Of a stretch of 64,000 bases of DNA, positions 1 to 64,000 are shown one piece after another. The position numbers and the translations under genes were made by a program. The DNA is taken from contig NZ_CP109994.1 in assembly GCF_025947065.1 (NCBI RefSeq), positions 2,666,001 to 2,730,000 on the forward strand. The letters run 5' to 3'. This DNA comes from Flavobacterium sp. N1736 (GTDB taxonomy: Bacteria; Bacteroidota; Bacteroidia; Flavobacteriales; Flavobacteriaceae). Numbering within the stretch: the first letter of the stretch is position 1; each line of letters opens with the position of its first letter. Under the pieces are notes generated by a model, which ran no database searches, was not told the DNA's origin, and saw only the letters and a list, made by a program, of their open reading frames with translations.

Positions 1-1
1 C

Positions 2-634
2 TGCAAAAACTTATTGACCATGACATCAGGTTTAGACGACAGCACTGACGATGTAGATCCTGCCAGCTTAATCTATAAAGCCGATGCCGGAAAACGCTGG
101 GCATATCACAATGTTTACGTGAAATTACAAGATGTTGTTGCAGCAGCAAGCGCACAAACATGGGAGAATTATTTCAATGCCAAATTAAGAGATAAAATAG
201 GCATGAACGGTAATTGGGTTCAACTTGGCGTAAATAGCGTTTACACCAGCACATCAAGAAGTATGGCGCGTTTTGGACTTTTAATGCTTAATAAGGGAAA
301 ATGGGATAATAACCAAATTTTAAATGAAACGTATTTTAATGAAGCCACTACAACTTCACAAAACATTAATTTAGGATATGGTTATTTATGGTGGCTAAAT
401 GGTAAAACTTCCTACCATTTACCGCAATCGCAGCTTACATTTCCGGGAAGTATAATTCCAACAGCGCCAAACGATATGTTTATGGCTTTGGGCAAAAACG
501 ACCAGAAAATATATGTTGTACCAAGCAAAAACATGGTAATTATCAGAATGGGAGATGCCGCTGACGATGTCAACTTAGCCTTATCTGATTTTGACGAAAA
601 ATTATGGGAGAAAATTAGCGCTTTATATCAGTAA
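2..634 (+). CDS. Serine hydrolase, class C beta-lactamase-like (3' part only)
   Basis: The reading frame is open to the left edge of the window, so this is the C-terminal part of a longer protein. The first residues, LLTMTSGLDD, match the stretch that follows the SxxK nucleophile helix in beta-lactamase class C / penicillin-binding-like hydrolases. The YHN triplet near residue 33 of the visible part corresponds to the catalytic Tyr motif YxN, and GLGYGYLWW and ALGKNDQ fit the end of the fold, with the usual KTG/HxG motif not standing out. Substrate cannot be told. It ends one base before the stop of the convergent small gene. Confidence 0.85.
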   Translation, partial: CKNLLTMTSGLDDSTDDVDPASLIYKADAGKRWAYHNVYVKLQDVVAAASAQTWENYFNAKLRDKIGMNGNWVQLGVNSVYTSTSRSMARFGLLMLNKGKWDNNQILNETYFNEATTTSQNINLGYGYLWWLNGKTSYHLPQSQLTFPGSIIPTAPNDMFMALGKNDQKIYVVPSKNMVIIRMGDAADDVNLALSDFDEKLWEKISALYQ

Positions 635-814
635 TTAACGTTTGGTACGCAATCTCTTTAAGATTCCCATAAAAAAGAAAACCAATCCTAACACCAATAA
701 AACGTAGTAAAAAGACAAACTTTTGTTTCGTAATACATTTGCTAAAACAAAACAAATAACGCTTCCGAAATAAAAAGTAAGAGGCGTTATATTTTTTAAA
801 GAAGAAAAACTCAT
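635..814 (-). CDS. Small two-helix membrane protein (59 aa)
   Basis: A 59-codon frame starts with ATG at 814 and ends with TAA at 635, 18 bases downstream of the ftsY stop on the same strand. The product begins MSFSSLKNITPLTF and has two hydrophobic segments (about residues 11-27 and 34-51) around a basic turn LRNKS, and a basic tail KRLRTKR, so both ends probably face the cytoplasm. The spacing suggests co-transcription with ftsY. I do not recognise a named family; a role beside membrane targeting would be inference from position only. Its stop abuts the stop of the convergent hydrolase gene. Confidence 0.7.
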   Translation of the reverse strand: MSFSSLKNITPLTFYFGSVICFVLANVLRNKSLSFYYVLLVLGLVFFFMGILKRLRTKR

Positions 815-832
815 TGAATTATCTAAAAGAGA

Positions 833-1786
833 TTATTTAAAAAAACTATCTACAAATTCGTATTTATTAAAGACTTGCAAATCTTCAATTCCTTCACCAA
901 TACCAATATATTTTACAGGAATTTGAAATTGATCTGAAATACCAATTACAACACCACCTTTTGCGGTTCCGTCTAATTTAGTTACAGCCAGAGAAGTTAC
1001 TTCGGTTGCAGCTGTAAATTGTTTTGCCTGCTCAAAAGCATTCTGACCTGTAGAACCATCTAAAACTAAAAGTACATCGTGAGGCGCATCAGTAACCACT
1101 TTTTGCATTACACGTTTTACTTTCGTAAGTTCGTTCATCAAATTGATTTTGTTGTGCAAACGTCCGGCAGTATCAATAATAACTACATCTGCATTTTGCG
1201 CAACTGCTGATTGTAAAGTATCAAAAGCTACAGAAGCAGGATCGCTGCCCATATTTTGTCTTACAATTGGCACATCTACGCGATCTGCCCAAACTTGCAA
1301 TTGATCGATCGCAGCAGCACGAAAAGTATCTGCAGCACCTAAAACTACTTTATAACCTGCTTTTTTAAATTGATAAGCCAATTTACCAATGGTAGTTGTT
1401 TTTCCAACTCCATTTACGCCAACAACCATTAAAACATACGGTTTTTTGTCTTTCGGAATTTCGAATTCAGTTGCTTCACCTCTATTTGTTTCAGATAGTA
1501 AGCCTCCAATTTCTTCGCGAAGAATTTGATTTAATTCTTCTGTTCCTAAATATTTATCGTCTGCAACACGTTTTTCGATTCTTGAAATTATTTTTAATGT
1601 TGTGTTTACACCAACATCCGAAGCTACAAGAATTTCTTCCAGATCATCTAAAACATCGTCATCGACTTTAGATTTTCCGGCAACGGCTTTACTTAATTTT
1701 GAGAAAAAAGTAGTTTTTGATTTTTCAAGACCTTTGTCTAAAGTCTCTTTTTTATCAGTAGAGAATAATTTTTTAAAAAAACTCAT
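833..1786 (-). CDS. ftsY: Signal recognition particle receptor FtsY
   Basis: SRP-family GTPase of 317 residues that docks ribosome-SRP complexes at the membrane. Visible motifs in order: N domain with VDDDVLDDLEEILVASDVG (about 41-59), P-loop GVNGVGKTTT (about 123-132), DTFRAAA (153-159), DTAGR (205-209), TKLDGTAKGG (about 268-277) and GIGEGIEDL near the end. The acidic A domain of E. coli FtsY is missing, and only a short basic MSFFKKLFSTDKK precedes the N domain, which may bind the membrane directly. It lies downstream of rpmB-rpmG-DUF4295, separated by a terminator hairpin, with its own -7 box. Confidence 0.97.
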   Translation of the reverse strand: MSFFKKLFSTDKKETLDKGLEKSKTTFFSKLSKAVAGKSKVDDDVLDDLEEILVASDVGVNTTLKIISRIEKRVADDKYLGTEELNQILREEIGGLLSETNRGEATEFEIPKDKKPYVLMVVGVNGVGKTTTIGKLAYQFKKAGYKVVLGAADTFRAAAIDQLQVWADRVDVPIVRQNMGSDPASVAFDTLQSAVAQNADVVIIDTAGRLHNKINLMNELTKVKRVMQKVVTDAPHDVLLVLDGSTGQNAFEQAKQFTAATEVTSLAVTKLDGTAKGGVVIGISDQFQIPVKYIGIGEGIEDLQVFNKYEFVDSFFK

Positions 1787-1980
1787 TATTGTTTAGATTA
1801 TAAGATTGTTCGGCTTTCGGATTTTTAGCATATCCAAAAAAGCCTGAAAGCTTAAAAAAGGCAATTTGCTTTTAACAAGTTTAAATTATGCAAAATCGTA
1901 GCTTTTAGAATAAAAGTTTGAAGCATAAATAAAAATCTATGTTTTTAAAAACCAATTATTAGTCTTTTCTAAATTTTAAA

Positions 1981-1988
1981 CAAATATA
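1981..1988 (-). promoter_or_regulatory. -7 box upstream of ftsY
   Basis: The minus strand reads TATATTTG, a full match to the Bacteroidota -7 consensus TAnnTTTG. It would give a leader of roughly 190 bases for ftsY. No clear -33 TTG was found at the usual distance, so it is only a candidate. Confidence 0.4.
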
Positions 1989-1995
1989 AAAATAA

Positions 1996-2026
1996 AAAAG
2001 CTACTTTCGGAATGAAAGTAGCTTTT
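1996..2026 (-). terminator. Terminator after DUF4295 gene
   Basis: Perfect 13-bp stem AAAAGCTACTTTC/GAAAGTAGCTTTT with a 5-base loop, 20 bases beyond the stop of the DUF4295 gene. A T run follows on the minus strand. It should end most transcription of the ribosomal protein operon before ftsY. Confidence 0.75.
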
Positions 2027-2045
2027 CTATATACTGTGATTGTTA

Positions 2046-2198
2046 TTATTTCTTTTTCAAGAAAGTATCAACTTCTTCAGGAGCCATAATAGATTCTACG
2101 AATGTATATGCACCAGTTTTAGGAGATTTTACCATTTTGATGGCTTTTGATAATCTCTTAGAAGATGTTTGTAACGATGCTACGGTTTTCTTTGCCAT
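2046..2198 (-). CDS. DUF4295 family protein (50 aa)
   Basis: A 50-residue, very basic product starting MAKKTVASLQTSSKRLSKAI and ending VDTFLKKK. Short Lys-rich proteins of this family sit directly after rpmG in Bacteroidota and before ftsY, exactly as here. The constant linkage with L28 and L33 and the composition suggest a ribosome-bound role, but no function is established. The start is chosen at ATG 2198; the next gene upstream (rpmG) ends 76 bases away. Confidence 0.85.
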   Translation of the reverse strand: MAKKTVASLQTSSKRLSKAIKMVKSPKTGAYTFVESIMAPEEVDTFLKKK

Positions 2199-2274
2199 GA
2201 TTCAAATGTTATTTGAAGTTTCTATAAAACTCTAAATGGCAAAACCATTTGAGATTTACAAAAATCTCTAATTA

Positions 2275-2457
2275 TTACTTAATTTCTTTGTGAACAGTTA
2301 CACGTTTCAAGATTGGATTAAATTTTTTAATCTCTAATCTATCCGGAGTATTTTTTTTGTTCTTAGTTGTAATGTATCTAGAAGTTCCCGGAACACCAGA
2401 AGTCTTGTGCTCAGTACATTCTAAAATTACCTGGATTCTATTACCTTTCTTTGCCAT
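2275..2457 (-). CDS. rpmG: 50S ribosomal protein L33
   Basis: 60 residues, [19 protein letters not shown] then [21 protein letters not shown], the typical L33 pattern. Only one Cys is present (in LECTEH), so this is the zinc-free (C-minus) form rather than the four-Cys form. It lies 27 bases downstream of rpmB. Confidence 0.97.
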
Positions 2458-2484
2458 CTTGCTATATATTTATTTAGGAAAAGA

Positions 2485-2721
2485 TTATTTGATAAATCCT
2501 TCTGACTGCGCTTTTTTCAAAACAGCAGAAATTCCATTTTTATTAATTGTTTTTATCGTAGACGCTGCTACTCTAAGAGTAATCCATCTATCTTCTTCTG
2601 GAAGATAAAAACGCTTTTTAACTAAGTTTACAGAAAACTTTCTCTTAGTTTTGTTCATAGCGTGAGAAACGTTATTTCCTACCATCGCTCTTTTACCTGT
2701 AAGGTCACAAACTCTTGACAT
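2485..2721 (-). CDS. rpmB: 50S ribosomal protein L28
   Basis: 78 residues starting [29 protein letters not shown], the L28 signature, with the [19 protein letters not shown] core. First gene of the rpmB-rpmG-DUF4295 group. Upstream on the minus strand a near-consensus box TTTCTTTG (2758-2765) could be its -7 element. Confidence 0.97.
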
Positions 2722-2792
2722 TATACTTATCTTTTATCGTTATTCAAAATCAGGGTGCAAAGAAAAGAAAAATAAACCATTGTAGCAAAAAA

Positions 2793-4046
2793 TTAATGCA
2801 CATTTTTTAAAATTTCTTTCTGTAATATTTCTAAGCTCTTAATCGAAGCTCTATCTATCACTTTATCACGTGGTTGACCAAAATTAAATTCTTCAACAAT
2901 TATATCATTCGGAGTAGCCAAAGCGATAAAAACAGTTCCAATTTCAGCATCTGAGTCACCTTTTGTTGGTCCGGCATTACCAGTTGTTGCAATTGCATAG
3001 TCTGTTTTAAGCATCTCTTTCACATTCAAAGCCATAGCCGATGCAACTTGTGCACTTACTACCGAAAATTGATCTACTAAATCTTGCGAGACACCAAGAA
3101 CATTAACCTTTACCTCTGTTTTATACGAAACAACACTTCCTTTAAAATATTTTGAAGCTCCGGGAACTGCCGATAAAATCGATGCAATTTTTCCTCCGGT
3201 AAAACTTTCTGCTGTCGAAATAGTCTTATTTTGTTTCGTCAAAATCTTTCCAACTACAGATTCTATGGTTTCATTTTCTTCATAACCTACTATAATATCA
3301 TGAATTATAGCATCTAAAGATTTTACGTTTTCTTCAATGGCAGTTTCTAATTCTTCTTTATTTGTTCCTCTTGCCGTTAAGCGCAAACGCACTCTTCCCG
3401 GATTTGGCAAGTAGGCTAATTTGATAAATTCAGGTAAATTATTCTCCCAATCTTCAATACGTTCTGCAACTAGACTTTCGCCTTGTCCGTACGTTAAAAT
3501 CGTTTTATGTATGATATAAGGACGTTTATATTCACGAACAATCTTCGGAATTATTTCTTCTTCAACTAAATATTTCATCTCATACGGAACTCCCGGAAGC
3601 GAAATAAATACGGTATTTTCTTTCTTCATCCACATTCCCGGCGCTGTACCTACTTTATTATGCAAAACGGTACATTTTGACGGAACTAATGCCTGATCTT
3701 TATTTAATTGTGAGATTGGTCTCTTGTAAAAACCTTCAATTAATTCTGTTACATGAGCCAAAACTTCGGGATTTACAACTAACTCATCATCAAAATATTC
3801 GCAGAAAGTTTTCTTGGTAATATCATCTTTTGTTGGCCCTAATCCGCCGGTAATAACAACGACATCTACTTTGTTTTGAAGTTGCGCGAAAGTATCCAGA
3901 ATATGTTTTTTATCATCGCTTATGGAAATCATTTCTCTGGTTTCAACTCCAATTCGGTCAAGGGATTTGGCTATAAAACCAGAATTTGTGTCTACAATCT
4001 GACCTATTAAAATTTCATCTCCAATGGTAATAATAGTTGCTTTCAT
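2793..4046 (-). CDS. cinA: CinA family protein, nicotinamide-nucleotide amidase type
   Basis: 417 residues, the usual two-domain length. The N-terminal half is a molybdopterin-binding-like (MoCF/COG1058) domain with [16 protein letters not shown] (about 8-23) and [10 protein letters not shown] (about 65-74); the C-terminal half is the CinA amidase domain with [15 protein letters not shown] (about 280) and [14 protein letters not shown]. Family members cleave nicotinamide mononucleotide and hydrolyse ADP-ribose-type by-products in pyridine nucleotide salvage; the old name reflects competence induction in Gram-positive bacteria, which is not implied here. Confidence 0.95.
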
Positions 4047-4114
4047 ATGAATAGAATATTTTACTTACAACAAAGTAAGTCATTATTAGAAAGTAGGTTG
4101 TTGTTGAAAACGAT

Positions 4115-4166
4115 TTGCGTGAGGGGTAGAAACGGCATCCTTTTGTGACAAAAAGAAACGGCACGT
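4115..4166. repeat. Bacteroidota-type intergenic repeat fragment
   Basis: The stretch with GCGTGAGGGGTAGAAACGGC, followed by ATCCTTTTGTGACAAAAAG, looks like a word I associate with repeated intergenic sequences in Flavobacterium genomes. Only one copy is in the window, so the claim rests on memory. Its second part contains a small TTTTGTGACAAAA palindrome. Confidence 0.35.
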
Positions 4167-4199
4167 TAAACGAAAAATTTCAGGAACAAAAGATATAGT

Positions 4200-4258
4200 G
4201 TCCCGTAGTTTCGGGACCGCCCTATTTTGGACCTCAATTAAAAAGGCCTAAAATAGGG
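4200..4258 (-). terminator. Double hairpin after the Hpt gene
   Basis: Two hairpins in a row: GTCCCGTAGTTTCGGGAC (4200-4217) and a longer one with arms CCCTATTTTGGACC (4220-4233) and GGCCTAAAATAGGG (4245-4258). They lie 11 bases past the stop of the Hpt gene and probably terminate that minus-strand unit. Confidence 0.55.
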
Positions 4259-4268
4259 TCACGTCCAA

Positions 4269-4613
4269 TTAAATATCAAAGTCTTTTTTGATTTCTTTGA
4301 TCGCTTCTTTTACTTGTATTTTGATGCTTTTAAAGGTTTCGACTATTTCTTTTTTCTTGCCTTCGGCTTTTGTCCATGCTTCAACCTGAAGAATTTCTTC
4401 AAAAGCTACATTTAAGCCTAGTAAATCTAAAGTTGGTTTAATTTTATGCGCATAAGCATAGGCATATTTATGATCCTTCTTTTTAATTCCTTCTTTGATT
4501 TGTTTTAAATCTTCAGGAACTTCGGTAACAAACAATTTAAGAATTTCGTTTACAAATTCAGGATCATTATCTGAAAGCGCATACACTTTCGAAAGGTTAT
4601 ATTTTAAAGCCAT
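4269..4613 (-). CDS. Histidine phosphotransfer (Hpt) domain protein
   Basis: 114 residues forming a single Hpt domain. The phosphate-accepting His is His56 in AYAHKIKPTLDLLG, in the usual H-K-x-K/R-x-x context. No kinase or receiver is nearby, so it is probably a shuttle between a hybrid kinase and a response regulator encoded elsewhere. Its ATG overlaps the TAA of the upstream gene (TAATG at 4615-4611), which indicates translational coupling to the FAH-family hydrolase, an odd pairing. Lys-rich C-terminus. Confidence 0.85.
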   Translation of the reverse strand: MALKYNLSKVYALSDNDPEFVNEILKLFVTEVPEDLKQIKEGIKKKDHKYAYAYAHKIKPTLDLLGLNVAFEEILQVEAWTKAEGKKKEIVETFKSIKIQVKEAIKEIKKDFDI

Positions 4614-5224
4614 TATTTTACTTGTATTCTAAATAATTTTTTATCTTCTAAAAAGCCTTCTAAAACATCGTTTGGCTGAACTGCTGCAACACCTTCCGGC
4701 GTTCCTGTAAAAATAATATCTCCTATTTTTAATGTAAAGTATTGCGATACATAGGAGATAAGTTCATCAATTTTCCAAAGCATATGACTTGTATTGCCTT
4801 TTTGAACTGTTTTTGCATTATTTGTCAGTTCAAAACTAAGATTTTCCATCGAAATAAAATCGGTTTTTGGTAAAAAATCTCCAATAACAGCAGATCCGTC
4901 AAATGCTTTTGCTTTTTCCCAAGGTAAACCTTTTTCTTTTAGTTTGGCTTGTAAATCTCTGGCAGTAAAATCGATACCCACACTAATTTCATCATAATAT
5001 TTATGTGCAAACTTAGGCTCAATATACTTTCCTACTTTATTAATTTTAACAATTATCTCTATTTCGTGATGAATTTCCTCAGAAAATTCAGGTATTACGA
5101 ACGGATGCTGCTTCAATAAAACCGCCGAATCAGGTTTCATAAAAATCACTGGTTCTGCAGGTCTTTCGTTTTTTAATTCCTCAATATGATTGGCATAATT
5201 TCTACCGATACAGATTATTTTCAT
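4613..5224 (-). CDS. Fumarylacetoacetate hydrolase family protein
   Basis: 203 residues, a single FAH domain. Motifs: IGRNYANHIEELKNERP at the start, FMKPDSAV (about 28), HHEIEIIVKI with the metal-binding Glu pair, GIDFTARDLQ, and IGDIIFTGTPEGVAAVQPND near the end. Enzymes of this group are metal-dependent acylpyruvate hydrolases or oxaloacetate decarboxylases; the exact substrate cannot be read from sequence. It is translationally coupled to the Hpt gene downstream. Confidence 0.92.
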   Translation of the reverse strand: MKIICIGRNYANHIEELKNERPAEPVIFMKPDSAVLLKQHPFVIPEFSEEIHHEIEIIVKINKVGKYIEPKFAHKYYDEISVGIDFTARDLQAKLKEKGLPWEKAKAFDGSAVIGDFLPKTDFISMENLSFELTNNAKTVQKGNTSHMLWKIDELISYVSQYFTLKIGDIIFTGTPEGVAAVQPNDVLEGFLEDKKLFRIQVK

Positions 5225-5230
5225 TCTTTT

Positions 5231-5320
5231 TAGTTTTCAGTCTCAGTTTTCAGTCACAGTCTTTGTAAACACAAAATCAGTCTCAGCATAAACTGAATAC
5301 TGACACTGCGACTGAAAACT
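5231..5320. repeat. CAGTCTCAGTTTTCAG-word repeat, copy 1
   Basis: The 90 bases between two minus-strand genes read TAGTTTTCAGTCTCAGTTTT, then CAGTCACAG, and on the far side ACTGAATACTGACACTGCG ACTGAAAACT, i.e. imperfect inverted arms made of the word CAGTCnCAGTTTTCAG. The right arm runs up to the stop codon of the exonuclease gene. The same family recurs at 18204, 18686, 20075, 22735, 26671, 60905 and 61243. Confidence 0.8.
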
Positions 5321-6090
5321 TATTTCGTGTTTAACTTTCTTAATTTTATAGCTGTCAGAACTTTTTTGGTATATAAAGGAAAATCGGCATTTTGAATCCA
5401 GCTGAAATATCCAGGCTCAGATTCTAACACTTTTTCTACTTTTGCTCCTTTGTGTTTTCCAAAAGTAAAAATTTCCTCATTGTCTTTATCAAAAGCAATC
5501 ATTCCGGCAAAATCGGCAATTTTTTTTCGGGTTGTAAATTCAGACAAAACTTTCATATCGTTTTCTAATTCAGGATAACGATCTAATTGTGCTTTTAAAA
5601 TTTCGTACGTTGCCATAGTATCTGCTTCTGCAGAATGCGCATTTTCAAGACTTTTTCCACAATAAAATTTCAAGGCAGCACTTAAAGTACGCTCTTCCAT
5701 TTTATGAAAAATAGTCTGCACATCTACTGAAACTTTGTTTTTCATATCAAAATCAACTCCCGCGCGAAGTAATTCTTCTGCCAATAACGGAATATCAAAA
5801 CGATCTGAATTAAATCCGCCCAAATCACTGTCCTTAATCATATTATGAATTTGTGGCGCCAATTCGTTAAAAGTAGGTTCGTTTGCTACTTTTTCATCGG
5901 TAATTCCATGAACAGCTGTGGTTTGCGGTGGAATTGGAATGGTAGGATTTACCAACCATGTTTTACTTTCTTTATTTCCGTTAGGAAAAACTTTAAATAT
6001 TGAAATTTCTACTATTCTATCTTTTCCGATATCAATCCCTGTTGTTTCAAGGTCAAAAAAGCAAATTGGTTTGTTGAGTTTAAGTTCCAT
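5320..6090 (-). CDS. DEDDh 3'-5' exonuclease, DnaQ-like
   Basis: 256 residues. Exo I is FFDLETTG with Asp13 and Glu15; Exo II lies in GGFNSDRFDIPLL; Exo III is HSAEADTMAT with the catalytic His and Asp. The domain ends near residue 175; the rest (TFGKHKGAKVEKVLESEPGYFSWI) is a short C-terminal module often joined to DnaQ-type nucleases in Bacteroidota. Likely a DNA repair or proofreading exonuclease, possibly the polymerase III epsilon function. Confidence 0.92.
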   Translation of the reverse strand: MELKLNKPICFFDLETTGIDIGKDRIVEISIFKVFPNGNKESKTWLVNPTIPIPPQTTAVHGITDEKVANEPTFNELAPQIHNMIKDSDLGGFNSDRFDIPLLAEELLRAGVDFDMKNKVSVDVQTIFHKMEERTLSAALKFYCGKSLENAHSAEADTMATYEILKAQLDRYPELENDMKVLSEFTTRKKIADFAGMIAFDKDNEEIFTFGKHKGAKVEKVLESEPGYFSWIQNADFPLYTKKVLTAIKLRKLNTK

Positions 6091-6110
6091 ATTTAAATTT
6101 TATAAGTCTA

Positions 6111-6118
6111 CAAATATA
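6111..6118 (-). promoter_or_regulatory. -7 box upstream of the exonuclease gene
   Basis: The minus strand reads TATATTTG, matching TAnnTTTG, 20 bases before the ATG at 6090. This is the short-leader arrangement usual in Flavobacterium. No convincing -33 element. Confidence 0.45.
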
Positions 6119-6199
6119 AATTTTAAAGACGAATTTTCCCCGTTTTTTTTAGAAAGTTAAGCATTTATACTACGTATTACAGAAATTCGGGCAAAAGAA

Positions 6200-6232
6200 A
6201 ACCCTTTCAACATTTAAAATGTTAAAAGGGTT
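6200..6232 (-). terminator. Terminator after the E2 gene
   Basis: Arms AACCCTTTTCAACATT-like and AATGTTAAAAGGGTT (6200-6232) form a hairpin 24 bases past the E2 stop codon, followed by T-rich sequence on the minus strand. Confidence 0.65.
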
Positions 6233-6255
6233 AATTATTTATAATATTATGATTT

Positions 6256-6732
6256 TTAAAAATCTCTGTCTACGTCAAAAGCCTCTAAATATTCGGCAAC
6301 ACGTTTTACAAAACTTCCTCCTAATGCGCCGTCTACTACTCTATGATCGTAAGAATGCGATAAGAACATTTTTTGACGAATTCCGATAAAATCACCTTCC
6401 GGAGTTTCGATAACCGCAGGCACTTTACGAATTGCTCCCAAAGCCAGAATTCCCACTTGTGGCTGATTGATAATTGGCGTTCCAAAAACACTTCCAAAAG
6501 TCCCTACATTAGTAACGGTGTAAGTTCCGCCTTGTGTATCGTCTGGTTTTAGTTTTCCTGCTTTAGCACGGTTTCCTAAATCGTTAACCGCTTTTGCCAT
6601 TCCAACAAGATTTAACTGATCGGCATTTTTAATAACCGGTACAATTAAATTTCCGTTTGGTAAAGCTGCCGCCATTCCTAAATTTATATTTTTCTTTTTG
6701 ATGATGTATTCGCCATCAACAGAAATATTCAT
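6256..6732 (-). CDS. 2-oxoacid dehydrogenase E2, C-terminal catalytic fragment (frameshifted gene)
   Basis: 158 residues carrying most of the acyltransferase domain, with the catalytic HSYDHRVVDGA motif and VTNVGTFGSVFGTPIINQPQ. It continues, in another frame, the protein encoded at 6729-7646. Restoring one T in the run at about 6739-6741 would read KDFPGMNISVDG, the expected family sequence, through the break. The ATG at 6732 overlaps the TGA of the first half (ATGA), so coupled restart is formally possible, but the break falls inside the conserved domain, so a frameshift mutation or a homopolymer sequencing error is the better reading. Confidence 0.85.
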   Translation of the reverse strand: MNISVDGEYIIKKKNINLGMAAALPNGNLIVPVIKNADQLNLVGMAKAVNDLGNRAKAGKLKPDDTQGGTYTVTNVGTFGSVFGTPIINQPQVGILALGAIRKVPAVIETPEGDFIGIRQKMFLSHSYDHRVVDGALGGSFVKRVAEYLEAFDVDRDF

Positions 6733-7646
6733 TCCCGGAAATCTTTTAATGCTTTTGCAACCGCTTCCATCATAATTGGCGTAAAAGTCAGCTTCTCGCC
6801 TTCTCTTTTTTCAAAAGCAGTTTTAACTTTATCTCTCCATTTTACAATATTGGTAACATCAACTTCTATAAACGATTGTACGTGTGCCGAAGTTTGTACC
6901 GAAGCGATCATGTATCCTGAAATCAGTTTACGCATTCTGTCCATTTCGATGATTTCGTCACCTCCATTTACAGAAACCGGAACCGCCTGATGGCTTTTTT
7001 GAGCAACTGGGGTTACAGTCGCAGTTTTAGCTTCGCTTATTACAGTCGCAGGCTCAGTTTTAGGTTGAGTTATAGTCGCAGACTCAGCCTCAGTTTTAGC
7101 AGGCTCAGCTTTTGGAGTTATAACACCGGATTTGCGATCTTCAACGTATTTTAAAATATCTTCTTTAGTAACTCTGCCATCTTTTCCGGAACCATTAATA
7201 CTGTCTAATTCTGCAATAGAAACATTTTCTTCTTTTGCAATATTTTTCACTAATGGAGAAAAGAATTTATCCGATCCTGCAAAATCCTGAGGCGCAGCAA
7301 CAGTTTCCTTTGCCGCTTCTATCGTTTGTTCTCCCGAAGTTTCGGGATCAGCAACCTCAACCGGAGCAGCAACTTCTTCAACAACTTTAGCTGCCGGAGC
7401 ATCGCCCTCGGTTTCAATAATTGCAATGGTTTGACCAACCTGAACTAAATCATCTTTGCCAAATAATTGTTCTACCAAAATTCCTGAAACTTCGCTTGGC
7501 ACTTCGCTATCCACTTTATCAGTTGCGATTTCTAGTACTGCTTCGTCAGCTTCAATTTTGTCTCCAACTTCTTTCAACCAGTTTGTAATAGTTGCTTCAG
7601 CGACACTTTCTCCCATTTTAGGAAGTTTTAATTCAAATCTTGCCAT
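6729..7646 (-). CDS. 2-oxoacid dehydrogenase E2, N-terminal fragment (frameshifted gene)
   Basis: 305 residues: lipoyl domain with Lys44 in EIATDKVDSEVP, an Ala/Glu/Thr-rich linker, the peripheral subunit-binding domain FFSPLVKNIAKEENVSIAEL (about 144-190), a second linker with repeated KTEPA/TATVTP words, and the first quarter of the catalytic domain. It ends KALKDFRE where homologues read KDFPGMN. Intact, the E2 would be about 460 residues and form the core of a pyruvate or branched-chain 2-oxoacid dehydrogenase. E1 and E3 genes are not in the window. Confidence 0.88.
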   Translation of the reverse strand: MARFELKLPKMGESVAEATITNWLKEVGDKIEADEAVLEIATDKVDSEVPSEVSGILVEQLFGKDDLVQVGQTIAIIETEGDAPAAKVVEEVAAPVEVADPETSGEQTIEAAKETVAAPQDFAGSDKFFSPLVKNIAKEENVSIAELDSINGSGKDGRVTKEDILKYVEDRKSGVITPKAEPAKTEAESATITQPKTEPATVISEAKTATVTPVAQKSHQAVPVSVNGGDEIIEMDRMRKLISGYMIASVQTSAHVQSFIEVDVTNIVKWRDKVKTAFEKREGEKLTFTPIMMEAVAKALKDFRE

Positions 7647-7730
7647 ATTGTTAATCTCAAGGATGATTTTAATTTTCAGATTGCGAAATTACTGAATATT
7701 TTAAATATAAATTACATTTAATATAATTTT

Positions 7731-8894
7731 TTACTCAATTTTTATAATTTGACCTCTATCATTTCTTGAATTACTTCCGATAATAAAATTTGCTTTTTTA
7801 GGGAAAATTTTAAAAGTAATGCTCTTATCTTTAAGAGTTTCTATGATTTTGATACATTTTTTGAACGAAACATAGTGATTATCTAAAATAATCTCAACTC
7901 TTTTACCTTTCGAAATCTGCGACGAATTTACCATTTTTTCTTTTTTGAAATCGAAAATCACCACTTTATTTTTCAAAATAAAAGTCAACTTTTCAGACAA
8001 TTTCGCATTTAAAGAGTATAAAAAATAAGTTTCCGGCAATGATTTTTCTTTCGGTTTCCCCTGAAACATTTTAACAAAAGAAAAAAACACGATTCCAATT
8101 TTAAAGAAGATAGAAAAAAACAGTGATTTCTTAAAATGCTTTTGGTAAAAAAATGTCATTGCTTCCTGAAAACGTTTCATATATTTTTCGTCTTTTACGG
8201 TACTTTCACCTTTATAATGTAAAACCGTAGTTTCATGAAAATAGAAATTTCTTTTTTGCAGCTGCAAAGCGCGATACGACAAATCAATATCGTCGGCATA
8301 CATAAAACAATCTTCATCAAAACCTTTTAAATCCAGATATAGATCTCGTTTCATCAGCATAAAAGCGCCAACAAGTATTTCTACTTCTCCGGTTTCATTT
8401 TCGCTCAAATGCTGTGCATAATATTGATTAAAAAGTTTCGATTTGGGAAAGATTTTATACAAACCAAAAAACTTCGTAAAAGCAACCCAGGGCGTTGGAA
8501 TTCCGCGTTTACTTTCCGGGAGAAAACTTCCTGTTCCGTCAATTAATTTGCATCCAATAATTCCTAAGTTCGTTTGCCTTTCGGCGAAAGCCAGAATCTT
8601 CGTAAAAGTATCTTCTGCAACAACGGTATCGGGATTTAAAATGCAGACATATTTTCCTTTTGCATAATCGACTGCAATATTATTTCCCTTTGGAAAACCA
8701 AAATTTTCTTTGTTTTCAATCAATTTTACTTCCGGAAATCGTTCCTGCATCATTAAACAACTGTCATCTGTAGAATTATTGTCGATTACGATTATTTCGG
8801 CATCAAGTTTAGAAATTGCTTCCTGAACACTTAAAACGCATTGTTCGAGAAAATAGCGCACATTATAATTGAGAATAATAACGGATAATTCCAT
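7731..8894 (-). CDS. Glycosyltransferase family 2
   Basis: 387 residues. GT-A fold start LSVIILNYNVRYFLEQC, then VIDNNSTDDS, GFPKGNNIAVDYAKG and the DxD-like LNPDTVV (about 93), which mark an inverting rhamnosyl/N-acetylglucosaminyl-type family 2 transferase. A hydrophobic segment LFFSIFFKIGIVFFSFVKMF lies near 255-275, so it may attach to the membrane. The C-terminal 100 residues are a basic extension of unknown role. Likely acts in cell-surface polysaccharide assembly. It runs with the barrel gene upstream (30-base gap). Confidence 0.92.
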   Translation of the reverse strand: MELSVIILNYNVRYFLEQCVLSVQEAISKLDAEIIVIDNNSTDDSCLMMQERFPEVKLIENKENFGFPKGNNIAVDYAKGKYVCILNPDTVVAEDTFTKILAFAERQTNLGIIGCKLIDGTGSFLPESKRGIPTPWVAFTKFFGLYKIFPKSKLFNQYYAQHLSENETGEVEILVGAFMLMKRDLYLDLKGFDEDCFMYADDIDLSYRALQLQKRNFYFHETTVLHYKGESTVKDEKYMKRFQEAMTFFYQKHFKKSLFFSIFFKIGIVFFSFVKMFQGKPKEKSLPETYFLYSLNAKLSEKLTFILKNKVVIFDFKKEKMVNSSQISKGKRVEIILDNHYVSFKKCIKIIETLKDKSITFKIFPKKANFIIGSNSRNDRGQIIKIE

Positions 8895-8924
8895 GAAAAT
8901 TTGATCTGTGGATTTTTTCGAAAG

Positions 8925-10106
8925 TTAGAAATTTTCGGCTAAACCCAATCGCAAAGACCAATCGTTTTTACTGACGCCAAAATCCAATATCAAATTATTA
9001 TTATTTTGTTTGTTCCATTTAACACGAATTCCGGTTCCTACGGCGGGATTCCATTTACTGAATTTGTATGTATCTAATTTTGAAACCGAAGAAATATTGG
9101 TAAAAAATACAGCACCAAGAAAACCATTTTTGGTAATATCAGTTCTATATTCTGTTTCGAAATAAATAAGTGCATTGCTTCGAAACCTGTTTCTGGTAAA
9201 ACCCCTGCCCGTTTTGCCGTCACGATCCCAGCCAATACTTGGTAAATCGAGATAATGCGGTTTTCCTCCAAAAGTAGACCAATAAAATGCTCTGGACGCT
9301 AAAACCCTGTGTTTGGTTTTACTGAAAGAATGATATTTTCTGGCATCAAAATAAAAAGATTTCCATTTTTCATCTTTTACTCCGCTTGTATTTATTCTGT
9401 AATCTGCTTCTACGTATAAACCTTGCTCAGGATTTACGTTATTTTTCCGCGAATCATATAAACCCTGAATCGCAACTCCAAAAGAATTTTCGTCAGCGAA
9501 ATCTCCATTCATATATTTTGAATAATCGGTTTCTTCATCGATATAAGATTCCTCAGAAATATTCTGATAATTGTCCAGCAGCAAACCTAATCCGAGCCTG
9601 AAATTTCCAATTATTTTTCGGGTTGCAAATTGGTAAAAACGCCATTGCTGATAATCTAAAGTCGACATTTTTTGATCTGTATTATGTTCTCCCAAACCAT
9701 AAGTTGGCTGCGGATAAATCATAAATCGATAATCGCCAATAAAATTCCATTTATCATCTTTTGTATATATATAAGTCTGAATGGGAAATACATATTGTTT
9801 GGTAAAACTAAAATAAGGCGAAAAAGTAACCTGCGACATACTCGTGGTTTTTCTGTCTCCGAGATAAAAAGTGGTTAAAAACGAAACGACTAATCCTGCA
9901 TTTTTATCTGCATCTATAGGAACAGGAAGCAACGAAAACGCTACTTTTTTGTCGGTATTTCGTGCAAGGGAATCGTTTTTATGAAAAAGTTTGTAGAGAA
10001 CATCTAAAATATCTTTTTTGTTGTTTACAACCGAATCATTTTGTGAATAACAAAACGACATTAGAAAAATAAAAAATAAAGTAATTAGAAATTTTACATT
10101 TTTCAT
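8925..10106 (-). CDS. BamA/TamA-family outer membrane barrel protein
   Basis: 393 residues with signal peptide ending FLMSFCYSQ. The mature part has alternating aromatic strands and closes with LRLGLAENF, a terminal Phe as in outer membrane barrels. The order of strands (GAVFFTNISSV, AVGTGIRVKWN, NLILDFGVSKNDWSLRLG) is that of the surface antigen/Omp85 barrel; the POTRA repeats of true BamA are missing, so it is a barrel-only member. Probable function: protein or lipid passage across the outer membrane, unproven. Confidence 0.8.
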   Translation of the reverse strand: MKNVKFLITLFFIFLMSFCYSQNDSVVNNKKDILDVLYKLFHKNDSLARNTDKKVAFSLLPVPIDADKNAGLVVSFLTTFYLGDRKTTSMSQVTFSPYFSFTKQYVFPIQTYIYTKDDKWNFIGDYRFMIYPQPTYGLGEHNTDQKMSTLDYQQWRFYQFATRKIIGNFRLGLGLLLDNYQNISEESYIDEETDYSKYMNGDFADENSFGVAIQGLYDSRKNNVNPEQGLYVEADYRINTSGVKDEKWKSFYFDARKYHSFSKTKHRVLASRAFYWSTFGGKPHYLDLPSIGWDRDGKTGRGFTRNRFRSNALIYFETEYRTDITKNGFLGAVFFTNISSVSKLDTYKFSKWNPAVGTGIRVKWNKQNNNNLILDFGVSKNDWSLRLGLAENF

Positions 10107-10135
10107 CTCGTAAGGTTTTAAGAAACAACTTCTTA

Positions 10136-10143
10136 CAAATTTA
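10136..10143 (-). promoter_or_regulatory. -7 box upstream of the barrel gene
   Basis: Minus strand TAAATTTG matches TAnnTTTG, 30 bases before the ATG at 10106. Confidence 0.4.
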
Positions 10144-10187
10144 AAGCTTTATTCAAGACAGAAGATGATTTTAAAATAATAAAATTT

Positions 10188-10262
10188 GTTTCAGGTTTTA
10201 AGTTTCAAGTTTCAGGTTAACGCAACGTGAACCTGAAACTTGAAACCTGAAACCTGAAACTT
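10188..10262. repeat. Word-repeat hairpin, TTTCAGGTT/AACCTGAAA
   Basis: Left arm TTTCAGGTTTTAAGTTTCAA GTTTCAGGTT and right arm AACCTGAAACTTGAAACCTG AAACC form a long, near-perfect stem with a short loop at about 10222. Each arm is itself the word GTTTCAGGTTT/AAGTTTC repeated. It ends two bases from the stop codon of the acyltransferase gene, so it may serve as its terminator. Confidence 0.8.
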
Positions 10263-10263
10263 T

Positions 10264-11448
10264 CTAAAGATGTAATTGAATTTTATACTTATTGCAAATT
10301 TTCATGACAAGTAACATAATTGTTGAGAATACGAGTGACCAGATTATTCCCGGTAATCCTTCACGGAAATATTCCGGTATAATTTCGATTTTAAAAGCCA
10401 GATTAAAATAATAAATAACGCCCGGCAAAATATAAATCAATAACGGATTTGCAGCGGCTGGCATGAAAAAATCGCTCCATTTGGTTTGTTTTTTAATTTC
10501 CATTAACCAATACAAAAAGTAAAATAAAACGGTACAAATTGCTGCAGAAAACATCGTCCAGGAAGGAGTTCCTTTTATTTTTGATATTCCGAAATACGGG
10601 CGCAATAAATATCCTGTTGCAAAAAATAAAATGGCGAAAATAATCACCTGCCAATTGATTTTAAGCGGAATTTTTCGATCGAAAAACAATAACGAAATAA
10701 TTACGCCGGCACTTACTAAAGAAGCGTGCGTTAAATGTCCGGCAATAAAACGAAACCATTCCGGCAAAGCCAAACCTTCTGTCAAATTAGCCGAATTAGC
10801 GGCAACACATACGACAAGAAAAGCAATCATTGCCCACAATTTTCCCGAAACCAGCCAATAATAAATTACAGTAAAAAGATACGCCCAGCCAATTAAACCA
10901 AGAATTCCCCACCATTTTGGCGTCATTCCTATTTTACCGTTATCCTGAACATATAAAAAATAAAGTGTTATTAAAACCAATATTCCGCCATATTGAAGGG
11001 TGTTTTTAAGCCAAAGCGGAAAATCTTTTGGGTATTTATTCCAAATAGGAATTGGCATTGAATAGGCTAAAAGTCCCCAAAAAGCGGGTGCAATTATCAT
11101 TTTTGTTGCATCGTAACCATATTCGGCATTGACCATAAAAACGCCAATAATAATTAAAGCCAAAGCTCTTTTTAAAGTATGTGTCCAAATTGTTTTGGTC
11201 GAATCTCCTTTTAGTAATCGTGCATTAAACGCAAATGGAACCGACATACCAACAATAAATAAAAACGCAGGGAATACCAGATCAACAAAAGTCATCGCAT
11301 CTGCATCTGCAGGCATGTGTTTCATCCATTGCGGAACATTTTTTACGCTTGCGAGTTCATTTACAAAAATCATAACAAAAATCGTGATTCCGCGTAAGGC
11401 ATCTATTGAAATTATTCTTTGATTGTATAAATTTTCTTTGATTTTCAT
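10264..11448 (-). CDS. Membrane acyltransferase, DUF5009/HGSNAT-like
   Basis: 394 residues with about 10-11 membrane helices. It starts RIISIDALRGITIFVMIFVNE and has DLVFPAFLFIVGMSVPFAF, the hallmarks of the heparan-alpha-glucosaminide N-acetyltransferase (YeiB/DUF5009) group; the loop NPLLIYILPGVIYYF near the C-terminus also fits. Bacterial members move acetyl groups across the inner membrane to sugars in many carbohydrate systems. No dedicated sugar locus is next to it. Confidence 0.85.
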   Translation of the reverse strand: MKIKENLYNQRIISIDALRGITIFVMIFVNELASVKNVPQWMKHMPADADAMTFVDLVFPAFLFIVGMSVPFAFNARLLKGDSTKTIWTHTLKRALALIIIGVFMVNAEYGYDATKMIIAPAFWGLLAYSMPIPIWNKYPKDFPLWLKNTLQYGGILVLITLYFLYVQDNGKIGMTPKWWGILGLIGWAYLFTVIYYWLVSGKLWAMIAFLVVCVAANSANLTEGLALPEWFRFIAGHLTHASLVSAGVIISLLFFDRKIPLKINWQVIIFAILFFATGYLLRPYFGISKIKGTPSWTMFSAAICTVLFYFLYWLMEIKKQTKWSDFFMPAAANPLLIYILPGVIYYFNLAFKIEIIPEYFREGLPGIIWSLVFSTIMLLVMKICNKYKIQLHL

Positions 11449-11597
11449 AAAATGTTACATTTTTTGCAATGCAAAATATAACATAATTAACAAAGCGCAA
11501 AACTTATCTTTCAACCGCTATATATTACTAATAATCCTCATAAATAAAAAACTGCGACGGTAAGAAAATACAACTTATTTATTTTTACTTTTACCGC

Positions 11598-12335
11598 ATG
11601 TTATCATTCTTTAAATCAAAACCGCATTTAAAAGATCTTCTTTCAGAAGATTATATTGATATTCATTCTCATTTATTACCCGGAATTGATGATGGTGCAA
11701 AAACCATAAAAGAAACCACAAAACTGGCAAAAGCGTTTAAAGAAATTGGTATTTCGCAATTTATTACAACGCCGCATATTAGCCATTATATCTGGAATAA
11801 TTCGCCTGACGTTATTATTGCCAATTCTATCGAAACAAAACTTGCGCTAGAAAACCATAATATTAAGGTTCCGTTTTTGGCTGCTGCCGAATATTTTATG
11901 GATGATTGGTTTGAAAATCATTTTAAATCTGAAAAACTTCTTACCTTAAAAGATAATTATGTTTTGGTCGAGATGTCTTATATAAATGCTCCGGTGCAAT
12001 TGTATAAAATACTTTTTGATTTGCAAGTTGCCGGATATATTCCGGTTTTGGCACATCCCGAAAGATATTTGTTTTATCATAAAAACTTTTCTGAATACGA
12101 AAAATTGAAAAAAGCAGGTTGTTTATTTCAATTAAATTTATTGGCTTTAGTGGGTTATTATGGTGACACGGTAAATAAAACCGCAGATTTGCTTTTGAAA
12201 AAAGGAATGTACGATTTTACAGGAACAGATGTTCATCATAGCAATCATATTGCATCATTTAGCCAGAAAGTAAAAACAGATTATATTTCTAATTTAAAAG
12301 AAATTATTGCTAACAATCAGTTTTTTAAATTTTAA
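11598..12335 (+). CDS. CpsB/CapC-type tyrosine phosphatase (PHP domain)
   Basis: 245 residues. Metal-binding PHP motifs: DIHSHLLPGIDDGA (about 22-35), TTPHIS (about 57), LAHPERYLFY (about 150) and GTDVHHSNH (about 211). These match manganese-dependent protein tyrosine phosphatases that dephosphorylate bacterial tyrosine kinases of capsule and exopolysaccharide export. No Wzc-like kinase is in the window, so the partner is elsewhere. It is followed after 18 bases by a secreted protein gene. Confidence 0.92.
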   Translation: MLSFFKSKPHLKDLLSEDYIDIHSHLLPGIDDGAKTIKETTKLAKAFKEIGISQFITTPHISHYIWNNSPDVIIANSIETKLALENHNIKVPFLAAAEYFMDDWFENHFKSEKLLTLKDNYVLVEMSYINAPVQLYKILFDLQVAGYIPVLAHPERYLFYHKNFSEYEKLKKAGCLFQLNLLALVGYYGDTVNKTADLLLKKGMYDFTGTDVHHSNHIASFSQKVKTDYISNLKEIIANNQFFKF

Positions 12336-12353
12336 GAAAATAGTTTTCGAATA

Positions 12354-13319
12354 ATGATAAAAACGATATTCTTTTTCTTTATTAGCACAATCGCAGCATT
12401 TGCGCAGGTTTCTGGCTGTACAGATATTTTATCTAAAAATTATAATGCAGCGGCAACAATAAATGACGGAAACTGTCAATATGCAAACTTTAAAATAAGA
12501 CCACAATATTCGAATAAATTAAGTGATTCTGTAAAAGAAACGTCGGGATTAATTGCTTTCGATCATTTATTATGGACTCATAATGACGATCATGATAAAA
12601 CAATTTACGGATTAGATTCTCTGGGAAAAATTCAGAAAAAAATCATTTTGGATAAAGTGATAAATCATGACTGGGAAGAAATTTCGCAAGACAGCTCGTA
12701 TTTATATATTGGTGATTTTGGCAATAATTACACCGGAAACCGTACTGATTTAAACATTTTAAAAATTGAAAAAAAATCATTTTTAAATGGAAATCCAATT
12801 ATCGAAAAAATTTCTTTTTCTTATGCTGACCAAACTGATTTTACCGCACAAAAAGGAAACACGACCAATTTTGACTGCGAAGCTTTTATAGTTTCCAAAG
12901 ACTCTGTTTATTTGTTTACGAAACAATGGAAATCATCAAAAACCAGTATTTATGCGTTACCAAATAAATCCGGAAACCATATTGCACAATTTAAACAAAC
13001 TCTTGATACAAAAGCTCTTGTAACAGGCGCGACATATTTAGAATCAAAAAAATTGATTGTACTTTGTGGTTATTCAAAAACGGGGAAATCATTTTTATAT
13101 GTATTATACGATTTTAAAAACAATGATTTTCTATCAGGAAATAAACGAAGAATAAATCTTTCACTTCCTTTTCATCAAATCGAAGGAATTTCGTCAGAAG
13201 ATGGTTTGCATTATTATCTGACAAATGAATCTTTGGTTCGAAAACCGATAATCAATGTTCCGCAGCAAATTCATTATTTAGATTTAAGTCCCGTATTGAA
13301 TTCCTATCTGCACAAATAA
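12354..13319 (+). CDS. Secreted protein, probable beta-propeller type
   Basis: 321 residues with a signal peptide ending AAFAQ. The mature protein begins SGCTDILSKNYNAAATINDG and NCQY, a short Cys-bracketed motif common at the ends of secreted Bacteroidota proteins. The rest has repeated strand pairs (KETSGLIAFDHLLWTHND, YLYIGDFGNNYTGN, FDCEAFIVSKDSVYLFTKQW, HQIEGISSEDGLHYYLTNE) like a seven-bladed propeller of esterase/SdiA-regulated type. No catalytic residues were recognised. Same general architecture as the product at 48942. Confidence 0.65.
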   Translation: MIKTIFFFFISTIAAFAQVSGCTDILSKNYNAAATINDGNCQYANFKIRPQYSNKLSDSVKETSGLIAFDHLLWTHNDDHDKTIYGLDSLGKIQKKIILDKVINHDWEEISQDSSYLYIGDFGNNYTGNRTDLNILKIEKKSFLNGNPIIEKISFSYADQTDFTAQKGNTTNFDCEAFIVSKDSVYLFTKQWKSSKTSIYALPNKSGNHIAQFKQTLDTKALVTGATYLESKKLIVLCGYSKTGKSFLYVLYDFKNNDFLSGNKRRINLSLPFHQIEGISSEDGLHYYLTNESLVRKPIINVPQQIHYLDLSPVLNSYLHK

Positions 13320-13354
13320 TTCGCAAATCGCGATATAATAGTTTACTATTTTTT

Positions 13355-13399
13355 TATCTTTGAAACTCATACTTTTTCATACAAATGGCTTTATCTTTG
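13355..13399 (+). promoter_or_regulatory. Two -7 boxes before XRE copy 1
   Basis: TATCTTTG occurs at 13355-13362 and again at 13392-13399, both exact TAnnTTTG matches. The second lies 26 bases before the ATG at 13426 and is repeated with its surroundings before copy 2 at 13883. Confidence 0.55.
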
Positions 13400-13425
13400 A
13401 GCTTTCAGAAAAATTGATATTCATT

Positions 13426-13845
13426 ATGGAACAAAAAATACATCAGGGAAGAAACGTAAAACGTTTTAGAGAAATGCTTGGAATCAAACAAGAGGCATTG
13501 GCTTTTGATTTGGGAAATGACTGGAATCAGAAGAAAATTTCTATGCTGGAACAAAAAGACATAATCGAGGTTGATCTACTAAATCAAATCTCAGATATAT
13601 TAAAAATTCCTGTGGAGGCTTTTCAAAATTTTGATGAAGAACATGCGGTGAATATTATTGCAAATACCTATTCATTTCAAGATTTTAAAGATAATGCGGT
13701 AGCTTCTGGATTTAGCTATCAGCCTTCTTTCAATCCCGTTGATAAAATCGTTCAATTGTATGATGAAAAAATCGCGTTGTATGAACGTATGTTGAAAGAA
13801 AGAGATGAAATGATGGCAAGGCTTGAAAAACTAATCAATAAATAA
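13426..13845 (+). CDS. XRE-family transcriptional regulator, copy 1
   Basis: 139 residues from ATG 13426; an upstream in-frame ATG at 13360 lies within the promoter and is rejected. A helix-turn-helix occupies about residues 9-65 (GRNVKRFREMLGIKQEALAF, ISMLEQKDIIEVDLLNQISD). The tail is a Glu/Lys-rich coiled coil (YDEKIALYERMLKERDEMMA). The first 74 residues are identical to copy 2 at 13916; the linker between about 75 and 105 differs and the coiled coil is alike again. A recent tandem duplication including the promoter is evident. Confidence 0.9.
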   Translation: MEQKIHQGRNVKRFREMLGIKQEALAFDLGNDWNQKKISMLEQKDIIEVDLLNQISDILKIPVEAFQNFDEEHAVNIIANTYSFQDFKDNAVASGFSYQPSFNPVDKIVQLYDEKIALYERMLKERDEMMARLEKLINK

Positions 13846-13882
13846 TTTCTTAATAATTATTTATAAGACATACAAATGGCTT

Positions 13883-13890
13883 TATCTTTG
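13883..13890 (+). promoter_or_regulatory. -7 box before XRE copy 2
   Basis: TATCTTTG in the same setting (ACAAATGGCTTTATCTTTGA GC) as before copy 1, 26 bases ahead of the ATG at 13916. The duplicated unit therefore carries its own promoter. Confidence 0.55.
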
Positions 13891-13915
13891 AGCCTTCAGA
13901 AAATTGATATTCATT

Positions 13916-14323
13916 ATGGAACAAAAAATACATCAAGGAAGAAACGTAAAACGTTTTAGAGAAATGCTTGGAATCAAACAGGAAGCATTGGCTTTTGATT
14001 TGGGAAATGACTGGAATCAAAAGAAAATTTCTATGTTGGAGCAAAAAGATATAATTGAAGTTGATCTACTAAATCAAATCTCAGATATATTAAAAATTCC
14101 TGTTGAAGCTTTTCAAAATTTTGATGAAGAGCATGCGATAAATGTTATTTCTAATACTTTTGGAGATAATGCCTGTGTTGGAAATCCTAACTCCACATTC
14201 AACTTCAATCCTATCGAAGAGTTAAAAAAACTTCACGAAGAAAAGATTGCTTTATTTGAGCGTATGCTGAAAGAAAAAGATGAAATGATGGCAAGGCTTG
14301 AAAAATTAATCAAGGACAAATAG
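13916..14323 (+). CDS. XRE-family transcriptional regulator, copy 2
   Basis: 135 residues from ATG 13916. Identical to copy 1 over the DNA-binding half (to FDEEHA), then a diverged linker with FGDNACVGNPNSTFNFNP in place of copy 1's YSFQDFKDNAVASGF, then a matching coiled coil. Identical recognition helices imply shared operators, while different linkers could change dimer spacing or let the two form heterodimers. It lies just before the hip operon, but has its own terminator after it. Confidence 0.9.
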   Translation: MEQKIHQGRNVKRFREMLGIKQEALAFDLGNDWNQKKISMLEQKDIIEVDLLNQISDILKIPVEAFQNFDEEHAINVISNTFGDNACVGNPNSTFNFNPIEELKKLHEEKIALFERMLKEKDEMMARLEKLIKDK

Positions 14324-14352
14324 AACATTAATCTATAATATCTTAATATACA

Positions 14353-14376
14353 AGGAGGCTTTCGAGTCTCTTTTTT
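14353..14376 (+). terminator. Terminator after XRE copy 2
   Basis: AGGAGGCTTTCGAGTCTCTTTTTT: a 6-bp stem (with one G-T pair), TTCG-like loop and a run of six T, 30 bases past the stop. Confidence 0.65.
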
Positions 14377-14396
14377 AGTTTTGAATTAAAAATCTA

Positions 14397-14486
14397 TACC
14401 CGTAAGGGATTTTTTTATTAATTTTTACATATATTATACCCTTACGGGTACAATATTGATTAAAATTACTATATTTATACCCGTAA
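14397..14486 (+). promoter_or_regulatory. Three ACCCGTAA operators upstream of hipB
   Basis: TACCCGTAAGGG (14397-14408), its exact reverse complement CCCTTACGGGTA (14439-14450), and a half site TACCCGTAA (14478-14486). The middle site is also the palindrome TACCC-TTAC-GGGTA (14437-14450). The last site lies 12 bases before the hipB ATG, i.e. over the expected start of transcription. HipB-type antitoxins repress their own operon through several spaced palindromes, so these are probably HipB operators. Confidence 0.7.
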
Positions 14487-14497
14487 ACGCATAAATT

Positions 14498-14929
14498 ATG
14501 AGCAACTTATCTCCGTTTATTAAATATCATCGTAAAAAACTTGGTTTTACACAAGAAGACCTAGCGTTAAAAGCTGGTGTTGGAATTCGTTTTATAAGAG
14601 AGTTAGAACAAGGAAAAAAAACGCTTCAGTTAGATAAAGTTGAACTAGTATTATCTTTATTTGGTTTTGAATTGACTCCTGCAAAACAACAACTGGATCC
14701 TTATGATATAGTTTCTAACTTTCTTCTCAAGGCTATTAAAATTACCCTGAAAAACAAGACAATAAAATATGGAATGTTCGTTAACGAAATATTTGATTTC
14801 AAAGAAAATAAAATTACCGCTTGGGAATTTATATCTAACATGAATATGATAAAATATCACCAAAAAACAGATGACCAAATAATCGAAAAAATTGCTCATA
14901 GTGATATTCAACAAATAGAAGAACAATAA
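14498..14929 (+). CDS. hipB: HipB-like antitoxin/repressor
   Basis: 143 residues. Residues 1-60 are an XRE helix-turn-helix (FIKYHRKKLGFTQEDLALKA, GVGIRFIRELEQGKKTLQLD) as in HipB. Residues 65-143 form an extra domain (SNFLLKAIKITLKNKTIKYG, FVNEIFDFKENKITAWEFI) absent from the 88-residue E. coli HipB. It should bind the ACCCGTAA sites upstream and the HipS/HipT complex. It is followed after 3 bases by hipS. Confidence 0.85.
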   Translation: MSNLSPFIKYHRKKLGFTQEDLALKAGVGIRFIRELEQGKKTLQLDKVELVLSLFGFELTPAKQQLDPYDIVSNFLLKAIKITLKNKTIKYGMFVNEIFDFKENKITAWEFISNMNMIKYHQKTDDQIIEKIAHSDIQQIEEQ

Positions 14930-14932
14930 GTA

Positions 14933-15250
14933 ATGAAAAAAGGATTAGTTTATAAAAAAGAGCTTTTGGCAGGTTTAATTTGGGAAAATGAAGATGGATA
15001 TTTCTTTCAATATGATTCTACATATATACAAAATCCTCAATATGGTCCCGTAAGCAGAACATTGCCCGTAAGAGAGGAATTATTTACAGATAAAAACATG
15101 ATTCCATTTTTTGACGGTTTAATCCCTGAGGGATGGTTATTAAAAATTGCTATTGATAATTGGAAACTTAATCCGAGGGATCGAATGAGCTTATTACTAA
15201 CATTATGTAGAGACTGTATTGGCGACATAAGTATAATTAATACAATATGA
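14933..15250 (+). CDS. HipS-like protein (separate HipA N-terminal subdomain)
   Basis: 105 residues corresponding to the N-terminal subdomain of HipA (Couple_hipA): FQYDSTYIQNPQYGPVSRTLPV, IPFFDGLIPEGWLL, RDRMSLLLTLCRDCIGDISI. In classical HipA this subdomain is fused to the kinase; here it is its own gene, as in the HipBST systems where HipS, not HipB, neutralises the kinase. ATGA overlap with the kinase gene shows coupled translation and would keep the two products near equal. Confidence 0.82.
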   Translation: MKKGLVYKKELLAGLIWENEDGYFFQYDSTYIQNPQYGPVSRTLPVREELFTDKNMIPFFDGLIPEGWLLKIAIDNWKLNPRDRMSLLLTLCRDCIGDISIINTI

Positions 15251-16179
15251 ATTGTTTACTGTGTTATAAAGAACTAACAAACGAAGAAATCGATTATCAT
15301 TCTAAATGTATAAAAAAAACATTTGGAATCAAAACAATGCCAATAATTGATATTGATGAAAAAAAACTGACATTGTATGCAAAAGAAGTAATAGATACTA
15401 AAGCGGCAATTACAGGCGTACAGCCAAAACTAAGTTTATGGTTGGAGGAAAGTAAAAACGACATCCGATTTACAATTACTGATAATAAAAGTAATTACAT
15501 TTTTAAACCACAAAGCGAAACATTTCAATTGTTACCTGAAAATGAAGACCTTTGTATGCACCTGGCTCAAATATTTGGTATTGAAACGGCCATTCATGGT
15601 TTAATAAGACTTCCCAGCGGTAATCTGGCTTACTTAACCAAAAGATTTGAACGACTTGGCGAAAAAAAATTAGCTTGTGAAGATTTGTGCCAACTCACAG
15701 AAACACTTACAGAACATAAATATAGAGGAAGTCATGAAAAAACAGGAAAAATTATTCGTCAATATTCTTCTCAACCCGGACTGGACTCATTGAGATACTT
15801 TGAAATAATTTTATTTAGTTTTATAACAGGTAATGCTGATATGCATCTAAAAAATTTCTCTATGCTTGAGAGAGAAAATGGACAATTTCTTGTAAGTCCG
15901 GCTTATGATTTAGTTAGCACATATCTTGTAATTTCAAATGAACCAGAACAAATGAGCCTTACTATTAATGGACGAAAAAATAAACTAACAAAAAAAGATT
16001 TCGATGCATTAGGCAAAAGCCTGAACCTTACTGAAAAACAAATATTAAATACATATAACCAATTTTTTAAAAAACTTAGTAAAGCATATTGGTGGATTGA
16101 AAATAGTTTTCTTTCAATAGATCAAAAAAACAAATTGGCTGAATTAATTTCCAAAAGGATCGAATTATTAAATAATTAA
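15247..16179 (+). CDS. HipT-like Ser/Thr kinase toxin (HipA kinase core)
   Basis: 310 residues lacking the N-terminal HipA subdomain, which is encoded by the gene before. Kinase elements: Gly-rich loop ITGVQPKLS (about 57-65), IFKPQSE with the ATP-binding Lys, catalytic loop GNADMHLKN (about 195-203), and the metal-binding SPAYDLVST. A short Cys motif MNCLLCYKEL..HSKCIKK begins the protein and may bind zinc. Family members phosphorylate aminoacyl-tRNA synthetases; which one is the target here is unknown. Residues before GVQPK read A-A-I-T, differing from a double-Ser loop. Confidence 0.85.
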   Translation: MNCLLCYKELTNEEIDYHSKCIKKTFGIKTMPIIDIDEKKLTLYAKEVIDTKAAITGVQPKLSLWLEESKNDIRFTITDNKSNYIFKPQSETFQLLPENEDLCMHLAQIFGIETAIHGLIRLPSGNLAYLTKRFERLGEKKLACEDLCQLTETLTEHKYRGSHEKTGKIIRQYSSQPGLDSLRYFEIILFSFITGNADMHLKNFSMLERENGQFLVSPAYDLVSTYLVISNEPEQMSLTINGRKNKLTKKDFDALGKSLNLTEKQILNTYNQFFKKLSKAYWWIENSFLSIDQKNKLAELISKRIELLNN

Positions 16180-16193
16180 TATTTTAAAACATC

Positions 16194-16216
16194 ATAGCGT
16201 AGCGCTATCTTTTTTT
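16194..16216 (+). terminator. Terminator of the hip operon
   Basis: ATAGCG-TAG-CGCTAT (16194-16208), a perfect 6-bp stem, followed by a T-rich run, 15 bases after the kinase stop codon. Confidence 0.7.
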
Positions 16217-16232
16217 GTTACGTTCAAAAGGG

Positions 16233-16240
16233 TATCTTTG
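16233..16240 (+). promoter_or_regulatory. -7 box upstream of the ABC-F gene
   Basis: TATCTTTG, an exact TAnnTTTG match, followed by GCC as a likely start region; a TTTG lies 15 bases upstream. The leader to the ATG at 16341 would be about 95 bases, long for this genome, and contains GAGACTAAATTAGAGACC, possibly a regulatory leader as often seen for ABC-F genes. Confidence 0.5.
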
Positions 16241-16340
16241 CCGCTTAAATAAAAATCAGTCTCTTTAAAGCTAGAGACTAAATTAGAGACCTGTATGTTT
16301 AAAAACATTACAATTATTTGATTTTAAGCAACTTAATAAC

Positions 16341-18203
16341 ATGAATTACTTATCTGTAGAAAACATATCGAAGTCTTTTGGTGAAAGAACATTATTTGAC
16401 AACATTTCATTTGGTATTAATAAAGACCAAAAAATAGCTTTTATTGCCAAAAATGGTTCCGGAAAAACAACCATTATGAGTATTATCAATGGTTTGGACG
16501 AACCAGATACGGGTCAGGTTGTTTTGAGAAAAGGAATTAGAATGGCGTTTCTTTCTCAGGATAATAATCTACAGGAGGAATTAACGATTGAAGAAAGTAT
16601 TTTTGCTTCAGATAATGAAACGCTGAAAGTAATTGAGGCTTACGAAAAAGCACTTGAAAATCCGGATGACGAAGAAGCATACCAAAAAGCTTTTGACGGA
16701 ATGGATCAGCATAATGCGTGGGATTTTGAAACGCAATACAAGCAAATTTTATTTAAATTAAAACTGGAAGATTTTAAACTTAAAGTAAAAAATCTTTCTG
16801 GTGGACAAAAGAAACGTCTATCATTGGCAATCATTTTGATTAATCGCCCAGATTTATTGATTCTTGATGAGCCAACCAACCACTTAGATCTTGAAATGAT
16901 CGAATGGCTGGAAAGTTATTTTGCAAAAGAAAACATTACATTGTTTATGGTTACGCACGACCGTTTCTTTTTGGAGCGTGTTTGTAATGAAATCATCGAA
17001 CTTGACAATGGTAAATTATACCAATACAAAGGAAATTATTCTTATTACTTAGAGAAAAAAGAAGAGAGAATCGCTTCTGAAAATGCCAGCGTTGACAAAG
17101 CAAAAAACTTATTCGTAAAAGAATTAGAATGGATGCGCCGTCAGCCAAAAGCGAGAACTACAAAATCAAAATCTCGTCAGGATGATTTTTATGTAATTAA
17201 AGAAAAAGCACAAAGCCGTCGTCTCGAAAATAAAGTTGAACTTGAAATTAATATGGAACGTATGGGAAGCAAGATTATCGAGCTTCACAAAATTTCTAAA
17301 AAATTCAAAGATCACGTTATTCTTGACAATTTTAGTTTTGATTTTCAGCGTGGAGAACGTATTGGAATTATTGGTAAAAACGGAACCGGAAAATCGACTT
17401 TCTTAAATCTTCTTACCGGAACAATTCCATTAGATAGCGGACGCGTAGTAAAAGGTGAAACTATAAAAGTTGGATATTATACGCAAAGCGGAATCAACCC
17501 GAAACCAAATCAGCGTGTTATAGATATTATTAAAGAATACGGAGAATTTATTCCGCTTGCAAAAGGACGAATGATTTCGGCTTCGCAATTGTTGGAACGT
17601 TTTCTTTTTGATGCCAAAAAACAATATGATTTTGTCGAAAAATTAAGCGGTGGCGAATTAAAACGTTTGTATTTATGTACTGTTTTAATTCAGAATCCTA
17701 ACTTTTTGATTCTCGATGAGCCTACAAATGATTTAGATATTGTAACATTGAACGTTTTAGAGAGTTTCCTTTTAGATTATCCGGGATGTTTATTGGTGGT
17801 TTCGCACGACCGTTATTTTATGGATAAAATTGTAGATCACTTATTTATCTTTAGAGGAAAAGGAGAAATCGAAAGCTTTCCAGGAAACTATTCTGATTTT
17901 AGAGCTTATGAAGACAGCGCCGATGTTGCTCAAAAAGAAGAAAACAAAGCCGACAAAAAAGACTGGAAACAAAATAATCCAACAGGAAATCTGAGTTTCA
18001 ACGAGCAAAAAGAATATCAAAAACTAGAAAGAGAAATTAAAGATCTGGAAATTGATAAAACTAAAATCGAACAGTTATTCTCTGACGGAAAAGTTGCCGA
18101 CGCAGATATCGAGAAAAAAGCAAATGAACTGCAAAATATCATCAATAAAATAGATCAGAAAGAAGAACGTTGGTTTGAGCTTTCGGCTAAGATCGAGGGA
18201 TAG
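16341..18203 (+). CDS. ABC-F family ATPase, Uup-like
   Basis: 620 residues with two ABC domains and no membrane segment. First Walker A AKNGSGKTT (about 36), signature LSGGQKKRLSLA, Walker B LLILDEPTNHLD; the linker has the arm region VKELEWMRRQPKARTTKSKS; second Walker A GKNGTGKST (about 342), LSGGELKRLYL and FLILDEPTNDLD. A Lys/Glu coiled coil closes the protein (about 550-620), which is the Uup-type layout. ABC-F proteins act on the ribosomal E site, relieving stalling or antibiotic binding; Uup also affects DNA transposon excision and polyproline stalling. Confidence 0.93.
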   Translation: MNYLSVENISKSFGERTLFDNISFGINKDQKIAFIAKNGSGKTTIMSIINGLDEPDTGQVVLRKGIRMAFLSQDNNLQEELTIEESIFASDNETLKVIEAYEKALENPDDEEAYQKAFDGMDQHNAWDFETQYKQILFKLKLEDFKLKVKNLSGGQKKRLSLAIILINRPDLLILDEPTNHLDLEMIEWLESYFAKENITLFMVTHDRFFLERVCNEIIELDNGKLYQYKGNYSYYLEKKEERIASENASVDKAKNLFVKELEWMRRQPKARTTKSKSRQDDFYVIKEKAQSRRLENKVELEINMERMGSKIIELHKISKKFKDHVILDNFSFDFQRGERIGIIGKNGTGKSTFLNLLTGTIPLDSGRVVKGETIKVGYYTQSGINPKPNQRVIDIIKEYGEFIPLAKGRMISASQLLERFLFDAKKQYDFVEKLSGGELKRLYLCTVLIQNPNFLILDEPTNDLDIVTLNVLESFLLDYPGCLLVVSHDRYFMDKIVDHLFIFRGKGEIESFPGNYSDFRAYEDSADVAQKEENKADKKDWKQNNPTGNLSFNEQKEYQKLEREIKDLEIDKTKIEQLFSDGKVADADIEKKANELQNIINKIDQKEERWFELSAKIEG

Positions 18204-18246
18204 TTTTTAGTTTTCAGTCTCAGTTTTCAGTTTTCATTTTTTAGTT
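18204..18246. repeat. CAGTCTCAGTTTTCAG-word repeat, copy 2 (left arm)
   Basis: TTTTTAGTTTTCAGTCTCAG TTTTCAG, starting right at the stop of the ABC-F gene. It is in inverted orientation to the copy at 18686-18730, so the two bracket the four-helix-bundle gene like terminal inverted repeats. Confidence 0.8.
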
Positions 18247-18253
18247 TGAGAAA

Positions 18254-18622
18254 TTATGTATTGCATCCAAATTTACCAGGATTGTTTATCATGTAATTTA
18301 TTAGTTTTCCAATTTCGTGACTTTTATAATTTAAACTTTCAAATGTTTTTTCATTGATGTATTTACATTTGAGCGAAAATTCTAACCAAACATTGGTTTC
18401 CGAATTTTCAGCATCACTATCCGTTAGTTTACTTATAAAGTGGTTTACATATCGTCTCTTCCTATATGATTCTGCAATATTTGCCGAAACACTTCTGGAA
18501 GAACGCCTTATTTGATCTGTTAAAGAATATTTTTCTTCCTTCGGAAATGACTTAGAAAGTTCAAATATTTCCATCGCAAGTTCAAACGATTTTTTGTAAG
18601 CCAGTAATTCTTTAAAATCCAT
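18254..18622 (-). CDS. Four-helix-bundle protein, S23/IVP family
   Basis: 122 residues starting MDFKELLAYKKSFELAMEIF with EEKYSLTDQIRRSSRSVSAN IAESYRK, the signature of the four-helix-bundle family named after proteins encoded in 23S rRNA intervening sequences. Relatives form pentameric basic barrels that bind nucleic acid, including the Avd accessory protein of diversity-generating retroelements. Here it is a lone gene inside inverted CAGTCTCAG repeats (18204-18246 and 18686-18730), resembling an intervening-sequence-like element placed in an intergenic region. Function unknown. Confidence 0.88.
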   Translation of the reverse strand: MDFKELLAYKKSFELAMEIFELSKSFPKEEKYSLTDQIRRSSRSVSANIAESYRKRRYVNHFISKLTDSDAENSETNVWLEFSLKCKYINEKTFESLNYKSHEIGKLINYMINNPGKFGCNT

Positions 18623-18685
18623 TGTTTAGTTTTTCACAAGGATATATAAAAAATAAGAAAAAACCTATTTTTAAAAAACCAATCC

Positions 18686-18730
18686 ACTGAGACTGAAAAC
18701 TGAGACTGAAAACTGAGACTAACACTAAAC
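18686..18730. repeat. CAGTCTCAGTTTTCAG-word repeat, copy 3 (right arm)
   Basis: CTGAGACTGAAAACTGAGAC repeated through 18720, i.e. the 14-base word ACTGAGACTGAAA three times. Reverse complement of the left arm at 18204-18246. Confidence 0.8.
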
Positions 18731-18895
18731 CCAGATTTTTTAAAGTTTTCAATAGACTATCAAAAAAAGTGCTTAAAATTCCGAAAATGTTAAAATCAGT
18801 ATGTAAGAATTTGGAATAATTGTATAAATATAAATAAAGTGGTTTAACGAGATTTGTATAAGTGAAAACGAATTCACAATTTAAAATATATACAA

Positions 18896-19438
18896 ATGGA
18901 AAATTTACATAACCCAGACAGTAACAAACGTACAATGCTAACAGGAATGTTTTCTGATAGAGATAGTACAGAAAGAGCTTACGAAACATTAAGTGAAAGA
19001 GGATATACAAAAGATGAAATCAATCTTATTATGTCTGACGATACAAGAAAAAAACATTATTCTGATAAAGACGATCACTCTGAATTAGGAACAAAAGCAG
19101 CAGAAACAGCTGGAACAGGTTCTGCAATTGGAGGAACTATTGGCGCAATCGTAGGCGTTATCGCAGCTTTAGGAACAAGTCTTGTTATTCCTGGTTTAGG
19201 ACTAATTATTGCGGGTCCGCTTGCAGCAGGATTAGCCGGTGCCGGTGCCGGAGGAATTACTGGTGGTTTAATTGGTGCTTTGGTGGGTTCTGGTATTCCT
19301 GAAGAAAGAGCAAAAGTTTACGAATCAGGTATTAAAGATGGTCACGTAGTTTTAGGTGTTCACACTCGTAATGATGAAGATGCTGAATACTTTGAACAAC
19401 AATGGAAATCAAATAAAGGAGAGAATATCTACAGATAA
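18896..19438 (+). CDS. General stress protein-like, glycine-zipper protein
   Basis: 180 residues. Residues 14-48 (TMLTGMFSDRDSTERAYETL SERGYTKDEINLIMSD) form a small alpha/beta domain like that of general stress protein 17M-type proteins. Residues 62-130 are Gly/Ala-rich with GAIVGVIAALG, GLIIAGPLAAGLAGAG and GGLIGALVGSG, a glycine zipper that could insert in membrane. The C-terminal IKDGHVVLGVHTRNDEDAEY repeats the first fold. Probably induced in stress or stationary phase, unproven. Confidence 0.8.
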   Translation: MENLHNPDSNKRTMLTGMFSDRDSTERAYETLSERGYTKDEINLIMSDDTRKKHYSDKDDHSELGTKAAETAGTGSAIGGTIGAIVGVIAALGTSLVIPGLGLIIAGPLAAGLAGAGAGGITGGLIGALVGSGIPEERAKVYESGIKDGHVVLGVHTRNDEDAEYFEQQWKSNKGENIYR

Positions 19439-19460
19439 TCTGTCATTAAAATACATTATA

Positions 19461-19494
19461 AAAAGCCCGATCTAATAACGATCGGGCTTTTTTA
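19461..19494 (+). terminator. Terminator after the stress protein gene
   Basis: AAAAGCCCGATC-TAATAAC-GATCGGGCTTTTTT, a perfect 12-bp stem followed by T residues, 22 bases past the stop. Confidence 0.9.
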
Positions 19495-19551
19495 TTTCTT
19501 TTGATTAAAGATAGCTGATTTGTATCTTCGCGTTTTCCTGAAAATACTTTT

Positions 19552-20355
19552 ATGCTGTTTCAAATACAATCATATCTCAAATTCTTGTGGCATTCTAAAA
19601 ATGAACATGCAGTACATTCGCCATTTGTATTCCATTTATTGACGAAATGTTTTTATGATAAAAAAGATAAGCCGGAATATTCTATTTTAAAAAATTACAG
19701 AAAATCCCTTTTAGCGAATAAAAATTTCATAGAAGTTACTGATTTTGGTGCAGGATCAAGAGTTTTTAAATCGAATAGAAGGCAAATTTCTAAAATTGCT
19801 AAAACTGCCGGAATTTCTCCAAAAAGAGCTGAATTGTTATTTCGTGTAACCCGATATTTTGAACCCAAAAACATTCTCGAAATAGGAACTTCATTGGGTT
19901 TGGCTACTTCTGCCCTTGCTTTAGGGTCTCGAAGCCTCGGGACGAAAGCAAAAGTAATTACACTCGAAGGCTGTCCGCAAACGGCAAATCAAGGTCAATC
20001 ACAATTGCAAAAATTCAATTTCAATAATGTTAATTGCGTTATAACAGAATTTGAAAGCTATTTTCAGGACATTCAACTGAGACTGAAAACTGAGACTGAG
20101 AACTTCAATCTAATCTATTTCGACGGTAATCATTCTAAGAAAGCAACTTTAGCTTATTTTGATCTATTATTGCCAACTATTGACAATGATTCTGTTTGGA
20201 TATTTGATGACATTCATTGGTCGGCAGAAATGGAAGAAGCTTGGGAAATTATTAAAAATCATCCTAAAGTAATCGTAACAATAGACACTTTTCAATGGGG
20301 ATTTGTATTTTTCAGACGCGAACAAAAAAAGGAACATTTTATTTTAAGAGCATAA
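19552..20355 (+). CDS. Class I SAM-dependent methyltransferase with repeat-derived insert
   Basis: 267 residues. SAM motif I ILEIGTSLGLATSALALGS (about 111-129), acidic end of strand 2 in VITLEGCP, and FNLIYFDGNHS followed by WIFDDIHWS fit the O-methyltransferase-like family 24 fold. Between ESYFQDI and FNLIYFDG the DNA at 20075-20104 is a copy of the CAGTCTCAG intergenic repeat, read through in frame as QLRLKTETEN. Near-consensus -7 TATCTTCG at 19523-19530. Substrate unknown. Confidence 0.85.
   Translation: MLFQIQSYLKFLWHSKNEHAVHSPFVFHLLTKCFYDKKDKPEYSILKNYRKSLLANKNFIEVTDFGAGSRVFKSNRRQISKIAKTAGISPKRAELLFRVTRYFEPKNILEIGTSLGLATSALALGSRSLGTKAKVITLEGCPQTANQGQSQLQKFNFNNVNCVITEFESYFQDIQLRLKTETENFNLIYFDGNHSKKATLAYFDLLLPTIDNDSVWIFDDIHWSAEMEEAWEIIKNHPKVIVTIDTFQWGFVFFRREQKKEHFILRA
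20075..20104 (+). repeat. CAGTCTCAG-word repeat inside a coding region
   Basis: AACTGAGACTGAAAACTGAG ACTGAGAACT lies in the methyltransferase gene, 30 bases (ten codons) and in frame. It is the same word as the intergenic copies. Confidence 0.8.
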
Positions 20356-20387
20356 AAAAATGGCAACCATTTCTGATTGCCATTTTT
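20354..20387. terminator. Bidirectional terminator
   Basis: AAAAAAATGGCAA-CCATTTCTGA-TTGCCATTTTT between two convergent genes, with A and T tracts on both sides. Confidence 0.8.
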
Positions 20388-20411
20388 CAAATCTAAATTT
20401 AAACCAATAAC

Positions 20412-21071
20412 TTATTTTTTAGCTGCTGCTGTTTCTTCAGATTTAGCTCCCATTCTGTTAACAGTATACATTGGAGCAAATTTAATTTTTAAACCTGCAA
20501 TTTTTCTGTTATCTTCTGATGAAAGTCCTTCTTTTTCAACTGTATTTTTACGACTGTCTAATGCTTCATACATTAATTTAATTTCATCCCAGTCTTCACG
20601 AGAATAACTGTCTTTATTATTTTCTACAGTATGTACAAATTGTTGGTATACACTATGAATGTTTTGAGCATTTACCCAGGCAAAACTCATATCATCACCA
20701 ATTTTTCCTTCTCCAAATAATGCATTACGCAATTGTTGTTTAGGTGATACCGCTGGAGGCGCAAGAGCTGCAGCCATTCCGGTTTTAAACTCCTCATACT
20801 TCGTTTTGCTTTCATTAATTCTTTCAGTTTCAGCGGCATTGTCTTTAATATCTGCAAGCGCCAATTGTGCATTTTCAGCTCTTCTGTTGTATTCTGCTTC
20901 AACATCTTTCCAATCTGCTTTTAAGTCATCAGCTTTTACATTTTTTACTGAATCTACATACGTTACGTATGCGTCGATTGTTTTTTTAGCTTGTTCTTGT
21001 TTTTCGTCTTTACATGATGTAAAACTTAATGCAATTAATGCAATTCCTGATAAAATTTGTATGTTTTTCAT
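20412..21071 (-). CDS. Lipoprotein of unknown function, DUF6565-like
   Basis: 219 residues. The signal sequence ends LIALSFTSC with the lipobox Cys at 20, followed by KDEKQ, so it is a lipoprotein. The rest is helical and acidic with KKTIDAYVTYVDSVKNVKAD, WKDVEAEYNRRAENAQ and KTKYEEFKTGMAAAL, probably a helical bundle facing the periplasm. Family assignment is from memory of similar flavobacterial proteins. Its -7 box lies at 21098-21105. Confidence 0.65.
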   Translation of the reverse strand: MKNIQILSGIALIALSFTSCKDEKQEQAKKTIDAYVTYVDSVKNVKADDLKADWKDVEAEYNRRAENAQLALADIKDNAAETERINESKTKYEEFKTGMAAALAPPAVSPKQQLRNALFGEGKIGDDMSFAWVNAQNIHSVYQQFVHTVENNKDSYSREDWDEIKLMYEALDSRKNTVEKEGLSSEDNRKIAGLKIKFAPMYTVNRMGAKSEETAAAKK

Positions 21072-21097
21072 AATTTTGATTTTTAAAAGTTACAAGA

Positions 21098-21105
21098 CAA
21101 ATATA
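21098..21105 (-). promoter_or_regulatory. -7 box of the lipoprotein gene
   Basis: Minus strand TATATTTG, exact TAnnTTTG, 26 bases before the ATG at 21071. Confidence 0.5.
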
Positions 21106-21382
21106 GTTAAAAAAATGAATTATTCTAAATAATTATTAAAAATTTAATCATTAAAATAAAAATAATTTAATAAAATTTAGAAAATATGATAATTATGTAA
21201 AATGATTTTAAAATCATATAACAATTATTTCTTGTATTAGATTATAATTTATTAAAAAATGAAATTGTTCTTAAAAAAGGCTATTACTACTGCTTACAAT
21301 CTTGTAACAAAAATCAATTAAGCACTACTTATATATTATTGAAAAGTGTTTCGTACTTTTAAATCCAAAATTGTAAAAAGAA
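21106..21382. other. AT-rich divergent intergenic region
   Basis: Together with the leader of the lipoprotein gene this is a stretch of 311 bases without a recognised gene. It is very AT-rich. A 20-codon frame (ATG 21259, ending AAAATCAATTAA) starts MKLFLKKAITTAYNL but has no support. TACTTTTA near 21353 is a weak -7 candidate for the ABC ATPase gene. Confidence 0.5.
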
Positions 21383-22069
21383 ATGGCAGATCCATTAATT
21401 AAAATAACTAACATCAAACGAGATTTTGTACTTGGTAATGAAATCGTTTATGTTTTAAAAGGAATCGATTTAGAAATCAACAAAGGAGAATATGTAGCTT
21501 TAATGGGACCTTCCGGATCCGGAAAGTCGACTTTAATGAATTTATTGGGCTGTCTGGATACGCCAACTTCGGGACATTATGTTTTGAACGGAAAAGATGT
21601 GAGCCAAATGAAAGACGATGAACTGGCGGGAATTCGAAATAAAGAAATTGGGTTTGTATTTCAAACTTTTAATCTTTTGCCCAGAACCACAGCTTTAGAT
21701 AATGTTGCTTTACCAATGATTTACGCCGGACATTCAAAATCTGAACGCAATACACGTGCTGTTGAGGTTTTAACCCAAGTAAATCTTGCAGACAGAATGG
21801 ATCATCAGCCAAACCAGCTTTCGGGAGGACAACGTCAGCGTGTGGCAATTGCCCGTGCTTTGGTCAATAAACCTTCTATTATATTAGCCGATGAACCAAC
21901 AGGAAATTTAGACAGTAAAACTTCTGTAGAAATCATGAAACTTTTTGGAGATATTCATGCTCTTGGAAATACGGTGATTTTGGTAACACACGAAGAAGAT
22001 ATCGCAGCCTATGCACATCGTGTAATTCGTTTACGTGATGGTGTCATTGAAAGTGATACTACAAAGTAA
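21383..22069 (+). CDS. ABC transporter ATP-binding protein, LolD/MacB type
   Basis: 228 residues, one ABC domain: Walker [10 protein letters not shown] (about 42), Q-loop FQTFNLLP, signature [15 protein letters not shown], Walker [13 protein letters not shown], and H-loop [11 protein letters not shown]. The NLDSKT and GCLDTPTSG motifs place it in the MacB/LolD/FtsE class, which works with FtsX-like permeases in extracting lipoproteins or exporting peptides. No permease is beside it. Confidence 0.92.
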
Positions 22070-22165
22070 TTTTAGATTTCTGATTTTAGATTTTAGATTA
22101 TTTTCTACATCTAAATTTTGAGTTATATTTTTTCAATCTAAAATCATAAATCTACAATCTAAAAT
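22070..22165. repeat. Word-repeat hairpin, GATTTTAGATT/AATCTAAAATC
   Basis: Left part TTTTAGATTTCTGATTTTAG ATTTTAGATT and right part CAATCTAAAATCATAAATCT ACAATCTAAAAT make inverted arms of a repeated word. It fills the whole gap between the ABC ATPase stop and the next ATG, so it lies in a probable co-transcript. Confidence 0.7.
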
Positions 22166-22169
22166 AAAA

Positions 22170-22739
22170 ATGAAAGTATATACAAAAACAGGAGATAAAG
22201 GAACGACGGCTCTTTTTGGAGGTACGCGTGTTCCTAAAGATGATATTCGAATTGACAGCTATGGAACTGTTGATGAATTGAACTCTTATATAGGTCTCAT
22301 TCGGGATCAGGAAATTGATTCTCATTATAAAACTATTTTAATAGAAATTCAGGATCGCCTTTTTACTGTTGGAGCAATTTTAGCAACTCCACAAGAAAAA
22401 GAAGTCTTAAAAAATGGCGAACTACGACTAAAAAACCTTGGAATAATTGATTCTGATATTGAATTATTAGAAAACGAAATTGATAAAATGGAAGAAAGTC
22501 TTCCGCAAATGACTCATTTTGTTTTACCTGGCGGTCATTCAACCGTGTCACATTGTCATATAGCACGTTGTATATGCCGCCGTGCAGAGCGTTTGGCAGT
22601 ACATTTAAGCCATAATGAACACGTTCCTGAAATCGCAATTATGTACTTAAACCGACTTTCTGACTACCTTTTTGTCTTGGCACGGAAGTTGTCGTCTGAC
22701 TTAAAAGCGGATGAAGTGAAATGGATTCCGAGAAAGTAA
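22170..22739 (+). CDS. Cob(I)alamin adenosyltransferase, PduO type
   Basis: 189 residues. N-terminal ATP-binding motif YTKTGDKGTTALFGG (about 3-17), DELNSYIGL, and the RCICRRAERLAVHL helix (about 131-144) with MYLNRLSDYLFVLAR are diagnostic of PduO-type corrinoid adenosyltransferases. It makes adenosylcobalamin from cob(I)alamin and ATP. MeaB at 42313 serves the same cofactor's enzyme, methylmalonyl-CoA mutase. Confidence 0.95.
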   Translation: MKVYTKTGDKGTTALFGGTRVPKDDIRIDSYGTVDELNSYIGLIRDQEIDSHYKTILIEIQDRLFTVGAILATPQEKEVLKNGELRLKNLGIIDSDIELLENEIDKMEESLPQMTHFVLPGGHSTVSHCHIARCICRRAERLAVHLSHNEHVPEIAIMYLNRLSDYLFVLARKLSSDLKADEVKWIPRK

Positions 22740-22922
22740 ACAGTTTACAGTCGCAGTCACAGTTTTTACACTGAAAGGCGAATTCTTGAAAAGAAAGTAA
22801 AGAGTCGCAGTTTCAATCTTTAAACGGGAAACTAGCACCGAAACTGAATACTTTGAAAAAGAGTAAAAACAGTCGCAGTTTTTAAGTTTCAGACTGGAAA
22901 CTGGCACTGAAAACTGAAAACT
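22735..22922. repeat. Tandem hairpin array of the CAGTCGCAG-word family
   Basis: Three consecutive units of about 60 bases: 22735-22790, 22791-22853 and 22854-22922. Each starts with GAAAAnnAAGTAAA or GAGTAAA, then (A)CAGTCGCAG, and ends in an inverted ACTGAA-type arm, finally GGCACTGAAAACTGAAAACT. The first unit includes the stop codon of the adenosyltransferase gene. Variant words (GTCGCAG, GCACTGA) show drift between units. Confidence 0.7.
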
Positions 22923-22966
22923 AATAGAGACGTTCTTAAATTTTCTTAAAATAAATCAAATTTTAC

Positions 22967-22996
22967 TTGTCTTTTTCAGTAAAAAATTTATTTTTG
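22967..22996 (+). promoter_or_regulatory. -33/-7 promoter of the DUF2795 gene
   Basis: TTG (22967-22969), 19 bases, then TATTTTTG (22989-22996), matching the Bacteroidota primary sigma pattern. Leader of about 15 bases to the ATG at 23018. Confidence 0.65.
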
Positions 22997-23017
22997 CACA
23001 AACTAAACAGATAACAG

Positions 23018-23239
23018 ATGTATTGGACATTAGAATTAGCATCTTATTTAAGTGATGCGCCATGGCCTGCTAACAAAGATGAACTTATTGACTACGCTAT
23101 TAGAGCTGGTGCTCCATTAGAAGTAGTAGAGAACCTTCAGTCAATTGAAGATGAAGGTGAGATATACGAATCAATGGAAGAAATTTGGCCTGATTATCCA
23201 ACAGACGAAGATTATCTTTGGAATGAGGATGAATATTAA
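23018..23239 (+). CDS. DUF2795 family protein
   Basis: 73 residues, MYWTLELASYLSDAPWPANK DELIDYAIRAGAPLEVVENL, with a strongly acidic C-terminus (EEIWPDYPTDEDYLWNEDEY). The first part is the small helical DUF2795 fold. Function unknown. Monocistronic between its promoter and a terminator, ahead of secA. Confidence 0.88.
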   Translation: MYWTLELASYLSDAPWPANKDELIDYAIRAGAPLEVVENLQSIEDEGEIYESMEEIWPDYPTDEDYLWNEDEY

Positions 23240-23245
23240 AAAATA

Positions 23246-23287
23246 AACCAAAGGAAAAGTCTCATCACAGAGGCTTTTTTTTTGGTT
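23246..23287 (+). terminator. Terminator after the DUF2795 gene
   Basis: Hairpin AACCAAAGGAAAAGTCTC...GAGGCTTTTTTTTTTGGTT, 6 bases past the stop, with long T run in the right arm. It separates this gene from secA. Confidence 0.8.
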
Positions 23288-23326
23288 CAAATACACATTT
23301 ACATATAATAGAAATACACTTAAATC

Positions 23327-26300
23327 ATGAGTTTCATAAACAGTATCATTAAAGTCTTTGTAGGTGATAAATCACAGAAAGATGTCAAAGCTTTACAACC
23401 TTATTTAAACAAAATTAAAACATTCGAAACCAGCTTAATGAGTTTGTCTCACGACGAATTGAGAGCTAGAACCGCATTTTTTAAAGAGAAAATAAAAGAA
23501 GCCAGAGCTGATAAAGATGCTAAAATTGCTTCGCTTAAAGCGGAAGTAGAAAACATCGAAGACATCGACAAAAGAGAAGATCTTTATGATGCTATTGATA
23601 GTCTTGAAAAAGAAGCTTATGAAATTTCAGAAAAAACTTTATTGGAAATTCTTCCGGAAGCTTTTTCTGTTGTTAAAGAAACCGCTCGTCGTTTTAAAGA
23701 CAATTCTTTTATTGAAGTTACTGCAACTTCAAAAGACCGCGAACTTTCAGCTACAAAAACATATATCACTATTGAAGGTGAAAAAGCAACCTGGGCAAAT
23801 AAATGGAACGCTGCCGGTAAAGAAATTACCTGGGATATGATTCATTACGATGTTCAGTTAATTGGAGGTATGGTTTTGCACGAAGGTAAAGTTGCCGAAA
23901 TGCAAACGGGTGAAGGTAAAACTTTGGTTGCTACGCTTCCGCTTTACTTAAACGCTTTGACAGGAAACGGAGTTCACTTAGTAACTGTGAATGATTACCT
24001 TGCAAAACGTGATAGTACATGGAAAGCACCTTTATTCGAATTTCACGGTTTAACTGTTGATTGTATTGATAATCACCAGCCAAGTACTGAACAAAGAAAA
24101 AAAGCTTACGACGCAGATATCACTTACGGAACCAACAACGAATTTGGTTTTGACTATTTAAGAGATAACATGGCACACTCGCCAAGCGATCTAGTACAAA
24201 GAAAACACAACTACGCTATTGTCGATGAGGTCGATTCTGTATTAATTGATGATGCAAGAACGCCGCTTATTATTTCAGGTCCGGTTCCTCAGGGAGATCG
24301 TCATGAATTTAATGAGTTGAAACCAAAAATCGAAAACTTAGTTTCTCAACAACGTCAGTTAGCGAATGGTTTCTTAGCAGAAGCTAAAAAATTAATCAAA
24401 GAAGGAAATACTAAAGAAGGTGGATTCTTATTGTTAAGAGCTTACAGAAGTTTACCTAAAAATAAAGCATTAATTAAATTTTTGAGTGAAGAAGGAATCA
24501 AACAATTGCTTCAAAAAACCGAAAATCAATATATGCAGGATAACAATCGTGAAATGCATAAAGTGGATGAAGCTTTGTATTTTGTAATTGAAGAAAAAAA
24601 CAATCAGGTTGAATTAACTGATAACGGTATTCAATACCTTTCAGGAGATACTGATGCAGACTTTTTCGTACTTCCGGATATTGGAACTGAAATCGCTGCT
24701 ATCGAAAAACAAAAACTGGATAAAGACGGTGAAGCAGAAGCCAAAGAAAGATTATTCCAGGATTTTGGAGTAAAAAGCGAGCGTATTCACACTCTTACTC
24801 AACTTTTAAAAGCATACGCATTATTCGAAAAAGATGTTGAATATGTGATCATGGACAACAAAATTATGATTGTCGATGAGCAAACTGGTCGTATCATGGA
24901 TGGTCGTCGTTATTCTGACGGTTTACACCAGGCGATTGAAGCTAAAGAAAATGTAAAAATCGAAGCTGCTACACAAACTTTTGCAACTGTTACATTACAG
25001 AACTACTTTAGAATGTACAGCAAATTGGGTGGTATGACAGGTACAGCGGTTACAGAAGCTGGCGAGTTATGGCAGATTTATAAATTAGACGTTGTGGAGA
25101 TTCCAACCAACCGTCCGATTTCAAGACAAGACAAAGAAGATTATATCTATAAAACTACACGTGAAAAATTCAACGCTGTAATTGAAGATGTTACTGAATT
25201 ATCAAATGCAGGAAGACCAGTTTTAATTGGAACAACTTCTGTTGAGATTTCAGAATTATTAAGCCGAATGTTGAAAATGAGAGGCGTTACACATAACGTT
25301 TTGAATGCAAAAATGCACAAACAAGAGGCGCAAATCGTTGAAGAAGCAGGAAAAGCCGGAGTTGTAACTATTGCAACAAACATGGCTGGTCGTGGTACCG
25401 ATATTAAATTATCTCCAGAAGTAAAAGCTGCCGGAGGTTTAGCAATCGTGGGTACAGAACGTCATGATTCCCGTCGTGTAGACAGACAGTTACGTGGTCG
25501 TGCAGGACGTCAGGGAGATCCGGGAAGTTCTCAATTTTATGTTTCTCTCGAAGATAACCTAATGCGTTTATTTGGTTCTGAAAGAGTTGCTAAAGTTATG
25601 GACAGAATGGGACTTCAGGAAGGTGAAGTTATCCAACATTCTATGATGACAAAATCTATCGAACGTGCTCAGAAAAAAGTAGAAGAAAATAACTTTGGTG
25701 TTCGTAAACGTTTATTAGAATATGATGACGTAATGAACTCGCAACGTGAAGTAGTTTACAAACGTCGTCGTCACGCCTTATTTGGTGAGCGTTTGAAACT
25801 GGATATCGCTAATATGCTTTATGATACTTGCGAATTAATCGTAAGCCAGACTAAACCAATTAACGATTTTAAAAATTTCGAATTTGATTTAATCCGTTAT
25901 TTCTCGATCACTTCTCCAATTACAGAAGCTGATTTCCTGAAATTATCTGATATTGAAATCACAGGAAAAATCTATAAAGAAACTTTAGCATTCTATACAG
26001 AAAAAACAGAAAGAAGCGCAAGAGAAGCTTTCCCAATCATTAAAGGAGTTTACGAAGAGCCAAATAATCATTTTGAGCGTATCGTAGTTCCATTTACTGA
26101 CGGAATCAAAACTTTGAATGTGGTTACTGACTTGAAAAAAGCTTACGACAGCGAAGGTGCTCAGTTAATTGCTGATTTTGAGAAAAATATCACGCTTTCT
26201 ATTGTTGATGAAGCCTGGAAAAAACATTTACGCAAAATGGACGAATTGAAACAATCTGTTCAATTAGCTGTTCACGAGCAAAAAGATCCATTGCTAATTT

Positions 26301-26671
26301 ACAAATTAGAAGCTTTTAATTTGTTTAGAGGAATGTTAGACAATGTTAATAAAGAAGTTATCTCATTTTTATTCAAAGGTGATTTACCGGCTCAAAACGT
26401 TACTTCTGAAATTCACGAAGCAAGAGAAGTTCGTCAAAAAGACAACTTCAAATTAAGCAAAGACGAAATTGTAAACAGCGAAGATATTAATCGCGAAGCC
26501 GGAGAAACACAACAACGTCAGGTTACAGAAACTATTGTAAGAGATATGCCAAAAATCAACCGTAATGACACTGTAACAGTTCAGGAAGTTGCAACAGGTA
26601 AAACCGAAGAAATGAAATTTAAAAAAGCAGAAACTTTAATTGCATCAGGCGCTTGGGTTCTTGTTAAATAG
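23327..26671 (+). CDS. secA: Preprotein translocase subunit SecA
   Basis: 1114 residues, far longer than the 901 of E. coli, as usual in Bacteroidota. Walker [15 protein letters not shown] (about 191-204), [34 protein letters not shown], then a long insertion of about 110 residues ([33 protein letters not shown]), [35 protein letters not shown], and [19 protein letters not shown]. The C-terminus ends [10 protein letters not shown] and has no CxCxSG zinc tail for SecB. It drives Sec export across the inner membrane. Confidence 0.98.
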
Positions 26672-26851
26672 TTTTTAGTCTCAGTATTCAGTTTACAGTC
26701 TGATATTCTAGATTATATACATCAAACCCGACAGGTTTTAAAAACCTGTCGGGTTTTGTCTTTTCAAATAGTTTTTAGTTTAAGTCTGCGACTGAAAACT
26801 GCCACTGAAAACTTTAAACTGAGACTGAATACCGTGACTAAAAACTTTTTT
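26671..26851. repeat. Nested CAGTCTCAG-word repeats around a terminator
   Basis: GTTTTTAGTCTCAGTATTCA GTTTACAGTC (26671-26700), a different hairpin (26724-26756), then GTTTTTAGTTTAAGTCTGCG ACTGAAAACTGCCACTG and ACTGAGACTGAATACCGTGA CTAAAAAC (to 26846). The outer left and right arms are inverted copies, with a second copy between. It starts at the secA stop codon. Confidence 0.75.
26724..26756. terminator. Terminator after secA
   Basis: AAACCCGACAGGTTTT-A-AAAACCTGTCGGGTTTT, a near-perfect palindrome of 16-bp arms, 53 bases past the secA stop. A shorter, similar CCCGGCAG/CTGTCGGG hairpin lies at 47932. Confidence 0.8.
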
Positions 26852-26894
26852 CCGGAAAATTTAAAAATAAATTCGTTCTAAATTGAATAAACAG

Positions 26895-26902
26895 TACTTT
26901 TG
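26895..26902 (+). promoter_or_regulatory. -7 box before the small Cys protein gene
   Basis: TACTTTTG matches TAnnTTTG, 23 bases before the TTG used as start codon at 26926. Confidence 0.55.
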
Positions 26903-26925
26903 CAATCATAAACAACAAAAAAGCT

Positions 26926-27303
26926 TTGAAGCGAATTCTAATCATATTTCTTTCCTGCATGCTTTTGGTGCCATCATTTGGCAGTTTCTTTGTTTATACC
27001 TCATTCAAATTAAATCAGGAAGAAATTTCAAAAACCATCTGTGTACAGCGAAAAATGATTTTTAATAGCTGTAACGGTCGATGCGAGCTTCAAAAGAGTT
27101 TAAAAAAATACGCTGATAACGAAAAGAAAATGCAAAACAACCTGAAAGAAAAAGCAGAAGTTGTTTACATTCAAAATACACCAACAAATAATTTCAAATT
27201 AGTAGAACCAATCGAATCACAAGCAAAACTTTTCGCTTCATTCGATACCAAACCTATTTCGGTTTCAAATTCTACATTTCACCCTCCATCCTATTTTATA
27301 TAA
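26926..27303 (+). CDS. Small exported Cys-motif protein, probable metal handling
   Basis: 125 residues from a TTG codon at 26926; the frame has a stop at 26884 and no ATG before a later residue, and the -7 box sits just upstream, so TTG is the best start. Residues 1-27 are a membrane anchor or signal (LIIFLSCMLLVPSFGSFFVY). Then ICVQRKMIFNSCNGRCELQK SLKK, a Cys plus CNGxC motif that also appears in small proteins beside metal-related TonB receptors in Bacteroidota. Copper or iron binding is a reasonable guess only. Leads a group with the TonB receptor and PepSY gene. Confidence 0.7.
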   Translation: MKRILIIFLSCMLLVPSFGSFFVYTSFKLNQEEISKTICVQRKMIFNSCNGRCELQKSLKKYADNEKKMQNNLKEKAEVVYIQNTPTNNFKLVEPIESQAKLFASFDTKPISVSNSTFHPPSYFI

Positions 27304-27397
27304 ATTTTAGCTACACTTTTCAATACAAATTGAAAAGATTTTTCCTGTTCTAAAACCAGGAAAATGTCCGTTACTTTTAAAATTTATATAATTTAAA

Positions 27398-29557
27398 ATG
27401 AAAAAAATATACTTTACCCTATTGATTATAGGGCAATGTGTCTTAGCACAAAACAAAGTCGAAAAAGACACAACCAAATCACAGGAACTCGAAAACGTTT
27501 TTATAACAGCCAATCGTACAGCAACTTTACGTAAAGAAACCCCTGTGGCAATTAGTAAAATAACAGCTAAAACAATCAACGAAACCAAAGCTACAGCCGT
27601 TTACGAAATCATTAATAAAACGCCGGGAGTTTTAATGGTTAATTTAGGAAACGAACAGCACATGATGTCGATTCGTCAGCCAATGACAACCAATGCATAT
27701 TATTTATATTTAGAAGACGGTTTGCCAATTCGCCCAATGGGAATATTCAATCACAATGCTTTACTTGAAATTAATCAATATAATTTGCAAAGTATTGAAG
27801 TTGTAAAAGGTCCGGTTTCTTCTTTATACGGTCCTGAAGCTGTTGGCGGAACGATCAATTTAATTTCACTGAAACCACCTGTAGATCCTGAATTTAAATT
27901 TGGTATTCAGGCAGACAATTATGGTTACAGAAGATTTCAGGCAGCTGGTGGTGCAACCATCGGAAAAGTTGGTTTTCATATTGCCGGAATTTCAAGCTTG
28001 CAGGAAAATGGCTGGATGACTTATTCTGATTATAACAAAGATAATTTGAACGCCAGAATCGATTACAACATCTCACCTTCTACCCGATTGATTAGTAATA
28101 CGATGTATGGAAAATATTACTCTGACATGAGCGGAACGGTTGACGAGCAAGCTTTTAACAACAGAACTTATAAAAGCACAACCGATTTTACTTATAGAAA
28201 ATCTGATGCTTTGAGAACAAGATTAACATTAGAACATGATTGGAACAGCAATTCAAGCAGTTATATTACAGGATATTTACGTGACAATAAATTAGGTCAA
28301 AATCCTTCGTACGGAATAAAATGGAGTCCAACTGTAAACCCAACAACAGCGAAAGGGGAAGTAAATTCAAATAATTTTAAAAGTTATGGCGCCATTGGAC
28401 AACATACTCAAAAATTTGATTTCTTAAATGCTAAACTTGTTGCGGGAGCATTATACGATTATTCTCCGGTAACATATTGGTCTTATGTTATTGATTTAAA
28501 AGCCAATTTAAATCCTGGAGAAGCAGGAAAACAAACGGTAGATTATTATGAAATTATTGCCGAACATCCGAATTCTAAATTAGCTGATTATACTGCTGAT
28601 ATCTTTAATTCAGCCGGATATGCACAATTGAGTTTTAATCCATTTGAAAAATTAGTGATCACAATTGGCGGACGTTACGACAATATGAAAGTTAATTACG
28701 ATAATGCTTTAGACCAATCTACCGGAAGCAAAGTTTACGACAAAGCTACTTTTAAAGCCGGTGCAAACTACAATCCGTTTGAGTTTGGAGGTTTTTATGG
28801 TAATTATTCACAAGGTTTTGCGCCTCCCGGAATCACATCTATTTTTAGAACAAAACCAGGAACTGGCGGAACAACCGGCGTTCCTGCTGATTTTTATTAT
28901 AATCTGGAACCAGCGACTTTTGATAACTACGAAGTTGGCGGATGGCTTTCCTTCCTTCAAAATAAATTAAATTTTGATTATGCCTTTTATTATATGGAGG
29001 GAGAAAATGAACTTTTAAGCGTAAAACTTCCCGACAATACAACCGATTATCGTTCTGCCGGAGAAACGCGTCATAAAGGAATTGAGTTTGGCGCTTCATA
29101 CCGACCATCAAAACAATTCAACATTCGCTTTGGCGGAACTTATGCACAACACACTTATATTGATTTCAAACTTTCAGATAAACCAAGCGATCCTGTTCAG
29201 GATTTAAACGGCAAAGAAATGCCTGCTGCACCAAAATGGTCCGGAAATTCAGAAGTAAGTTATTATCCAAACTGGCTTCCAAATCTAAGAACATCCATAG
29301 AATGGCAGCTTGTGGGAAGTTACTATCAGGATCAAATCAACACCGTAAAATATGATGGTTATAATATATTCAACGCAAGAGTTGGCTACCAATGGAAAGG
29401 GATCGAAGTTTACGGAAACGTACTTAATTTAACCGATAAATTATATGCCTACAATGTTTCAAGAGCCAATACAACAAATGCGCAGCCAACATATACAGCA
29501 GCGGCGCCAAGAACTTTTGTATTTGGAATTCAATATAATTTTTCATTAAAAAAATAA
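27398..29557 (+). CDS. TonB-dependent outer membrane receptor
   Basis: 719 residues with signal peptide ending QCVLAQ. Plug domain about 40-150: ETPVAISKITAKTI, YEIINKTPGVLMV, YYLYLEDGLPI, SIEVVKGPVSSLYGPEAVGG TINLI. The barrel follows and ends FVFGIQYNFSLKK. It lacks an N-terminal carboxypeptidase-like domain and a SusD partner, so it is of siderophore/metal type rather than polysaccharide type. The PepSY gene downstream and the Cys protein upstream support uptake of iron or copper. Confidence 0.93.
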   Translation: MKKIYFTLLIIGQCVLAQNKVEKDTTKSQELENVFITANRTATLRKETPVAISKITAKTINETKATAVYEIINKTPGVLMVNLGNEQHMMSIRQPMTTNAYYLYLEDGLPIRPMGIFNHNALLEINQYNLQSIEVVKGPVSSLYGPEAVGGTINLISLKPPVDPEFKFGIQADNYGYRRFQAAGGATIGKVGFHIAGISSLQENGWMTYSDYNKDNLNARIDYNISPSTRLISNTMYGKYYSDMSGTVDEQAFNNRTYKSTTDFTYRKSDALRTRLTLEHDWNSNSSSYITGYLRDNKLGQNPSYGIKWSPTVNPTTAKGEVNSNNFKSYGAIGQHTQKFDFLNAKLVAGALYDYSPVTYWSYVIDLKANLNPGEAGKQTVDYYEIIAEHPNSKLADYTADIFNSAGYAQLSFNPFEKLVITIGGRYDNMKVNYDNALDQSTGSKVYDKATFKAGANYNPFEFGGFYGNYSQGFAPPGITSIFRTKPGTGGTTGVPADFYYNLEPATFDNYEVGGWLSFLQNKLNFDYAFYYMEGENELLSVKLPDNTTDYRSAGETRHKGIEFGASYRPSKQFNIRFGGTYAQHTYIDFKLSDKPSDPVQDLNGKEMPAAPKWSGNSEVSYYPNWLPNLRTSIEWQLVGSYYQDQINTVKYDGYNIFNARVGYQWKGIEVYGNVLNLTDKLYAYNVSRANTTNAQPTYTAAAPRTFVFGIQYNFSLKK

Positions 29558-29558
29558 G

Positions 29559-29704
29559 TTTTTGCCACAGATTCCACAGATTAAAAGAATTATAAGAATG
29601 TTTAAATTGAACCATTAAGACATTAAGTTTCATTAAGCAAAACTTTACTTTCTTAATCTCTTAATGGTAAAAAATCATTTTAATCGTGAAATCTGTGGCA
29701 AAAA
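29559..29704. repeat. CCACAGATT inverted repeat, copy 1
   Basis: Outer arms TTTTTGCCACAGATT (29559-29573) and AATCTGTGGCAAAAA (29690-29704) are perfect 15-bp inverted repeats. Inside, ACCATTAAGACATTAAG and CTTAATCTCTTAATGGT form a second nested stem. It begins two bases after the TonB receptor stop. A smaller relative lies at 45726. Confidence 0.85.
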
Positions 29705-29720
29705 ATAATAATTATTTAGA

Positions 29721-29794
29721 AGCTAATCCCGCTCTCGGCTTTATCTTTTTATGGCAGAAAAAGCCATAAAAAGGATATCGCCTCCATCGGGGCT
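29721..29794. repeat. Palindromic intergenic element before the PepSY gene
   Basis: CTCTCGGCTTTATCTTTTTA TGGCAGAAAAAGCCATAAAA AGGATATCGCC: arms TATCTTTTTATGGC and GCCATAAAAAGGATA with an A-rich loop. The in-frame ATG at 29751 falls inside this hairpin, a reason to reject it as the PepSY start. Confidence 0.6.
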
Positions 29795-29807
29795 AAAAAA
29801 CCTAACA

Positions 29808-31403
29808 ATGAGCAAAGAAATAAAAGAAAAAAAGTCTAAAAAGAAAGATTCTAAAATCGTCAAGAAAATCAAACAGTATATGTACAAGTGGCATCGCACA
29901 ATTGGTTTGATTACGATTATTCCCGTAATCTTCTGGACATTATCAGGATTGATGCATCCATTTATGGCGCATTTTTTCAAGCCTGAAATTGCACATGACA
30001 AACTGGAACAGCAAATTATTGATAAAAATCAATTGCATTTTTCGATTCAGGAAGTTTTACAAAAAAACGAAATCAGCCAATTCAAGAATTTTAGAATCGT
30101 TTCCTTTAACTACGCAACTTTTTATCAGGTAAAAACCATTTTTGGAGAATTGTTGTATTTTGATACTTCAAATGCAAAAAAACTGGAAAACGGAGATCAA
30201 AAATATGCAGAATGGCTTTCCAGATATTTTTTAGACGATCAAAAAAGTGCCGTAAAAAAGAGCGAAGTTGTTACTGAATTTACTTCGCAATACAAATATG
30301 TAAATCGCTATTTGCCGGTTTATAAACTTAGTTTTGATCGCGATGATGCTATGGAGGTTTATGTAGAAACTTCTTCGGGCAAACTGGCAACGTACAATCC
30401 TACTTCAAGACAAGCTTTTATTTGGTTCTTTGATACTTTTCATAACTGGTCGTTTATCGACGCCATTACCAATAACAGCATCCGAATTATTACGATGATT
30501 TTCTTGTTATCTATTATTGGTTTTTCTGCCTTGAGCGGTATTTTAATTTATGGTTTATTATGGAAACAATTCAAAAAAACCGATAGTATACAACCTAAAA
30601 AAGGACTTAGAAAATACCATCGCCAAATTGGAATCTGGGTTTCACTTTTTACCTTAACTTTTGCTTTTAGCGGCGGTTATCACGCCACCACAAAGTGGAC
30701 GCCTTACACTTTATCGCAAATGGTTTACGAACCTACATTTAAAACGAAAGAAATTTCTTTGGCAAATAATGCGCTGGATTTAGACTGGAGTCGTTTTCAA
30801 AACGCAAGCATTATTACTTTAAACGACACTACTTATTTCCGTTGTCAATTATTCGAAAAAGGAAAATTTAAAACGTCAAAAGTAGATTCAGGTTCAAAAT
30901 GGAATAAAAAAGAAGATAAAAAATCTGAAGTCGTTTATATCAATGCAACAACCAATAAAGTTACTCCGAATATTGATCTTGAATATGCCGAATTTCTAGC
31001 TTATTATTTTACAGATGGAGCGCCAAAAGCAGCTTGTTGCGAAATGGTCGAAAGTTCTGATGAACCGGAAATATCTTTAGAAAATGCAAAACTCTTAGAA
31101 TCTAAAGTTTTAACTGATTTTGAAAGTAGAGAATATGGCTTTGTCAACAAAAGATTGCCCGTTGTAAAATTGGCGTATGACACTCCCGAAAAAACAACTT
31201 ATTTTATAGAAACAGCCACTTCAAGATTAGCAGCCGTAATTAAAAGTTCTGACATGGTCGAGGGTTATTCGTTTGCTATTCTGCACAAATTTTTATTTAT
31301 GGATTGGGCAGGAAAAAACATTCGCGATCTAACAATGGTTTTGGCAGCTTTGACAATTCTGATTGTTAGTATTCTGGGATTTATTTTGTTTTTGAAAAAA
31401 TAA
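29808..31403 (+). CDS. PepSY domain membrane protein
   Basis: 531 residues from ATG 29808. Basic N-terminus, then helices at WHRTIGLITIIPVIFWTLSG (about 29), SIRIITMIFLLSIIGFSALSG, HRQIGIWVSLFTLTFAFSG and LTMVLAALTILIVSILGFIL, the four-helix plan of PepSY_TM proteins, with two PepSY-like periplasmic stretches between (KYVNRYLPVYKLSFDRDDAM; EYGFVNKRLPVVKLAYDTPE). Such proteins accompany TonB siderophore receptors and may reduce or pass on metal. GAPKAACCEM has an adjacent Cys pair, a possible ligand. Confidence 0.88.
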   Translation: MSKEIKEKKSKKKDSKIVKKIKQYMYKWHRTIGLITIIPVIFWTLSGLMHPFMAHFFKPEIAHDKLEQQIIDKNQLHFSIQEVLQKNEISQFKNFRIVSFNYATFYQVKTIFGELLYFDTSNAKKLENGDQKYAEWLSRYFLDDQKSAVKKSEVVTEFTSQYKYVNRYLPVYKLSFDRDDAMEVYVETSSGKLATYNPTSRQAFIWFFDTFHNWSFIDAITNNSIRIITMIFLLSIIGFSALSGILIYGLLWKQFKKTDSIQPKKGLRKYHRQIGIWVSLFTLTFAFSGGYHATTKWTPYTLSQMVYEPTFKTKEISLANNALDLDWSRFQNASIITLNDTTYFRCQLFEKGKFKTSKVDSGSKWNKKEDKKSEVVYINATTNKVTPNIDLEYAEFLAYYFTDGAPKAACCEMVESSDEPEISLENAKLLESKVLTDFESREYGFVNKRLPVVKLAYDTPEKTTYFIETATSRLAAVIKSSDMVEGYSFAILHKFLFMDWAGKNIRDLTMVLAALTILIVSILGFILFLKK

Positions 31404-31417
31404 CCAAATTTCTATAA

Positions 31418-31501
31418 CCTGCAAGGTTTCCAAAACCTTGTAGGTTTAAATTATAAATCTGCACTAGAAAAATACCTACAAGGTTTTGAAAACCTTGCAG
31501 G
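31418..31501. repeat. CCTGCAAGGTTTTCAAAACCTTGTAGGT inverted repeat
   Basis: Arms at 31418-31445 and 31474-31501 are inverted copies with one mismatch over 28 bases, and each arm is itself a palindrome (CAAGGTTTT/AAAACCTTG). It lies between two convergent genes and could fold as one long stem or two short ones. Confidence 0.9.
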
Positions 31502-31510
31502 AAAACCAAG

Positions 31511-32173
31511 CTACCGAGGGTTTTCCTCGTAGTATCTCGCTTCAATTCGCTTAATATCTTTAATTGAATTTTTAGCCCAAGCCAAACGTTTTTCCAGAAT
31601 TTCATTTTCTGACAATTGCCAGTTAATATCTGAATTTCGTAATCTGTTTGTTAGGTTTTGAATGATAATTGCTGCAGAAACCGAGATATTCAGACTCTCT
31701 GTAAAACCAACCATCGGAATTTTAAGAAAACCGTCTGCTTTTTCCAGAATCTCCTCTGACAAACCGTCTCTTTCTGTTCCAAAAAATAAAGCACTTGGTT
31801 TTGTAATATCAAAATCCTCCAGTAAACAATCATTTTCATGTGGCGTTGTGGCAATAATTTGGTATCCCTGATTTTTTAAAGTCGAAATACAATTGGTTAC
31901 CGAATCATACTGATGAATATCGACCCATTTTTGAGCGCCCATCGCAATTTCTTTATCGATTTTTTTTCCGTAGCGCTGCTCGATCACATTTAGTTCCTGA
32001 ATTCCAAAAACCTCACAACTGCGCATAACAGCGCTGGTATTATGCATTTGAAAAACATCTTCTACAACAATTGTAAAATGTTTGGTTCTGTTTCCCAGTA
32101 CTTTCAGGAATTTTTCCTTACGGTTATCTGTTAGTATATTTTCAAGAAAAGCGAGGTAATCTAAATCAATCAT
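31511..32173 (-). CDS. trmH: tRNA (guanosine-2'-O-)-methyltransferase TrmH
   Basis: 220 residues, SPOUT fold. Motif 1 VFQMHNTSAVMRSCEVFGI with the catalytic Arg (about 39-57), motif 2 SALFFGTERDGLS (about 127-139) and motif 3 IPMVGFTESLNISVSAAII (about 152-170). These match TrmH, which methylates G18 of tRNA. The C-terminal basic tail is typical. Confidence 0.9.
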   Translation of the reverse strand: MIDLDYLAFLENILTDNRKEKFLKVLGNRTKHFTIVVEDVFQMHNTSAVMRSCEVFGIQELNVIEQRYGKKIDKEIAMGAQKWVDIHQYDSVTNCISTLKNQGYQIIATTPHENDCLLEDFDITKPSALFFGTERDGLSEEILEKADGFLKIPMVGFTESLNISVSAAIIIQNLTNRLRNSDINWQLSENEILEKRLAWAKNSIKDIKRIEARYYEENPR

Positions 32174-32190
32174 TTCAATTTTATTTATCG

Positions 32191-32198
32191 CAAAAATA
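32191..32198 (-). promoter_or_regulatory. -7 box of trmH
   Basis: Minus strand TATTTTTG matches TAnnTTTG, 17 bases before the trmH ATG. It makes trmH independent of the sulfation operon upstream. Confidence 0.5.
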
Positions 32199-32236
32199 CA
32201 TTATAATAAAACAGAAAGAAAAATTCATCTGTATTT

Positions 32237-33205
32237 TCAACGCGCTTCGTATTCAACAAAAGTATTATTGAATTTTGCATGCAGAATGTTTACCTGCTTA
32301 AAATCTATTTCTAAAGTTTCTTCTTTAAAAGAATCACCTGTAAAAGCGGCATTTTCATTTTTAGAATGTTTCGTCAAACGTTCATACATTTTATCAAGCT
32401 CATCATTTGCATAATCAACATTAATAAAGGAGATAAATTTTTGTATCACATTTTTCATTCCTTCATTATAATTCAATTTCGTAACATTTTGATCTGTTTT
32501 GTAAAAGTTCAGGAATTCCTGAAAATATTTCTCTAAAACCAATGCTTTGTATTGATGAAAACTAACTTCACTCATTTCTTTATCTGTAATTCCAAAGACG
32601 CTCGATGGCAATAAATTTGGAACCATATGCATTCCTGTCAATTTTTGATGCGATTTTAAAACCTCAACCGGATTTCTGTAAAGCAGTGCAAAAGGTGTTT
32701 CAGGAAAATTTGTTCTTAAAAAACTGGCATTAAATATGTGCCAGGCATCCAGTTTTACGATTAAATGCTTTTGCTCCGGAAATCTTTTTTGACCCAATAA
32801 TCTTATTACCGCTTTTAAAAGAGTGCTTTTTTGATCTAAATCGAATTTTTTGCTTCTTAAAATTTCATCGATAATTGGTACTTCAGAAATCATGATATTT
32901 TCAGCAGAAGTTGCCAAAGACTGACTCAACATCGTAGAACCACATCGTGATACATGAAAAACCAATGATTTTAATTCGACCGAGATCAATTCATTAGACC
33001 AATCGAGAAGATTTTCTACAGTTGTTATTACTTTAAATGGTCTCGAATTATTGGGGTGGCTTCTGCATTTTGAAATTGTTTCATCAAAAAAAGGTTCAGC
33101 ATATTTTATATCTGCCAGATAAATCCATTCAAAATAAACTTTGTTATCTTTTTCTATCAACTTATACGGAATCCAATTTGCAAGAGGATGATTTATATTT
33201 TCCAT
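32237..33205 (-). CDS. Sulfotransferase family protein
   Basis: 322 residues. VFHVSRCGSTMLSQSLA (about 83-99) is the 5'-phosphosulfate loop and FALLYRNPVEVLKSHQKL (about 173-190) the 3'-phosphate-binding segment, so PAPS is the expected donor. Residues 1-75 form an extra domain before the core. The acceptor is unknown. It is the last gene of a three-gene unit with APS kinase and an Asp/Asn-type hydroxylase (gaps of 17 and 9 bases), which suggests O-sulfation of a newly made hydroxyl group. Confidence 0.87.
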   Translation of the reverse strand: MENINHPLANWIPYKLIEKDNKVYFEWIYLADIKYAEPFFDETISKCRSHPNNSRPFKVITTVENLLDWSNELISVELKSLVFHVSRCGSTMLSQSLATSAENIMISEVPIIDEILRSKKFDLDQKSTLLKAVIRLLGQKRFPEQKHLIVKLDAWHIFNASFLRTNFPETPFALLYRNPVEVLKSHQKLTGMHMVPNLLPSSVFGITDKEMSEVSFHQYKALVLEKYFQEFLNFYKTDQNVTKLNYNEGMKNVIQKFISFINVDYANDELDKMYERLTKHSKNENAAFTGDSFKEETLEIDFKQVNILHAKFNNTFVEYEAR

Positions 33206-33214
33206 TTTTTTGTT

Positions 33215-33898
33215 TTATTCTGCTAATAAATTGGCTATAATTTTTGCTCCGGCTTCTGATGGATTTAGAGAAAGTTCTGCAATAATCTGTTGTTTCATTT
33301 CATCTGAATACGGAGCTTCCTGATGAGTGTAATTAATATCAAAACCCATTTCTGCAAATAATTTATCAGACCAATCATTTCTTATACAATCAAGCGTAAG
33401 ATGAATACGCGGTTCTGTACTTTTATTTGCTACGCTATGCGGAAGTTGAAAATTGGCGTACCAACATTCACCCATTTTCATGGGAACGAGTTTTTTATCC
33501 ACATAAAAAAACACCTCAGGATTCGTAATAATTGGAATATGAATTCTAAAAAACCCATCTTCATAAGAAGTGTCATTATCTACATGTTCCTTTATTTCGC
33601 TTCCGCCTCCTAATCTAAGCAATCGTACCGCTTCTTTTTCGCATTCGAACCAATCCATAATTTCCTTAAAATAAGGGCAGCGATCCAGCAAATCAGTATT
33701 TTTATATTCGGCATTTGCAAAAGAGGTAATGTCATTTATTAAACCAGACTGCGATCTTAAAGAAACACTTGTCCAATTGCCTTCGTAACGATTGGTATTA
33801 AAATGAGGCGTCCATAGATTATCTTCGCATATTGCGAGTTCTTTTTGTAATTTATCTATTGAAAAGGAAATCGGAAGTTTGCTGGAAGAGGGATTCAT
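33215..33898 (-). CDS. Aspartyl/asparaginyl beta-hydroxylase family protein
   Basis: 227 residues of the 2-oxoglutarate/Fe(II) fold. Iron ligands are the HVD of IKEHVDNDT (His and Asp, about 114-116) and the His of LPHSVANKS (about 165); the Arg in EPRIHLTLDC (about 174) would bind 2-oxoglutarate. The last 40 residues (HQEAPYSDEMKQQIIAEL..) form a short helical tail. Substrate may be a peptide, protein or amino acid. It lies between the kinase that makes PAPS and the sulfotransferase. Confidence 0.85.
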   Translation of the reverse strand: MNPSSSKLPISFSIDKLQKELAICEDNLWTPHFNTNRYEGNWTSVSLRSQSGLINDITSFANAEYKNTDLLDRCPYFKEIMDWFECEKEAVRLLRLGGGSEIKEHVDNDTSYEDGFFRIHIPIITNPEVFFYVDKKLVPMKMGECWYANFQLPHSVANKSTEPRIHLTLDCIRNDWSDKLFAEMGFDINYTHQEAPYSDEMKQQIIAELSLNPSEAGAKIIANLLAE

Positions 33899-33915
33899 AA
33901 GTTTTTAAAATTAGA

Positions 33916-34449
33916 TTAGGCCAAACCGGATATATTGTCAATAATAAAATTATAAAGTTTATTAGTCGAGAAAGGAATGGTTTCAAAATCGGTTTTTAAT
34001 ACTAAATCTGCACTTGACGGAATTTCAAAAACATCGCTTATTCCTGTAAAATTATTTATTTTATTGATATCATTATCAGGCAGTAATGCTTTTTTATACA
34101 ATCCTTTCGGATCTCTTTTAATCAAATTATTAATCGAACAATCGAGAAATACGGTTCTGACAAATTCATGCGATCTCAATTCATTTCTCAGGTTTTCGTA
34201 TGGATTTATTACGGACATCAAAACAATTGTTTCTTCTCCGATAAAATTTCGCCCAACATTAAAAAGACGTCTGACATTTTCGCATCTGTCATCTTTAGAA
34301 AATCCTAAATCTTTACAAATCGTTTTTCTGTAAACATCGCCATCAATTATTTCGGCTTTATACCCATTTTCAATCAACAAATGCCGAACATTTTCTGCCA
34401 ATGTTGTTTTTCCTGAACCTGATAATCCTGTAAATTGTATCAAAATCAT
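33916..34449 (-). CDS. cysC: Adenylyl-sulfate (APS) kinase
   Basis: 177 residues. P-loop GLSGSGKTT (about 8-16), DGDVYRKTICKDLGFSKDDR CENVRR (about 38-63), VINPYENLRNELR, RDPKGLYKKAL and FTGISDVFEIP follow the CysC pattern in order, so it should phosphorylate APS to PAPS. No ATP sulfurylase or PAPS reductase gene is next to it, so it does not belong to a sulfate-assimilation cluster but appears devoted to the sulfotransferase two genes downstream. First gene of the unit. Confidence 0.9.
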   Translation of the reverse strand: MILIQFTGLSGSGKTTLAENVRHLLIENGYKAEIIDGDVYRKTICKDLGFSKDDRCENVRRLFNVGRNFIGEETIVLMSVINPYENLRNELRSHEFVRTVFLDCSINNLIKRDPKGLYKKALLPDNDINKINNFTGISDVFEIPSSADLVLKTDFETIPFSTNKLYNFIIDNISGLA

Positions 34450-34530
34450 TGCGAATTTTCTTTTGTTTTTTTAACCTTAAAACTAAATAATTTGTAGGAA
34501 TGAAACAATAAGTATAAATACCCTTTTATT

Positions 34531-34624
34531 AGGTACGCAACAAATTGATAGTTATTGCGTACCTACGGCACGCTAAATTTATTTCAATTCTTATTTTCTA
34601 CCAATATTTAGTACCTAAAGGCAC
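34531..34624. repeat. Intergenic repeat with AGGTACGCAA/TTGCGTACCT
   Basis: Perfect 10-bp inverted arms at 34531-34540 and 34555-34564, followed by CTACGGCACGC and, further on, TTTTCTACCAATATTTAGTA CCTAAAGGCAC. The CTACCAATATT...CCTA(C/A)GGCAC word is one I associate with repeated intergenic sequences in Bacteroidota; only one copy is in the window. Confidence 0.6.
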
Positions 34625-34687
34625 AAAATATAAGCTTTCGCAGTTTGATTGGTATAAATCATTATTTTTATCTTTTAATTGTATAAA

Positions 34688-35398
34688 ATGAAAAAGAAAC
34701 TTGTTGTATTAACGGGAGCCGGAATTAGTGCCGAAAGTGGAATTAAAACTTTTCGCGACAGTGATGGTTTATGGGAAGGTCATGATGTGATGGAAGTTGC
34801 AACGCCCGAAGGCTGGCGAAAAAATCAGGAATTGGTTTTGGACTTTTATAACAAAAGACGCCAGCAGCTTAAAGAAGTTGAACCCAATTTAGGTCATAAA
34901 ATTTTAGCCGAATTAGAACAGGATTTTGATGTGCATATTATTACCCAAAATGTTGATGATTTGCACGAACGCGCCGGAAGTACAAAAGTTTTGCATTTGC
35001 ACGGGGAATTACTAAAAGTAAGAAGTACCAAAAATCGTAATTTAATTCTTGATTGGAAAGACGATTTATATACTGGAGATTTTGATGAAGACGGACATCA
35101 GTTACGCCCACATATTGTTTGGTTTGGCGAAGAAGTTCCTGCGCTCGAAGAAGCAATCGCCATTACAGAAACTGCTGATTATTTTGCCGTTATCGGGACT
35201 TCGTTACAAGTATATCCCGCGGCTGGATTAATTTCATATACCTATAGTATTACGCCGGTTTTTTATATTGATCCAAAACCAATTGCGATACCAAATATTC
35301 GAAATAAAGTTGAAGTTATCGCCAAAGTTGCCTCTGAAGGTGTAGCGGAATTAAGGGAACGATTAAAATCAAACAGTAATTTTGCAGATTTACACTAA
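34688..35398 (+). CDS. NAD-dependent protein deacylase (sirtuin), zinc-less form
   Basis: 236 residues from ATG 34688 (a TTG nine bases upstream is less likely). NAD motifs LTGAGISAESGIKTFRD, TQNVDDLHERAGS, catalytic His in HLHGEL, and GTSLQVYPAAGL. The small domain HLHGELLKVRSTKNRNLILD W..HQLRPHIVWFGE has none of the four zinc Cys of other sirtuins. FYNKRR (about 57-62) resembles the Y-x-x-R of class III enzymes that remove succinyl and malonyl groups. -7-like TATCTTTT at 34669. Confidence 0.9.
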   Translation: MKKKLVVLTGAGISAESGIKTFRDSDGLWEGHDVMEVATPEGWRKNQELVLDFYNKRRQQLKEVEPNLGHKILAELEQDFDVHIITQNVDDLHERAGSTKVLHLHGELLKVRSTKNRNLILDWKDDLYTGDFDEDGHQLRPHIVWFGEEVPALEEAIAITETADYFAVIGTSLQVYPAAGLISYTYSITPVFYIDPKPIAIPNIRNKVEVIAKVASEGVAELRERLKSNSNFADLH

Positions 35399-35474
35399 TT
35401 CAAAGAGCATTTTTCGCAGAGATTAGTCAAATTACTGTTTAATCTTTTGTCTATTTTAATCCGCAAATTCTGTT

Positions 35475-35482
35475 TATATTTG
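35475..35482 (+). promoter_or_regulatory. -7 box of purB
   Basis: TATATTTG followed by CACC, an exact TAnnTTTG match, 26 bases before the purB ATG. Confidence 0.6.
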
Positions 35483-35507
35483 CACCTTTCGAACAAACAA
35501 CATAACA

Positions 35508-36854
35508 ATGACTACTTTAAACGAATTGAATGCTATATCGCCAATTGACGGAAGATATAGAAGTAAGACCCTTTCATTAGCCTCTTTTTTCTCTGAAGAA
35601 GCTTTAATCAAATACCGTGTATTAGTTGAAATTGAATATTTTATCGCTTTGTGCGAAGTTCCTTTGCCACAACTTGCAGACGTAAATCCAAATTTATTTG
35701 AGAGTTTACGTAACATCTATAAAAATTTCTCTACTCAAGATGCGCTTTGGATAAAAGAAACAGAAAAAGTAACCAACCACGACGTAAAAGCGGTTGAATA
35801 TTTTATTAAAGATGCTTTTGAAAAATTAGGCTTATCTCAATATAAAGAGTTCATTCACTTTGGTTTAACGTCTCAGGATATTAACAATACTGCAATTCCG
35901 CTTTCTACAAAAGAAGCTTTTGAGCAGGTTTATATGCCATCTTTAATTACTTTAATTTCTAAACTAAAAGAATTAAGTGTTGAATGGAAAGATATTCCGA
36001 TGTTGGCACGTACGCACGGACAACCGGCTTCTCCTACTCGTTTGGGTAAAGAAATTTTGGTTTTTGTAGAGCGTCTTGAAGAGCAAATGCGTTTGTTATT
36101 CAACATTCCGTTTGCTGCTAAATTTGGTGGAGCAACAGGAAACTACAACGCACATCATGTTGCATATCCGCAAATTGACTGGAAACAATTTGGTAGTAAA
36201 TTTGTAGAAACAGATCTTGGTTTACACCACTCTTTTCCAACAACTCAAATTGAACATTACGATCATTTTGCAGCATTTTTTGATGCTTTAAAAAGAATCA
36301 ACAATATTGTTATCGATTTAGATCGCGATATCTGGACGTATGTTTCAATGGATTATTTTAAACAAAAAATCAAAGCCGGAGAAATTGGATCTTCTGCAAT
36401 GCCACATAAAGTAAATCCTATTGATTTTGAAAATTCAGAAGGAAACTTAGGAATTGCAAATGCTATTTTTGAGCATTTGGCAGCTAAATTACCTGTGTCA
36501 AGATTACAGCGTGATTTAACGGATAGTACGGTTTTGCGTAATATTGGTGTTCCGATAGGACATACAATTATTGCTTTTGAAGCTTCTTTAAAAGGTTTAA
36601 ACAAATTATTGCTGAACGAAGCTAAATTTGCCGAAGATTTAGAGAAAAACTGGGCAGTTGTTGCCGAGGCTATTCAAACGATTTTACGTCGTGAAGCGTA
36701 TCCAAATCCTTATGAAGCTTTGAAAGGTTTAACCAGAACCAATGAAGCAATTGACAAAAATGCAATCCACAATTTTATTGCGACTTTAGAGGTTTCTGAT
36801 GCCGTTCGTGCAGAATTAATGCAAATAACTCCTGCTAATTACACAGGAATTTAG
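35508..36854 (+). CDS. purB: Adenylosuccinate lyase
   Basis: 448 residues. Fumarase/aspartase superfamily signature GSSAMPHKVNPIDFENSEGN (about 292-311), HFGLTSQDINNTA with the general acid His, and ARTHGQPASPTRLGKE. Catalyses two steps of purine synthesis: SAICAR to AICAR and adenylosuccinate to AMP. Single gene with own promoter and terminator. Confidence 0.97.
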   Translation: MTTLNELNAISPIDGRYRSKTLSLASFFSEEALIKYRVLVEIEYFIALCEVPLPQLADVNPNLFESLRNIYKNFSTQDALWIKETEKVTNHDVKAVEYFIKDAFEKLGLSQYKEFIHFGLTSQDINNTAIPLSTKEAFEQVYMPSLITLISKLKELSVEWKDIPMLARTHGQPASPTRLGKEILVFVERLEEQMRLLFNIPFAAKFGGATGNYNAHHVAYPQIDWKQFGSKFVETDLGLHHSFPTTQIEHYDHFAAFFDALKRINNIVIDLDRDIWTYVSMDYFKQKIKAGEIGSSAMPHKVNPIDFENSEGNLGIANAIFEHLAAKLPVSRLQRDLTDSTVLRNIGVPIGHTIIAFEASLKGLNKLLLNEAKFAEDLEKNWAVVAEAIQTILRREAYPNPYEALKGLTRTNEAIDKNAIHNFIATLEVSDAVRAELMQITPANYTGI

Positions 36855-36876
36855 ATAAAACGTAAAATATTTTACC

Positions 36877-36908
36877 AAAAAAAGCTATCTTTATCGATAG
36901 CTTTTTTT
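36877..36908 (+). terminator. Terminator after purB
   Basis: AAAAAAAGCTATC-TTTATC-GATAGCTTTTTTT, a 12-bp stem with A and T tracts, 22 bases past the stop. Confidence 0.85.
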
Positions 36909-37032
36909 ATTGTCTATAAACTCTATTGGGAAACTAGCCCAAATCTAATAAAAGCCTTTTGCAAAAAAAACTTGTTTTTAGGTAAAGCCTGAAACAAAAA
37001 ACCGGACTAGCTCCTGAACAAAACACCAACTT

Positions 37033-39267
37033 ATGATTGCCTTAAACGCCGCTGCTGAAGCTACACACCACTTGAGACCTTTAATTAGTGATTTGGGATT
37101 AATCCTGATTACTGCCGGAATTGCTGTGCTTCTTTTTAAAAAAATGAAACAGCCTTTGGTTCTGGGTTATTTAATCGCAGGTTTTTTAGCGGGAAACCAT
37201 TTTGACTTTTTCCCGTCTATAACCGAAATGAAAAGTGTGGAGGTTTGGGCAGAAATTGGTGTAATCATTTTATTATTTAGTTTAGGACTCGAATTTAGTT
37301 TTAAAAAACTGATGAAAGTAGGCGGTACAGCCTCAATTACGGCGATTACCCAAATAATTACGATGGTTATAATTGGTTATTTCGTTGGTCAATGGATGGG
37401 CTGGGGTTCTATGGACAGTATTTTTCTTGGTGTAATAATATCAATTTCCTCAACAACAATTATTTTAAAAACGTTTGACGAACTGGGTGTTAAAGCACAA
37501 AAATTTGCCGGAATCGTTATTGGTTCGCTAATCGTTCAGGATATTGTAGCTATTTTAATGATGGTTTTACTTTCGACAATTGCCGTAAGTCAGCAATTTT
37601 CAGGAAGTGAATTGATGATGTCTGTTTTAAAATTAATTTTCTTTCTGACAGCCTGGTTTGTGGGCGGAATCTTTTTTATACCTACAATCCTTAAAAAAAC
37701 AAAACATTTACTAACTGATGAGATGCTGCTTATTATTTCGCTTGCATTGTGTTTAATGATGGTAAGTTTTGCAGCAAATGTTGGATTTTCTCCCGCTTTG
37801 GGCGCTTTTATTATGGGATCTATTATTGCCGAAACTACACAGGCAGAACATATTGAACACTTAATAAAACCGGTAAAAGATTTATTTGGTGCCATATTTT
37901 TTGTGTCAGTTGGCATGTTAATCGATCCGGAAATGCTGTACACGCACGCGCTTCCGGTTGCAATTTTAACTGTTGTAACTATTATTGGTCAGTCTGTTAG
38001 CTCTACAATTGGCGCTTTACTTGCCGGACAGCCGCTTAAACAGTCTGTACAAACAGGAATGAGTTTATCGCAAATTGGTGAATTCTCGTTTATTATCGCA
38101 ACTCTGGGAATGACATTAAACGTTACGAGTTCGTTTTTATATCCAATTGTTGTGGCGGTTTCGGCAGTAACAACATTTACAACTCCGTTTATGGTAAAAT
38201 ATGCAGTGCCTTTTTCTAATTTTCTGGAAAGAAAAATGCCTAAAAAATGGATTAAAAACATTAATCGATATAGTGTAAATGCGCAGGCAATAAAAGCAGT
38301 AAGTACCTGGCAAAAAGTTCTGAAAGCCTACATTTTGCAAATTGTAGTACACACGATTATTATTGCTGCCGTAATTTTATTATCATCAAAATTTGTAGCG
38401 CCTTTGGTAGCCGATACAAGATTTGGAAACACGCTCGCAGCATTAATAACATTAGTTATAATTGCTCCTTTTTTATGGGCACTTTCCTTGCGACGTGTTG
38501 CAGTAGAAGAAGTCGAATTATTATGGGAAGAACGTAAATATCGCGGCGCGCTATTAATGTTAATTTTAATAAGAATGAGCCTTGGTTTATTCTTCATTGG
38601 TTTTTTATTAAACATATTCTTCTCTCCGTTAGTTGCTTTTGTTGCCCTGATCATTGCAATTGTGGTATATCAAATATTTCCAAAAAAACTAAACGAGCAA
38701 TACCACAGAATTGAAAGTCACTTTTTGAAAAATTTAAACGATCGTGAAAACAAAAAAATCGACAGACGTTATGCTAATTTAATGCCTTGGGATGGTCACA
38801 TGTCGTTTTTCGATATAGGAAAAGAATCAAACTTAGCCGGAAAAACATTGCAGGAATTGCGTATTCGCGAACAAATGGGAATCAATATTGCGTATATAAA
38901 ACGTGGTGAAGTAACAATCCCTATTCCAACCAAAACTGAACGTTTGTTTCCCGGTGATGAAATTTGTGTTATTGGTACTGATGCTCAGGTTACTGAATTT
39001 AATAAGTATTTAAATCAAAATGAAACCGAAGCTGCAAAAGCCGTAGAAGAATCTCAAATTGTTTTACGTCAGCTGGAAGTTTCTGATGAAGAATTTATAC
39101 AGAAAAGTATCGGACAATTTAGAACTAAAACCAACGGAATGGTGGTGGGAATTGAACGAAACGGAAATCGTATTTTAAACCCTGAATCTCATTTAACTTT
39201 AGAAAAAAATGATATTCTTTGGGTCGTCGGAGATAAAAAACGAATGAACGAATTAATTAGAAAATAG
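37033..39267 (+). CDS. CPA2-family cation:proton antiporter, KefB-like with two RCK_C domains
   Basis: 744 residues. About 13 membrane helices in the first 390 (LGLILITAGIAVLLFKKMKQ, VIILLFSLGLEFSFK, GFSPALGAFIMGSIIAE, FFVSVGMLIDP, SLSQIGEFSFIIATLG), followed by extra helices near 430-550 and two TrkA-C-like domains (FDIGKESNLAGKTLQELRIR ..GDEICVIGTD; NGMVVGIERNGNRIL..DILWVVGDKKRM). The RCK_N/NAD domain of E. coli KefB is missing. Likely K+ or Na+ efflux controlled by a ligand binding the RCK_C domains. Confidence 0.9.
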   Translation: MIALNAAAEATHHLRPLISDLGLILITAGIAVLLFKKMKQPLVLGYLIAGFLAGNHFDFFPSITEMKSVEVWAEIGVIILLFSLGLEFSFKKLMKVGGTASITAITQIITMVIIGYFVGQWMGWGSMDSIFLGVIISISSTTIILKTFDELGVKAQKFAGIVIGSLIVQDIVAILMMVLLSTIAVSQQFSGSELMMSVLKLIFFLTAWFVGGIFFIPTILKKTKHLLTDEMLLIISLALCLMMVSFAANVGFSPALGAFIMGSIIAETTQAEHIEHLIKPVKDLFGAIFFVSVGMLIDPEMLYTHALPVAILTVVTIIGQSVSSTIGALLAGQPLKQSVQTGMSLSQIGEFSFIIATLGMTLNVTSSFLYPIVVAVSAVTTFTTPFMVKYAVPFSNFLERKMPKKWIKNINRYSVNAQAIKAVSTWQKVLKAYILQIVVHTIIIAAVILLSSKFVAPLVADTRFGNTLAALITLVIIAPFLWALSLRRVAVEEVELLWEERKYRGALLMLILIRMSLGLFFIGFLLNIFFSPLVAFVALIIAIVVYQIFPKKLNEQYHRIESHFLKNLNDRENKKIDRRYANLMPWDGHMSFFDIGKESNLAGKTLQELRIREQMGINIAYIKRGEVTIPIPTKTERLFPGDEICVIGTDAQVTEFNKYLNQNETEAAKAVEESQIVLRQLEVSDEEFIQKSIGQFRTKTNGMVVGIERNGNRILNPESHLTLEKNDILWVVGDKKRMNELIRK

Positions 39268-39277
39268 TTCTTTTTAA

Positions 39278-39375
39278 AGCTTCTAAGATGCTAATTTTCT
39301 AAGTTACTGAGTTTTTTTCTTCAGTAATATATCTTAGAAACTTAGCAACTTAGTAACTCAGTATCTTAGCAACTT
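39278..39375. repeat. Word-repeat hairpin, CTTAGTAACT family
   Basis: GCTTCTAAGATGCTAATTTT CTAAGTTACTGAG on the left and ATCTTAGAAACTTAGCAACT TAGTAACTCAGTATCTTAGC AACTTA on the right are inverted and made of the words CTAAG/CTTAG with spacers. It lies between two convergent genes. Confidence 0.75.
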
Positions 39376-40012
39376 ATTTATTAGGTTGCGGTGTCATACG
39401 TAAATACGGTTTTATAGGTGTATGCCCTTTTGGAAATTTTGCCGCAATATCACTATCCGGAACCGCTGGCGTAATGACTACGTCTTCGCCATCTTTCCAG
39501 TTTGCAGGTGTTGCAACGCTGTAATTAGCCGTTAATTGCAAACTATCAATAACACGAAGTAATTCTTCAAAATTTCTTCCTGTAGAAGCCGGATAAGTCA
39601 AAGTAAGTTTGATTTTTTTATCAGGACCAATTACGAAAACAGAACGCACTGTAAATTTTTCGCTCGCATTTGGATGAAGCATATCATACAAAGTTGCTAT
39701 CTTTTTATCTTCATCAGCAATAATTGGAAAATTGACTTCTGTATTTTGAGTTTCGTTGATGTCTTTGATCCACTCTTTATGTGATTCTAAACCATCAACA
39801 CTCAAAGCAATAACCTTCGTATCTCTTTTTGTAAATTCAGGAAGATAGTTTGCCACAGTTCCTAATTCAGTTGTACATACAGGAGTAAAATCTGCCGGAT
39901 GCGAAAATAAAACACCCCAGGAATCTCCTAACCATTCATGAAAACTAATTGGTCCTTGTGTGGTCTCTGCCTGAAAATCCGGAGCTATATCGCCTAATCT
40001 TAATGTTGACAT
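39374..40012 (-). CDS. 1-Cys peroxiredoxin, Prx6 type
   Basis: 212 residues. Peroxidatic Cys in FSHPADFTPVCTTELG (about 36-51), VIALSVDGLESHKEWIKDI, NFPIIADEDKKIA and SVFVIGPDKKIKLTLTYPAS TGRN are typical of the Prx6 group; a second resolving Cys is absent. It reduces hydrogen peroxide and organic peroxides in the cytoplasm. Confidence 0.95.
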   Translation of the reverse strand: MSTLRLGDIAPDFQAETTQGPISFHEWLGDSWGVLFSHPADFTPVCTTELGTVANYLPEFTKRDTKVIALSVDGLESHKEWIKDINETQNTEVNFPIIADEDKKIATLYDMLHPNASEKFTVRSVFVIGPDKKIKLTLTYPASTGRNFEELLRVIDSLQLTANYSVATPANWKDGEDVVITPAVPDSDIAAKFPKGHTPIKPYLRMTPQPNK

Positions 40013-40122
40013 AATTTAATTTTTTAGTTCATCTAAAATTAACTAAAAAATGAATAAAGAAAACATCTAATATTTAAAAATAAGTTAAAATTCTATCTTT
40101 TCTATCTAATTACTATTCTAAT

Positions 40123-41034
40123 CTAAATAAACTGTACCACAAAGTACCAAATAGCAAGGGTTACGAACGAAATCGGGATTCCAAAACCAATCATCATACT
40201 GCTTAATTTTGGCTTTAAACCATAAGTCGAAGCCAGAATTGCACCTGTAATCATCGGTGCCATCGCAATTTCGATAATTGTTATTTTTATGGCTTCAGAA
40301 TGCTGGTTAAAAACAAACACATATAAAACAAAAATGATCAGCGGCGTGACAATAAGCCGGAAGAAAAGTCCGAGTTGTAAAAATTTCCAATGACGGCTTT
40401 TTCGATCAAAACTCAGCTGTAATCCAACTGAAAATAAAGCCAGCGGTGTAACCAGACTTCCTAATTTTAATAGAACAGACTGAACATTCAAATCTAAAGC
40501 ATATTGAAAAACGTTTAATAAACAAGCTACTACAAAGGTGAGAAACGGTGGAAAAAGAATTATTTTTTTGAAAATACTCAATGCATCCGGACTTCCTTTT
40601 GAATAAAAAGCTGCAACAAAAACGCCCAAAGTCGAAACCACAACAAACGTTCCTGGCTGATCTACCAAAACTGCGGTTTCTAAACCTTTTTTTCCAAACA
40701 AAGCTTCTACAATTGGATAACCAAGAAATGAAGAATTACTTAATCCGGCTGTCAAAACCAAACAGCCAATGAGTTTATTTGACCAACCCAATCTTCTTCC
40801 TAAAAAATGGAAAAATAAAAAAGCCAGTAAAAAACTAATCCACCCCGCTCCTATCGGAAACAATAATTCATTGCTCCATTTTATCTTTGGAATATGATAT
40901 AAAGTGATGGCAGGAAGACATAAATAAATGACAATTTTATTGATGTTTTTGTAAATATGAGTCGGAAACCGCTTTACATTCTGCAAAAGCAATCCTAAAA
41001 ACAAAAAGAAGAATATTATAAGAAAGTTGTTCAT
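40123..41034 (-). CDS. AEC family transporter
   Basis: 303 residues from MNNFLIIFFFLFLGLLLQN; a slightly earlier ATG (41052) is rejected because it lies on the -7 box. Ten hydrophobic segments with LCLPAITLYHIPK near 40, SNSSFLGYPIVEALFGKKGL near 105, and repeated SLVTPLALFSVGLQLSF fit the auxin efflux carrier / malate permease group. Substrate, probably an organic acid, is unknown. Confidence 0.88.
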   Translation of the reverse strand: MNNFLIIFFFLFLGLLLQNVKRFPTHIYKNINKIVIYLCLPAITLYHIPKIKWSNELLFPIGAGWISFLLAFLFFHFLGRRLGWSNKLIGCLVLTAGLSNSSFLGYPIVEALFGKKGLETAVLVDQPGTFVVVSTLGVFVAAFYSKGSPDALSIFKKIILFPPFLTFVVACLLNVFQYALDLNVQSVLLKLGSLVTPLALFSVGLQLSFDRKSRHWKFLQLGLFFRLIVTPLIIFVLYVFVFNQHSEAIKITIIEIAMAPMITGAILASTYGLKPKLSSMMIGFGIPISFVTLAIWYFVVQFI

Positions 41035-41049
41035 ATCAAGACTTGAACA

Positions 41050-41057
41050 CAAAAATA
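41050..41057 (-). promoter_or_regulatory. -7 box of the AEC gene
   Basis: Minus strand TATTTTTG, exact TAnnTTTG, 16 bases before the ATG at 41034. Confidence 0.5.
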
Positions 41058-41124
41058 GGTATTTATAAAATGCCGTGCGACATTAATTTTTAGTTAAAAA
41101 TATTTTTTATGTGATAAAACAACT

Positions 41125-41132
41125 TATATTTG
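41125..41132 (+). promoter_or_regulatory. -7 box of the Rrf2 gene
   Basis: TATATTTG, exact TAnnTTTG. It overlaps by two bases the TGTAA-N9-TTACA palindrome, so a repressor bound there would block the polymerase. Confidence 0.6.
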
Positions 41133-41149
41133 TAACATATTTTATTACA
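41131..41149 (+). promoter_or_regulatory. Putative Rrf2 operator 1
   Basis: TGTAACATATTTTATTACA, an inverted repeat TGTAA-N9-TTACA between the -7 box and the ATG of the regulator. An 18-base near-identical site lies before the next gene (41580). Confidence 0.7.
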
Positions 41150-41151
41150 GT

Positions 41152-41559
41152 ATGCTTTCAGGTAAATTTGCCATAACGATTCACATTCTTACTTTGCTCA
41201 CTAAATTCCCAAATGATTATTTATCATCAGAATTTATTGCAGGAAGTATTAATTTGAATCCTGTTTTGGTTCGAAAAGAAATCGCAAACCTAAAAGCACA
41301 TCATATTGTAGAAAGTAAAGAAGGAAAAAATGGCGGAACAAAAATGGCTGTAGATTCATCAAAATTGACATTGAAAGAGATTTTCGAGATGACTTTTGAA
41401 TCGATAAATTTAGGTTATGCCAAAAATCAACCAAATCCGGATTGTCCTGTTGGAAAAAAAATCAATCAAAATTTGAGCGCCTTATATGCTGATATGAATC
41501 AAAAAGTTAGTTTACAATTAGAAGGAATTTCTTTGGAAGATTTTTCAAATCAGTTTTAA
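41152..41559 (+). CDS. Rrf2-family transcriptional regulator, YwnA-like
   Basis: 135 residues. Winged helix: FAITIHILTLLTKFPNDYLS SEFIAGS, LNPVLVRKEIANLKAHHIVE, and the wing KEGKNGGTKMAVDSSKLTL. Only one Cys (PNPDCPVGKKI, about residue 102), so it is not an IscR-type cluster protein but resembles YwnA/redox-sensing members with a single Cys. It probably represses itself and the NAD(P)-binding oxidoreductase 56 bases downstream through the shared palindromes. Confidence 0.9.
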   Translation: MLSGKFAITIHILTLLTKFPNDYLSSEFIAGSINLNPVLVRKEIANLKAHHIVESKEGKNGGTKMAVDSSKLTLKEIFEMTFESINLGYAKNQPNPDCPVGKKINQNLSALYADMNQKVSLQLEGISLEDFSNQF

Positions 41560-41579
41560 AACTATTTTTTACCCTAAAC

Positions 41580-41598
41580 TGTAACATTTTTTATTACT
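41580..41598 (+). promoter_or_regulatory. Putative Rrf2 operator 2
   Basis: TGTAACATTTTTTATTACT, identical to operator 1 at all but two positions, 18 bases before the ATG of the oxidoreductase. Confidence 0.7.
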
Positions 41599-41615
41599 AA
41601 TTAAAACTATATATT

Positions 41616-42257
41616 ATGAAAATTGCCATTATTGGAGCAACAGGATTTGTTGGCTCAGCTATTTTAAATGAATTAGCAAACAGAAATCATGACATTACCG
41701 CTATTGCAAGAAATCCAAAAGGGTCATCAAACGCAACATGGATTGCTGCAGATATTTTTAATGTTGATGCTTTAGCAGAAGTTTTAAAAGGGCAAGATGT
41801 TGTAATAAACGCTTACAATCCGGGTTGGACAAACCCAAATATTTATGATGATTTTATCGCTGGTTCAAAAGCGATTCAGCAAGCGGTTAAACAATCTGGT
41901 GTAAAACGTTTTATCACGATTGGCGGCGGCGGAAGTTTGTTTGTTGCACCAGGTTTACAAGCAGTAGACACTCCTGATTTTCCTAAAGAATTTTATCCCG
42001 GAGCAACTGCAGCCAGAGATTATTTAAATATTATTAAAGAAGAAAAAGATTTAGATTGGGCATTTTTTAGTCCGGCTTTTGAAATGCATGCAGGAACTAC
42101 AACAGGAAGAACAGGAAAATACCGTTTAGGTTTAGAAAATCCTGTTTTTAATGACGAGCAAAGAAGTATTCTTTCTGTAGAAGATTTAGCAGTTGTTATT
42201 GCTGATGAAACCGAAACTCCAAAACATCATCAAGTACGATTTACGGCGGGGTATTAA
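41616..42257 (+). CDS. NAD(P)-binding oxidoreductase, atypical SDR
   Basis: 213 residues. Nucleotide-binding IAIIGATGFVGSAILNELAN (about 3-22), AADIFNVDALAEVLKGQDVV INAYNP, RFITIGGGGSLFV and LDWAFFSPAFEM place it in the NAD(P)H-binding (NmrA/YwnB-like) group. The Rrf2 regulator just upstream is the same pairing as ywnA-ywnB in Bacillus. Likely an NADPH-dependent reductase or sensor in oxidative or electrophile stress. Confidence 0.9.
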   Translation: MKIAIIGATGFVGSAILNELANRNHDITAIARNPKGSSNATWIAADIFNVDALAEVLKGQDVVINAYNPGWTNPNIYDDFIAGSKAIQQAVKQSGVKRFITIGGGGSLFVAPGLQAVDTPDFPKEFYPGATAARDYLNIIKEEKDLDWAFFSPAFEMHAGTTTGRTGKYRLGLENPVFNDEQRSILSVEDLAVVIADETETPKHHQVRFTAGY

Positions 42258-42262
42258 TGTTT

Positions 42263-42292
42263 TTGAAACTGTTTTTGTTTTCTGTACTTTTA
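42263..42292 (+). promoter_or_regulatory. -33/-7 promoter of meaB
   Basis: TTG (42263-42265), 19 bases, TACTTTTA (42285-42292), one base off TAnnTTTG. It lies just after the stop of the oxidoreductase gene and 20 bases before the TTG proposed as the meaB start. Confidence 0.5.
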
Positions 42293-42312
42293 CGATACAA
42301 AAAAGTATCGTT

Positions 42313-43410
42313 TTGCCAAGTCCAAATAAACAATCGAGCAGTTTACAAGAAAAAGCCGGAATTTCATCTCCTGAAATTACCAGTATTGCCGCCATAAATC
42401 AAATTCAGAAAAACAGAAAAAAACAACCTTCTGCAAATGAATTGATTAATGGAATCCTTGACGAAAACAGAACTGCGTTAAGCCGTGCGATTACTTTAGT
42501 AGAAAGTACAAATCCGGATCATGCAGAAAAAGCAAATGAAGTTATTAAAGGATGTTTGCCACATGCTAATAAATCTATCCGAATAGGAATTACAGGTGTT
42601 CCCGGCGTTGGAAAAAGTACATTTATTGAAGCCTTTGGAACTTTCCTGACACAATTAGGCAAAAAAGTCGCTGTCTTGGCAGTTGATCCGAGCAGTTCGC
42701 TTTCTCACGGAAGTATTCTTGGAGATAAAACCCGAATGGAAGAATTGGTCAAAGATGAAAATGCTTTTATCAGACCAAGTGCTTCCGGAGAAACTTTGGG
42801 AGGCGTAGCAAGAAAAACACGTGAATCAATCATTTTATGCGAAGCAGCAGGTTTTGATACTATTATTATTGAAACCGTGGGCGTGGGTCAAAGTGAAACT
42901 GCGGTTCACAGCATGGTTGATTTTTTTCTATTATTAAAAATTTCCGGTGCCGGTGATGAACTTCAGGGCATTAAACGTGGTATTATGGAAATGGCGGATG
43001 CGATTGTAATTAACAAAGCAGATGGCGATAATATTAAAAAAGCAAATCAGGCAAAACTGGAATTCAACAGGGCTTTGCATTTATTTCCTCCAAAAAAATC
43101 AAACTGGCAGCCAAAAGTTACCACTTGCAGCGCAATTACAAAAGATGGAATTTCGGATATATGGAATACAATTTCAAACTATTTTGAAATGACAAATGAA
43201 ACAGGTTTCTTTCCTGAAAAACGAAAAGAACAAAATCATTTCTGGATGATGGAAACCATAAACGAACAATTAAAACTGAACTTTTACAATCAGCCCGAAA
43301 TTATTGCACAATTAGAACTAAATAAAAAAGCAGTGCAAAATGATGAAATTTCACCTTTTGCAGCTGCTCAGAATTTATTAAAATTGTATTTTAATAAAGG
43401 CGCAAAGTAG
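42313..43410 (+). CDS. meaB: Methylmalonyl-CoA mutase-associated GTPase MeaB
   Basis: 365 residues if started at TTG 42313 (product beginning LPSPNKQSS). Longer in-frame starts such as ATG 42193 would run through the end of the preceding gene and the promoter, and the residues there look non-native. P-loop GVPGVGKSTFIEAFG (about 97-111), VDPSSSLSHGSILGDKTRM, DTIIIETVGVGQSE and VINKADGDN are the MeaB/ArgK motifs. It protects and reloads adenosylcobalamin-dependent methylmalonyl-CoA mutase. The mutase itself is not in the window. Confidence 0.92.
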   Translation: MPSPNKQSSSLQEKAGISSPEITSIAAINQIQKNRKKQPSANELINGILDENRTALSRAITLVESTNPDHAEKANEVIKGCLPHANKSIRIGITGVPGVGKSTFIEAFGTFLTQLGKKVAVLAVDPSSSLSHGSILGDKTRMEELVKDENAFIRPSASGETLGGVARKTRESIILCEAAGFDTIIIETVGVGQSETAVHSMVDFFLLLKISGAGDELQGIKRGIMEMADAIVINKADGDNIKKANQAKLEFNRALHLFPPKKSNWQPKVTTCSAITKDGISDIWNTISNYFEMTNETGFFPEKRKEQNHFWMMETINEQLKLNFYNQPEIIAQLELNKKAVQNDEISPFAAAQNLLKLYFNKGAK

Positions 43411-43482
43411 CAAAGGTTCAAAGCTACAAAGATTTTTACTCTCTGTTTCTTTGAACCTCTGTCCCTTTGTTCTTCTGAACCT
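43401..43482. repeat. CAAAGGTTCAAAG-word hairpin, copy 1
   Basis: AAAGTAGCAAAGGTTCAAAG CTACAAAG and CTTTGAACCTCTGTCCCTTT G form inverted arms. The meaB stop codon TAG at 43408 lies inside the left arm. Same family at 49914 and 63272. Confidence 0.75.
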
Positions 43483-45415
43483 ATTTCTTCCTAAGCTTAT
43501 ATTTATTTTCTTTATATAAATTCCCCGCTGTAATTACATGCGCCAAAGCATCTTTTGCTAATTCTTCATTTAATTTTACAGGAATTAAAGTTGTATCGTT
43601 TTTAATTTCAAATTGCAAAGGTTTCAAATTTGGCTGCATAATTACAACTTGATTTTCTACTCTGAATGCGTTGATGTCGTTAAACTGCATAATCGATCTT
43701 CCTTGTGTTTTTACGTCTAATTTGTTTAGATTTCTACCTACCATTGGTGTTTCAAAAGGAACTCCTAAATAACCCAATAACGTTGGCGGAATATCAATTT
43801 GACTTGCCAATTTACTGTAAACTGTTCCTTTTCGAACTCCTGGTCCCATAATCAAAGCCGGAATATGAAATTTGTTTATTGGCACTAAATTTTTTCCGTA
43901 TGTTCTTGTGTTATGATCTGCAATTACGATGAAAATCGTATTTTTAAAATAGGCTTCTTTTTTTGCCATTTCAAAGAATTTCCCAATAGAAAAATCGGCA
44001 TATTTCATGGCATTGTTTACTGTTGCCGGTTTTGCATCATAAGGTTTTATTCTTCCCGCAGGATATTCAAAAGGTTCATGATTTGAAGTTGAGAACATCA
44101 AAGAGAAAAATGGTTTATCTCCTTTTGCTTTAAAATAACTATTTGCTTTGGTTACTAAATCTTCGTCAGAATATCCCCAGGTTCCTTTAAAAGCATATTT
44201 ATTTCCGTCAGACTCAAAATCGGTTTGATCTACAATATCTTCAAATCCGTTTCCGTTGAAAAACGAAGCCATATTATCAAAATTTGCCATTCCGCCATAG
44301 ATAAAACTAGTGTCATATCCCTTTTGCTTTAAAGCGTCGGCAAGCGTAAAAAATCCTTGTTGAGAGTTTCCCAGCTTCACCACACTTTCAGATGGCGAAG
44401 GTAAAAATCCGGTTACAACAGCTTCAATTCCGCGCACGCTTCGTGTTCCTGTGCAATATAAATTAGTGAATAATAAACCTTCTTTAGAAAGTTTATCGAA
44501 TTCCGGTGTTAATGGTTTTCCTCCTAAAATTCCAACATATTCAGCACCTAAACTTTCCTGTAAAAAAATCACCAGATTGTATGGTTTCTTCATAACAGAA
44601 TCTGGTTGCTGTACATGCAAAAACGGAATATTGGCATCATTAAAATCAGAAGGTCCGGCGATCATGTATTTTTTTACACGAGCAATTGCTTCGGCTTCAT
44701 CCATTTTTCCGTACATCTTTGTGTTTCCTTCATTTTTAATAGAATAAGCAGCAAAAGCTACGGTATAAAATGAATTTAATCCTAATGTATTAGTCAATTG
44801 ATCTGTTGAGAAAACAGCGTTACTAGCGTTTATAGGTCGCTTTGAAGTAAGACTTGAACGTGCTCCAAAAAACAATAGAAAAGCTACCAATGGAAAAACC
44901 ATCAATTTAAATTTATATTCGGCAGTTGTCGTATAAAAATATTTCTTCCCTTTTTTGAAGGCAAAATAAATCACAACTCCTAAAATAAGGAAAGTAACGA
45001 TTATCGAAGTCAGGTAACTTTTTAAAAGCATGCCGACAACTTCTTTAGGATAAATAAGATAATCCAAGAAAATCTTATTTGGTCGTGTGTCGTATTGTTT
45101 TACAAAATCAGGTGAAGCTAATTCTACAAAAAGAATCAGAAATAGAAATAAAAAACTATAAATTACCAGAAAACTGTTGGTAAACTTTAGCCATTTATTT
45201 GGCAAAAAAGTAATTAATACAGCCGGAAGAAAAGACAAATAACATAGTAAAATCAAATCCATTCGAAGACCGATTGGAAAAATATACCAGAAATTTGGTG
45301 TTTCGACAACTCTGTCTTTAAAAAGAAAAAATAAAAAGATTCGGCTTAAAGTAGTAATCAGCAATCCGATTGCTATGAAATTAAAAATTGGTTTTAAAAA
45401 ACTTATTTTTTTCAT
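43481..45415 (-). CDS. LTA synthase-like membrane sulfatase/phosphoglycerol transferase
   Basis: 644 residues from MKKISFLKPIF (ATG 45415). Five membrane helices in the first 180 residues, then a periplasmic alkaline-phosphatase-fold domain. LVIFLQESLGAEYVG holds the first metal Glu, TGTRSVRGIEAVVTGF the Thr nucleophile (about residue 330), and FIVIADHNTRTYG the Asp-His metal ligands. Relatives make lipoteichoic acid or transfer phosphoglycerol or phosphoethanolamine to envelope glycans; the Bacteroidota substrate is not known. Confidence 0.88.
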   Translation of the reverse strand: MKKISFLKPIFNFIAIGLLITTLSRIFLFFLFKDRVVETPNFWYIFPIGLRMDLILLCYLSFLPAVLITFLPNKWLKFTNSFLVIYSFLFLFLILFVELASPDFVKQYDTRPNKIFLDYLIYPKEVVGMLLKSYLTSIIVTFLILGVVIYFAFKKGKKYFYTTTAEYKFKLMVFPLVAFLLFFGARSSLTSKRPINASNAVFSTDQLTNTLGLNSFYTVAFAAYSIKNEGNTKMYGKMDEAEAIARVKKYMIAGPSDFNDANIPFLHVQQPDSVMKKPYNLVIFLQESLGAEYVGILGGKPLTPEFDKLSKEGLLFTNLYCTGTRSVRGIEAVVTGFLPSPSESVVKLGNSQQGFFTLADALKQKGYDTSFIYGGMANFDNMASFFNGNGFEDIVDQTDFESDGNKYAFKGTWGYSDEDLVTKANSYFKAKGDKPFFSLMFSTSNHEPFEYPAGRIKPYDAKPATVNNAMKYADFSIGKFFEMAKKEAYFKNTIFIVIADHNTRTYGKNLVPINKFHIPALIMGPGVRKGTVYSKLASQIDIPPTLLGYLGVPFETPMVGRNLNKLDVKTQGRSIMQFNDINAFRVENQVVIMQPNLKPLQFEIKNDTTLIPVKLNEELAKDALAHVITAGNLYKENKYKLRKK

Positions 45416-45460
45416 TAGATAATTTTTGGTTGAAACAAATTGTAAACACACATTAGTGTT

Positions 45461-45688
45461 CTACTCTTCGTAACGGTTTATTTCTCTATCATAAAACTCA
45501 TTTGCCAAAACAATTAATCCTTCCATTTCGGCATTTAATTCAGCTTCATCAAGATCTTCGGCTTCTTCCATAATTTCAACCTCATCATCTTTTAAATTGA
45601 TTATAAATCTTGGATAATCAAGGTGAATGATGAAAATATCATCTGGAAAATCAGTATTATCTCCGAGTAAAAATTTAGGTAATTCCAT
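45461..45688 (-). CDS. Small acidic protein of unknown function
   Basis: 75 residues, MELPKFLLGDNTDFPDDIFI IHLDYPRFIINL, followed by a very acidic helix (EVEIMEEAEDLDEAELNAEM EGLIVLANEFYDREI). The start carries a clean leader and the codon use fits the neighbourhood. I recognise it as a type of short conserved protein in Flavobacterium but no domain name or function. It lies 46 bases upstream of the sulfatase start and may be co-transcribed with it. Confidence 0.75.
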   Translation of the reverse strand: MELPKFLLGDNTDFPDDIFIIHLDYPRFIINLKDDEVEIMEEAEDLDEAELNAEMEGLIVLANEFYDREINRYEE

Positions 45689-45725
45689 TTTTATTAATTT
45701 ATTTTTTTGTTTATTTTTTTGTTTA

Positions 45726-45788
45726 TTTTTTTGCCACAGATTTTACAGATTAAAATGATTCTTTAAAAAAATCTGTGGCTTATTTTTT
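45726..45788. repeat. CCACAGATT inverted repeat, copy 2
   Basis: TTTTTGCCACAGATTTTACA GATTAAAA with right arm AAAAAATCTGTGGCTTATTT TT. The arms share TGCCACAGATTT/AAATCTGTGGC with the larger copy at 29559. Just upstream (45692-45730) TTATTTTTTTG is repeated three times. Confidence 0.8.
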
Positions 45789-45799
45789 AATTTTCAAAT

Positions 45800-47185
45800 T
45801 TAGTTATTTGAAAATGAATTATTGATTAATTTTTTTGTCAGGTAATGAAAACGAATATACAGAAATATTGCTGCGGAAGTTAATCCTGCCAAAAGTCCAA
45901 TCCAAACTCCTTGTGCTTTTAAATCAGTATATTCAGCTAAATAATAAGAGGTAGGAAAACCAATTATCCAATAAGCTACAAACGTAATATACATGGGTAC
46001 TTTTACATCCTGTAAACCGCGTAAAGCACCTAAAACTACAACCTGAATTCCGTCAGAAATTTGAAAAACAGCAGCTATCAAAAATAATTTTGATGCGATA
46101 CTTATGACTTCATTATTATCCAGAAGCTGTCCTCCATTTTCCATATTCAAAAAGATATGAGGCAGGAAATCGTGTAAAACCACAAACAGAATCGCAAAAA
46201 CGGTTTCTATTATAATTGCTAGTAAGAAAATAGAACGCGCTACAACTACAAGGTTTTTATAATCGTTTAATCCTCTTTGATTACTTACTCTAATCATAGA
46301 AGTTACGCTTAATCCCATCGCAAACATAAACGTCATCGAAGACAAACTTAATGCAATTTGGTTTGCTGCCTGGCTCGTTTTTCCAATATTTCCGCAAAGC
46401 CAGATTGATGCCGTAAACAAAACGACTTCGAAAAGCATTTGCATTGCCGATGGAAATCCTATGCTTATTATTTTCTTTATGGTTTCTTTTTTAATTTCAT
46501 CAAAACTGAAATTATTGAAAAAACGTTTCAAATCATTTCTTCTTGAAAGCATAATATGCATGAACATCACCAGAAATATTCTTGAAATCACGGTGCCAAG
46601 CGCTGCGCCAACAATTCCCATTTTAGGAAAAATCCAAATACCGTAAATCAATAAATAGTTGATACCAACGTGTAACACATTTGCCATAACCATTGCATAC
46701 ATTGAATATTTTGTCATCGACATTCCGTCTGCAAATTGTTTGTAACCCTGATACATAATTAACGGGATTAAGGAAAAAGCAACCCAATCAAGATACGGTT
46801 TTGCCAGCGCAATTACATCAGCAGGCTGTTTTAATAATTCCATTATTGGCTTTGCCAGAACAATTACGCCAAAAAGCACTAAACCTAAAATGATACACAA
46901 AAACAAACCGTGATGAAATGCAGCACGAATTTTAGAATCATTTTTTTCGGCATCACCTTCGGCAACAATTGGAGTAATTGCTGTAGAGAAACCAATTCCT
47001 AAAGACATCGCAATAAAAATCATACTGTTTCCTAATGAAACTGCCGCAAGTTCAGTACTTCCCAGTTTTCCCACCATTATATTATCGACAATACCTATTA
47101 AGGTATGTCCAACCATTCCTAATATAATAGGATAGGCCAATCTTAAATTGTATGAAAACTCTTTGGTGTACTGCTTTAAATTCAC
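45800..47185 (-). CDS. MATE family efflux transporter
   Basis: 461 residues with 12 membrane helices in two similar halves. GMVGHTLIGIVDNIMVGKLG STELAA (about 23-48) and IGFPSAMQMLFEVVLFTASI W (about 247) are the paired N-terminal motifs of each half, typical of NorM-type Na+- or H+-driven drug efflux pumps. Substrate unknown. Confidence 0.94.
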   Translation of the reverse strand: MNLKQYTKEFSYNLRLAYPIILGMVGHTLIGIVDNIMVGKLGSTELAAVSLGNSMIFIAMSLGIGFSTAITPIVAEGDAEKNDSKIRAAFHHGLFLCIILGLVLFGVIVLAKPIMELLKQPADVIALAKPYLDWVAFSLIPLIMYQGYKQFADGMSMTKYSMYAMVMANVLHVGINYLLIYGIWIFPKMGIVGAALGTVISRIFLVMFMHIMLSRRNDLKRFFNNFSFDEIKKETIKKIISIGFPSAMQMLFEVVLFTASIWLCGNIGKTSQAANQIALSLSSMTFMFAMGLSVTSMIRVSNQRGLNDYKNLVVVARSIFLLAIIIETVFAILFVVLHDFLPHIFLNMENGGQLLDNNEVISIASKLFLIAAVFQISDGIQVVVLGALRGLQDVKVPMYITFVAYWIIGFPTSYYLAEYTDLKAQGVWIGLLAGLTSAAIFLYIRFHYLTKKLINNSFSNN

Positions 47186-47204
47186 TTCTGCTTATTTTAG
47201 TGGG

Positions 47205-47212
47205 CAAAGATA
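47205..47212 (-). promoter_or_regulatory. -7 box of the MATE gene
   Basis: Minus strand TATCTTTG, exact TAnnTTTG, 20 bases before the ATG at 47185. Confidence 0.55.
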
Positions 47213-47373
47213 ATCAGAAGCTTTGAATTCTTCAGTATTATTAAAAATATAAGCCAATTTTAAGAATTGACTATTTGATCGAAATATTATATAACAATTT
47301 TTAAAAATTATATAACAAAGCCCTTGTGCCTTGCGTTTAATTTTACATTATTAATAATTCAAAAAAAATTGTC

Positions 47374-47892
47374 ATGAGAAAATTACAAATTATATGCCTT
47401 GCTGCTTTTGCTTTTTTATACTCCAACACAACTTTCGCTCAAGACAGTGAAGTAAAAAATTACGATCAGGGATTTAGATTAGGTTTTGGTTTAAACGGTG
47501 GTTTGCCAACAGATAATGCTTACGATTGGTCTCTTGGCGGAGACGTTCGTTTACAATATGATTTATCTAAAAGAACGTCATTAACATTTACAACAGGTTT
47601 TACCAATTTATTTATGGGAAAAGATGAAAATGGAGTTGATGTAAATGATCTTGGATTTATTCCTGCAAAAGCTGGTTTTAAAGCTTTTATCTGGGAAGAC
47701 CAATTTTATGTTTTAGGTGAAGTTGGTGCCGGTTTTGCTGTAACAAATGGTTATGATGACACTACATTTTTATGGGCACCGGGAATTGGTTACGCAAATA
47801 AATACATTGATATCAGTGTACGTTATGAAGACTATAACAAATTTAAAACCAATCAGGTTGCGCTTCGTTTAGCGTACGGTTTTGATTTGTAA
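47374..47892 (+). CDS. Outer membrane beta-barrel protein
   Basis: 172 residues with signal peptide ending NTTFAQ. About eight amphipathic strands: GFRLGFGLNGGLP, VRLQYDLSKRTSLTFTTGFT, EDQFYVLGEVGAGFAVTN, IDISVRYEDYNKF and NQVALRLAYGFDL at the end. This is the OmpX/Opacity-like eight-strand barrel. Function unknown. Confidence 0.8.
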   Translation: MRKLQIICLAAFAFLYSNTTFAQDSEVKNYDQGFRLGFGLNGGLPTDNAYDWSLGGDVRLQYDLSKRTSLTFTTGFTNLFMGKDENGVDVNDLGFIPAKAGFKAFIWEDQFYVLGEVGAGFAVTNGYDDTTFLWAPGIGYANKYIDISVRYEDYNKFKTNQVALRLAYGFDL

Positions 47893-47931
47893 AAATACAT
47901 TCATTTTTATTCTTTTGTTTTTGGTAATAAT

Positions 47932-47958
47932 CCCGGCAGATCCTCACAGTCTGTCGGG
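47932..47958. terminator. Terminator between convergent genes
   Basis: ATCCCGGCAG-ATCCTCACAGT-CTGTCGGGTTT: arms CCCGGCAG/CTGTCGGG with one G-T pair and flanking A/T, between the barrel gene and the PPK2 gene. Confidence 0.65.
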
Positions 47959-47973
47959 TTTATAATTATCTAA

Positions 47974-48852
47974 TTACTTCTTACCTAATTCCTTCTTATA
48001 TATTTCAAAATTGTCCCTTATTTTTTCATCTAATTCCGGTTCTTTAATATCTGTGTATTTTTTCATTTCTTCCCAGATAATTTTGGCTACAATATAACGC
48101 GCCATTTCTTTATCATCAGCGGGAACAATATACCAGGGCGCATGTTCTGTTGAAGTTTTGTTAATAGCTTCTTCATAATATTCCTGATATTCGTCCCAAT
48201 GTTCGCGTTCTTTCAAATCTCCGGGCGAAAATTTCCAATTGTGTTTTCCTTCTTCCAGACGACGCAACAATCGTTGTCGCTGTTCCTCTTTACTCAAATG
48301 AAGATAAAATTTCATCACAATCGTACCGTTTTCAGCAATATGACTTTCAAAATTATTGATTTGTTCAATTCTTCTTTTCCAGAATTTAGGCGTGATATCA
48401 TCAACGGAATTAATTCCCGGCAAATTCTCTGCTACAATAAATTCAGGATGCACGCGCGTTACCAAAACATTCTCATAATGTGTACGGTTAAAAATCGCAA
48501 ACTTTCCTTTTTCTGGCAACGCAATATAATGGCGCCATAAATAATCGTGTTCTAACTCTATCGAATTGGGCGTTTTAAAACTATGCACCACGACGCCACG
48601 CGGATTAAATTCTTTAAAAACTTCCCGAATCAAACTATCTTTTCCTGATGTATCCATTCCCTGCAGGCAAATCAAAACAGAATATTTATTGTGCGCATAC
48701 ATTACATCTTGCAAATCGCTCAATTTGGACTGAACTTTATCTAGTTTTTCTTCCTTTTCGTCATCGTCGGCATTTATATTTAATAAGGTTGGAATTTTTG
48801 ATAATTTTATTTTATCCGTAACTTTAAAATCATTCGGGTCTATAGATTTCAT
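47974..48852 (-). CDS. Polyphosphate kinase 2 family protein
   Basis: 292 residues. Walker A GMDTSGKDSLIR (about 64-75), FKTPNSIELEHDYLWRHYIA LP, the Walker B region FAIFNRTHYENVLVTRVHP, and the lid RRLEEGKHNWKFSPGDLKER EHWDEY. One PPK2 domain, the class that phosphorylates AMP or ADP with polyphosphate. It could restore ATP under stress. Class I versus III cannot be settled by eye. Confidence 0.93.
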   Translation of the reverse strand: MKSIDPNDFKVTDKIKLSKIPTLLNINADDDEKEEKLDKVQSKLSDLQDVMYAHNKYSVLICLQGMDTSGKDSLIREVFKEFNPRGVVVHSFKTPNSIELEHDYLWRHYIALPEKGKFAIFNRTHYENVLVTRVHPEFIVAENLPGINSVDDITPKFWKRRIEQINNFESHIAENGTIVMKFYLHLSKEEQRQRLLRRLEEGKHNWKFSPGDLKEREHWDEYQEYYEEAINKTSTEHAPWYIVPADDKEMARYIVAKIIWEEMKKYTDIKEPELDEKIRDNFEIYKKELGKK

Positions 48853-48941
48853 ATATTCATTTTTTATATTATAAATATAGTAATTTTACAAAGCATTTTC
48901 ATTATTATCAGGGCTAGGTTTTATTATTCATAAAAACATTC

Positions 48942-49778
48942 ATGGAAAAATTTACATTAGAAATATTATTTCAAATCATCGGAATCGGTTCTGCATCAGG
49001 ATTATTTTTCAATAGTGATTCGCTTTATATCATTGGCGATAACAGCGGATTTTTATACGAATACAATATGCAAAATCAGCAATTGAGCCATCATTCTTTA
49101 ATTGATAATCCGTCGCAAAATATTCCGAAAAATATAAAACCGGATTTTGAATCCATTACGAATCATAATGACACACTTTATATTTTTGGTTCCGGTTCTA
49201 CCGAAAACAGAAATAAAATGATTGCCTTTGATTTAAAAACTAAAACTATTTTACAAAAGAATAATTTAGTCGATTTATATGCTGTAATGCAAAGTTTTGG
49301 TTCCATAAAACCGGAAGATTTTAATCTTGAAGGCGCAATTTTTGATGGCGAAAACTGGTATTTATTTAATCGCGGAAACGGAATTTCAAACAAAAACACC
49401 ATTTTTACAATTCATGCCAAAAGCCTGGGAGAAGAATTTGCATTGGTTGCAACCAATTATAAACTTCCTAAAATAAAAGGCGTTCGCTCCAGTTTTACCG
49501 ACGCAATTTTAGTCGATGACAAAATCTATTTTCTTTCTACAGCCGAAAACACTAAATCGACTTACGACGACGGAGAAATCCTGGGAAGTTTCATAGGAAG
49601 AATAGATCTTAAAACCATGAAAATCGATTTTACGCAGAAAATAACAGCAACAAATAAATTTGAAGGTTTGACTTTCTATAAAAAATCAAATGATAAAATA
49701 GAGTTTTTGCTTTGCGAAGATAACGATACGGAATTGTTGGAAACAAAGATTTTTAAATTGAGTTTACCTGTAAAATAA
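48942..49778 (+). CDS. Propeller-type protein of unknown function, DUF6929-like
   Basis: 278 residues. No signal peptide in the usual sense (MEKFTLEILFQIIGIGSASG LFF). Repeated strand blocks (DSLYIIGDNSGFLYEYN, DTLYIFGSGSTENRNKMIAF, NLEGAIFDGENWYLFNRGNG, DAILVDDKIYFLSTAENT, FEGLTFY) look like a beta-propeller. The family name is from memory; function is not known. It has the same pattern as the secreted product at 12354. Confidence 0.7.
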   Translation: MEKFTLEILFQIIGIGSASGLFFNSDSLYIIGDNSGFLYEYNMQNQQLSHHSLIDNPSQNIPKNIKPDFESITNHNDTLYIFGSGSTENRNKMIAFDLKTKTILQKNNLVDLYAVMQSFGSIKPEDFNLEGAIFDGENWYLFNRGNGISNKNTIFTIHAKSLGEEFALVATNYKLPKIKGVRSSFTDAILVDDKIYFLSTAENTKSTYDDGEILGSFIGRIDLKTMKIDFTQKITATNKFEGLTFYKKSNDKIEFLLCEDNDTELLETKIFKLSLPVK

Positions 49779-49787
49779 TATCCTGAG

Positions 49788-49889
49788 TTGTCATTTCGAC
49801 GGAGGAGAAATCACACACGAAACTCGACAAAGATTGGCGATTTTCTACACGGAATTACTAATGCGATTTCTCCTCCGTCGAAATGACAA
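49788..49889. repeat. 102-bp element with perfect 25-bp inverted ends
   Basis: Ends TTGTCATTTCGACGGAGGAG AAATC (49788-49812) and its exact reverse complement (49865-49889) around a unique 52-base centre. The word GTCATTTCGAC..GGAG AAATC is one I associate with repeated intergenic sequences in Flavobacterium. It follows a stop codon by 9 bases. Confidence 0.88.
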
Positions 49890-50008
49890 AAAAATGCAAG
49901 AGACGCACATTGAACCTTTGGAACTTTGAACCTTTAAAAAAAACTTTTTTTTAAAACCGTCCCAACCTTTTTATCTTTTTATCTCTCTATATAAGAAAGA
50001 CAACAATT

Positions 50009-50545
50009 GTGATAAACGAAACTCAAATATCCGGCTGCAAAAAAATGAACCGCGATGCTCAGCGTCAGGTTTATGAGCATATGGCTCCAAAGTTATATCG
50101 CGTTTGCAAGCGATACTTAAAAAAGGAAGAAGAAATCGAAGAATCTTTGGCTGACGCTTTCTATACCATATTTACAAAAATAGAGCAGCTTAAAGAAGAA
50201 AAAGCTTTTGAGGCCTGGGCGCGAAAAATAACAGTCAATCATTGTTTGGCAACGATTAAGAAAAATACAAACTTTAATATGTATTTGGATGATGTGAAAC
50301 TGCTTTCGCAACCTTTTACTGACGAGATCAATTCGCTCGAAGAAGAAGATTTGCTCAATTTATTAAACCATATTCCGGATGGCTGTAAAACTGTTTTTAA
50401 CCTTTTTGTTATTGAAGGTTACGGACATAAAGAAATAGCCAGCATGCTCAACATTTCTGAAGGAACATCAAAATCACAATTGAATGCTTCTAAAACCAAG
50501 TTGAAGGAATTAGTAAACAAATTGTATTATCAAAAAGCAAAGTAG
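50009..50545 (+). CDS. ECF-type RNA polymerase sigma factor
   Basis: 178 residues from GTG 50009 (an ATG at 50045, MNRDAQRQVYEHM, is also possible). Region 2 is YRVCKRYLKKEEEIEESLAD AFYTIFTKIEQ with AWARKITVNHCL, region 4 is LNHIPDGCKTVFNLFVIEGY GHKEIASMLNISEGTSKSQL. Upstream lies CCGTCCCAACCTTTTTATCT, a possible ECF promoter for autoregulation. It is followed after 2 bases by the anti-sigma-like gene. Confidence 0.9.
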   Translation: MINETQISGCKKMNRDAQRQVYEHMAPKLYRVCKRYLKKEEEIEESLADAFYTIFTKIEQLKEEKAFEAWARKITVNHCLATIKKNTNFNMYLDDVKLLSQPFTDEINSLEEEDLLNLLNHIPDGCKTVFNLFVIEGYGHKEIASMLNISEGTSKSQLNASKTKLKELVNKLYYQKAK

Positions 50546-50547
50546 TC

Positions 50548-51513
50548 ATGGACAATCAAGATAAAATATTCGATAAATTTAAAGAAGCAGCACAAAACTC
50601 AGAGCTTAAAGATTTTCCGGGAATGGAAAAAGTCTGGTCACGCGTTGAAGATAAGCTGGACAAAAAAGAGGGTAAAAAAATCATTTCGTTATGGAAGAAA
50701 ATTGCTATTGCAGCTTCTCTTTTATTACTAGTTTCTTTAGGATCTCAATTTTTATTATCAGATAAAACCAAAGAAAATCAAAATAATAAAGTTGTCGTAA
50801 ATGATTCTGTCGAAATGAAAATTCAGAATCCCGTTGTAGAAAAAGATGGCGTTAACGTCGAAAATTCTGAAATAGTTCCAAAGAAAGAAGCCGTTAAAAT
50901 TCTGGACAAACAAATTAAACAACAAAAAGTAGCGGTAAACGAAATAAAAGTTTCTATGACCGAAGCAGCTGGTAATGGAACAGTTGAAGAAATAGTTCCT
51001 GATGCCGTTTTTGCTCCAGCTCCGGTTCAGGCTGCACCAAAATATGCAGAAGAAGAAGTTTCTGCTGAAAAAGACGAAGCCGTTCAAAATTACGGCTTTG
51101 CCAAAGCTGCACAAAGAGAATCTGCTAAAGTTGCATTTGCAGAAAAGCAATCTTCTGCGAAAGCAAAGAAAAGCGCTCCGCTGGTTGTTATAAACGGAAA
51201 TGCGATGGCTAATAGCGATGATGCAAAAAAAGACAAAATGATGTCTGTTGAAATGTCAAATCTTGAACCTTCAAATGTAGACTCGTTAGTAATTCTGGAC
51301 GAGCCTTTGTATATTATTGACGGAACTTACTATTCTGAAAATGATTTATATGGTCCAAACCCAACAAGTCCGTATGCGCCTTTAGATAAACAGGAAATCA
51401 AAACCATTACGATTCTTCAGGATCTTGAAGCCACATCAAAATATGGCGAAAAAGGCAAAAAAGGAGTTGTCATTATTACTACAAAAACAGGAAAACCGAT
51501 TAACAAAAAATAA
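50548..51513 (+). CDS. Anti-sigma-like membrane protein with C-terminal TonB-plug motif
   Basis: 321 residues. Residues 1-45 are cytoplasmic (EKVWSRVEDKLDKKEGKKII SLWKK), then one membrane helix (IAIAASLLLLVSLGSQFLL, about 52-70), then a long Lys/Glu/Ala-rich periplasmic stretch of low complexity, and a folded end PLYIIDGTYYSENDLY... ITILQDLEATSKYGEKGKKG VVIITTK. That end is the YGxxGxxGVVxIxT plug signature of SusC-like receptors without a barrel. Position after the sigma gene suggests an anti-sigma role. Confidence 0.75.
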   Translation: MDNQDKIFDKFKEAAQNSELKDFPGMEKVWSRVEDKLDKKEGKKIISLWKKIAIAASLLLLVSLGSQFLLSDKTKENQNNKVVVNDSVEMKIQNPVVEKDGVNVENSEIVPKKEAVKILDKQIKQQKVAVNEIKVSMTEAAGNGTVEEIVPDAVFAPAPVQAAPKYAEEEVSAEKDEAVQNYGFAKAAQRESAKVAFAEKQSSAKAKKSAPLVVINGNAMANSDDAKKDKMMSVEMSNLEPSNVDSLVILDEPLYIIDGTYYSENDLYGPNPTSPYAPLDKQEIKTITILQDLEATSKYGEKGKKGVVIITTKTGKPINKK

Positions 51514-51592
51514 TTCTTACTTCAAAAAATCTTTGTCGGATTTAAGGATTTGACAAAGATAAACCCGAACATTAATTTAAAAAATCACGATC

Positions 51593-53755
51593 ATGAAAAG
51601 TTTAAAACTTATTTCATCAGCCATTACTATGCTTATATGTTTCGCAACATTTGCACAGGAAAAAACAATTAAGGGAATTGTTTCAGATATAAATGCTTCT
51701 CCTCTTCCGGGGGTTAATATTTACATTCAAAAAACAAAAACATCAGCTACTACCAATTATAATGGAGAATATTCTATTAAAGCTCAAAAGGGAGATAAAA
51801 TCGTATTTAGCTATATTGGAATGAATTCTGAAACTGTAGTTGTAAAAGATTCAAATGTAATTAATGTTACGTTGAAAGAAAATTCTAATCAGCTGCAAGA
51901 AGTGCTTATGATGAGTTCCGGAACAGCTAAAGAATATGAAGTTAATAGCTACAGATCTGAGAAAAGAAAAATGGCAACTAAATCTGTTGCACAAGCTGTT
52001 CAGGGACGAGTTGCAGGAGTTGCTATTCAAAATAACACACTATACTTGGCGAGTCCAAGTGTTACGAAAGGGAGAGAATCTATATCTATTGCACCTAAAA
52101 ATGAACCAATGTACATTGTTGACGGAGTTGCGATAAAAGCAGATCAAATGGCAAAAATAAATCCGAATGATATTCAGGATGTAAAAGTTTTAAAAGACAC
52201 AAACTCAACTTCTGTTTACGGCACCAAAGGAGCAAACGGGGTTGTTGTAATTGCTACTAAGGGTGATCTGTATAAAAATCTTTCTGAAAAAGAACTTGAT
52301 GCAAAACTAAATCATATAAATATTCAGCCCACTGAACCAAACGACGAAGATTATGATGGTTTTGTAGAGAATACTTTTGAAAGTCCAAAAACGGCTCCGC
52401 TTTCTACTTTTTCTATAGATGTTGACAACGCATCTTATACAAATGTGAGACGTTTTATAAATAACGGTCAATCTGTTCCTAAAGATGCTGTTCGTGTTGA
52501 AGAAATGGTAAATTTCTTTAAATACACATATCCTCAGCCACAAGATCAAAATCCATTTTCTATTAATACAGAAATTAGCGATTCTCCGTGGAATGCCAAA
52601 AACAGGGTTTTAAAAATTGGCTTACAGGGAAAAAATATTCCAACGAATGATTTACCGGCTTCAAATCTTGTTTTCTTAATTGATGTTTCGGGTTCTATGA
52701 GCGATCCTAATAAACTGCCATTATTGAAACAATCATTGAAAATATTAGTAAATGAATTGCGTAATAAAGATAAAGTTGCCATTGTGGTTTATGCGGGTGC
52801 CGCCGGATTGGTTTTGGCCCCAACATCAGGAGATGAGAAAAAAACAATTATTGATGCGCTTGAAAATTTAAATGCAGGCGGAAGTACTGCCGGAGGAGCC
52901 GGAATTGAACTTGCTTATAAAATTGCTTCTGAAAACTTTATTAAAAACGGAAACAACAGAGTTATTCTGGCAACTGATGGTGATTTTAATGTAGGCAGTA
53001 CTTCTAACTCTGACATGGAAAAACTGATTGAAGAAAAAAGAAAAACAGGCGTTTTCCTTACTTGTTTAGGCTACGGAATGGGAAATTACAAAGACAGCAA
53101 AATGGAAACGCTGGCTGATAAAGGAAACGGAAATTATGCTTATATCGACAATATTCAGGAAGCAAATCGTTTTTTAGGAAAAGAGTTTAAAGGTTCGATG
53201 TTTGCGATTGCAAAAGATGTAAAAATTCAGATTGAATTTAACCCTAAACAAGTTCAGGCATATCGCTTAATTGGTTATGAAAACAGAAAATTACGTCCGG
53301 AAGATTTTAAAAATGATGCAATCGATGCGGGAGAATTAGGAAGTAATCATACCGTTACGGCTTTGTATGAAATTATTCCGGCCGGAGTTAGCAGCGATTA
53401 TTTAAACCAACAACCTGATGATTTAAAATACACAAAAGTTCAGGAAAGTGCTAACAATTATAGCGGTGAATTGGCTACAATAAAATTCCGTTACAAAAAA
53501 CCTGATGGCGATAAAAGTATCGAAATGGTAAAAGTGATTGAGAACAAATCGGTTTCTTTAGATAAATCTACCGAAGATTTCAAATTTAGCACTGCTGTTG
53601 CCTGGTTTGGATTAAAATTGAGAGATTCAAAATTGATTTCGAATAAATCATCTGAAGATATTTTAAAATTAGCCAAACAAGGTTTATCAAATGATACCGA
53701 AGGCTATAAAGCGGAATTAATTCGACTTATCGAAAGTGCAAAACAGGTTTATTAG
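51593..53755 (+). CDS. VWA-domain protein with carboxypeptidase-like and TonB-plug domains
   Basis: 720 residues with signal peptide ending TFAQ. Order: carboxypeptidase D-like domain GIVSDINASPLPGVNIYIQK T (about 26-105); plug-like domain MYIVDGVAIKADQM..VYGTK GANGVVVIATK (about 175-222); VWA_N region FSIDVDNASYTNVRRFINNG (about 270); VWA domain with MIDAS DVSGSMS (about 364) ; and a YfbK-type DUF3520 C-terminus ending LIRLIESAKQV. It is likely exported to the periplasm or surface, where metal-dependent VWA binding and plug contacts may pass a signal to the anti-sigma-like protein upstream. Confidence 0.88.
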   Translation: MKSLKLISSAITMLICFATFAQEKTIKGIVSDINASPLPGVNIYIQKTKTSATTNYNGEYSIKAQKGDKIVFSYIGMNSETVVVKDSNVINVTLKENSNQLQEVLMMSSGTAKEYEVNSYRSEKRKMATKSVAQAVQGRVAGVAIQNNTLYLASPSVTKGRESISIAPKNEPMYIVDGVAIKADQMAKINPNDIQDVKVLKDTNSTSVYGTKGANGVVVIATKGDLYKNLSEKELDAKLNHINIQPTEPNDEDYDGFVENTFESPKTAPLSTFSIDVDNASYTNVRRFINNGQSVPKDAVRVEEMVNFFKYTYPQPQDQNPFSINTEISDSPWNAKNRVLKIGLQGKNIPTNDLPASNLVFLIDVSGSMSDPNKLPLLKQSLKILVNELRNKDKVAIVVYAGAAGLVLAPTSGDEKKTIIDALENLNAGGSTAGGAGIELAYKIASENFIKNGNNRVILATDGDFNVGSTSNSDMEKLIEEKRKTGVFLTCLGYGMGNYKDSKMETLADKGNGNYAYIDNIQEANRFLGKEFKGSMFAIAKDVKIQIEFNPKQVQAYRLIGYENRKLRPEDFKNDAIDAGELGSNHTVTALYEIIPAGVSSDYLNQQPDDLKYTKVQESANNYSGELATIKFRYKKPDGDKSIEMVKVIENKSVSLDKSTEDFKFSTAVAWFGLKLRDSKLISNKSSEDILKLAKQGLSNDTEGYKAELIRLIESAKQVY

Positions 53756-53776
53756 TCCAATATTTTATTTACTATC

Positions 53777-53938
53777 ATAACCTGTTGTGTACAATTATTT
53801 TAACACATAGAAACATAGATGTTTGAAAACCTAAAGAAGGCGTTTTACTTGTTTAAACAAACATAGCTATGCGTGAAAAATCAAGATTTTTCTTTAATAC
53901 TTTTTGATTTAAATTTCAATCTACGTTACTATGTGTTT
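53777..53938. repeat. AACACATAG element, copy 1
   Basis: Starts ATAACCTGTTGTG, has arms AACACATAGAAACATAG and CTACGTTACTATGTGTTT, and inner words AAGGCGTTTTACTTG, CAAACATAGCTATGCGTGA. Copy 2 at 54707 aligns over nearly its whole length in direct orientation. The pair flanks the SIMPL gene. Confidence 0.85.
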
Positions 53939-53993
53939 AATTAAACTTTTACAAATTACAACAAACGAATTTTATTATTTAATTTTTATACAA

Positions 53994-54695
53994 ATGAAAA
54001 ATTTACTTTTTACACTACTGATATTCATTACCATAAATGCTTTTTCGCAGAACAAAACTATAAATGACAAGCCTTTTATTGAAGTTTCAGGTCAGGCTGA
54101 TACTTTGGTTTTGCCAAATAAAATCTGGATCAATGTGTTATTAACCGAAAAAGATACTAAAGGAAAAAAATCCGTAGAAGATCTGGAAAAAGAAATGCTT
54201 TTGAAATTACACGAAATTGGCATTAACACAGAAAAAAATGTTAGTGTAAACGATATGTCCAGCAATTATAAATTCTATCTTTTAAAACAAAATGACATTT
54301 TTAAAAGTAAATCATATTCTGTTTTGGTTGCCGACGCTCAAACTGCATCAAAAGTTTTTCTGGGATTAGAAAAAATTGGTATTTCAAATGTTCAAATTGA
54401 AAAAGTAGAAAATGATCAGCAAAAAAACATTCGCCTTTTAATAAACGAAAAAGCAATTCTTCGCGCCAAACAAATTGCCGAAAGTTTTAGCAAACCTTTG
54501 AATCAAAAAATTGGAAATGCCATACAAATAAATAACTTTGAGGATATTTCGAATCAACTTGCGGGAAATATTGCCGGGATCGCCATTAGAGCAAAAAGAA
54601 GCTCTTATGCAGAATCAGTTACGGATGAACCTAATATTGAATTTGAAAAAATAAAGATCGTAACTTCTGTACAAGTTCGATTTCTCTTAGAATAA
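53994..54695 (+). CDS. SIMPL domain-containing exported protein
   Basis: 233 residues from MKNLLFTLLIFITINAFSQ (ATG 53994); an earlier ATG at 53931 is inside the repeat and rejected. The mature protein begins with PFIEVSGQADTLVLPNKIWI NVLL, the start of the SIMPL/DUF541 fold, and ends VTSVQVRFLLE. Relatives include the E. coli oxidative-stress defence protein YggE; biochemical function unknown. Flanked on both sides by direct copies of a 160-base repeat. Confidence 0.88.
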   Translation: MKNLLFTLLIFITINAFSQNKTINDKPFIEVSGQADTLVLPNKIWINVLLTEKDTKGKKSVEDLEKEMLLKLHEIGINTEKNVSVNDMSSNYKFYLLKQNDIFKSKSYSVLVADAQTASKVFLGLEKIGISNVQIEKVENDQQKNIRLLINEKAILRAKQIAESFSKPLNQKIGNAIQINNFEDISNQLAGNIAGIAIRAKRSSYAESVTDEPNIEFEKIKIVTSVQVRFLLE

Positions 54696-54706
54696 ATTAA
54701 AACTAT

Positions 54707-54863
54707 AACCCGTTGGTATAATTATTTTTCAACACATAGAAACATAGATTTAAAAACTTAAAGAAAGCGTTTCACTTGCATTAACAAACATAGTTATGTG
54801 TGAGAAACTAGTTTCTTTTGATTTACTTTTTCAAAAACATAAAATCTATGATTCTATGTGTTT
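54707..54863. repeat. AACACATAG element, copy 2
   Basis: ATAACCCGTTGGTATAATTA TTTTTCAACACATAGAAACATAG ... CTATGATTCTATGTGTTT, same plan as copy 1, with the inner AAAGCGTTTCACTTG and CAAACATAGTTATGTGTGA words. Confidence 0.85.
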
Positions 54864-54922
54864 AATTATTTTTTATGCGTTAAAGGTTACTATATTTATA
54901 AATCAATTTCAAACAAAATTTA

Positions 54923-55510
54923 ATGAACCCAATCTTAAATCAAAACCTATTTCTTGTAAAAGAACATGTCGGAATGTTCAAAGCTGCTAACAATTATGAT
55001 ATTTATGATCCGGAAAGCAATCTGATTATTATGAATTGCAGAGAAAATAATCTTGGCTTTTTTACTAAAGTTTTCCGCTTTACAGATTACAAAAGAATGA
55101 CGCCTTTTAATATTGAAATTACAACGGCTTCGGGCGAAAAATTAATTTCGGTAAGACGCGGCATTGCCTGGTTTCGTTCTACAGTCGAAGTTTTGGATGA
55201 AAAAGATCGTTTGGTGGGAACTTTTAAACAGAAATTCTTTTCTATTGGAGGGAAATTTGAAATTCTGGATAAAAACGAAAAACCGGTGGCAACGCTTCAG
55301 GGAAAATGGACGGGTTGGGATTTTAAATTTTCTCACGAAAATAAACAGCTTGCTCAGGTTAGTAAAAAATGGGCAGGAATTGGAAAGGAGTTTTTTACAA
55401 GTGCTGATAATTATGTACTTCAGATAGAAGAAAACGTAGCGCCGGAAAGTCCGCTAAGACAATTAATTCTTGCAGCTGTAATGTGTATTGATATGGTTTT
55501 GAAAGAATAA
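54923..55510 (+). CDS. LURP-one/scramblase-like protein
   Basis: 195 residues, all beta strands except a final helix. Twelve-strand pattern: YDIYDPESNLIIMNCREN, TPFNIEITTASGEKLISVRR G, STVEVLDEKDRLVGTFKQKF F, GKFEILDKNEKPVATLQGKW TGWDFKF, YVLQIEENVAPESPLRQLIL AAVMCIDMVL. This is the tubby-like barrel of LURP-one-related and phospholipid scramblase families. Soluble; cellular role in bacteria unknown. Confidence 0.75.
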   Translation: MNPILNQNLFLVKEHVGMFKAANNYDIYDPESNLIIMNCRENNLGFFTKVFRFTDYKRMTPFNIEITTASGEKLISVRRGIAWFRSTVEVLDEKDRLVGTFKQKFFSIGGKFEILDKNEKPVATLQGKWTGWDFKFSHENKQLAQVSKKWAGIGKEFFTSADNYVLQIEENVAPESPLRQLILAAVMCIDMVLKE

Positions 55511-55572
55511 AAAGTTTGTTAAACTTAGTTTAAGAAAATTTATAAAAGCATCATTTTAGTTTGCAAAAGCTT

Positions 55573-55580
55573 TATTTTTG
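55573..55580 (+). promoter_or_regulatory. -7 box of the SDR gene
   Basis: TATTTTTG followed by TAAG, exact TAnnTTTG, 43 bases before the ATG at 55623. Confidence 0.5.
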
Positions 55581-55622
55581 TAAGACTTAAAATGATGCTT
55601 TTGCATTTCTAAAATATTAATC

Positions 55623-56339
55623 ATGACTGACTTAAAAAATAAAAATGCTCTAATTACAGGAGCCGGAAAAGGAATTGGAAAAGCAATCGCCATTGCACTG
55701 GCAAAAGAAGGTGTAAATGTAATTTTAGTTTCAAGAACACAAGCCGATGTTGATCAGCTTGCTGTTGAAACTTCAAATTTAGGCGTAAAATCATTGGCTC
55801 TTTCTGCTGATGTTTCAGATATTAATTCTATAAATAAGGCTGTCGAAAAAGCTTTTGCTGAATTTAAAAGTATTGATATTTTAATTAATAGTGCCGGAAT
55901 TGCTTCTTTTGGAAAGTTCTTAGAATTAGAACCTGACGCCTGGGAAAGAATCATTCAGGTAAATTTAATGGGAACTTATTATACAACCCGGGCCGTGATT
56001 CCGAATATGATTGAAAGACAAACGGGAGATATTATCAACATTTCGTCAACCGCAGGATTAAACGGAAACGCATTAACAAGTGCTTACAGTGCTTCTAAAT
56101 TTGCTGTTTTAGGATTGACGGATTCTTTAATGCAGGAAATGAGAAAACACAATATTCGTGTTACTGCCTTAACACCAAGTACGGTTGCCACTGATATGGC
56201 AAAAGATTTGAACCTGACAGACGGAAATCCTGAAAAAGTAATGCAGTCTGAAGATGTTGCCGAATTAATTATTGCCCAGCTTAAATTAAGCAGCAGGGTT
56301 TTTATAAAAAATAGCAGTATTTGGTCTACAAATCCTTAA
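55623..56339 (+). CDS. Short-chain dehydrogenase, 3-oxoacyl-ACP reductase-like
   Basis: 238 residues. Cofactor motif [15 protein letters not shown] (about 9-23), SRTQAD (NADP-type Arg), [10 protein letters not shown] (NAG motif), catalytic Ser in [11 protein letters not shown] and [10 protein letters not shown] with Tyr and Lys. The whole is FabG-like; a separate essential fabG is likely elsewhere. It is followed closely by an unknown gene. Confidence 0.9.
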
Positions 56340-56414
56340 AATATTTTCGTACCTTAATTTTTGTCAAAGTTTGAAACTTTGACAAAGATCTTAACAGCCT
56401 TAAAAACTAATCTA

Positions 56415-56924
56415 ATGGAACAATATTTAAGACAATTAATAGCTATAGAATTTAGCGACAAAAAAGAACTTTTTACAGGTTTTCTTATTGATTATTCTGA
56501 TGACTGGATTTTGTTAAGAAACAATCCTGTTGATTTTATTCTGGATGGTTTTGTGATTTTAAAAAATAAAAATATTGAAGCTGTTCACAGAGATGAAGAT
56601 TTGGCTTTTACTGAAAAAGTAATTCGATTGAAAGGTTTAAAAACAAATGCCGAAGACATTATTCCTATTCGGGATTTGGCTTCGATTGTAAATTTCATCA
56701 ATAATAAATATGGCATTGTGCAGATTTCGAAAAAATCAGCAAAATCAGCTTATTTAGGAAAATTGATCGAATTAAACGACGAAGAACTAACCATTGATTT
56801 TTTAGACACAAAAGGGCAGTTTGGTGGTGAATTAAGTTTTAATCCTGAAAAAATCAGGGTTATTGAATTTGATACAGATTATATAAATTCTTTGAAGCTG
56901 GTGCTTCAGCAGGAGAAAAAGTAA
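56415..56924 (+). CDS. Protein of unknown function (169 aa)
   Basis: From ATG 56415 (MEQYLRQLIAIEFSDKKELF TGFLIDYSDDWILLRN). The product looks like two Sm-like/SH3-like beta barrels in a row: the first as quoted, the second KKSAKSAYLGKLIELNDEEL TIDFLDTKG..IRVIEFDTDYI. No named family is recognised. An earlier in-frame TTG (56361) is less likely. It may be co-transcribed with the SDR gene, 75 bases upstream. Confidence 0.7.
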   Translation: MEQYLRQLIAIEFSDKKELFTGFLIDYSDDWILLRNNPVDFILDGFVILKNKNIEAVHRDEDLAFTEKVIRLKGLKTNAEDIIPIRDLASIVNFINNKYGIVQISKKSAKSAYLGKLIELNDEELTIDFLDTKGQFGGELSFNPEKIRVIEFDTDYINSLKLVLQQEKK

Positions 56925-56926
56925 AA

Positions 56927-56958
56927 CAAAAATGCCCTTTATAAAAGGGCATTTTTAT
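56927..56958 (+). terminator. Terminator
   Basis: AAAAATGCCCTTT-AT-AAAAGGGCATTTTT, a 12-bp stem with T run, directly after the stop of the unknown gene. Confidence 0.85.
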
Positions 56959-56996
56959 TTATTTAGTCATCGTGATAAACCACAGCATTTATGTAA

Positions 56997-57073
56997 TTGC
57001 GAGGAACGAAGCAATCTCATTTAGTATATCTTTTATTAGCTTATTGTTAGTGCGGTTGCTTCGTTCCTCGCAA
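56997..57073. repeat. Inverted repeat TTGCGAGGAACGAAGCAA
   Basis: Perfect 18-bp inverted arms at 56997-57014 and 57056-57073 around a 41-base AT-rich centre. It lies between convergent genes, 15 bases from the mtaB stop. The GAGGAACGAAGCAATC word is one I associate with Flavobacterium intergenic repeats. Confidence 0.88.
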
Positions 57074-57087
57074 GGACAAACTATGCG

Positions 57088-58422
57088 CTAAGCTTCTGCT
57101 AATTTGTTCAAAAACTCTAAACGAACGCTTCCGTCTTCATCTATTTTTGTCAAGTTTATTTCTTGCAGTGTATTGACTAATTCAGGATTCCATGGTGTTT
57201 TTACTTTTACGTAATTTTCGGTAAAACCGTGAATATATCCTTCTTTATTTTCGCTTTCAAATAAAACGGTTCTGTTTGTTCCTAACTGGCTTTCATAAAA
57301 AGCACGACGTTTTTTTACTGATAATCCACGTAGCATTTTACTGCGTTTTGCTCTAACATTTGCCGGAACAACGCCTGACATATTTGCTGCTTCGGTATTA
57401 TCTCTTTCAGAATAGGTAAAAACGTGTAAATACGAAATATCCATTTCATTCAGGAAATGATATGTTTCTAAAAAATGCTCATCTGTTTCTCCGGGAAAAC
57501 CAACAATAACATCAACACCAATACAAGCGTGCGGCATTACTTCGCGAATTTTATTTACGCGTTCTGTATACACTTCACGTAAGTAACGGCGCTTCATTAA
57601 TTTTAAAATATCGTTGCTTCCTGATTGTAGCGGAATATGAAAATGGGGCACAAAAGTTCTGCTTTTTGACACAAACTCGATGGTTTCATTTTTCAATAAA
57701 TTTGGTTCGATTGATGAAATTCGCAAACGCTCAATTCCTTCCACTTTATCTAAAGCCTGAACTAAATCCAGAAAAGTATGTTCGTGTTTTTTATTTCCGA
57801 ATTCTCCTTTTCCGTAATCTCCAATATTTACTCCGGTTAAAACAATTTCTTTGATGTTTTGCGTTGAGATTTCTTTAGCATTTTGCAAAACATTCTCTAA
57901 AGCATCACTTCTTGAAATTCCTCTTGCCAGCGGAATTGTACAATACGTACATTTATAATCGCAGCCATCCTGAACTTTCAAAAAAGCACGTGTACGATCA
58001 CCAATTGAATAACTTCCTACATAAAAATCAGCTTCGGCAATTTCGCATGAGTGAACTTCACCCATATCGTTTTTGCTCAAATCATGAATATAATCGGTAA
58101 TTTTAAATTTTTCAGTAGCACCCAAAACCAAATCAACACCATCTACAGCTGCTAATTCTTCCGGTTTTAATTGTGCATAACAACCCACGGCGGCAACAAA
58201 AGCCTTTTCGTTAAGTTTCATTGCCTTTTTTACAACCTGCTTAAATTGTTTGTCTGCATTTTCTGTTACAGAACAGGTATTGATCACATAAATGTCGGCT
58301 ACTTCTTCAAAATCGACACGATCAAAACCCTCATCGTTAAAATTTCGGGCGATTGTAGACGTTTCTGAGAAATTCAATTTGCAGCCAAGCGTATAAAAAG
58401 CAACTTTTTTTCTATTTTCCAT
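57088..58422 (-). CDS. mtaB: tRNA t6A37 methylthiotransferase MtaB
   Basis: 444 residues. UPF0004 domain with three cluster Cys (YTLGCKLN, INTCSVTENAD, VGCYAQL), radical SAM CxxxCxxC in QDGCDYKCTYCTIPLARG (about 150-167), LTGVNIGDYG, and a C-terminal TRAM domain (GTNRTVLFESENKEGYIHGF TENYVKV). It converts t6A37 to ms2t6A37 in tRNA. Its -7 box is at 58484-58491. Confidence 0.95.
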   Translation of the reverse strand: MENRKKVAFYTLGCKLNFSETSTIARNFNDEGFDRVDFEEVADIYVINTCSVTENADKQFKQVVKKAMKLNEKAFVAAVGCYAQLKPEELAAVDGVDLVLGATEKFKITDYIHDLSKNDMGEVHSCEIAEADFYVGSYSIGDRTRAFLKVQDGCDYKCTYCTIPLARGISRSDALENVLQNAKEISTQNIKEIVLTGVNIGDYGKGEFGNKKHEHTFLDLVQALDKVEGIERLRISSIEPNLLKNETIEFVSKSRTFVPHFHIPLQSGSNDILKLMKRRYLREVYTERVNKIREVMPHACIGVDVIVGFPGETDEHFLETYHFLNEMDISYLHVFTYSERDNTEAANMSGVVPANVRAKRSKMLRGLSVKKRRAFYESQLGTNRTVLFESENKEGYIHGFTENYVKVKTPWNPELVNTLQEINLTKIDEDGSVRLEFLNKLAEA

Positions 58423-58483
58423 AGGAATACACTACGTTTTAAGTAGTAAGATATTATATTTACATCTCAAATTAAAGAGTCTG

Positions 58484-58491
58484 CAAATTTA
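58484..58491 (-). promoter_or_regulatory. -7 box of mtaB
   Basis: Minus strand TAAATTTG matches TAnnTTTG, 62 bases before the mtaB ATG. Confidence 0.45.
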
Positions 58492-58927
58492 CATACAATA
58501 TTCTTTAAAATAAAATCAATAATATACTATATATCAATATTTTGCAGTAATCGTATATTAAAATCGAAGTAAAAAAAACAATAAATACTAATACGGAATC
58601 AAAAAATAAGTTTTATTTGTAAAAGGAAAAAAATTAATTCAATAAGAATAAATTGACAAAATATCGATTAAAAGCAAGTTTTGCCGATTAAGTACATTTT
58701 TTAACTATTTAAATTAAATTTTTCTTACATTTAACTTTGATAAATTGCATTTTTTAATTGTATTTTTATGAGCCGAAAATTTTAACATAAAATAATTTAA
58801 TAAAGCGTAGATTTAACGATAACAATTTTGAATTTTAGTCGTTATATTGTTGTTTTGTTACAAATAAAAATGGGTAAGCCGAAAACCATAAAGAGTAGGC
58901 AAAAAAATTAAAAAATCCACACTTATT
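58492..58927. other. Long AT-rich divergent region with possible RNA leader
   Basis: Over 430 bases with no recognised gene. It is among the most AT-rich parts of the window. The last 60 bases before the secreted-protein ATG hold GGGTAAGCCGAAAACCATAA AGAGTAGGC (58872-58900), far richer in G than its surroundings, followed by a run of A. GCC (58878-58880) can pair with GGC (58898-58900). It could be a structured leader or merely a short peptide frame (ATGGGTAAGCCG..., 13 codons). Confidence 0.4.
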
Positions 58928-59452
58928 ATGAAAGCATTTTTACCCACAATCTGCTTGATGTTCTTAACCTTTTTCAGTTCGCAAGCGCAAACGCAAACTG
59001 CTGCTCCATCTACTAATCCATTCCCTTCTATTAGTACATTGACAAATTGGGCGAGTTTAAACTCACAATCACAATTTGACATTGCTATTCGTGCGGTTGG
59101 TTTTAAATTTGAAGTAAAAGAACCAGGTGAAGGATCAACTGCTTACACTTATATTCGTAAAGTAACTGTAAATGAAGTAAACTATACTGATAGAATTGTA
59201 TATAGAATTACAAACAATAATTCTGCAAGTATTATTTCATTAGTAACTGCTTCTACAGATTTAGTAAGCTTGTATACGCCACAATTAGCTACTTTTAAAA
59301 ACAACAATTGCAAAACTGAAATGTCTAAAGACAAAAACACTACTTGCAGCTGTTATGAAAGTGTGAATTTTGCGATCGATCTTTGCGACGAACGTGTAAA
59401 ACTAACAATGGGTGATGGAAATAAATATTTTGTTTCTGTAGCTAAAAAATAA
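58928..59452 (+). CDS. Secreted protein of unknown function
   Basis: 174 residues with signal peptide ending FFSSQAQ, then a Thr/Ser/Pro-rich start. The body (FDIAIRAVGFKFEVKEPGEG STAYTYIRKVTVNEV, DRIVYRITNNNSASIISLVT ASTD) looks beta-rich. Near the end four Cys (NNCKTEM, TTCSCYESV, DLCDERVKL) could form two disulfides. No family recognised. Preceded by an unusual G-rich leader. Confidence 0.7.
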   Translation: MKAFLPTICLMFLTFFSSQAQTQTAAPSTNPFPSISTLTNWASLNSQSQFDIAIRAVGFKFEVKEPGEGSTAYTYIRKVTVNEVNYTDRIVYRITNNNSASIISLVTASTDLVSLYTPQLATFKNNNCKTEMSKDKNTTCSCYESVNFAIDLCDERVKLTMGDGNKYFVSVAKK

Positions 59453-59494
59453 TATAGAATTAATTTCTCAGAGAATAAAAAAACGAGCTGTTTT

Positions 59495-59534
59495 CCAAAT
59501 CTTTGCAAACTTTAAGTAAGTTTATAAAGATTTG
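59495..59534. terminator. Hairpin between convergent genes
   Basis: CCAAATCTTTGCAAACTT and AAGTTTATAAAGATTTGG pair with few mismatches; further out TTTCTCAGAGAA and TTTCTCTGA extend the symmetry (59464-59550). Confidence 0.65.
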
Positions 59535-59556
59535 GGACGCATTTCTCTGATTTAAA

Positions 59557-60090
59557 TTATTTGTTTGGATTTTTAAATTCATACCAAACTTCTAATTCGT
59601 CTTCATACATAAAAGAATTTACGTATTGAAAACCCAGTTTTTCAAGAATTTTCCTTGAATTTTTATTTCCTTCATCGGCATAAGCATAAAGGCAATCTAC
59701 ATTCATTTCGTTAAAAGCATATTCAACAAAAGCTTTTCCTGCTTCGCTTGCATATCCTTTTCCCCAATGTTTTTCGATAAACCGATAACCAATTTCATAA
59801 AAATTTTGATGGTTATTGATCTCATTCGTAATAAATTTTATTCCGGACCAGCCTAAAAATTCATTGGTTTCTTTTAAAATAACCGCCCAGCGACCTGTTC
59901 CAAAATCTTTATATTGTTTTTGAATGTTCTCTATTTGAAGAATACTTTCGTCAATATGTTTTACAGGTTTGTTTCCAAGAAAAATATGCACATTTGGATT
60001 CGAATCCAATTCAAACATTGCTTCTGCATCTGAAAGATTCAATTCTCTCAAAAGCAAACGTTCAGTTTCAATTGATTTTGATTTTTTCAT
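59557..60090 (-). CDS. GNAT family N-acetyltransferase, RimJ/RimL type
   Basis: 177 residues from MKKSKSIETERLLLRELNL. Acetyl-CoA-binding YRFIEKHWGKGYASEAGKAF (about 108-127) and NSRKILEKLGFQYVNSF mark the RimJ/RimL group (Acetyltransf_3). Substrate unknown. The start overlaps the end of the HAD gene by 23 bases, so the two are likely one unit. Confidence 0.9.
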   Translation of the reverse strand: MKKSKSIETERLLLRELNLSDAEAMFELDSNPNVHIFLGNKPVKHIDESILQIENIQKQYKDFGTGRWAVILKETNEFLGWSGIKFITNEINNHQNFYEIGYRFIEKHWGKGYASEAGKAFVEYAFNEMNVDCLYAYADEGNKNSRKILEKLGFQYVNSFMYEDELEVWYEFKNPNK

Positions 60091-60901
60091 GAACATAATT
60101 ATTTAGAATATAACGCTGCACAACTTCGGCAACTCCGTCATTGTTATTTGAAGCTACAATTACATTTGCTCTGTCACGCAATTCAGGTGTTACATTATCA
60201 ACCCAAACACCTAAACCGGCATATTCGATCATCGTTAAATCATTTCCAGCGTTTCCAACGGCAATAATTTCACTTTGGTGAATGTTTAGTTTTTCTGCCA
60301 AAAGTTTTAAACTCGCTGCTTTATCAATACCATTTTGAGCTGCTTCAAGGAAAAAAGGCTTAGACATTGCAACACTCAAATGTGGCATTGCCAATTTTAA
60401 ATCTTTTTCTACTTCTTTTAAATAAGAAGGTTCTGCCAATAAAATACATTTTACAGCAGGTTTAGTAACGGCTGCTTTAAAATCAGGTACTTTATTATGT
60501 GGTAATCCGGTGATTTCTTTTTCGATTTCGATATATTCCGAATCGGTTTCACTAACAATTTCACCATCAAGATAAGTGATAATGTGCGTTTTCATCTTTA
60601 CACTATAATCGTATAAATCATGAATTTGTTCTGGAGTTAAACACTGCTCAAATAAAACCAAATCATCTTTCACAGTACTTATTAAGGCACCATTAAAGGA
60701 AATAATGTATGAATCGTACAAATCCAGTTTCAGTTCTTTTGCATAAGCAGTCATCGCCGAAGTTGGTCGACCGGAAGCCAAAACAACATGCACGCCTTTT
60801 GCCTGCGCTTCAAGAAGTACTTTTTTATTTAATTCTGATATTTTATGATCGTCTGTCAACAAGGTGTCATCCATGTCGAGTACCAGCATTTTATATTGCA
60901 T
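60068..60901 (-). CDS. Cof-type HAD-IIB phosphatase
   Basis: 277 residues. Motif I LVLDMDDTLLTDDHKIS with nucleophile Asp (about 7-13), motif II VLASGRPTSAM, motif III Lys in KAASLKLLAEKL, motif IV IIAVGNAGNDLTMIEYAG; the IIB cap lies between. Cof-type enzymes dephosphorylate sugar phosphates and flavin or pyridoxal precursors. In motif IV the usual GD(N/S) reads GNAGND, so the first Asp is replaced by Asn. Confidence 0.92.
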   Translation of the reverse strand: MQYKMLVLDMDDTLLTDDHKISELNKKVLLEAQAKGVHVVLASGRPTSAMTAYAKELKLDLYDSYIISFNGALISTVKDDLVLFEQCLTPEQIHDLYDYSVKMKTHIITYLDGEIVSETDSEYIEIEKEITGLPHNKVPDFKAAVTKPAVKCILLAEPSYLKEVEKDLKLAMPHLSVAMSKPFFLEAAQNGIDKAASLKLLAEKLNIHQSEIIAVGNAGNDLTMIEYAGLGVWVDNVTPELRDRANVIVASNNNDGVAEVVQRYILNNYVHEKIKIN

Positions 60902-60904
60902 ATT

Positions 60905-60970
60905 TTCAGTTTTGCAGTCTCAGTTTTCAGTTTTCAGTCTCAGTAAACTGTAAACTAAAAACTGAGACTA
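60905..60970. repeat. CAGTCTCAGTTTTCAG-word repeat, copy
   Basis: TTCAGTTTTGCAGTCTCAGT TTTCAGTTTTCAGTCTCAG and the inverted AAACTGTAAACTAAAAACTG AGACT, ending 13 bases before the stop of the DUF2007 gene. Confidence 0.8.
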
Positions 60971-60982
60971 TTTTACTCTCTT

Positions 60983-61201
60983 CTAGATACTCATTCTGAA
61001 ATCTTCAATAACAGGATTTGCTTTTGCAAAATCAGTTTCCTGAATAAAAACCTCAACCGCTAAATCTGTTTGTCCAAAACCTCCTAAACGAGCCGATTGA
61101 ATATTATCTTTTTTTGTCGTCTCTACTCCTGCCTGCTCTAATCTTTCCTGTATAGCAATTGCTAATATTTCACTTCCTGAAAACACCTTCATTAATCCCA
61201 T
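60983..61201 (-). CDS. DUF2007 family protein
   Basis: 72 residues, MGLMKVFSGSEILAIAIQER LEQAGVETTKKDNI. A GlnB-like small alpha/beta fold (putative signal-transducing protein family). Start may be either Met1 or Met4. Both sides carry copies of the CAGTCTCAG repeat (60905-60970 and 61243-61335). Confidence 0.85.
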   Translation of the reverse strand: MGLMKVFSGSEILAIAIQERLEQAGVETTKKDNIQSARLGGFGQTDLAVEVFIQETDFAKANPVIEDFRMSI

Positions 61202-61242
61202 AACATTTTATTTTTTATTATTATTTTTTACTGTAAAATTTA

Positions 61243-61335
61243 GTGTTCAGTCGCAGTCTCAGTTTTTAGTCTCAGCTTTCGGTACACTATGAACTGTGAC
61301 TGTAAACTGCGACTAAAAACTGAAAACCGAGACTT
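61243..61335. repeat. CAGTCTCAGTTTTCAG-word repeat, copy
   Basis: GTTCAGTCGCAGTCTCAGTT TTTAGTCTCAGCTTTCGG on the left and ACTGTGACTGTAAACTGCGA CTAAAAACTGAAAACCGAGA CT on the right, inverted arms of the word family, ending 4 bases before the helicase-like gene stop. Confidence 0.8.
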
Positions 61336-61339
61336 CTTA

Positions 61340-62002
61340 TTATTCCTCTTCAATAAAACCTTCTTCTTCGTCAAGTTCTTCTTCACCTTCTTCATCCATA
61401 TCGAATAAAAAAGGTTCTAAAAGCATTTTGTCTGCCAAAATCTCGATACGTTCTGTCAGTGTTTCAGCAAAAATAATGCGCTGTGTTTTTGTAATACTGT
61501 TCGAAATACGCATAATTTTAGTTTCATGACGTAATTTCAAAATAGGATCAGCGTCATCCAGAATAAACATTTTCAATCGGTTTACATTATAACCGGCGGT
61601 CGTAAACATATCGCTTAATTTATTTGGCGTTCCAATTAAAACATCGATTCCTGTTGAAATATAATTTTTATCATAATCCATATCGCCTTTGTCGTGAACT
61701 CCGTAAACTTCAAGTTTTGAATATTTTCCGTATTTCTCAAAAAGTGCTTCCATTTCTAACACCTTGGCTTTATCTTCTACAAAAATCAAAGCACGAGGAG
61801 ATTCCTCTGTATGACCTGACAATTGCTGAATCACATTCAATACAATTGTTGTTGATTTTCCGCTTCCTGCCGGAGAAAGAATAATACAATCGGCACCACT
61901 TTTTATAGTCGAAAAAGTTTCTCTTTGCAGAATATTAGCTTCTGTCAATCCGTTTTCGATTAAGGCGTCTTGTAACTTCTCGTTTATTTTTTTTAGTTTC
62001 AT
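61340..62002 (-). CDS. DEAD-box-type ATPase with a single RecA domain
   Basis: 220 residues. Q-motif NILQRETFSTIKSGADCIIL, Walker A SPAGSGKST (about 44-52), ALIFVEDKAKVLEM (motif Ia), VLIGTPNKLSDM (Ib), LDDADPI in place of DEAD (about 153), and IIFAETL where SAT is expected. The protein stops after domain 1 with an acidic tail (DMDEEGEEELDEEEGFIEEE), so the second RecA domain needed for helicase activity is missing. Likely a regulatory or accessory RNA-binding ATPase. Confidence 0.85.
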   Translation of the reverse strand: MKLKKINEKLQDALIENGLTEANILQRETFSTIKSGADCIILSPAGSGKSTTIVLNVIQQLSGHTEESPRALIFVEDKAKVLEMEALFEKYGKYSKLEVYGVHDKGDMDYDKNYISTGIDVLIGTPNKLSDMFTTAGYNVNRLKMFILDDADPILKLRHETKIMRISNSITKTQRIIFAETLTERIEILADKMLLEPFLFDMDEEGEEELDEEEGFIEEE

Positions 62003-62099
62003 CTGTTGAGATTGAAAGATTAAAAAATTAAAATATTGAAAGATTAGATCCTGAAAAAAAAATCTTTGAATTATTAAATCTTTAAATCATTAAATTAAT
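62003..62099. repeat. Word-repeat hairpin, TTGAAAGATTAAA/TTTAAATC
   Basis: GAGATTGAAAGATTAAAAAA TTAAAATATTGAAAGATTAG ATC with inverted AAATCTTTGAATTATTAAAT CTTTAAATCATTAAATTAAT T. Fills the gap between the sigma-54 activator stop side and the DEAD ATPase start. Confidence 0.65.
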
Positions 62100-62100
62100 T

Positions 62101-63264
62101 TTATTTGCTTGCAAACATTGTTACGTCAGATTCTGATATTTCGTTTCCTCCCAAAATGATTAATCTTTCGACTACATTTCGAAGTTCACGAATATTTCCT
62201 GTCCAATCGTATTCCTGCAATAATTTTATGGCTTGCTGCGAAAATACTTTCACCACATTTCCTTGTTCCGAAGCAATTTTCTCTGCAAAATGTCTTACTA
62301 AAGCCGGAATATCATCACGTCTTTCATTCAATGGCGGAACTTTAATTAAAATTACTGCCAAACGATGGTATAAATCTTCCCGAAAACGACCTTCGGCAAT
62401 TTCTGTCTTTAAATCTTTATTGGTTGCCGCCACAACACGAACATCAACTTTGATATCTTTTTCGGCTCCAACTCTGGTAATCATACTTTCCTGCAAAGCA
62501 CGTAAAACTTTGGCTTGCGCCGAAAGACTCATATCGCCAATTTCATCCAAAAAAATTGTTCCTTTATCTGCTGCTTCAAACTTTCCGGCACGATCTTTCA
62601 CTGCCGATGTAAAAGCACCTTTTACGTGTCCGAACAATTCACTTTCGATCAATTCACTTGGAATTGCAGCACAGTTTACTTCGATTAAAGGAAAATTAGC
62701 ACGTTCGCTTTTTTCATGCAATTGATGCGCAACTAATTCTTTTCCGGTTCCGTTTGGTCCTGTAATCAAAACTCGTGCTTCGGTTTGGGCTACTTTATCA
62801 ATCATTAATTTTATATGACTAATGGCATCGCTCTCGCCAATCATTTCGTAATTTTTACTGACTTTTTTCTTCAGAATTTTATTTTCAACTACAAGTTGTT
62901 TTTTATCTAAAGCATTACGAACTGTATTTAATAAACGATTTAAATCCGGCGGTTTCGAGATATAATCAAAGGCACCCAAACGCATCGTATGAATTGCCGT
63001 TTCCATATCGCCATGACCGGAAATCATCACCATCGGAATTTCTGGTTTAATTTTTTTTACTTCTTCTAAAACCTCAACACCGTCCATTTTTGGCATTTTG
63101 ATATCGCACAAAACCAAATCGTAATCGTTATTTTTTATTTTCTCAAGACCCGCAACTCCATCTTCCGCTTCATCAACCTGATACGTATCATTTTCTTCTG
63201 ATAAAATCTTTACCAAAACTCTTCTGATCGCCGCTTCGTCTTCTATAATTAGTATTTTACTCAT
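62101..63264 (-). CDS. Sigma-54-dependent response regulator without DNA-binding domain
   Basis: 387 residues. Receiver domain with phospho-Asp in LVLCDIKMPKMDG (about 52-64), SGHGDME and SKPPDLN; then AAA+ domain with Walker A GPNGTGKE (about 170), GAFTSA (about 218) where the consensus sigma-54 loop is GAFTGA, Walker B GTIFLDEIGDMS, and GNIRELRNVVERL. It ends at ESDVTMFASK, before the Fis-type helix-turn-helix of NtrC would begin. It should activate sigma-54 polymerase from solution or through partner proteins. Confidence 0.9.
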   Translation of the reverse strand: MSKILIIEDEAAIRRVLVKILSEENDTYQVDEAEDGVAGLEKIKNNDYDLVLCDIKMPKMDGVEVLEEVKKIKPEIPMVMISGHGDMETAIHTMRLGAFDYISKPPDLNRLLNTVRNALDKKQLVVENKILKKKVSKNYEMIGESDAISHIKLMIDKVAQTEARVLITGPNGTGKELVAHQLHEKSERANFPLIEVNCAAIPSELIESELFGHVKGAFTSAVKDRAGKFEAADKGTIFLDEIGDMSLSAQAKVLRALQESMITRVGAEKDIKVDVRVVAATNKDLKTEIAEGRFREDLYHRLAVILIKVPPLNERRDDIPALVRHFAEKIASEQGNVVKVFSQQAIKLLQEYDWTGNIRELRNVVERLIILGGNEISESDVTMFASK

Positions 63265-63271
63265 TTTTTTT

Positions 63272-63470
63272 CAAGGTTCAAAGTTGCAAAGGTTCAGAGG
63301 TACAAAGTTTAAAATCTTTGTCACTTTATTACCTTTTTACCTATTATTAGTAATCTATCTTTATTTAATGCTCAATATAATTTTAAAATTTGCTTTTTAT
63401 TCTAAGCTATAAAGTTCAATTATTTTAAAAAACCTTTGAACCTTTGTATCTCTGAACCTTTGCCACTTTA
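63272..63470. repeat. CAAAGGTTCAAAG-word element, copy 2
   Basis: Left arm TTCAAGGTTCAAAGTTGCAA AGGTTCAGAGGTACAAAG (63270-63307) and right arm AACCTTTGAACCTTTGTATC TCTGAACCTTTGCCA (63432-63466) are inverted, separated by about 125 AT-rich bases, in the gap between two minus-strand genes. A half copy (TTGAACCTTTGGAACTTTGA ACC) lies at 49914-49936. Confidence 0.75.
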
Positions 63471-63476
63471 AAAAAA

Positions 63477-64000
63477 CTAATATTTAAGCCATCTATACAA
63501 TTCTTTCCATGTAGGTTTTTTGCCGTACATTAAAATACCAACGCGGTAAATTTTTGCTGCGAACCAGACTACAAGGAAAAAGGCAGCAAACAATAATGAT
63601 ACCGAAATTGCAATTTGCCACCACGGCACGCCAAACGGAATACGCATTAACATGACTATTGGCGACGTTAGCGGAATCATTGAAAACACGACTGCAATTG
63701 TTCCGTGTGGATCATTTACAACAGTAAAAAATCCGATGTAAACACTTAAAATAAGTGGCATTATTATAGGCAATAAAAATTGTTGAGAATCGGTTTGATT
63801 GTCAACTGCTGCTCCAATTGCAGCATAAAATGAACTGTACAAAAAGTAACCTCCAATAAAATAAACCACAAAGCCAATTATGATACTGGCGATTGGCAAA
63901 TTCCATAATTCGCTGATATACATTTGTGCTGTTCCTGAAAATTCCTGTTGGGCAGAATGCATTAATTCCGGTGGAATTTTAGCTGTTGGACCAACATTTA
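63477..64000 (-). CDS. ABC-2 type transporter permease (C-terminal part)
   Basis: The frame runs off the right edge, so only the last 170 or so residues are seen. Five helices follow: NLPIASIIIGFVVYFIGGYF LYSSFYAAIGAAVD, FLLPIIMPLILSVYIGFFTV V, IAVVFSMIPLTSPIVMLMRI, WWQIAISVSLLFAAFFLVVW F, with a short tail GILMYGKKPTWKELYRWLKY. This is the NatB/YhaP-like ABC-2 permease type (ABC2_membrane_3). Substrate, often Na+ or drugs, is not known. Confidence 0.85.
   Translation of the reverse strand, partial: NVGPTAKIPPELMHSAQQEFSGTAQMYISELWNLPIASIIIGFVVYFIGGYFLYSSFYAAIGAAVDNQTDSQQFLLPIIMPLILSVYIGFFTVVNDPHGTIAVVFSMIPLTSPIVMLMRIPFGVPWWQIAISVSLLFAAFFLVVWFAAKIYRVGILMYGKKPTWKELYRWLKY

Follow-up and report, generated by a model that had tools for sequence, protein, structure and literature searches.

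A conserved APS kinase, oxygenase and sulfotransferase gene trio in Flavobacterium as a candidate hydroxylate-then-sulfate unit associated with phage-tail-collar-domain proteins

The proteins encoded by the gene trio described here have their closest known counterparts in several separate systems. The hydroxylase, HYD, has a fold in common with L-proline cis-4-hydroxylase and AspH, and these enzymes presumably carry the same HxD...H...R residues. In the enzymes of this family (PF05118), HxD...H constitutes the iron triad and the arginine binds 2-oxoglutarate (2OG). The closest solved structures to HYD by sequence are proline hydroxylases, at 18-24% identity, with AspH at 13-14%; the gene partners of HYD are unlike those of either, so that a different substrate is to be expected. 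For the sulfotransferase, ST, the tyrosylprotein sulfotransferases are among the closest known systems, as, we assume, is the bacterial RaxST; to our knowledge, sulfated bacterial proteins have rarely been described. As a combination of genes, the trio has a parallel in the saxitoxin clusters of cyanobacteria, which also hold APS kinase, sulfotransferase and hydroxylation genes, namely the adenylylsulfate kinase sxtO, the sulfotransferase gene sxtN, which is disrupted in the strain of that study, and the hydroxylation gene sxtX (PMC2679770). These clusters differ, however, in serving an alkaloid pathway with many other genes, and no Asp/Asn-hydroxylase-like enzyme or collar protein is named in the relevant passages of that source (PMC2679770). 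An earlier note on this DNA knew of no described pathway with just this trio; the three kinds of gene are nevertheless combined in the saxitoxin clusters (PMC2679770), and the trio itself is not the subject of any paper among the literature matches listed. Nor did any of the listed matches link collar-domain proteins of bacteria to hydroxylases or sulfotransferases of these kinds, and a search of PMC9950754, PMC10936215, PMC12635249 and PMC12618676 for the terms 'sulfotransferase', 'hydroxylase' and 'collar' found none of them.

The trio lies in a stretch of 64,000 nucleotides from Flavobacterium sp. N1736 (contig NZ_CP109994.1, positions 2,666,001 to 2,730,000; hereafter the window), where three minus-strand open reading frames follow one another in the order APSK, HYD and ST with intergenic gaps of 17 and 9 bp. 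The compact arrangement that had been noticed from the letters alone is thereby confirmed, both by the reading frames and by domain matches. The first gene, APSK (33916-34449, minus strand, 177 aa), encodes the predicted PAPS maker. Its earlier designation as an APS kinase is borne out by a match to Pfam PF01583 at 1.1e-39 and by a score of 150.7 bits against NCBIfam TIGR00455 (apsK), above the cut-off of 138.7, and its residues 8-15 (34405-34428, minus strand) spell GLSGSGKT, which we take to be the Walker A or P-loop motif. HYD (33215-33898, minus strand, 227 aa) belongs with the Fe(II)/2OG oxygenases of the Asp_Arg_Hydrox family, matching PF05118 at 4.6e-18 with 66 bits against a cut-off of 22.6. 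The HxD...H...R pattern already noticed in it is invariant in 12 sequences and corresponds to H105 and D107 (33578-33586), H154 (33437-33439) and R164 (33407-33409), all on the minus strand. A single Mycobacterium phage, represented by two records, also has relatives of HYD (33% over 43%).

The last gene, ST (32237-33205, minus strand, 322 aa), scores 19.1 bits (0.0017) against PF13469 (Sulfotransfer_3), below the cut-off of 27. Its relatives in Emticicia (L109, 37% identical to ST) and at locus L264 exceed this cut-off and the Collimonas relative (L113) reaches it, and the SRCGST loop (residues 86-91; 32933-32950, minus strand), presumed to bind the phosphosulfate, is invariant in 11 ST sequences, all of which upholds the earlier assignment as a PAPS-type sulfotransferase. 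The predicted fold, taken with the conserved loop, fits the PAPS sulfotransferase fold; the fold scores of this predicted structure do not set protein sulfotransferases apart from other sulfotransferase classes. Three plasmid relatives of ST were also seen, all of them distant. Around the trio, the window contains purB, SIR2-like, SpoU methylase and PepSY-like genes, named by eye except for the methylase, which was included with the trio in the domain scan. Past the SpoU methylase gene, TonB-dependent-receptor-like and PepSY-like genes (also named by eye) occupy 27398-31403 on the plus strand.

Within the genus, the three genes are kept together beyond chance. A search with HYD alone, using one genome per species, returned 62 loci, 52 of which (L055-L106) belong to the same genus or near it, L074 and L077 being filed under other names and L097 coming from F. 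johnsoniae CI04. All three genes occur together in 52/52 of these loci, and at a constant site, between purB/SIR2-like genes and the SpoU methylase gene. When 199 genus genomes forming another set were searched, ST gave 27 matches, one of which (G315; 40 residues, 3e-4) was dropped, leaving strong matches in 26. HYD was found in 44 of the 199, including 26/26 genomes with ST as opposed to 18/173 without it (p 4e-21, a value inflated by relatedness). That ST is always accompanied by some HYD is what a hydroxylate-then-sulfate order predicts. The linked copy, HYD1, is present in 20 of the 26 ST genomes; the other six (G302, G306, G399, G459, G472 and G475) have no intact linked HYD1 and carry elsewhere a second HYD of about 46% identity. 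In G475 this second copy stands just upstream of APSK, and a remnant of HYD1 remains between APSK and ST. The distribution in the genus is nested, with APSK accompanying ST and ST occurring within the HYD genomes.

Outside the genus, HYD and ST are found together more loosely. A search with an ST profile, from which the weak matches in G538, G733 and G789 were left out of the neighbourhood count, gave two full-length matches outside the genus, and HYD adjoins both (L264 in G589 and L265 in G760). Among the ten loci outside the genus that were found with HYD, ST adjoins in four, from Emticicia (L109), a Bacteroidetes MAG (L111), Collimonas (L113) and a Burkholderiaceae MAG (L115). APSK lies near HYD and ST in one of these six loci, that of Emticicia, where a formyltransferase-like gene stands between ST and APSK. 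The earlier note had proposed co-occurrence across Bacteroidota as a check; the three genes are kept together in the genus, and outside it APSK was seldom seen near HYD and ST. For the STs of Azospirillum, Agrobacterium and Tistrella, which are distant (24-26% identity), no adjoining HYD was found in the surrounding stretches (0/3); genes of 2OG-oxygenase type are annotated near those of Azospirillum and Agrobacterium. Beside HYD, a protein of about 170 aa with a HEAGH (zincin-like) motif was observed in 15 of 27 HYD loci; it is possibly a partner protease or chaperone, and the one copy scanned gave no Pfam match.

The two activities also occur in single chains. In Diaphorobacter, a HYD domain, found by the HYD profile at 1.5e-32, is fused to a PF13469 sulfotransferase domain, and Asticcacaulis has a HYD-sulfotransferase fusion too, in an open frame that exceeds the annotated gene in length. 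Among the best 120 of 737 homologues of the Diaphorobacter fusion, 117 combine PF05118 and PF13469 in one chain, within a length window of about 350-1100 aa that favours fusions, and PF16261 (TIGR03032) also appears in many of the listed fusions. The Diaphorobacter sulfotransferase domain, unlike the hydroxylase domain, was missed by the profile made for the ST of the window, and the two fusion loci examined (L367 and L369) have no collar gene near. The earlier inference of a unit supplying donor, hydroxyl and sulfation is strengthened by these fusions, by the constant togetherness of the trio in the genus, by the unfailing presence there of HYD with ST and by the way APSK follows ST; its weaker side is that HYD is not tied to ST, as the 18 genomes with HYD and no ST indicate. 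On this genomic evidence, the coupling of HYD to ST, along with a dedicated supply of PAPS, is well supported and appears rather probable.

A possible partner of this unit emerged from loci other than that of the window. Neighbourhoods of distant HYDs contain tandem phage-tail-collar-domain proteins (PF07484) of about 180 aa, formyltransferase-like and Peripla_BP_6 proteins, and a small HExxH protein. The genome of strain N1736 has a comparable operon, in which genes for a Peripla_BP_6-like, a formyltransferase-like and a giant SprB-repeat protein come after three tandem collar genes, about 1 Mb from the trio (1.64 versus 2.70 Mb on contig C1); in G000 a formyltransferase-like gene is beside the collars. 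In G815 the two parts meet at one locus, in the order APSK, HYD, ST, one gene on the opposite strand, collar and SprB-repeat protein, the last bearing a type IX C-terminal sorting domain. Within 6-10 kb on each side, collar genes accompany HYD at 8 of the 37 loci off the canonical site, three of them from the genus, three from other Bacteroidota, and one each from Collimonas and Pseudoalteromonas. Within the same distances they are absent from the other 29 and from all 52 canonical-site loci, which have the arrangement of the window. Loci were chosen via HYD or ST and not via collars; the 37 comprise 33, on which the p value for linkage was computed (8/33), plus four without a collar that were added later, and they include four Aequorivita loci that closely resemble one another. 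The collar link could not have been seen in the window.

Co-occurrence across genomes points the same way. A collar was found in 81 of the 199 genus genomes, distributed as 42/44 with HYD and 39/155 without (p 5e-18, inflated by relatedness), and all 26 ST genomes have one. Among 80 genomes from other genera of the family, the figures were 17/18 and 9/62 (p 5e-10, likewise inflated), and 16/17 and 7/45 when genomes of at least 2.9 Mb were considered. This HYD-positive set comprised 18 of 21 HYD matches, the genome of the window, one of the same genus (G127) and a weak match (G147) having been left out, and nine of the 18 have distant HYDs (28-42%, with part of the query matched); the HYD-negative set was 62 of 278 genomes taken in listing order, some being skipped to make a total of 80. 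Both genera with one HYD-positive and one HYD-negative member agree with the pattern (G284/G073 and G269/G047). The Peripla_BP_6-like gene follows HYD as well, being present in 27/44 genus genomes with HYD and 6/155 without. A HYD without any collar match is present in three genomes (G446, G452 and G105). Linkage in several lineages together with co-occurrence thus supports the collar system as the probable home of the trio. By eye, the N-termini of HYD, ST, APSK and the collar proteins show no obvious signal peptide.

Some further features of collar loci were observed. The genome of strain N1736 holds a second collar triplet (L229, C1:3898000-3916000) with other neighbours and the C-termini PPRS and SPT, resembling the triplet of the HYD-negative genome G340 (L240). 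In four HYD-positive genomes (L232, L234, L242 and L243), a gene judged by eye to be methyltransferase-like stands beside the collar in place of the formyltransferase-like gene. At two loci, one from Azospirillum (L261) and one from a member of a different Bacteroidota family (L264), collar genes are accompanied by genes of the PqqD, lasso-B2-like and asparagine-synthase types.

Considerable regularity was found at the C-terminus of the collar proteins. In the genus, 72/92 collars of HYD-positive genomes end in -RN compared with 12/56 of HYD-negative ones, and at least one such collar is present in 42/42 HYD-positive and 9/31 HYD-negative genomes (Fisher p 8e-12, inflated by relatedness). These termini come from 73 of the 81 collar-bearing genomes, the eight left out being weak matches (1e-10 to 3e-6), all HYD-negative, and some collar copies per genome were omitted. 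At the HYD-linked loci, 15/15 collar genes end in Asn and 14/15 in -RN, and each of the eight loci has an -RN collar, including those of Collimonas and Pseudoalteromonas. The C-terminal Asn was accordingly considered as the target of HYD, a candidate that was not kept as the main reading: among genomes of other genera, 11/17 HYD-positive and 4/9 HYD-negative ones have an -RN collar (p 0.42), and with the closer HYDs alone the comparison is 7/8 to 4/9 (p 0.13), a signal weak enough to leave this residue unproven as the site. PF05118 gives no match in eight of the nine HYD-negative genus genomes that have an -RN collar; the ninth, G363, encodes a PF05118 protein that the HYD query missed. The terminal Asn may instead be the mark of a collar subfamily. 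A new protein modification, in which HYD would beta-hydroxylate the terminal Asn (...FPSRN-COOH) and ST would sulfate the resulting hydroxyl to give SprB-associated collars a sulfated terminus, is put forward as a long shot.

Taken as a pathway, the predicted activities would begin with CysDN, encoded elsewhere in the genome, which would make the APS that APSK would convert to PAPS. HYD, with Fe(II), 2-oxoglutarate and O2, would hydroxylate an amino-acid side chain, and ST would sulfate the hydroxyl set by HYD. The acceptor would most likely be a phage-tail-collar-domain protein of about 180 aa from the operon with the SprB-repeat protein gene, or something assembled on those collars; for the collar protein itself, the inference is of moderate strength. 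The product may have a role at the surface or in adhesion. Considered as a whole, the reading of the trio as a dedicated hydroxylate-then-sulfate tailoring unit with such an acceptor has, in our judgement, an even chance of being right.

Other readings must be weighed against it. APS kinase is a common enzyme of sulfate assimilation, and APSK could be an ordinary assimilation gene that happens to stand beside two unrelated ones. The cysH-cysD-cysN locus of the genome is nevertheless elsewhere, near 4.451-4.454 Mb on C1, which agrees with the earlier remark that no sulfate assimilation genes are alongside the trio; APSK tracks ST instead. At 71% identity or more, it is confined to 26 of the 199 genus genomes, the same 26 that carry ST; nine further genomes have a more distant match and 164 have none. 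The trio's APSK is the one APS kinase match (PF01583) in its genome, and CysN (414 aa) has no fused kinase. CysH scores over the APS-reductase model TIGR02055 and under the PAPS-reductase model TIGR02057, and it has both ECC and CxxC cysteines, which mark APS reductases. It also scores over two models named phosphoadenylyl-sulfate reductase (NF002537 and TIGR00434), a point in favour of the assimilation role, so that what speaks for an APS reductase is TIGR02055 together with the cysteine pairs. Since 164 of the 199 genomes have no APSK match, assimilation in the genus probably runs from APS and does without the trio's kinase, whose PAPS would serve sulfation; an ordinary assimilation gene is extremely unlikely. 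As to a second PAPS user, PF13469, the only model searched, has no match in the genome, a weak indication because this model misses ST itself.

The remaining readings concern what is sulfated. HYD could act on a free amino acid or small metabolite that ST then sulfates, the product being secreted or put on surface structures, and the association with collars would reflect shared use or lifestyle and not a protein substrate. By eye, and with few of them scanned, the open reading frames around the trio include no biosynthetic scaffold or NRPS-like gene, and the linkage of HYD to collars recurs in Bacteroidota, beta- and gammaproteobacteria; a small molecule is on balance unlikely, though the likeliest of the alternatives. 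The target could also be another product made along with the collars, either the giant surface protein with SprB repeats or a surface glycan, and the collar a mere neighbour: SprB-repeat proteins come after the collar genes in G000 and G815, a protein named by eye and presumably filamentous-haemagglutinin-like precedes the collar in Collimonas, and the Azospirillum locus sits among glycosyltransferase and O-antigen genes. Such a surface protein is, judged by eye and by its type IX sorting domain in G815, exported, whereas the trio and collar proteins lack obvious signal peptides, and we consider this target improbable. More improbable still is the tailoring of a lasso-like ribosomal peptide, which would account for the PqqD, transglutaminase-like (lasso B2-like) and asparagine-synthase genes beside HYD, ST and collar in G589 (L264) and for the PqqD, 'lasso peptide biosynthesis B2' and asparagine synthase-related genes of Azospirillum. 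In the window, where the trio and the methylase gene were scanned and the other neighbours named by eye, no gene of this kind was seen next to the trio, nor, by eye and with most open reading frames unscanned, in four other collar-linked loci (L265, L266, L111 and L113).

If the link between the hydroxylate-then-sulfate unit and the collar proteins holds, these proteins would gain a maturation pathway, and a function would be suggested for the widespread family of hydroxylase-sulfotransferase fusions. A surface role of protein sulfation would then become testable in tractable Flavobacterium strains.
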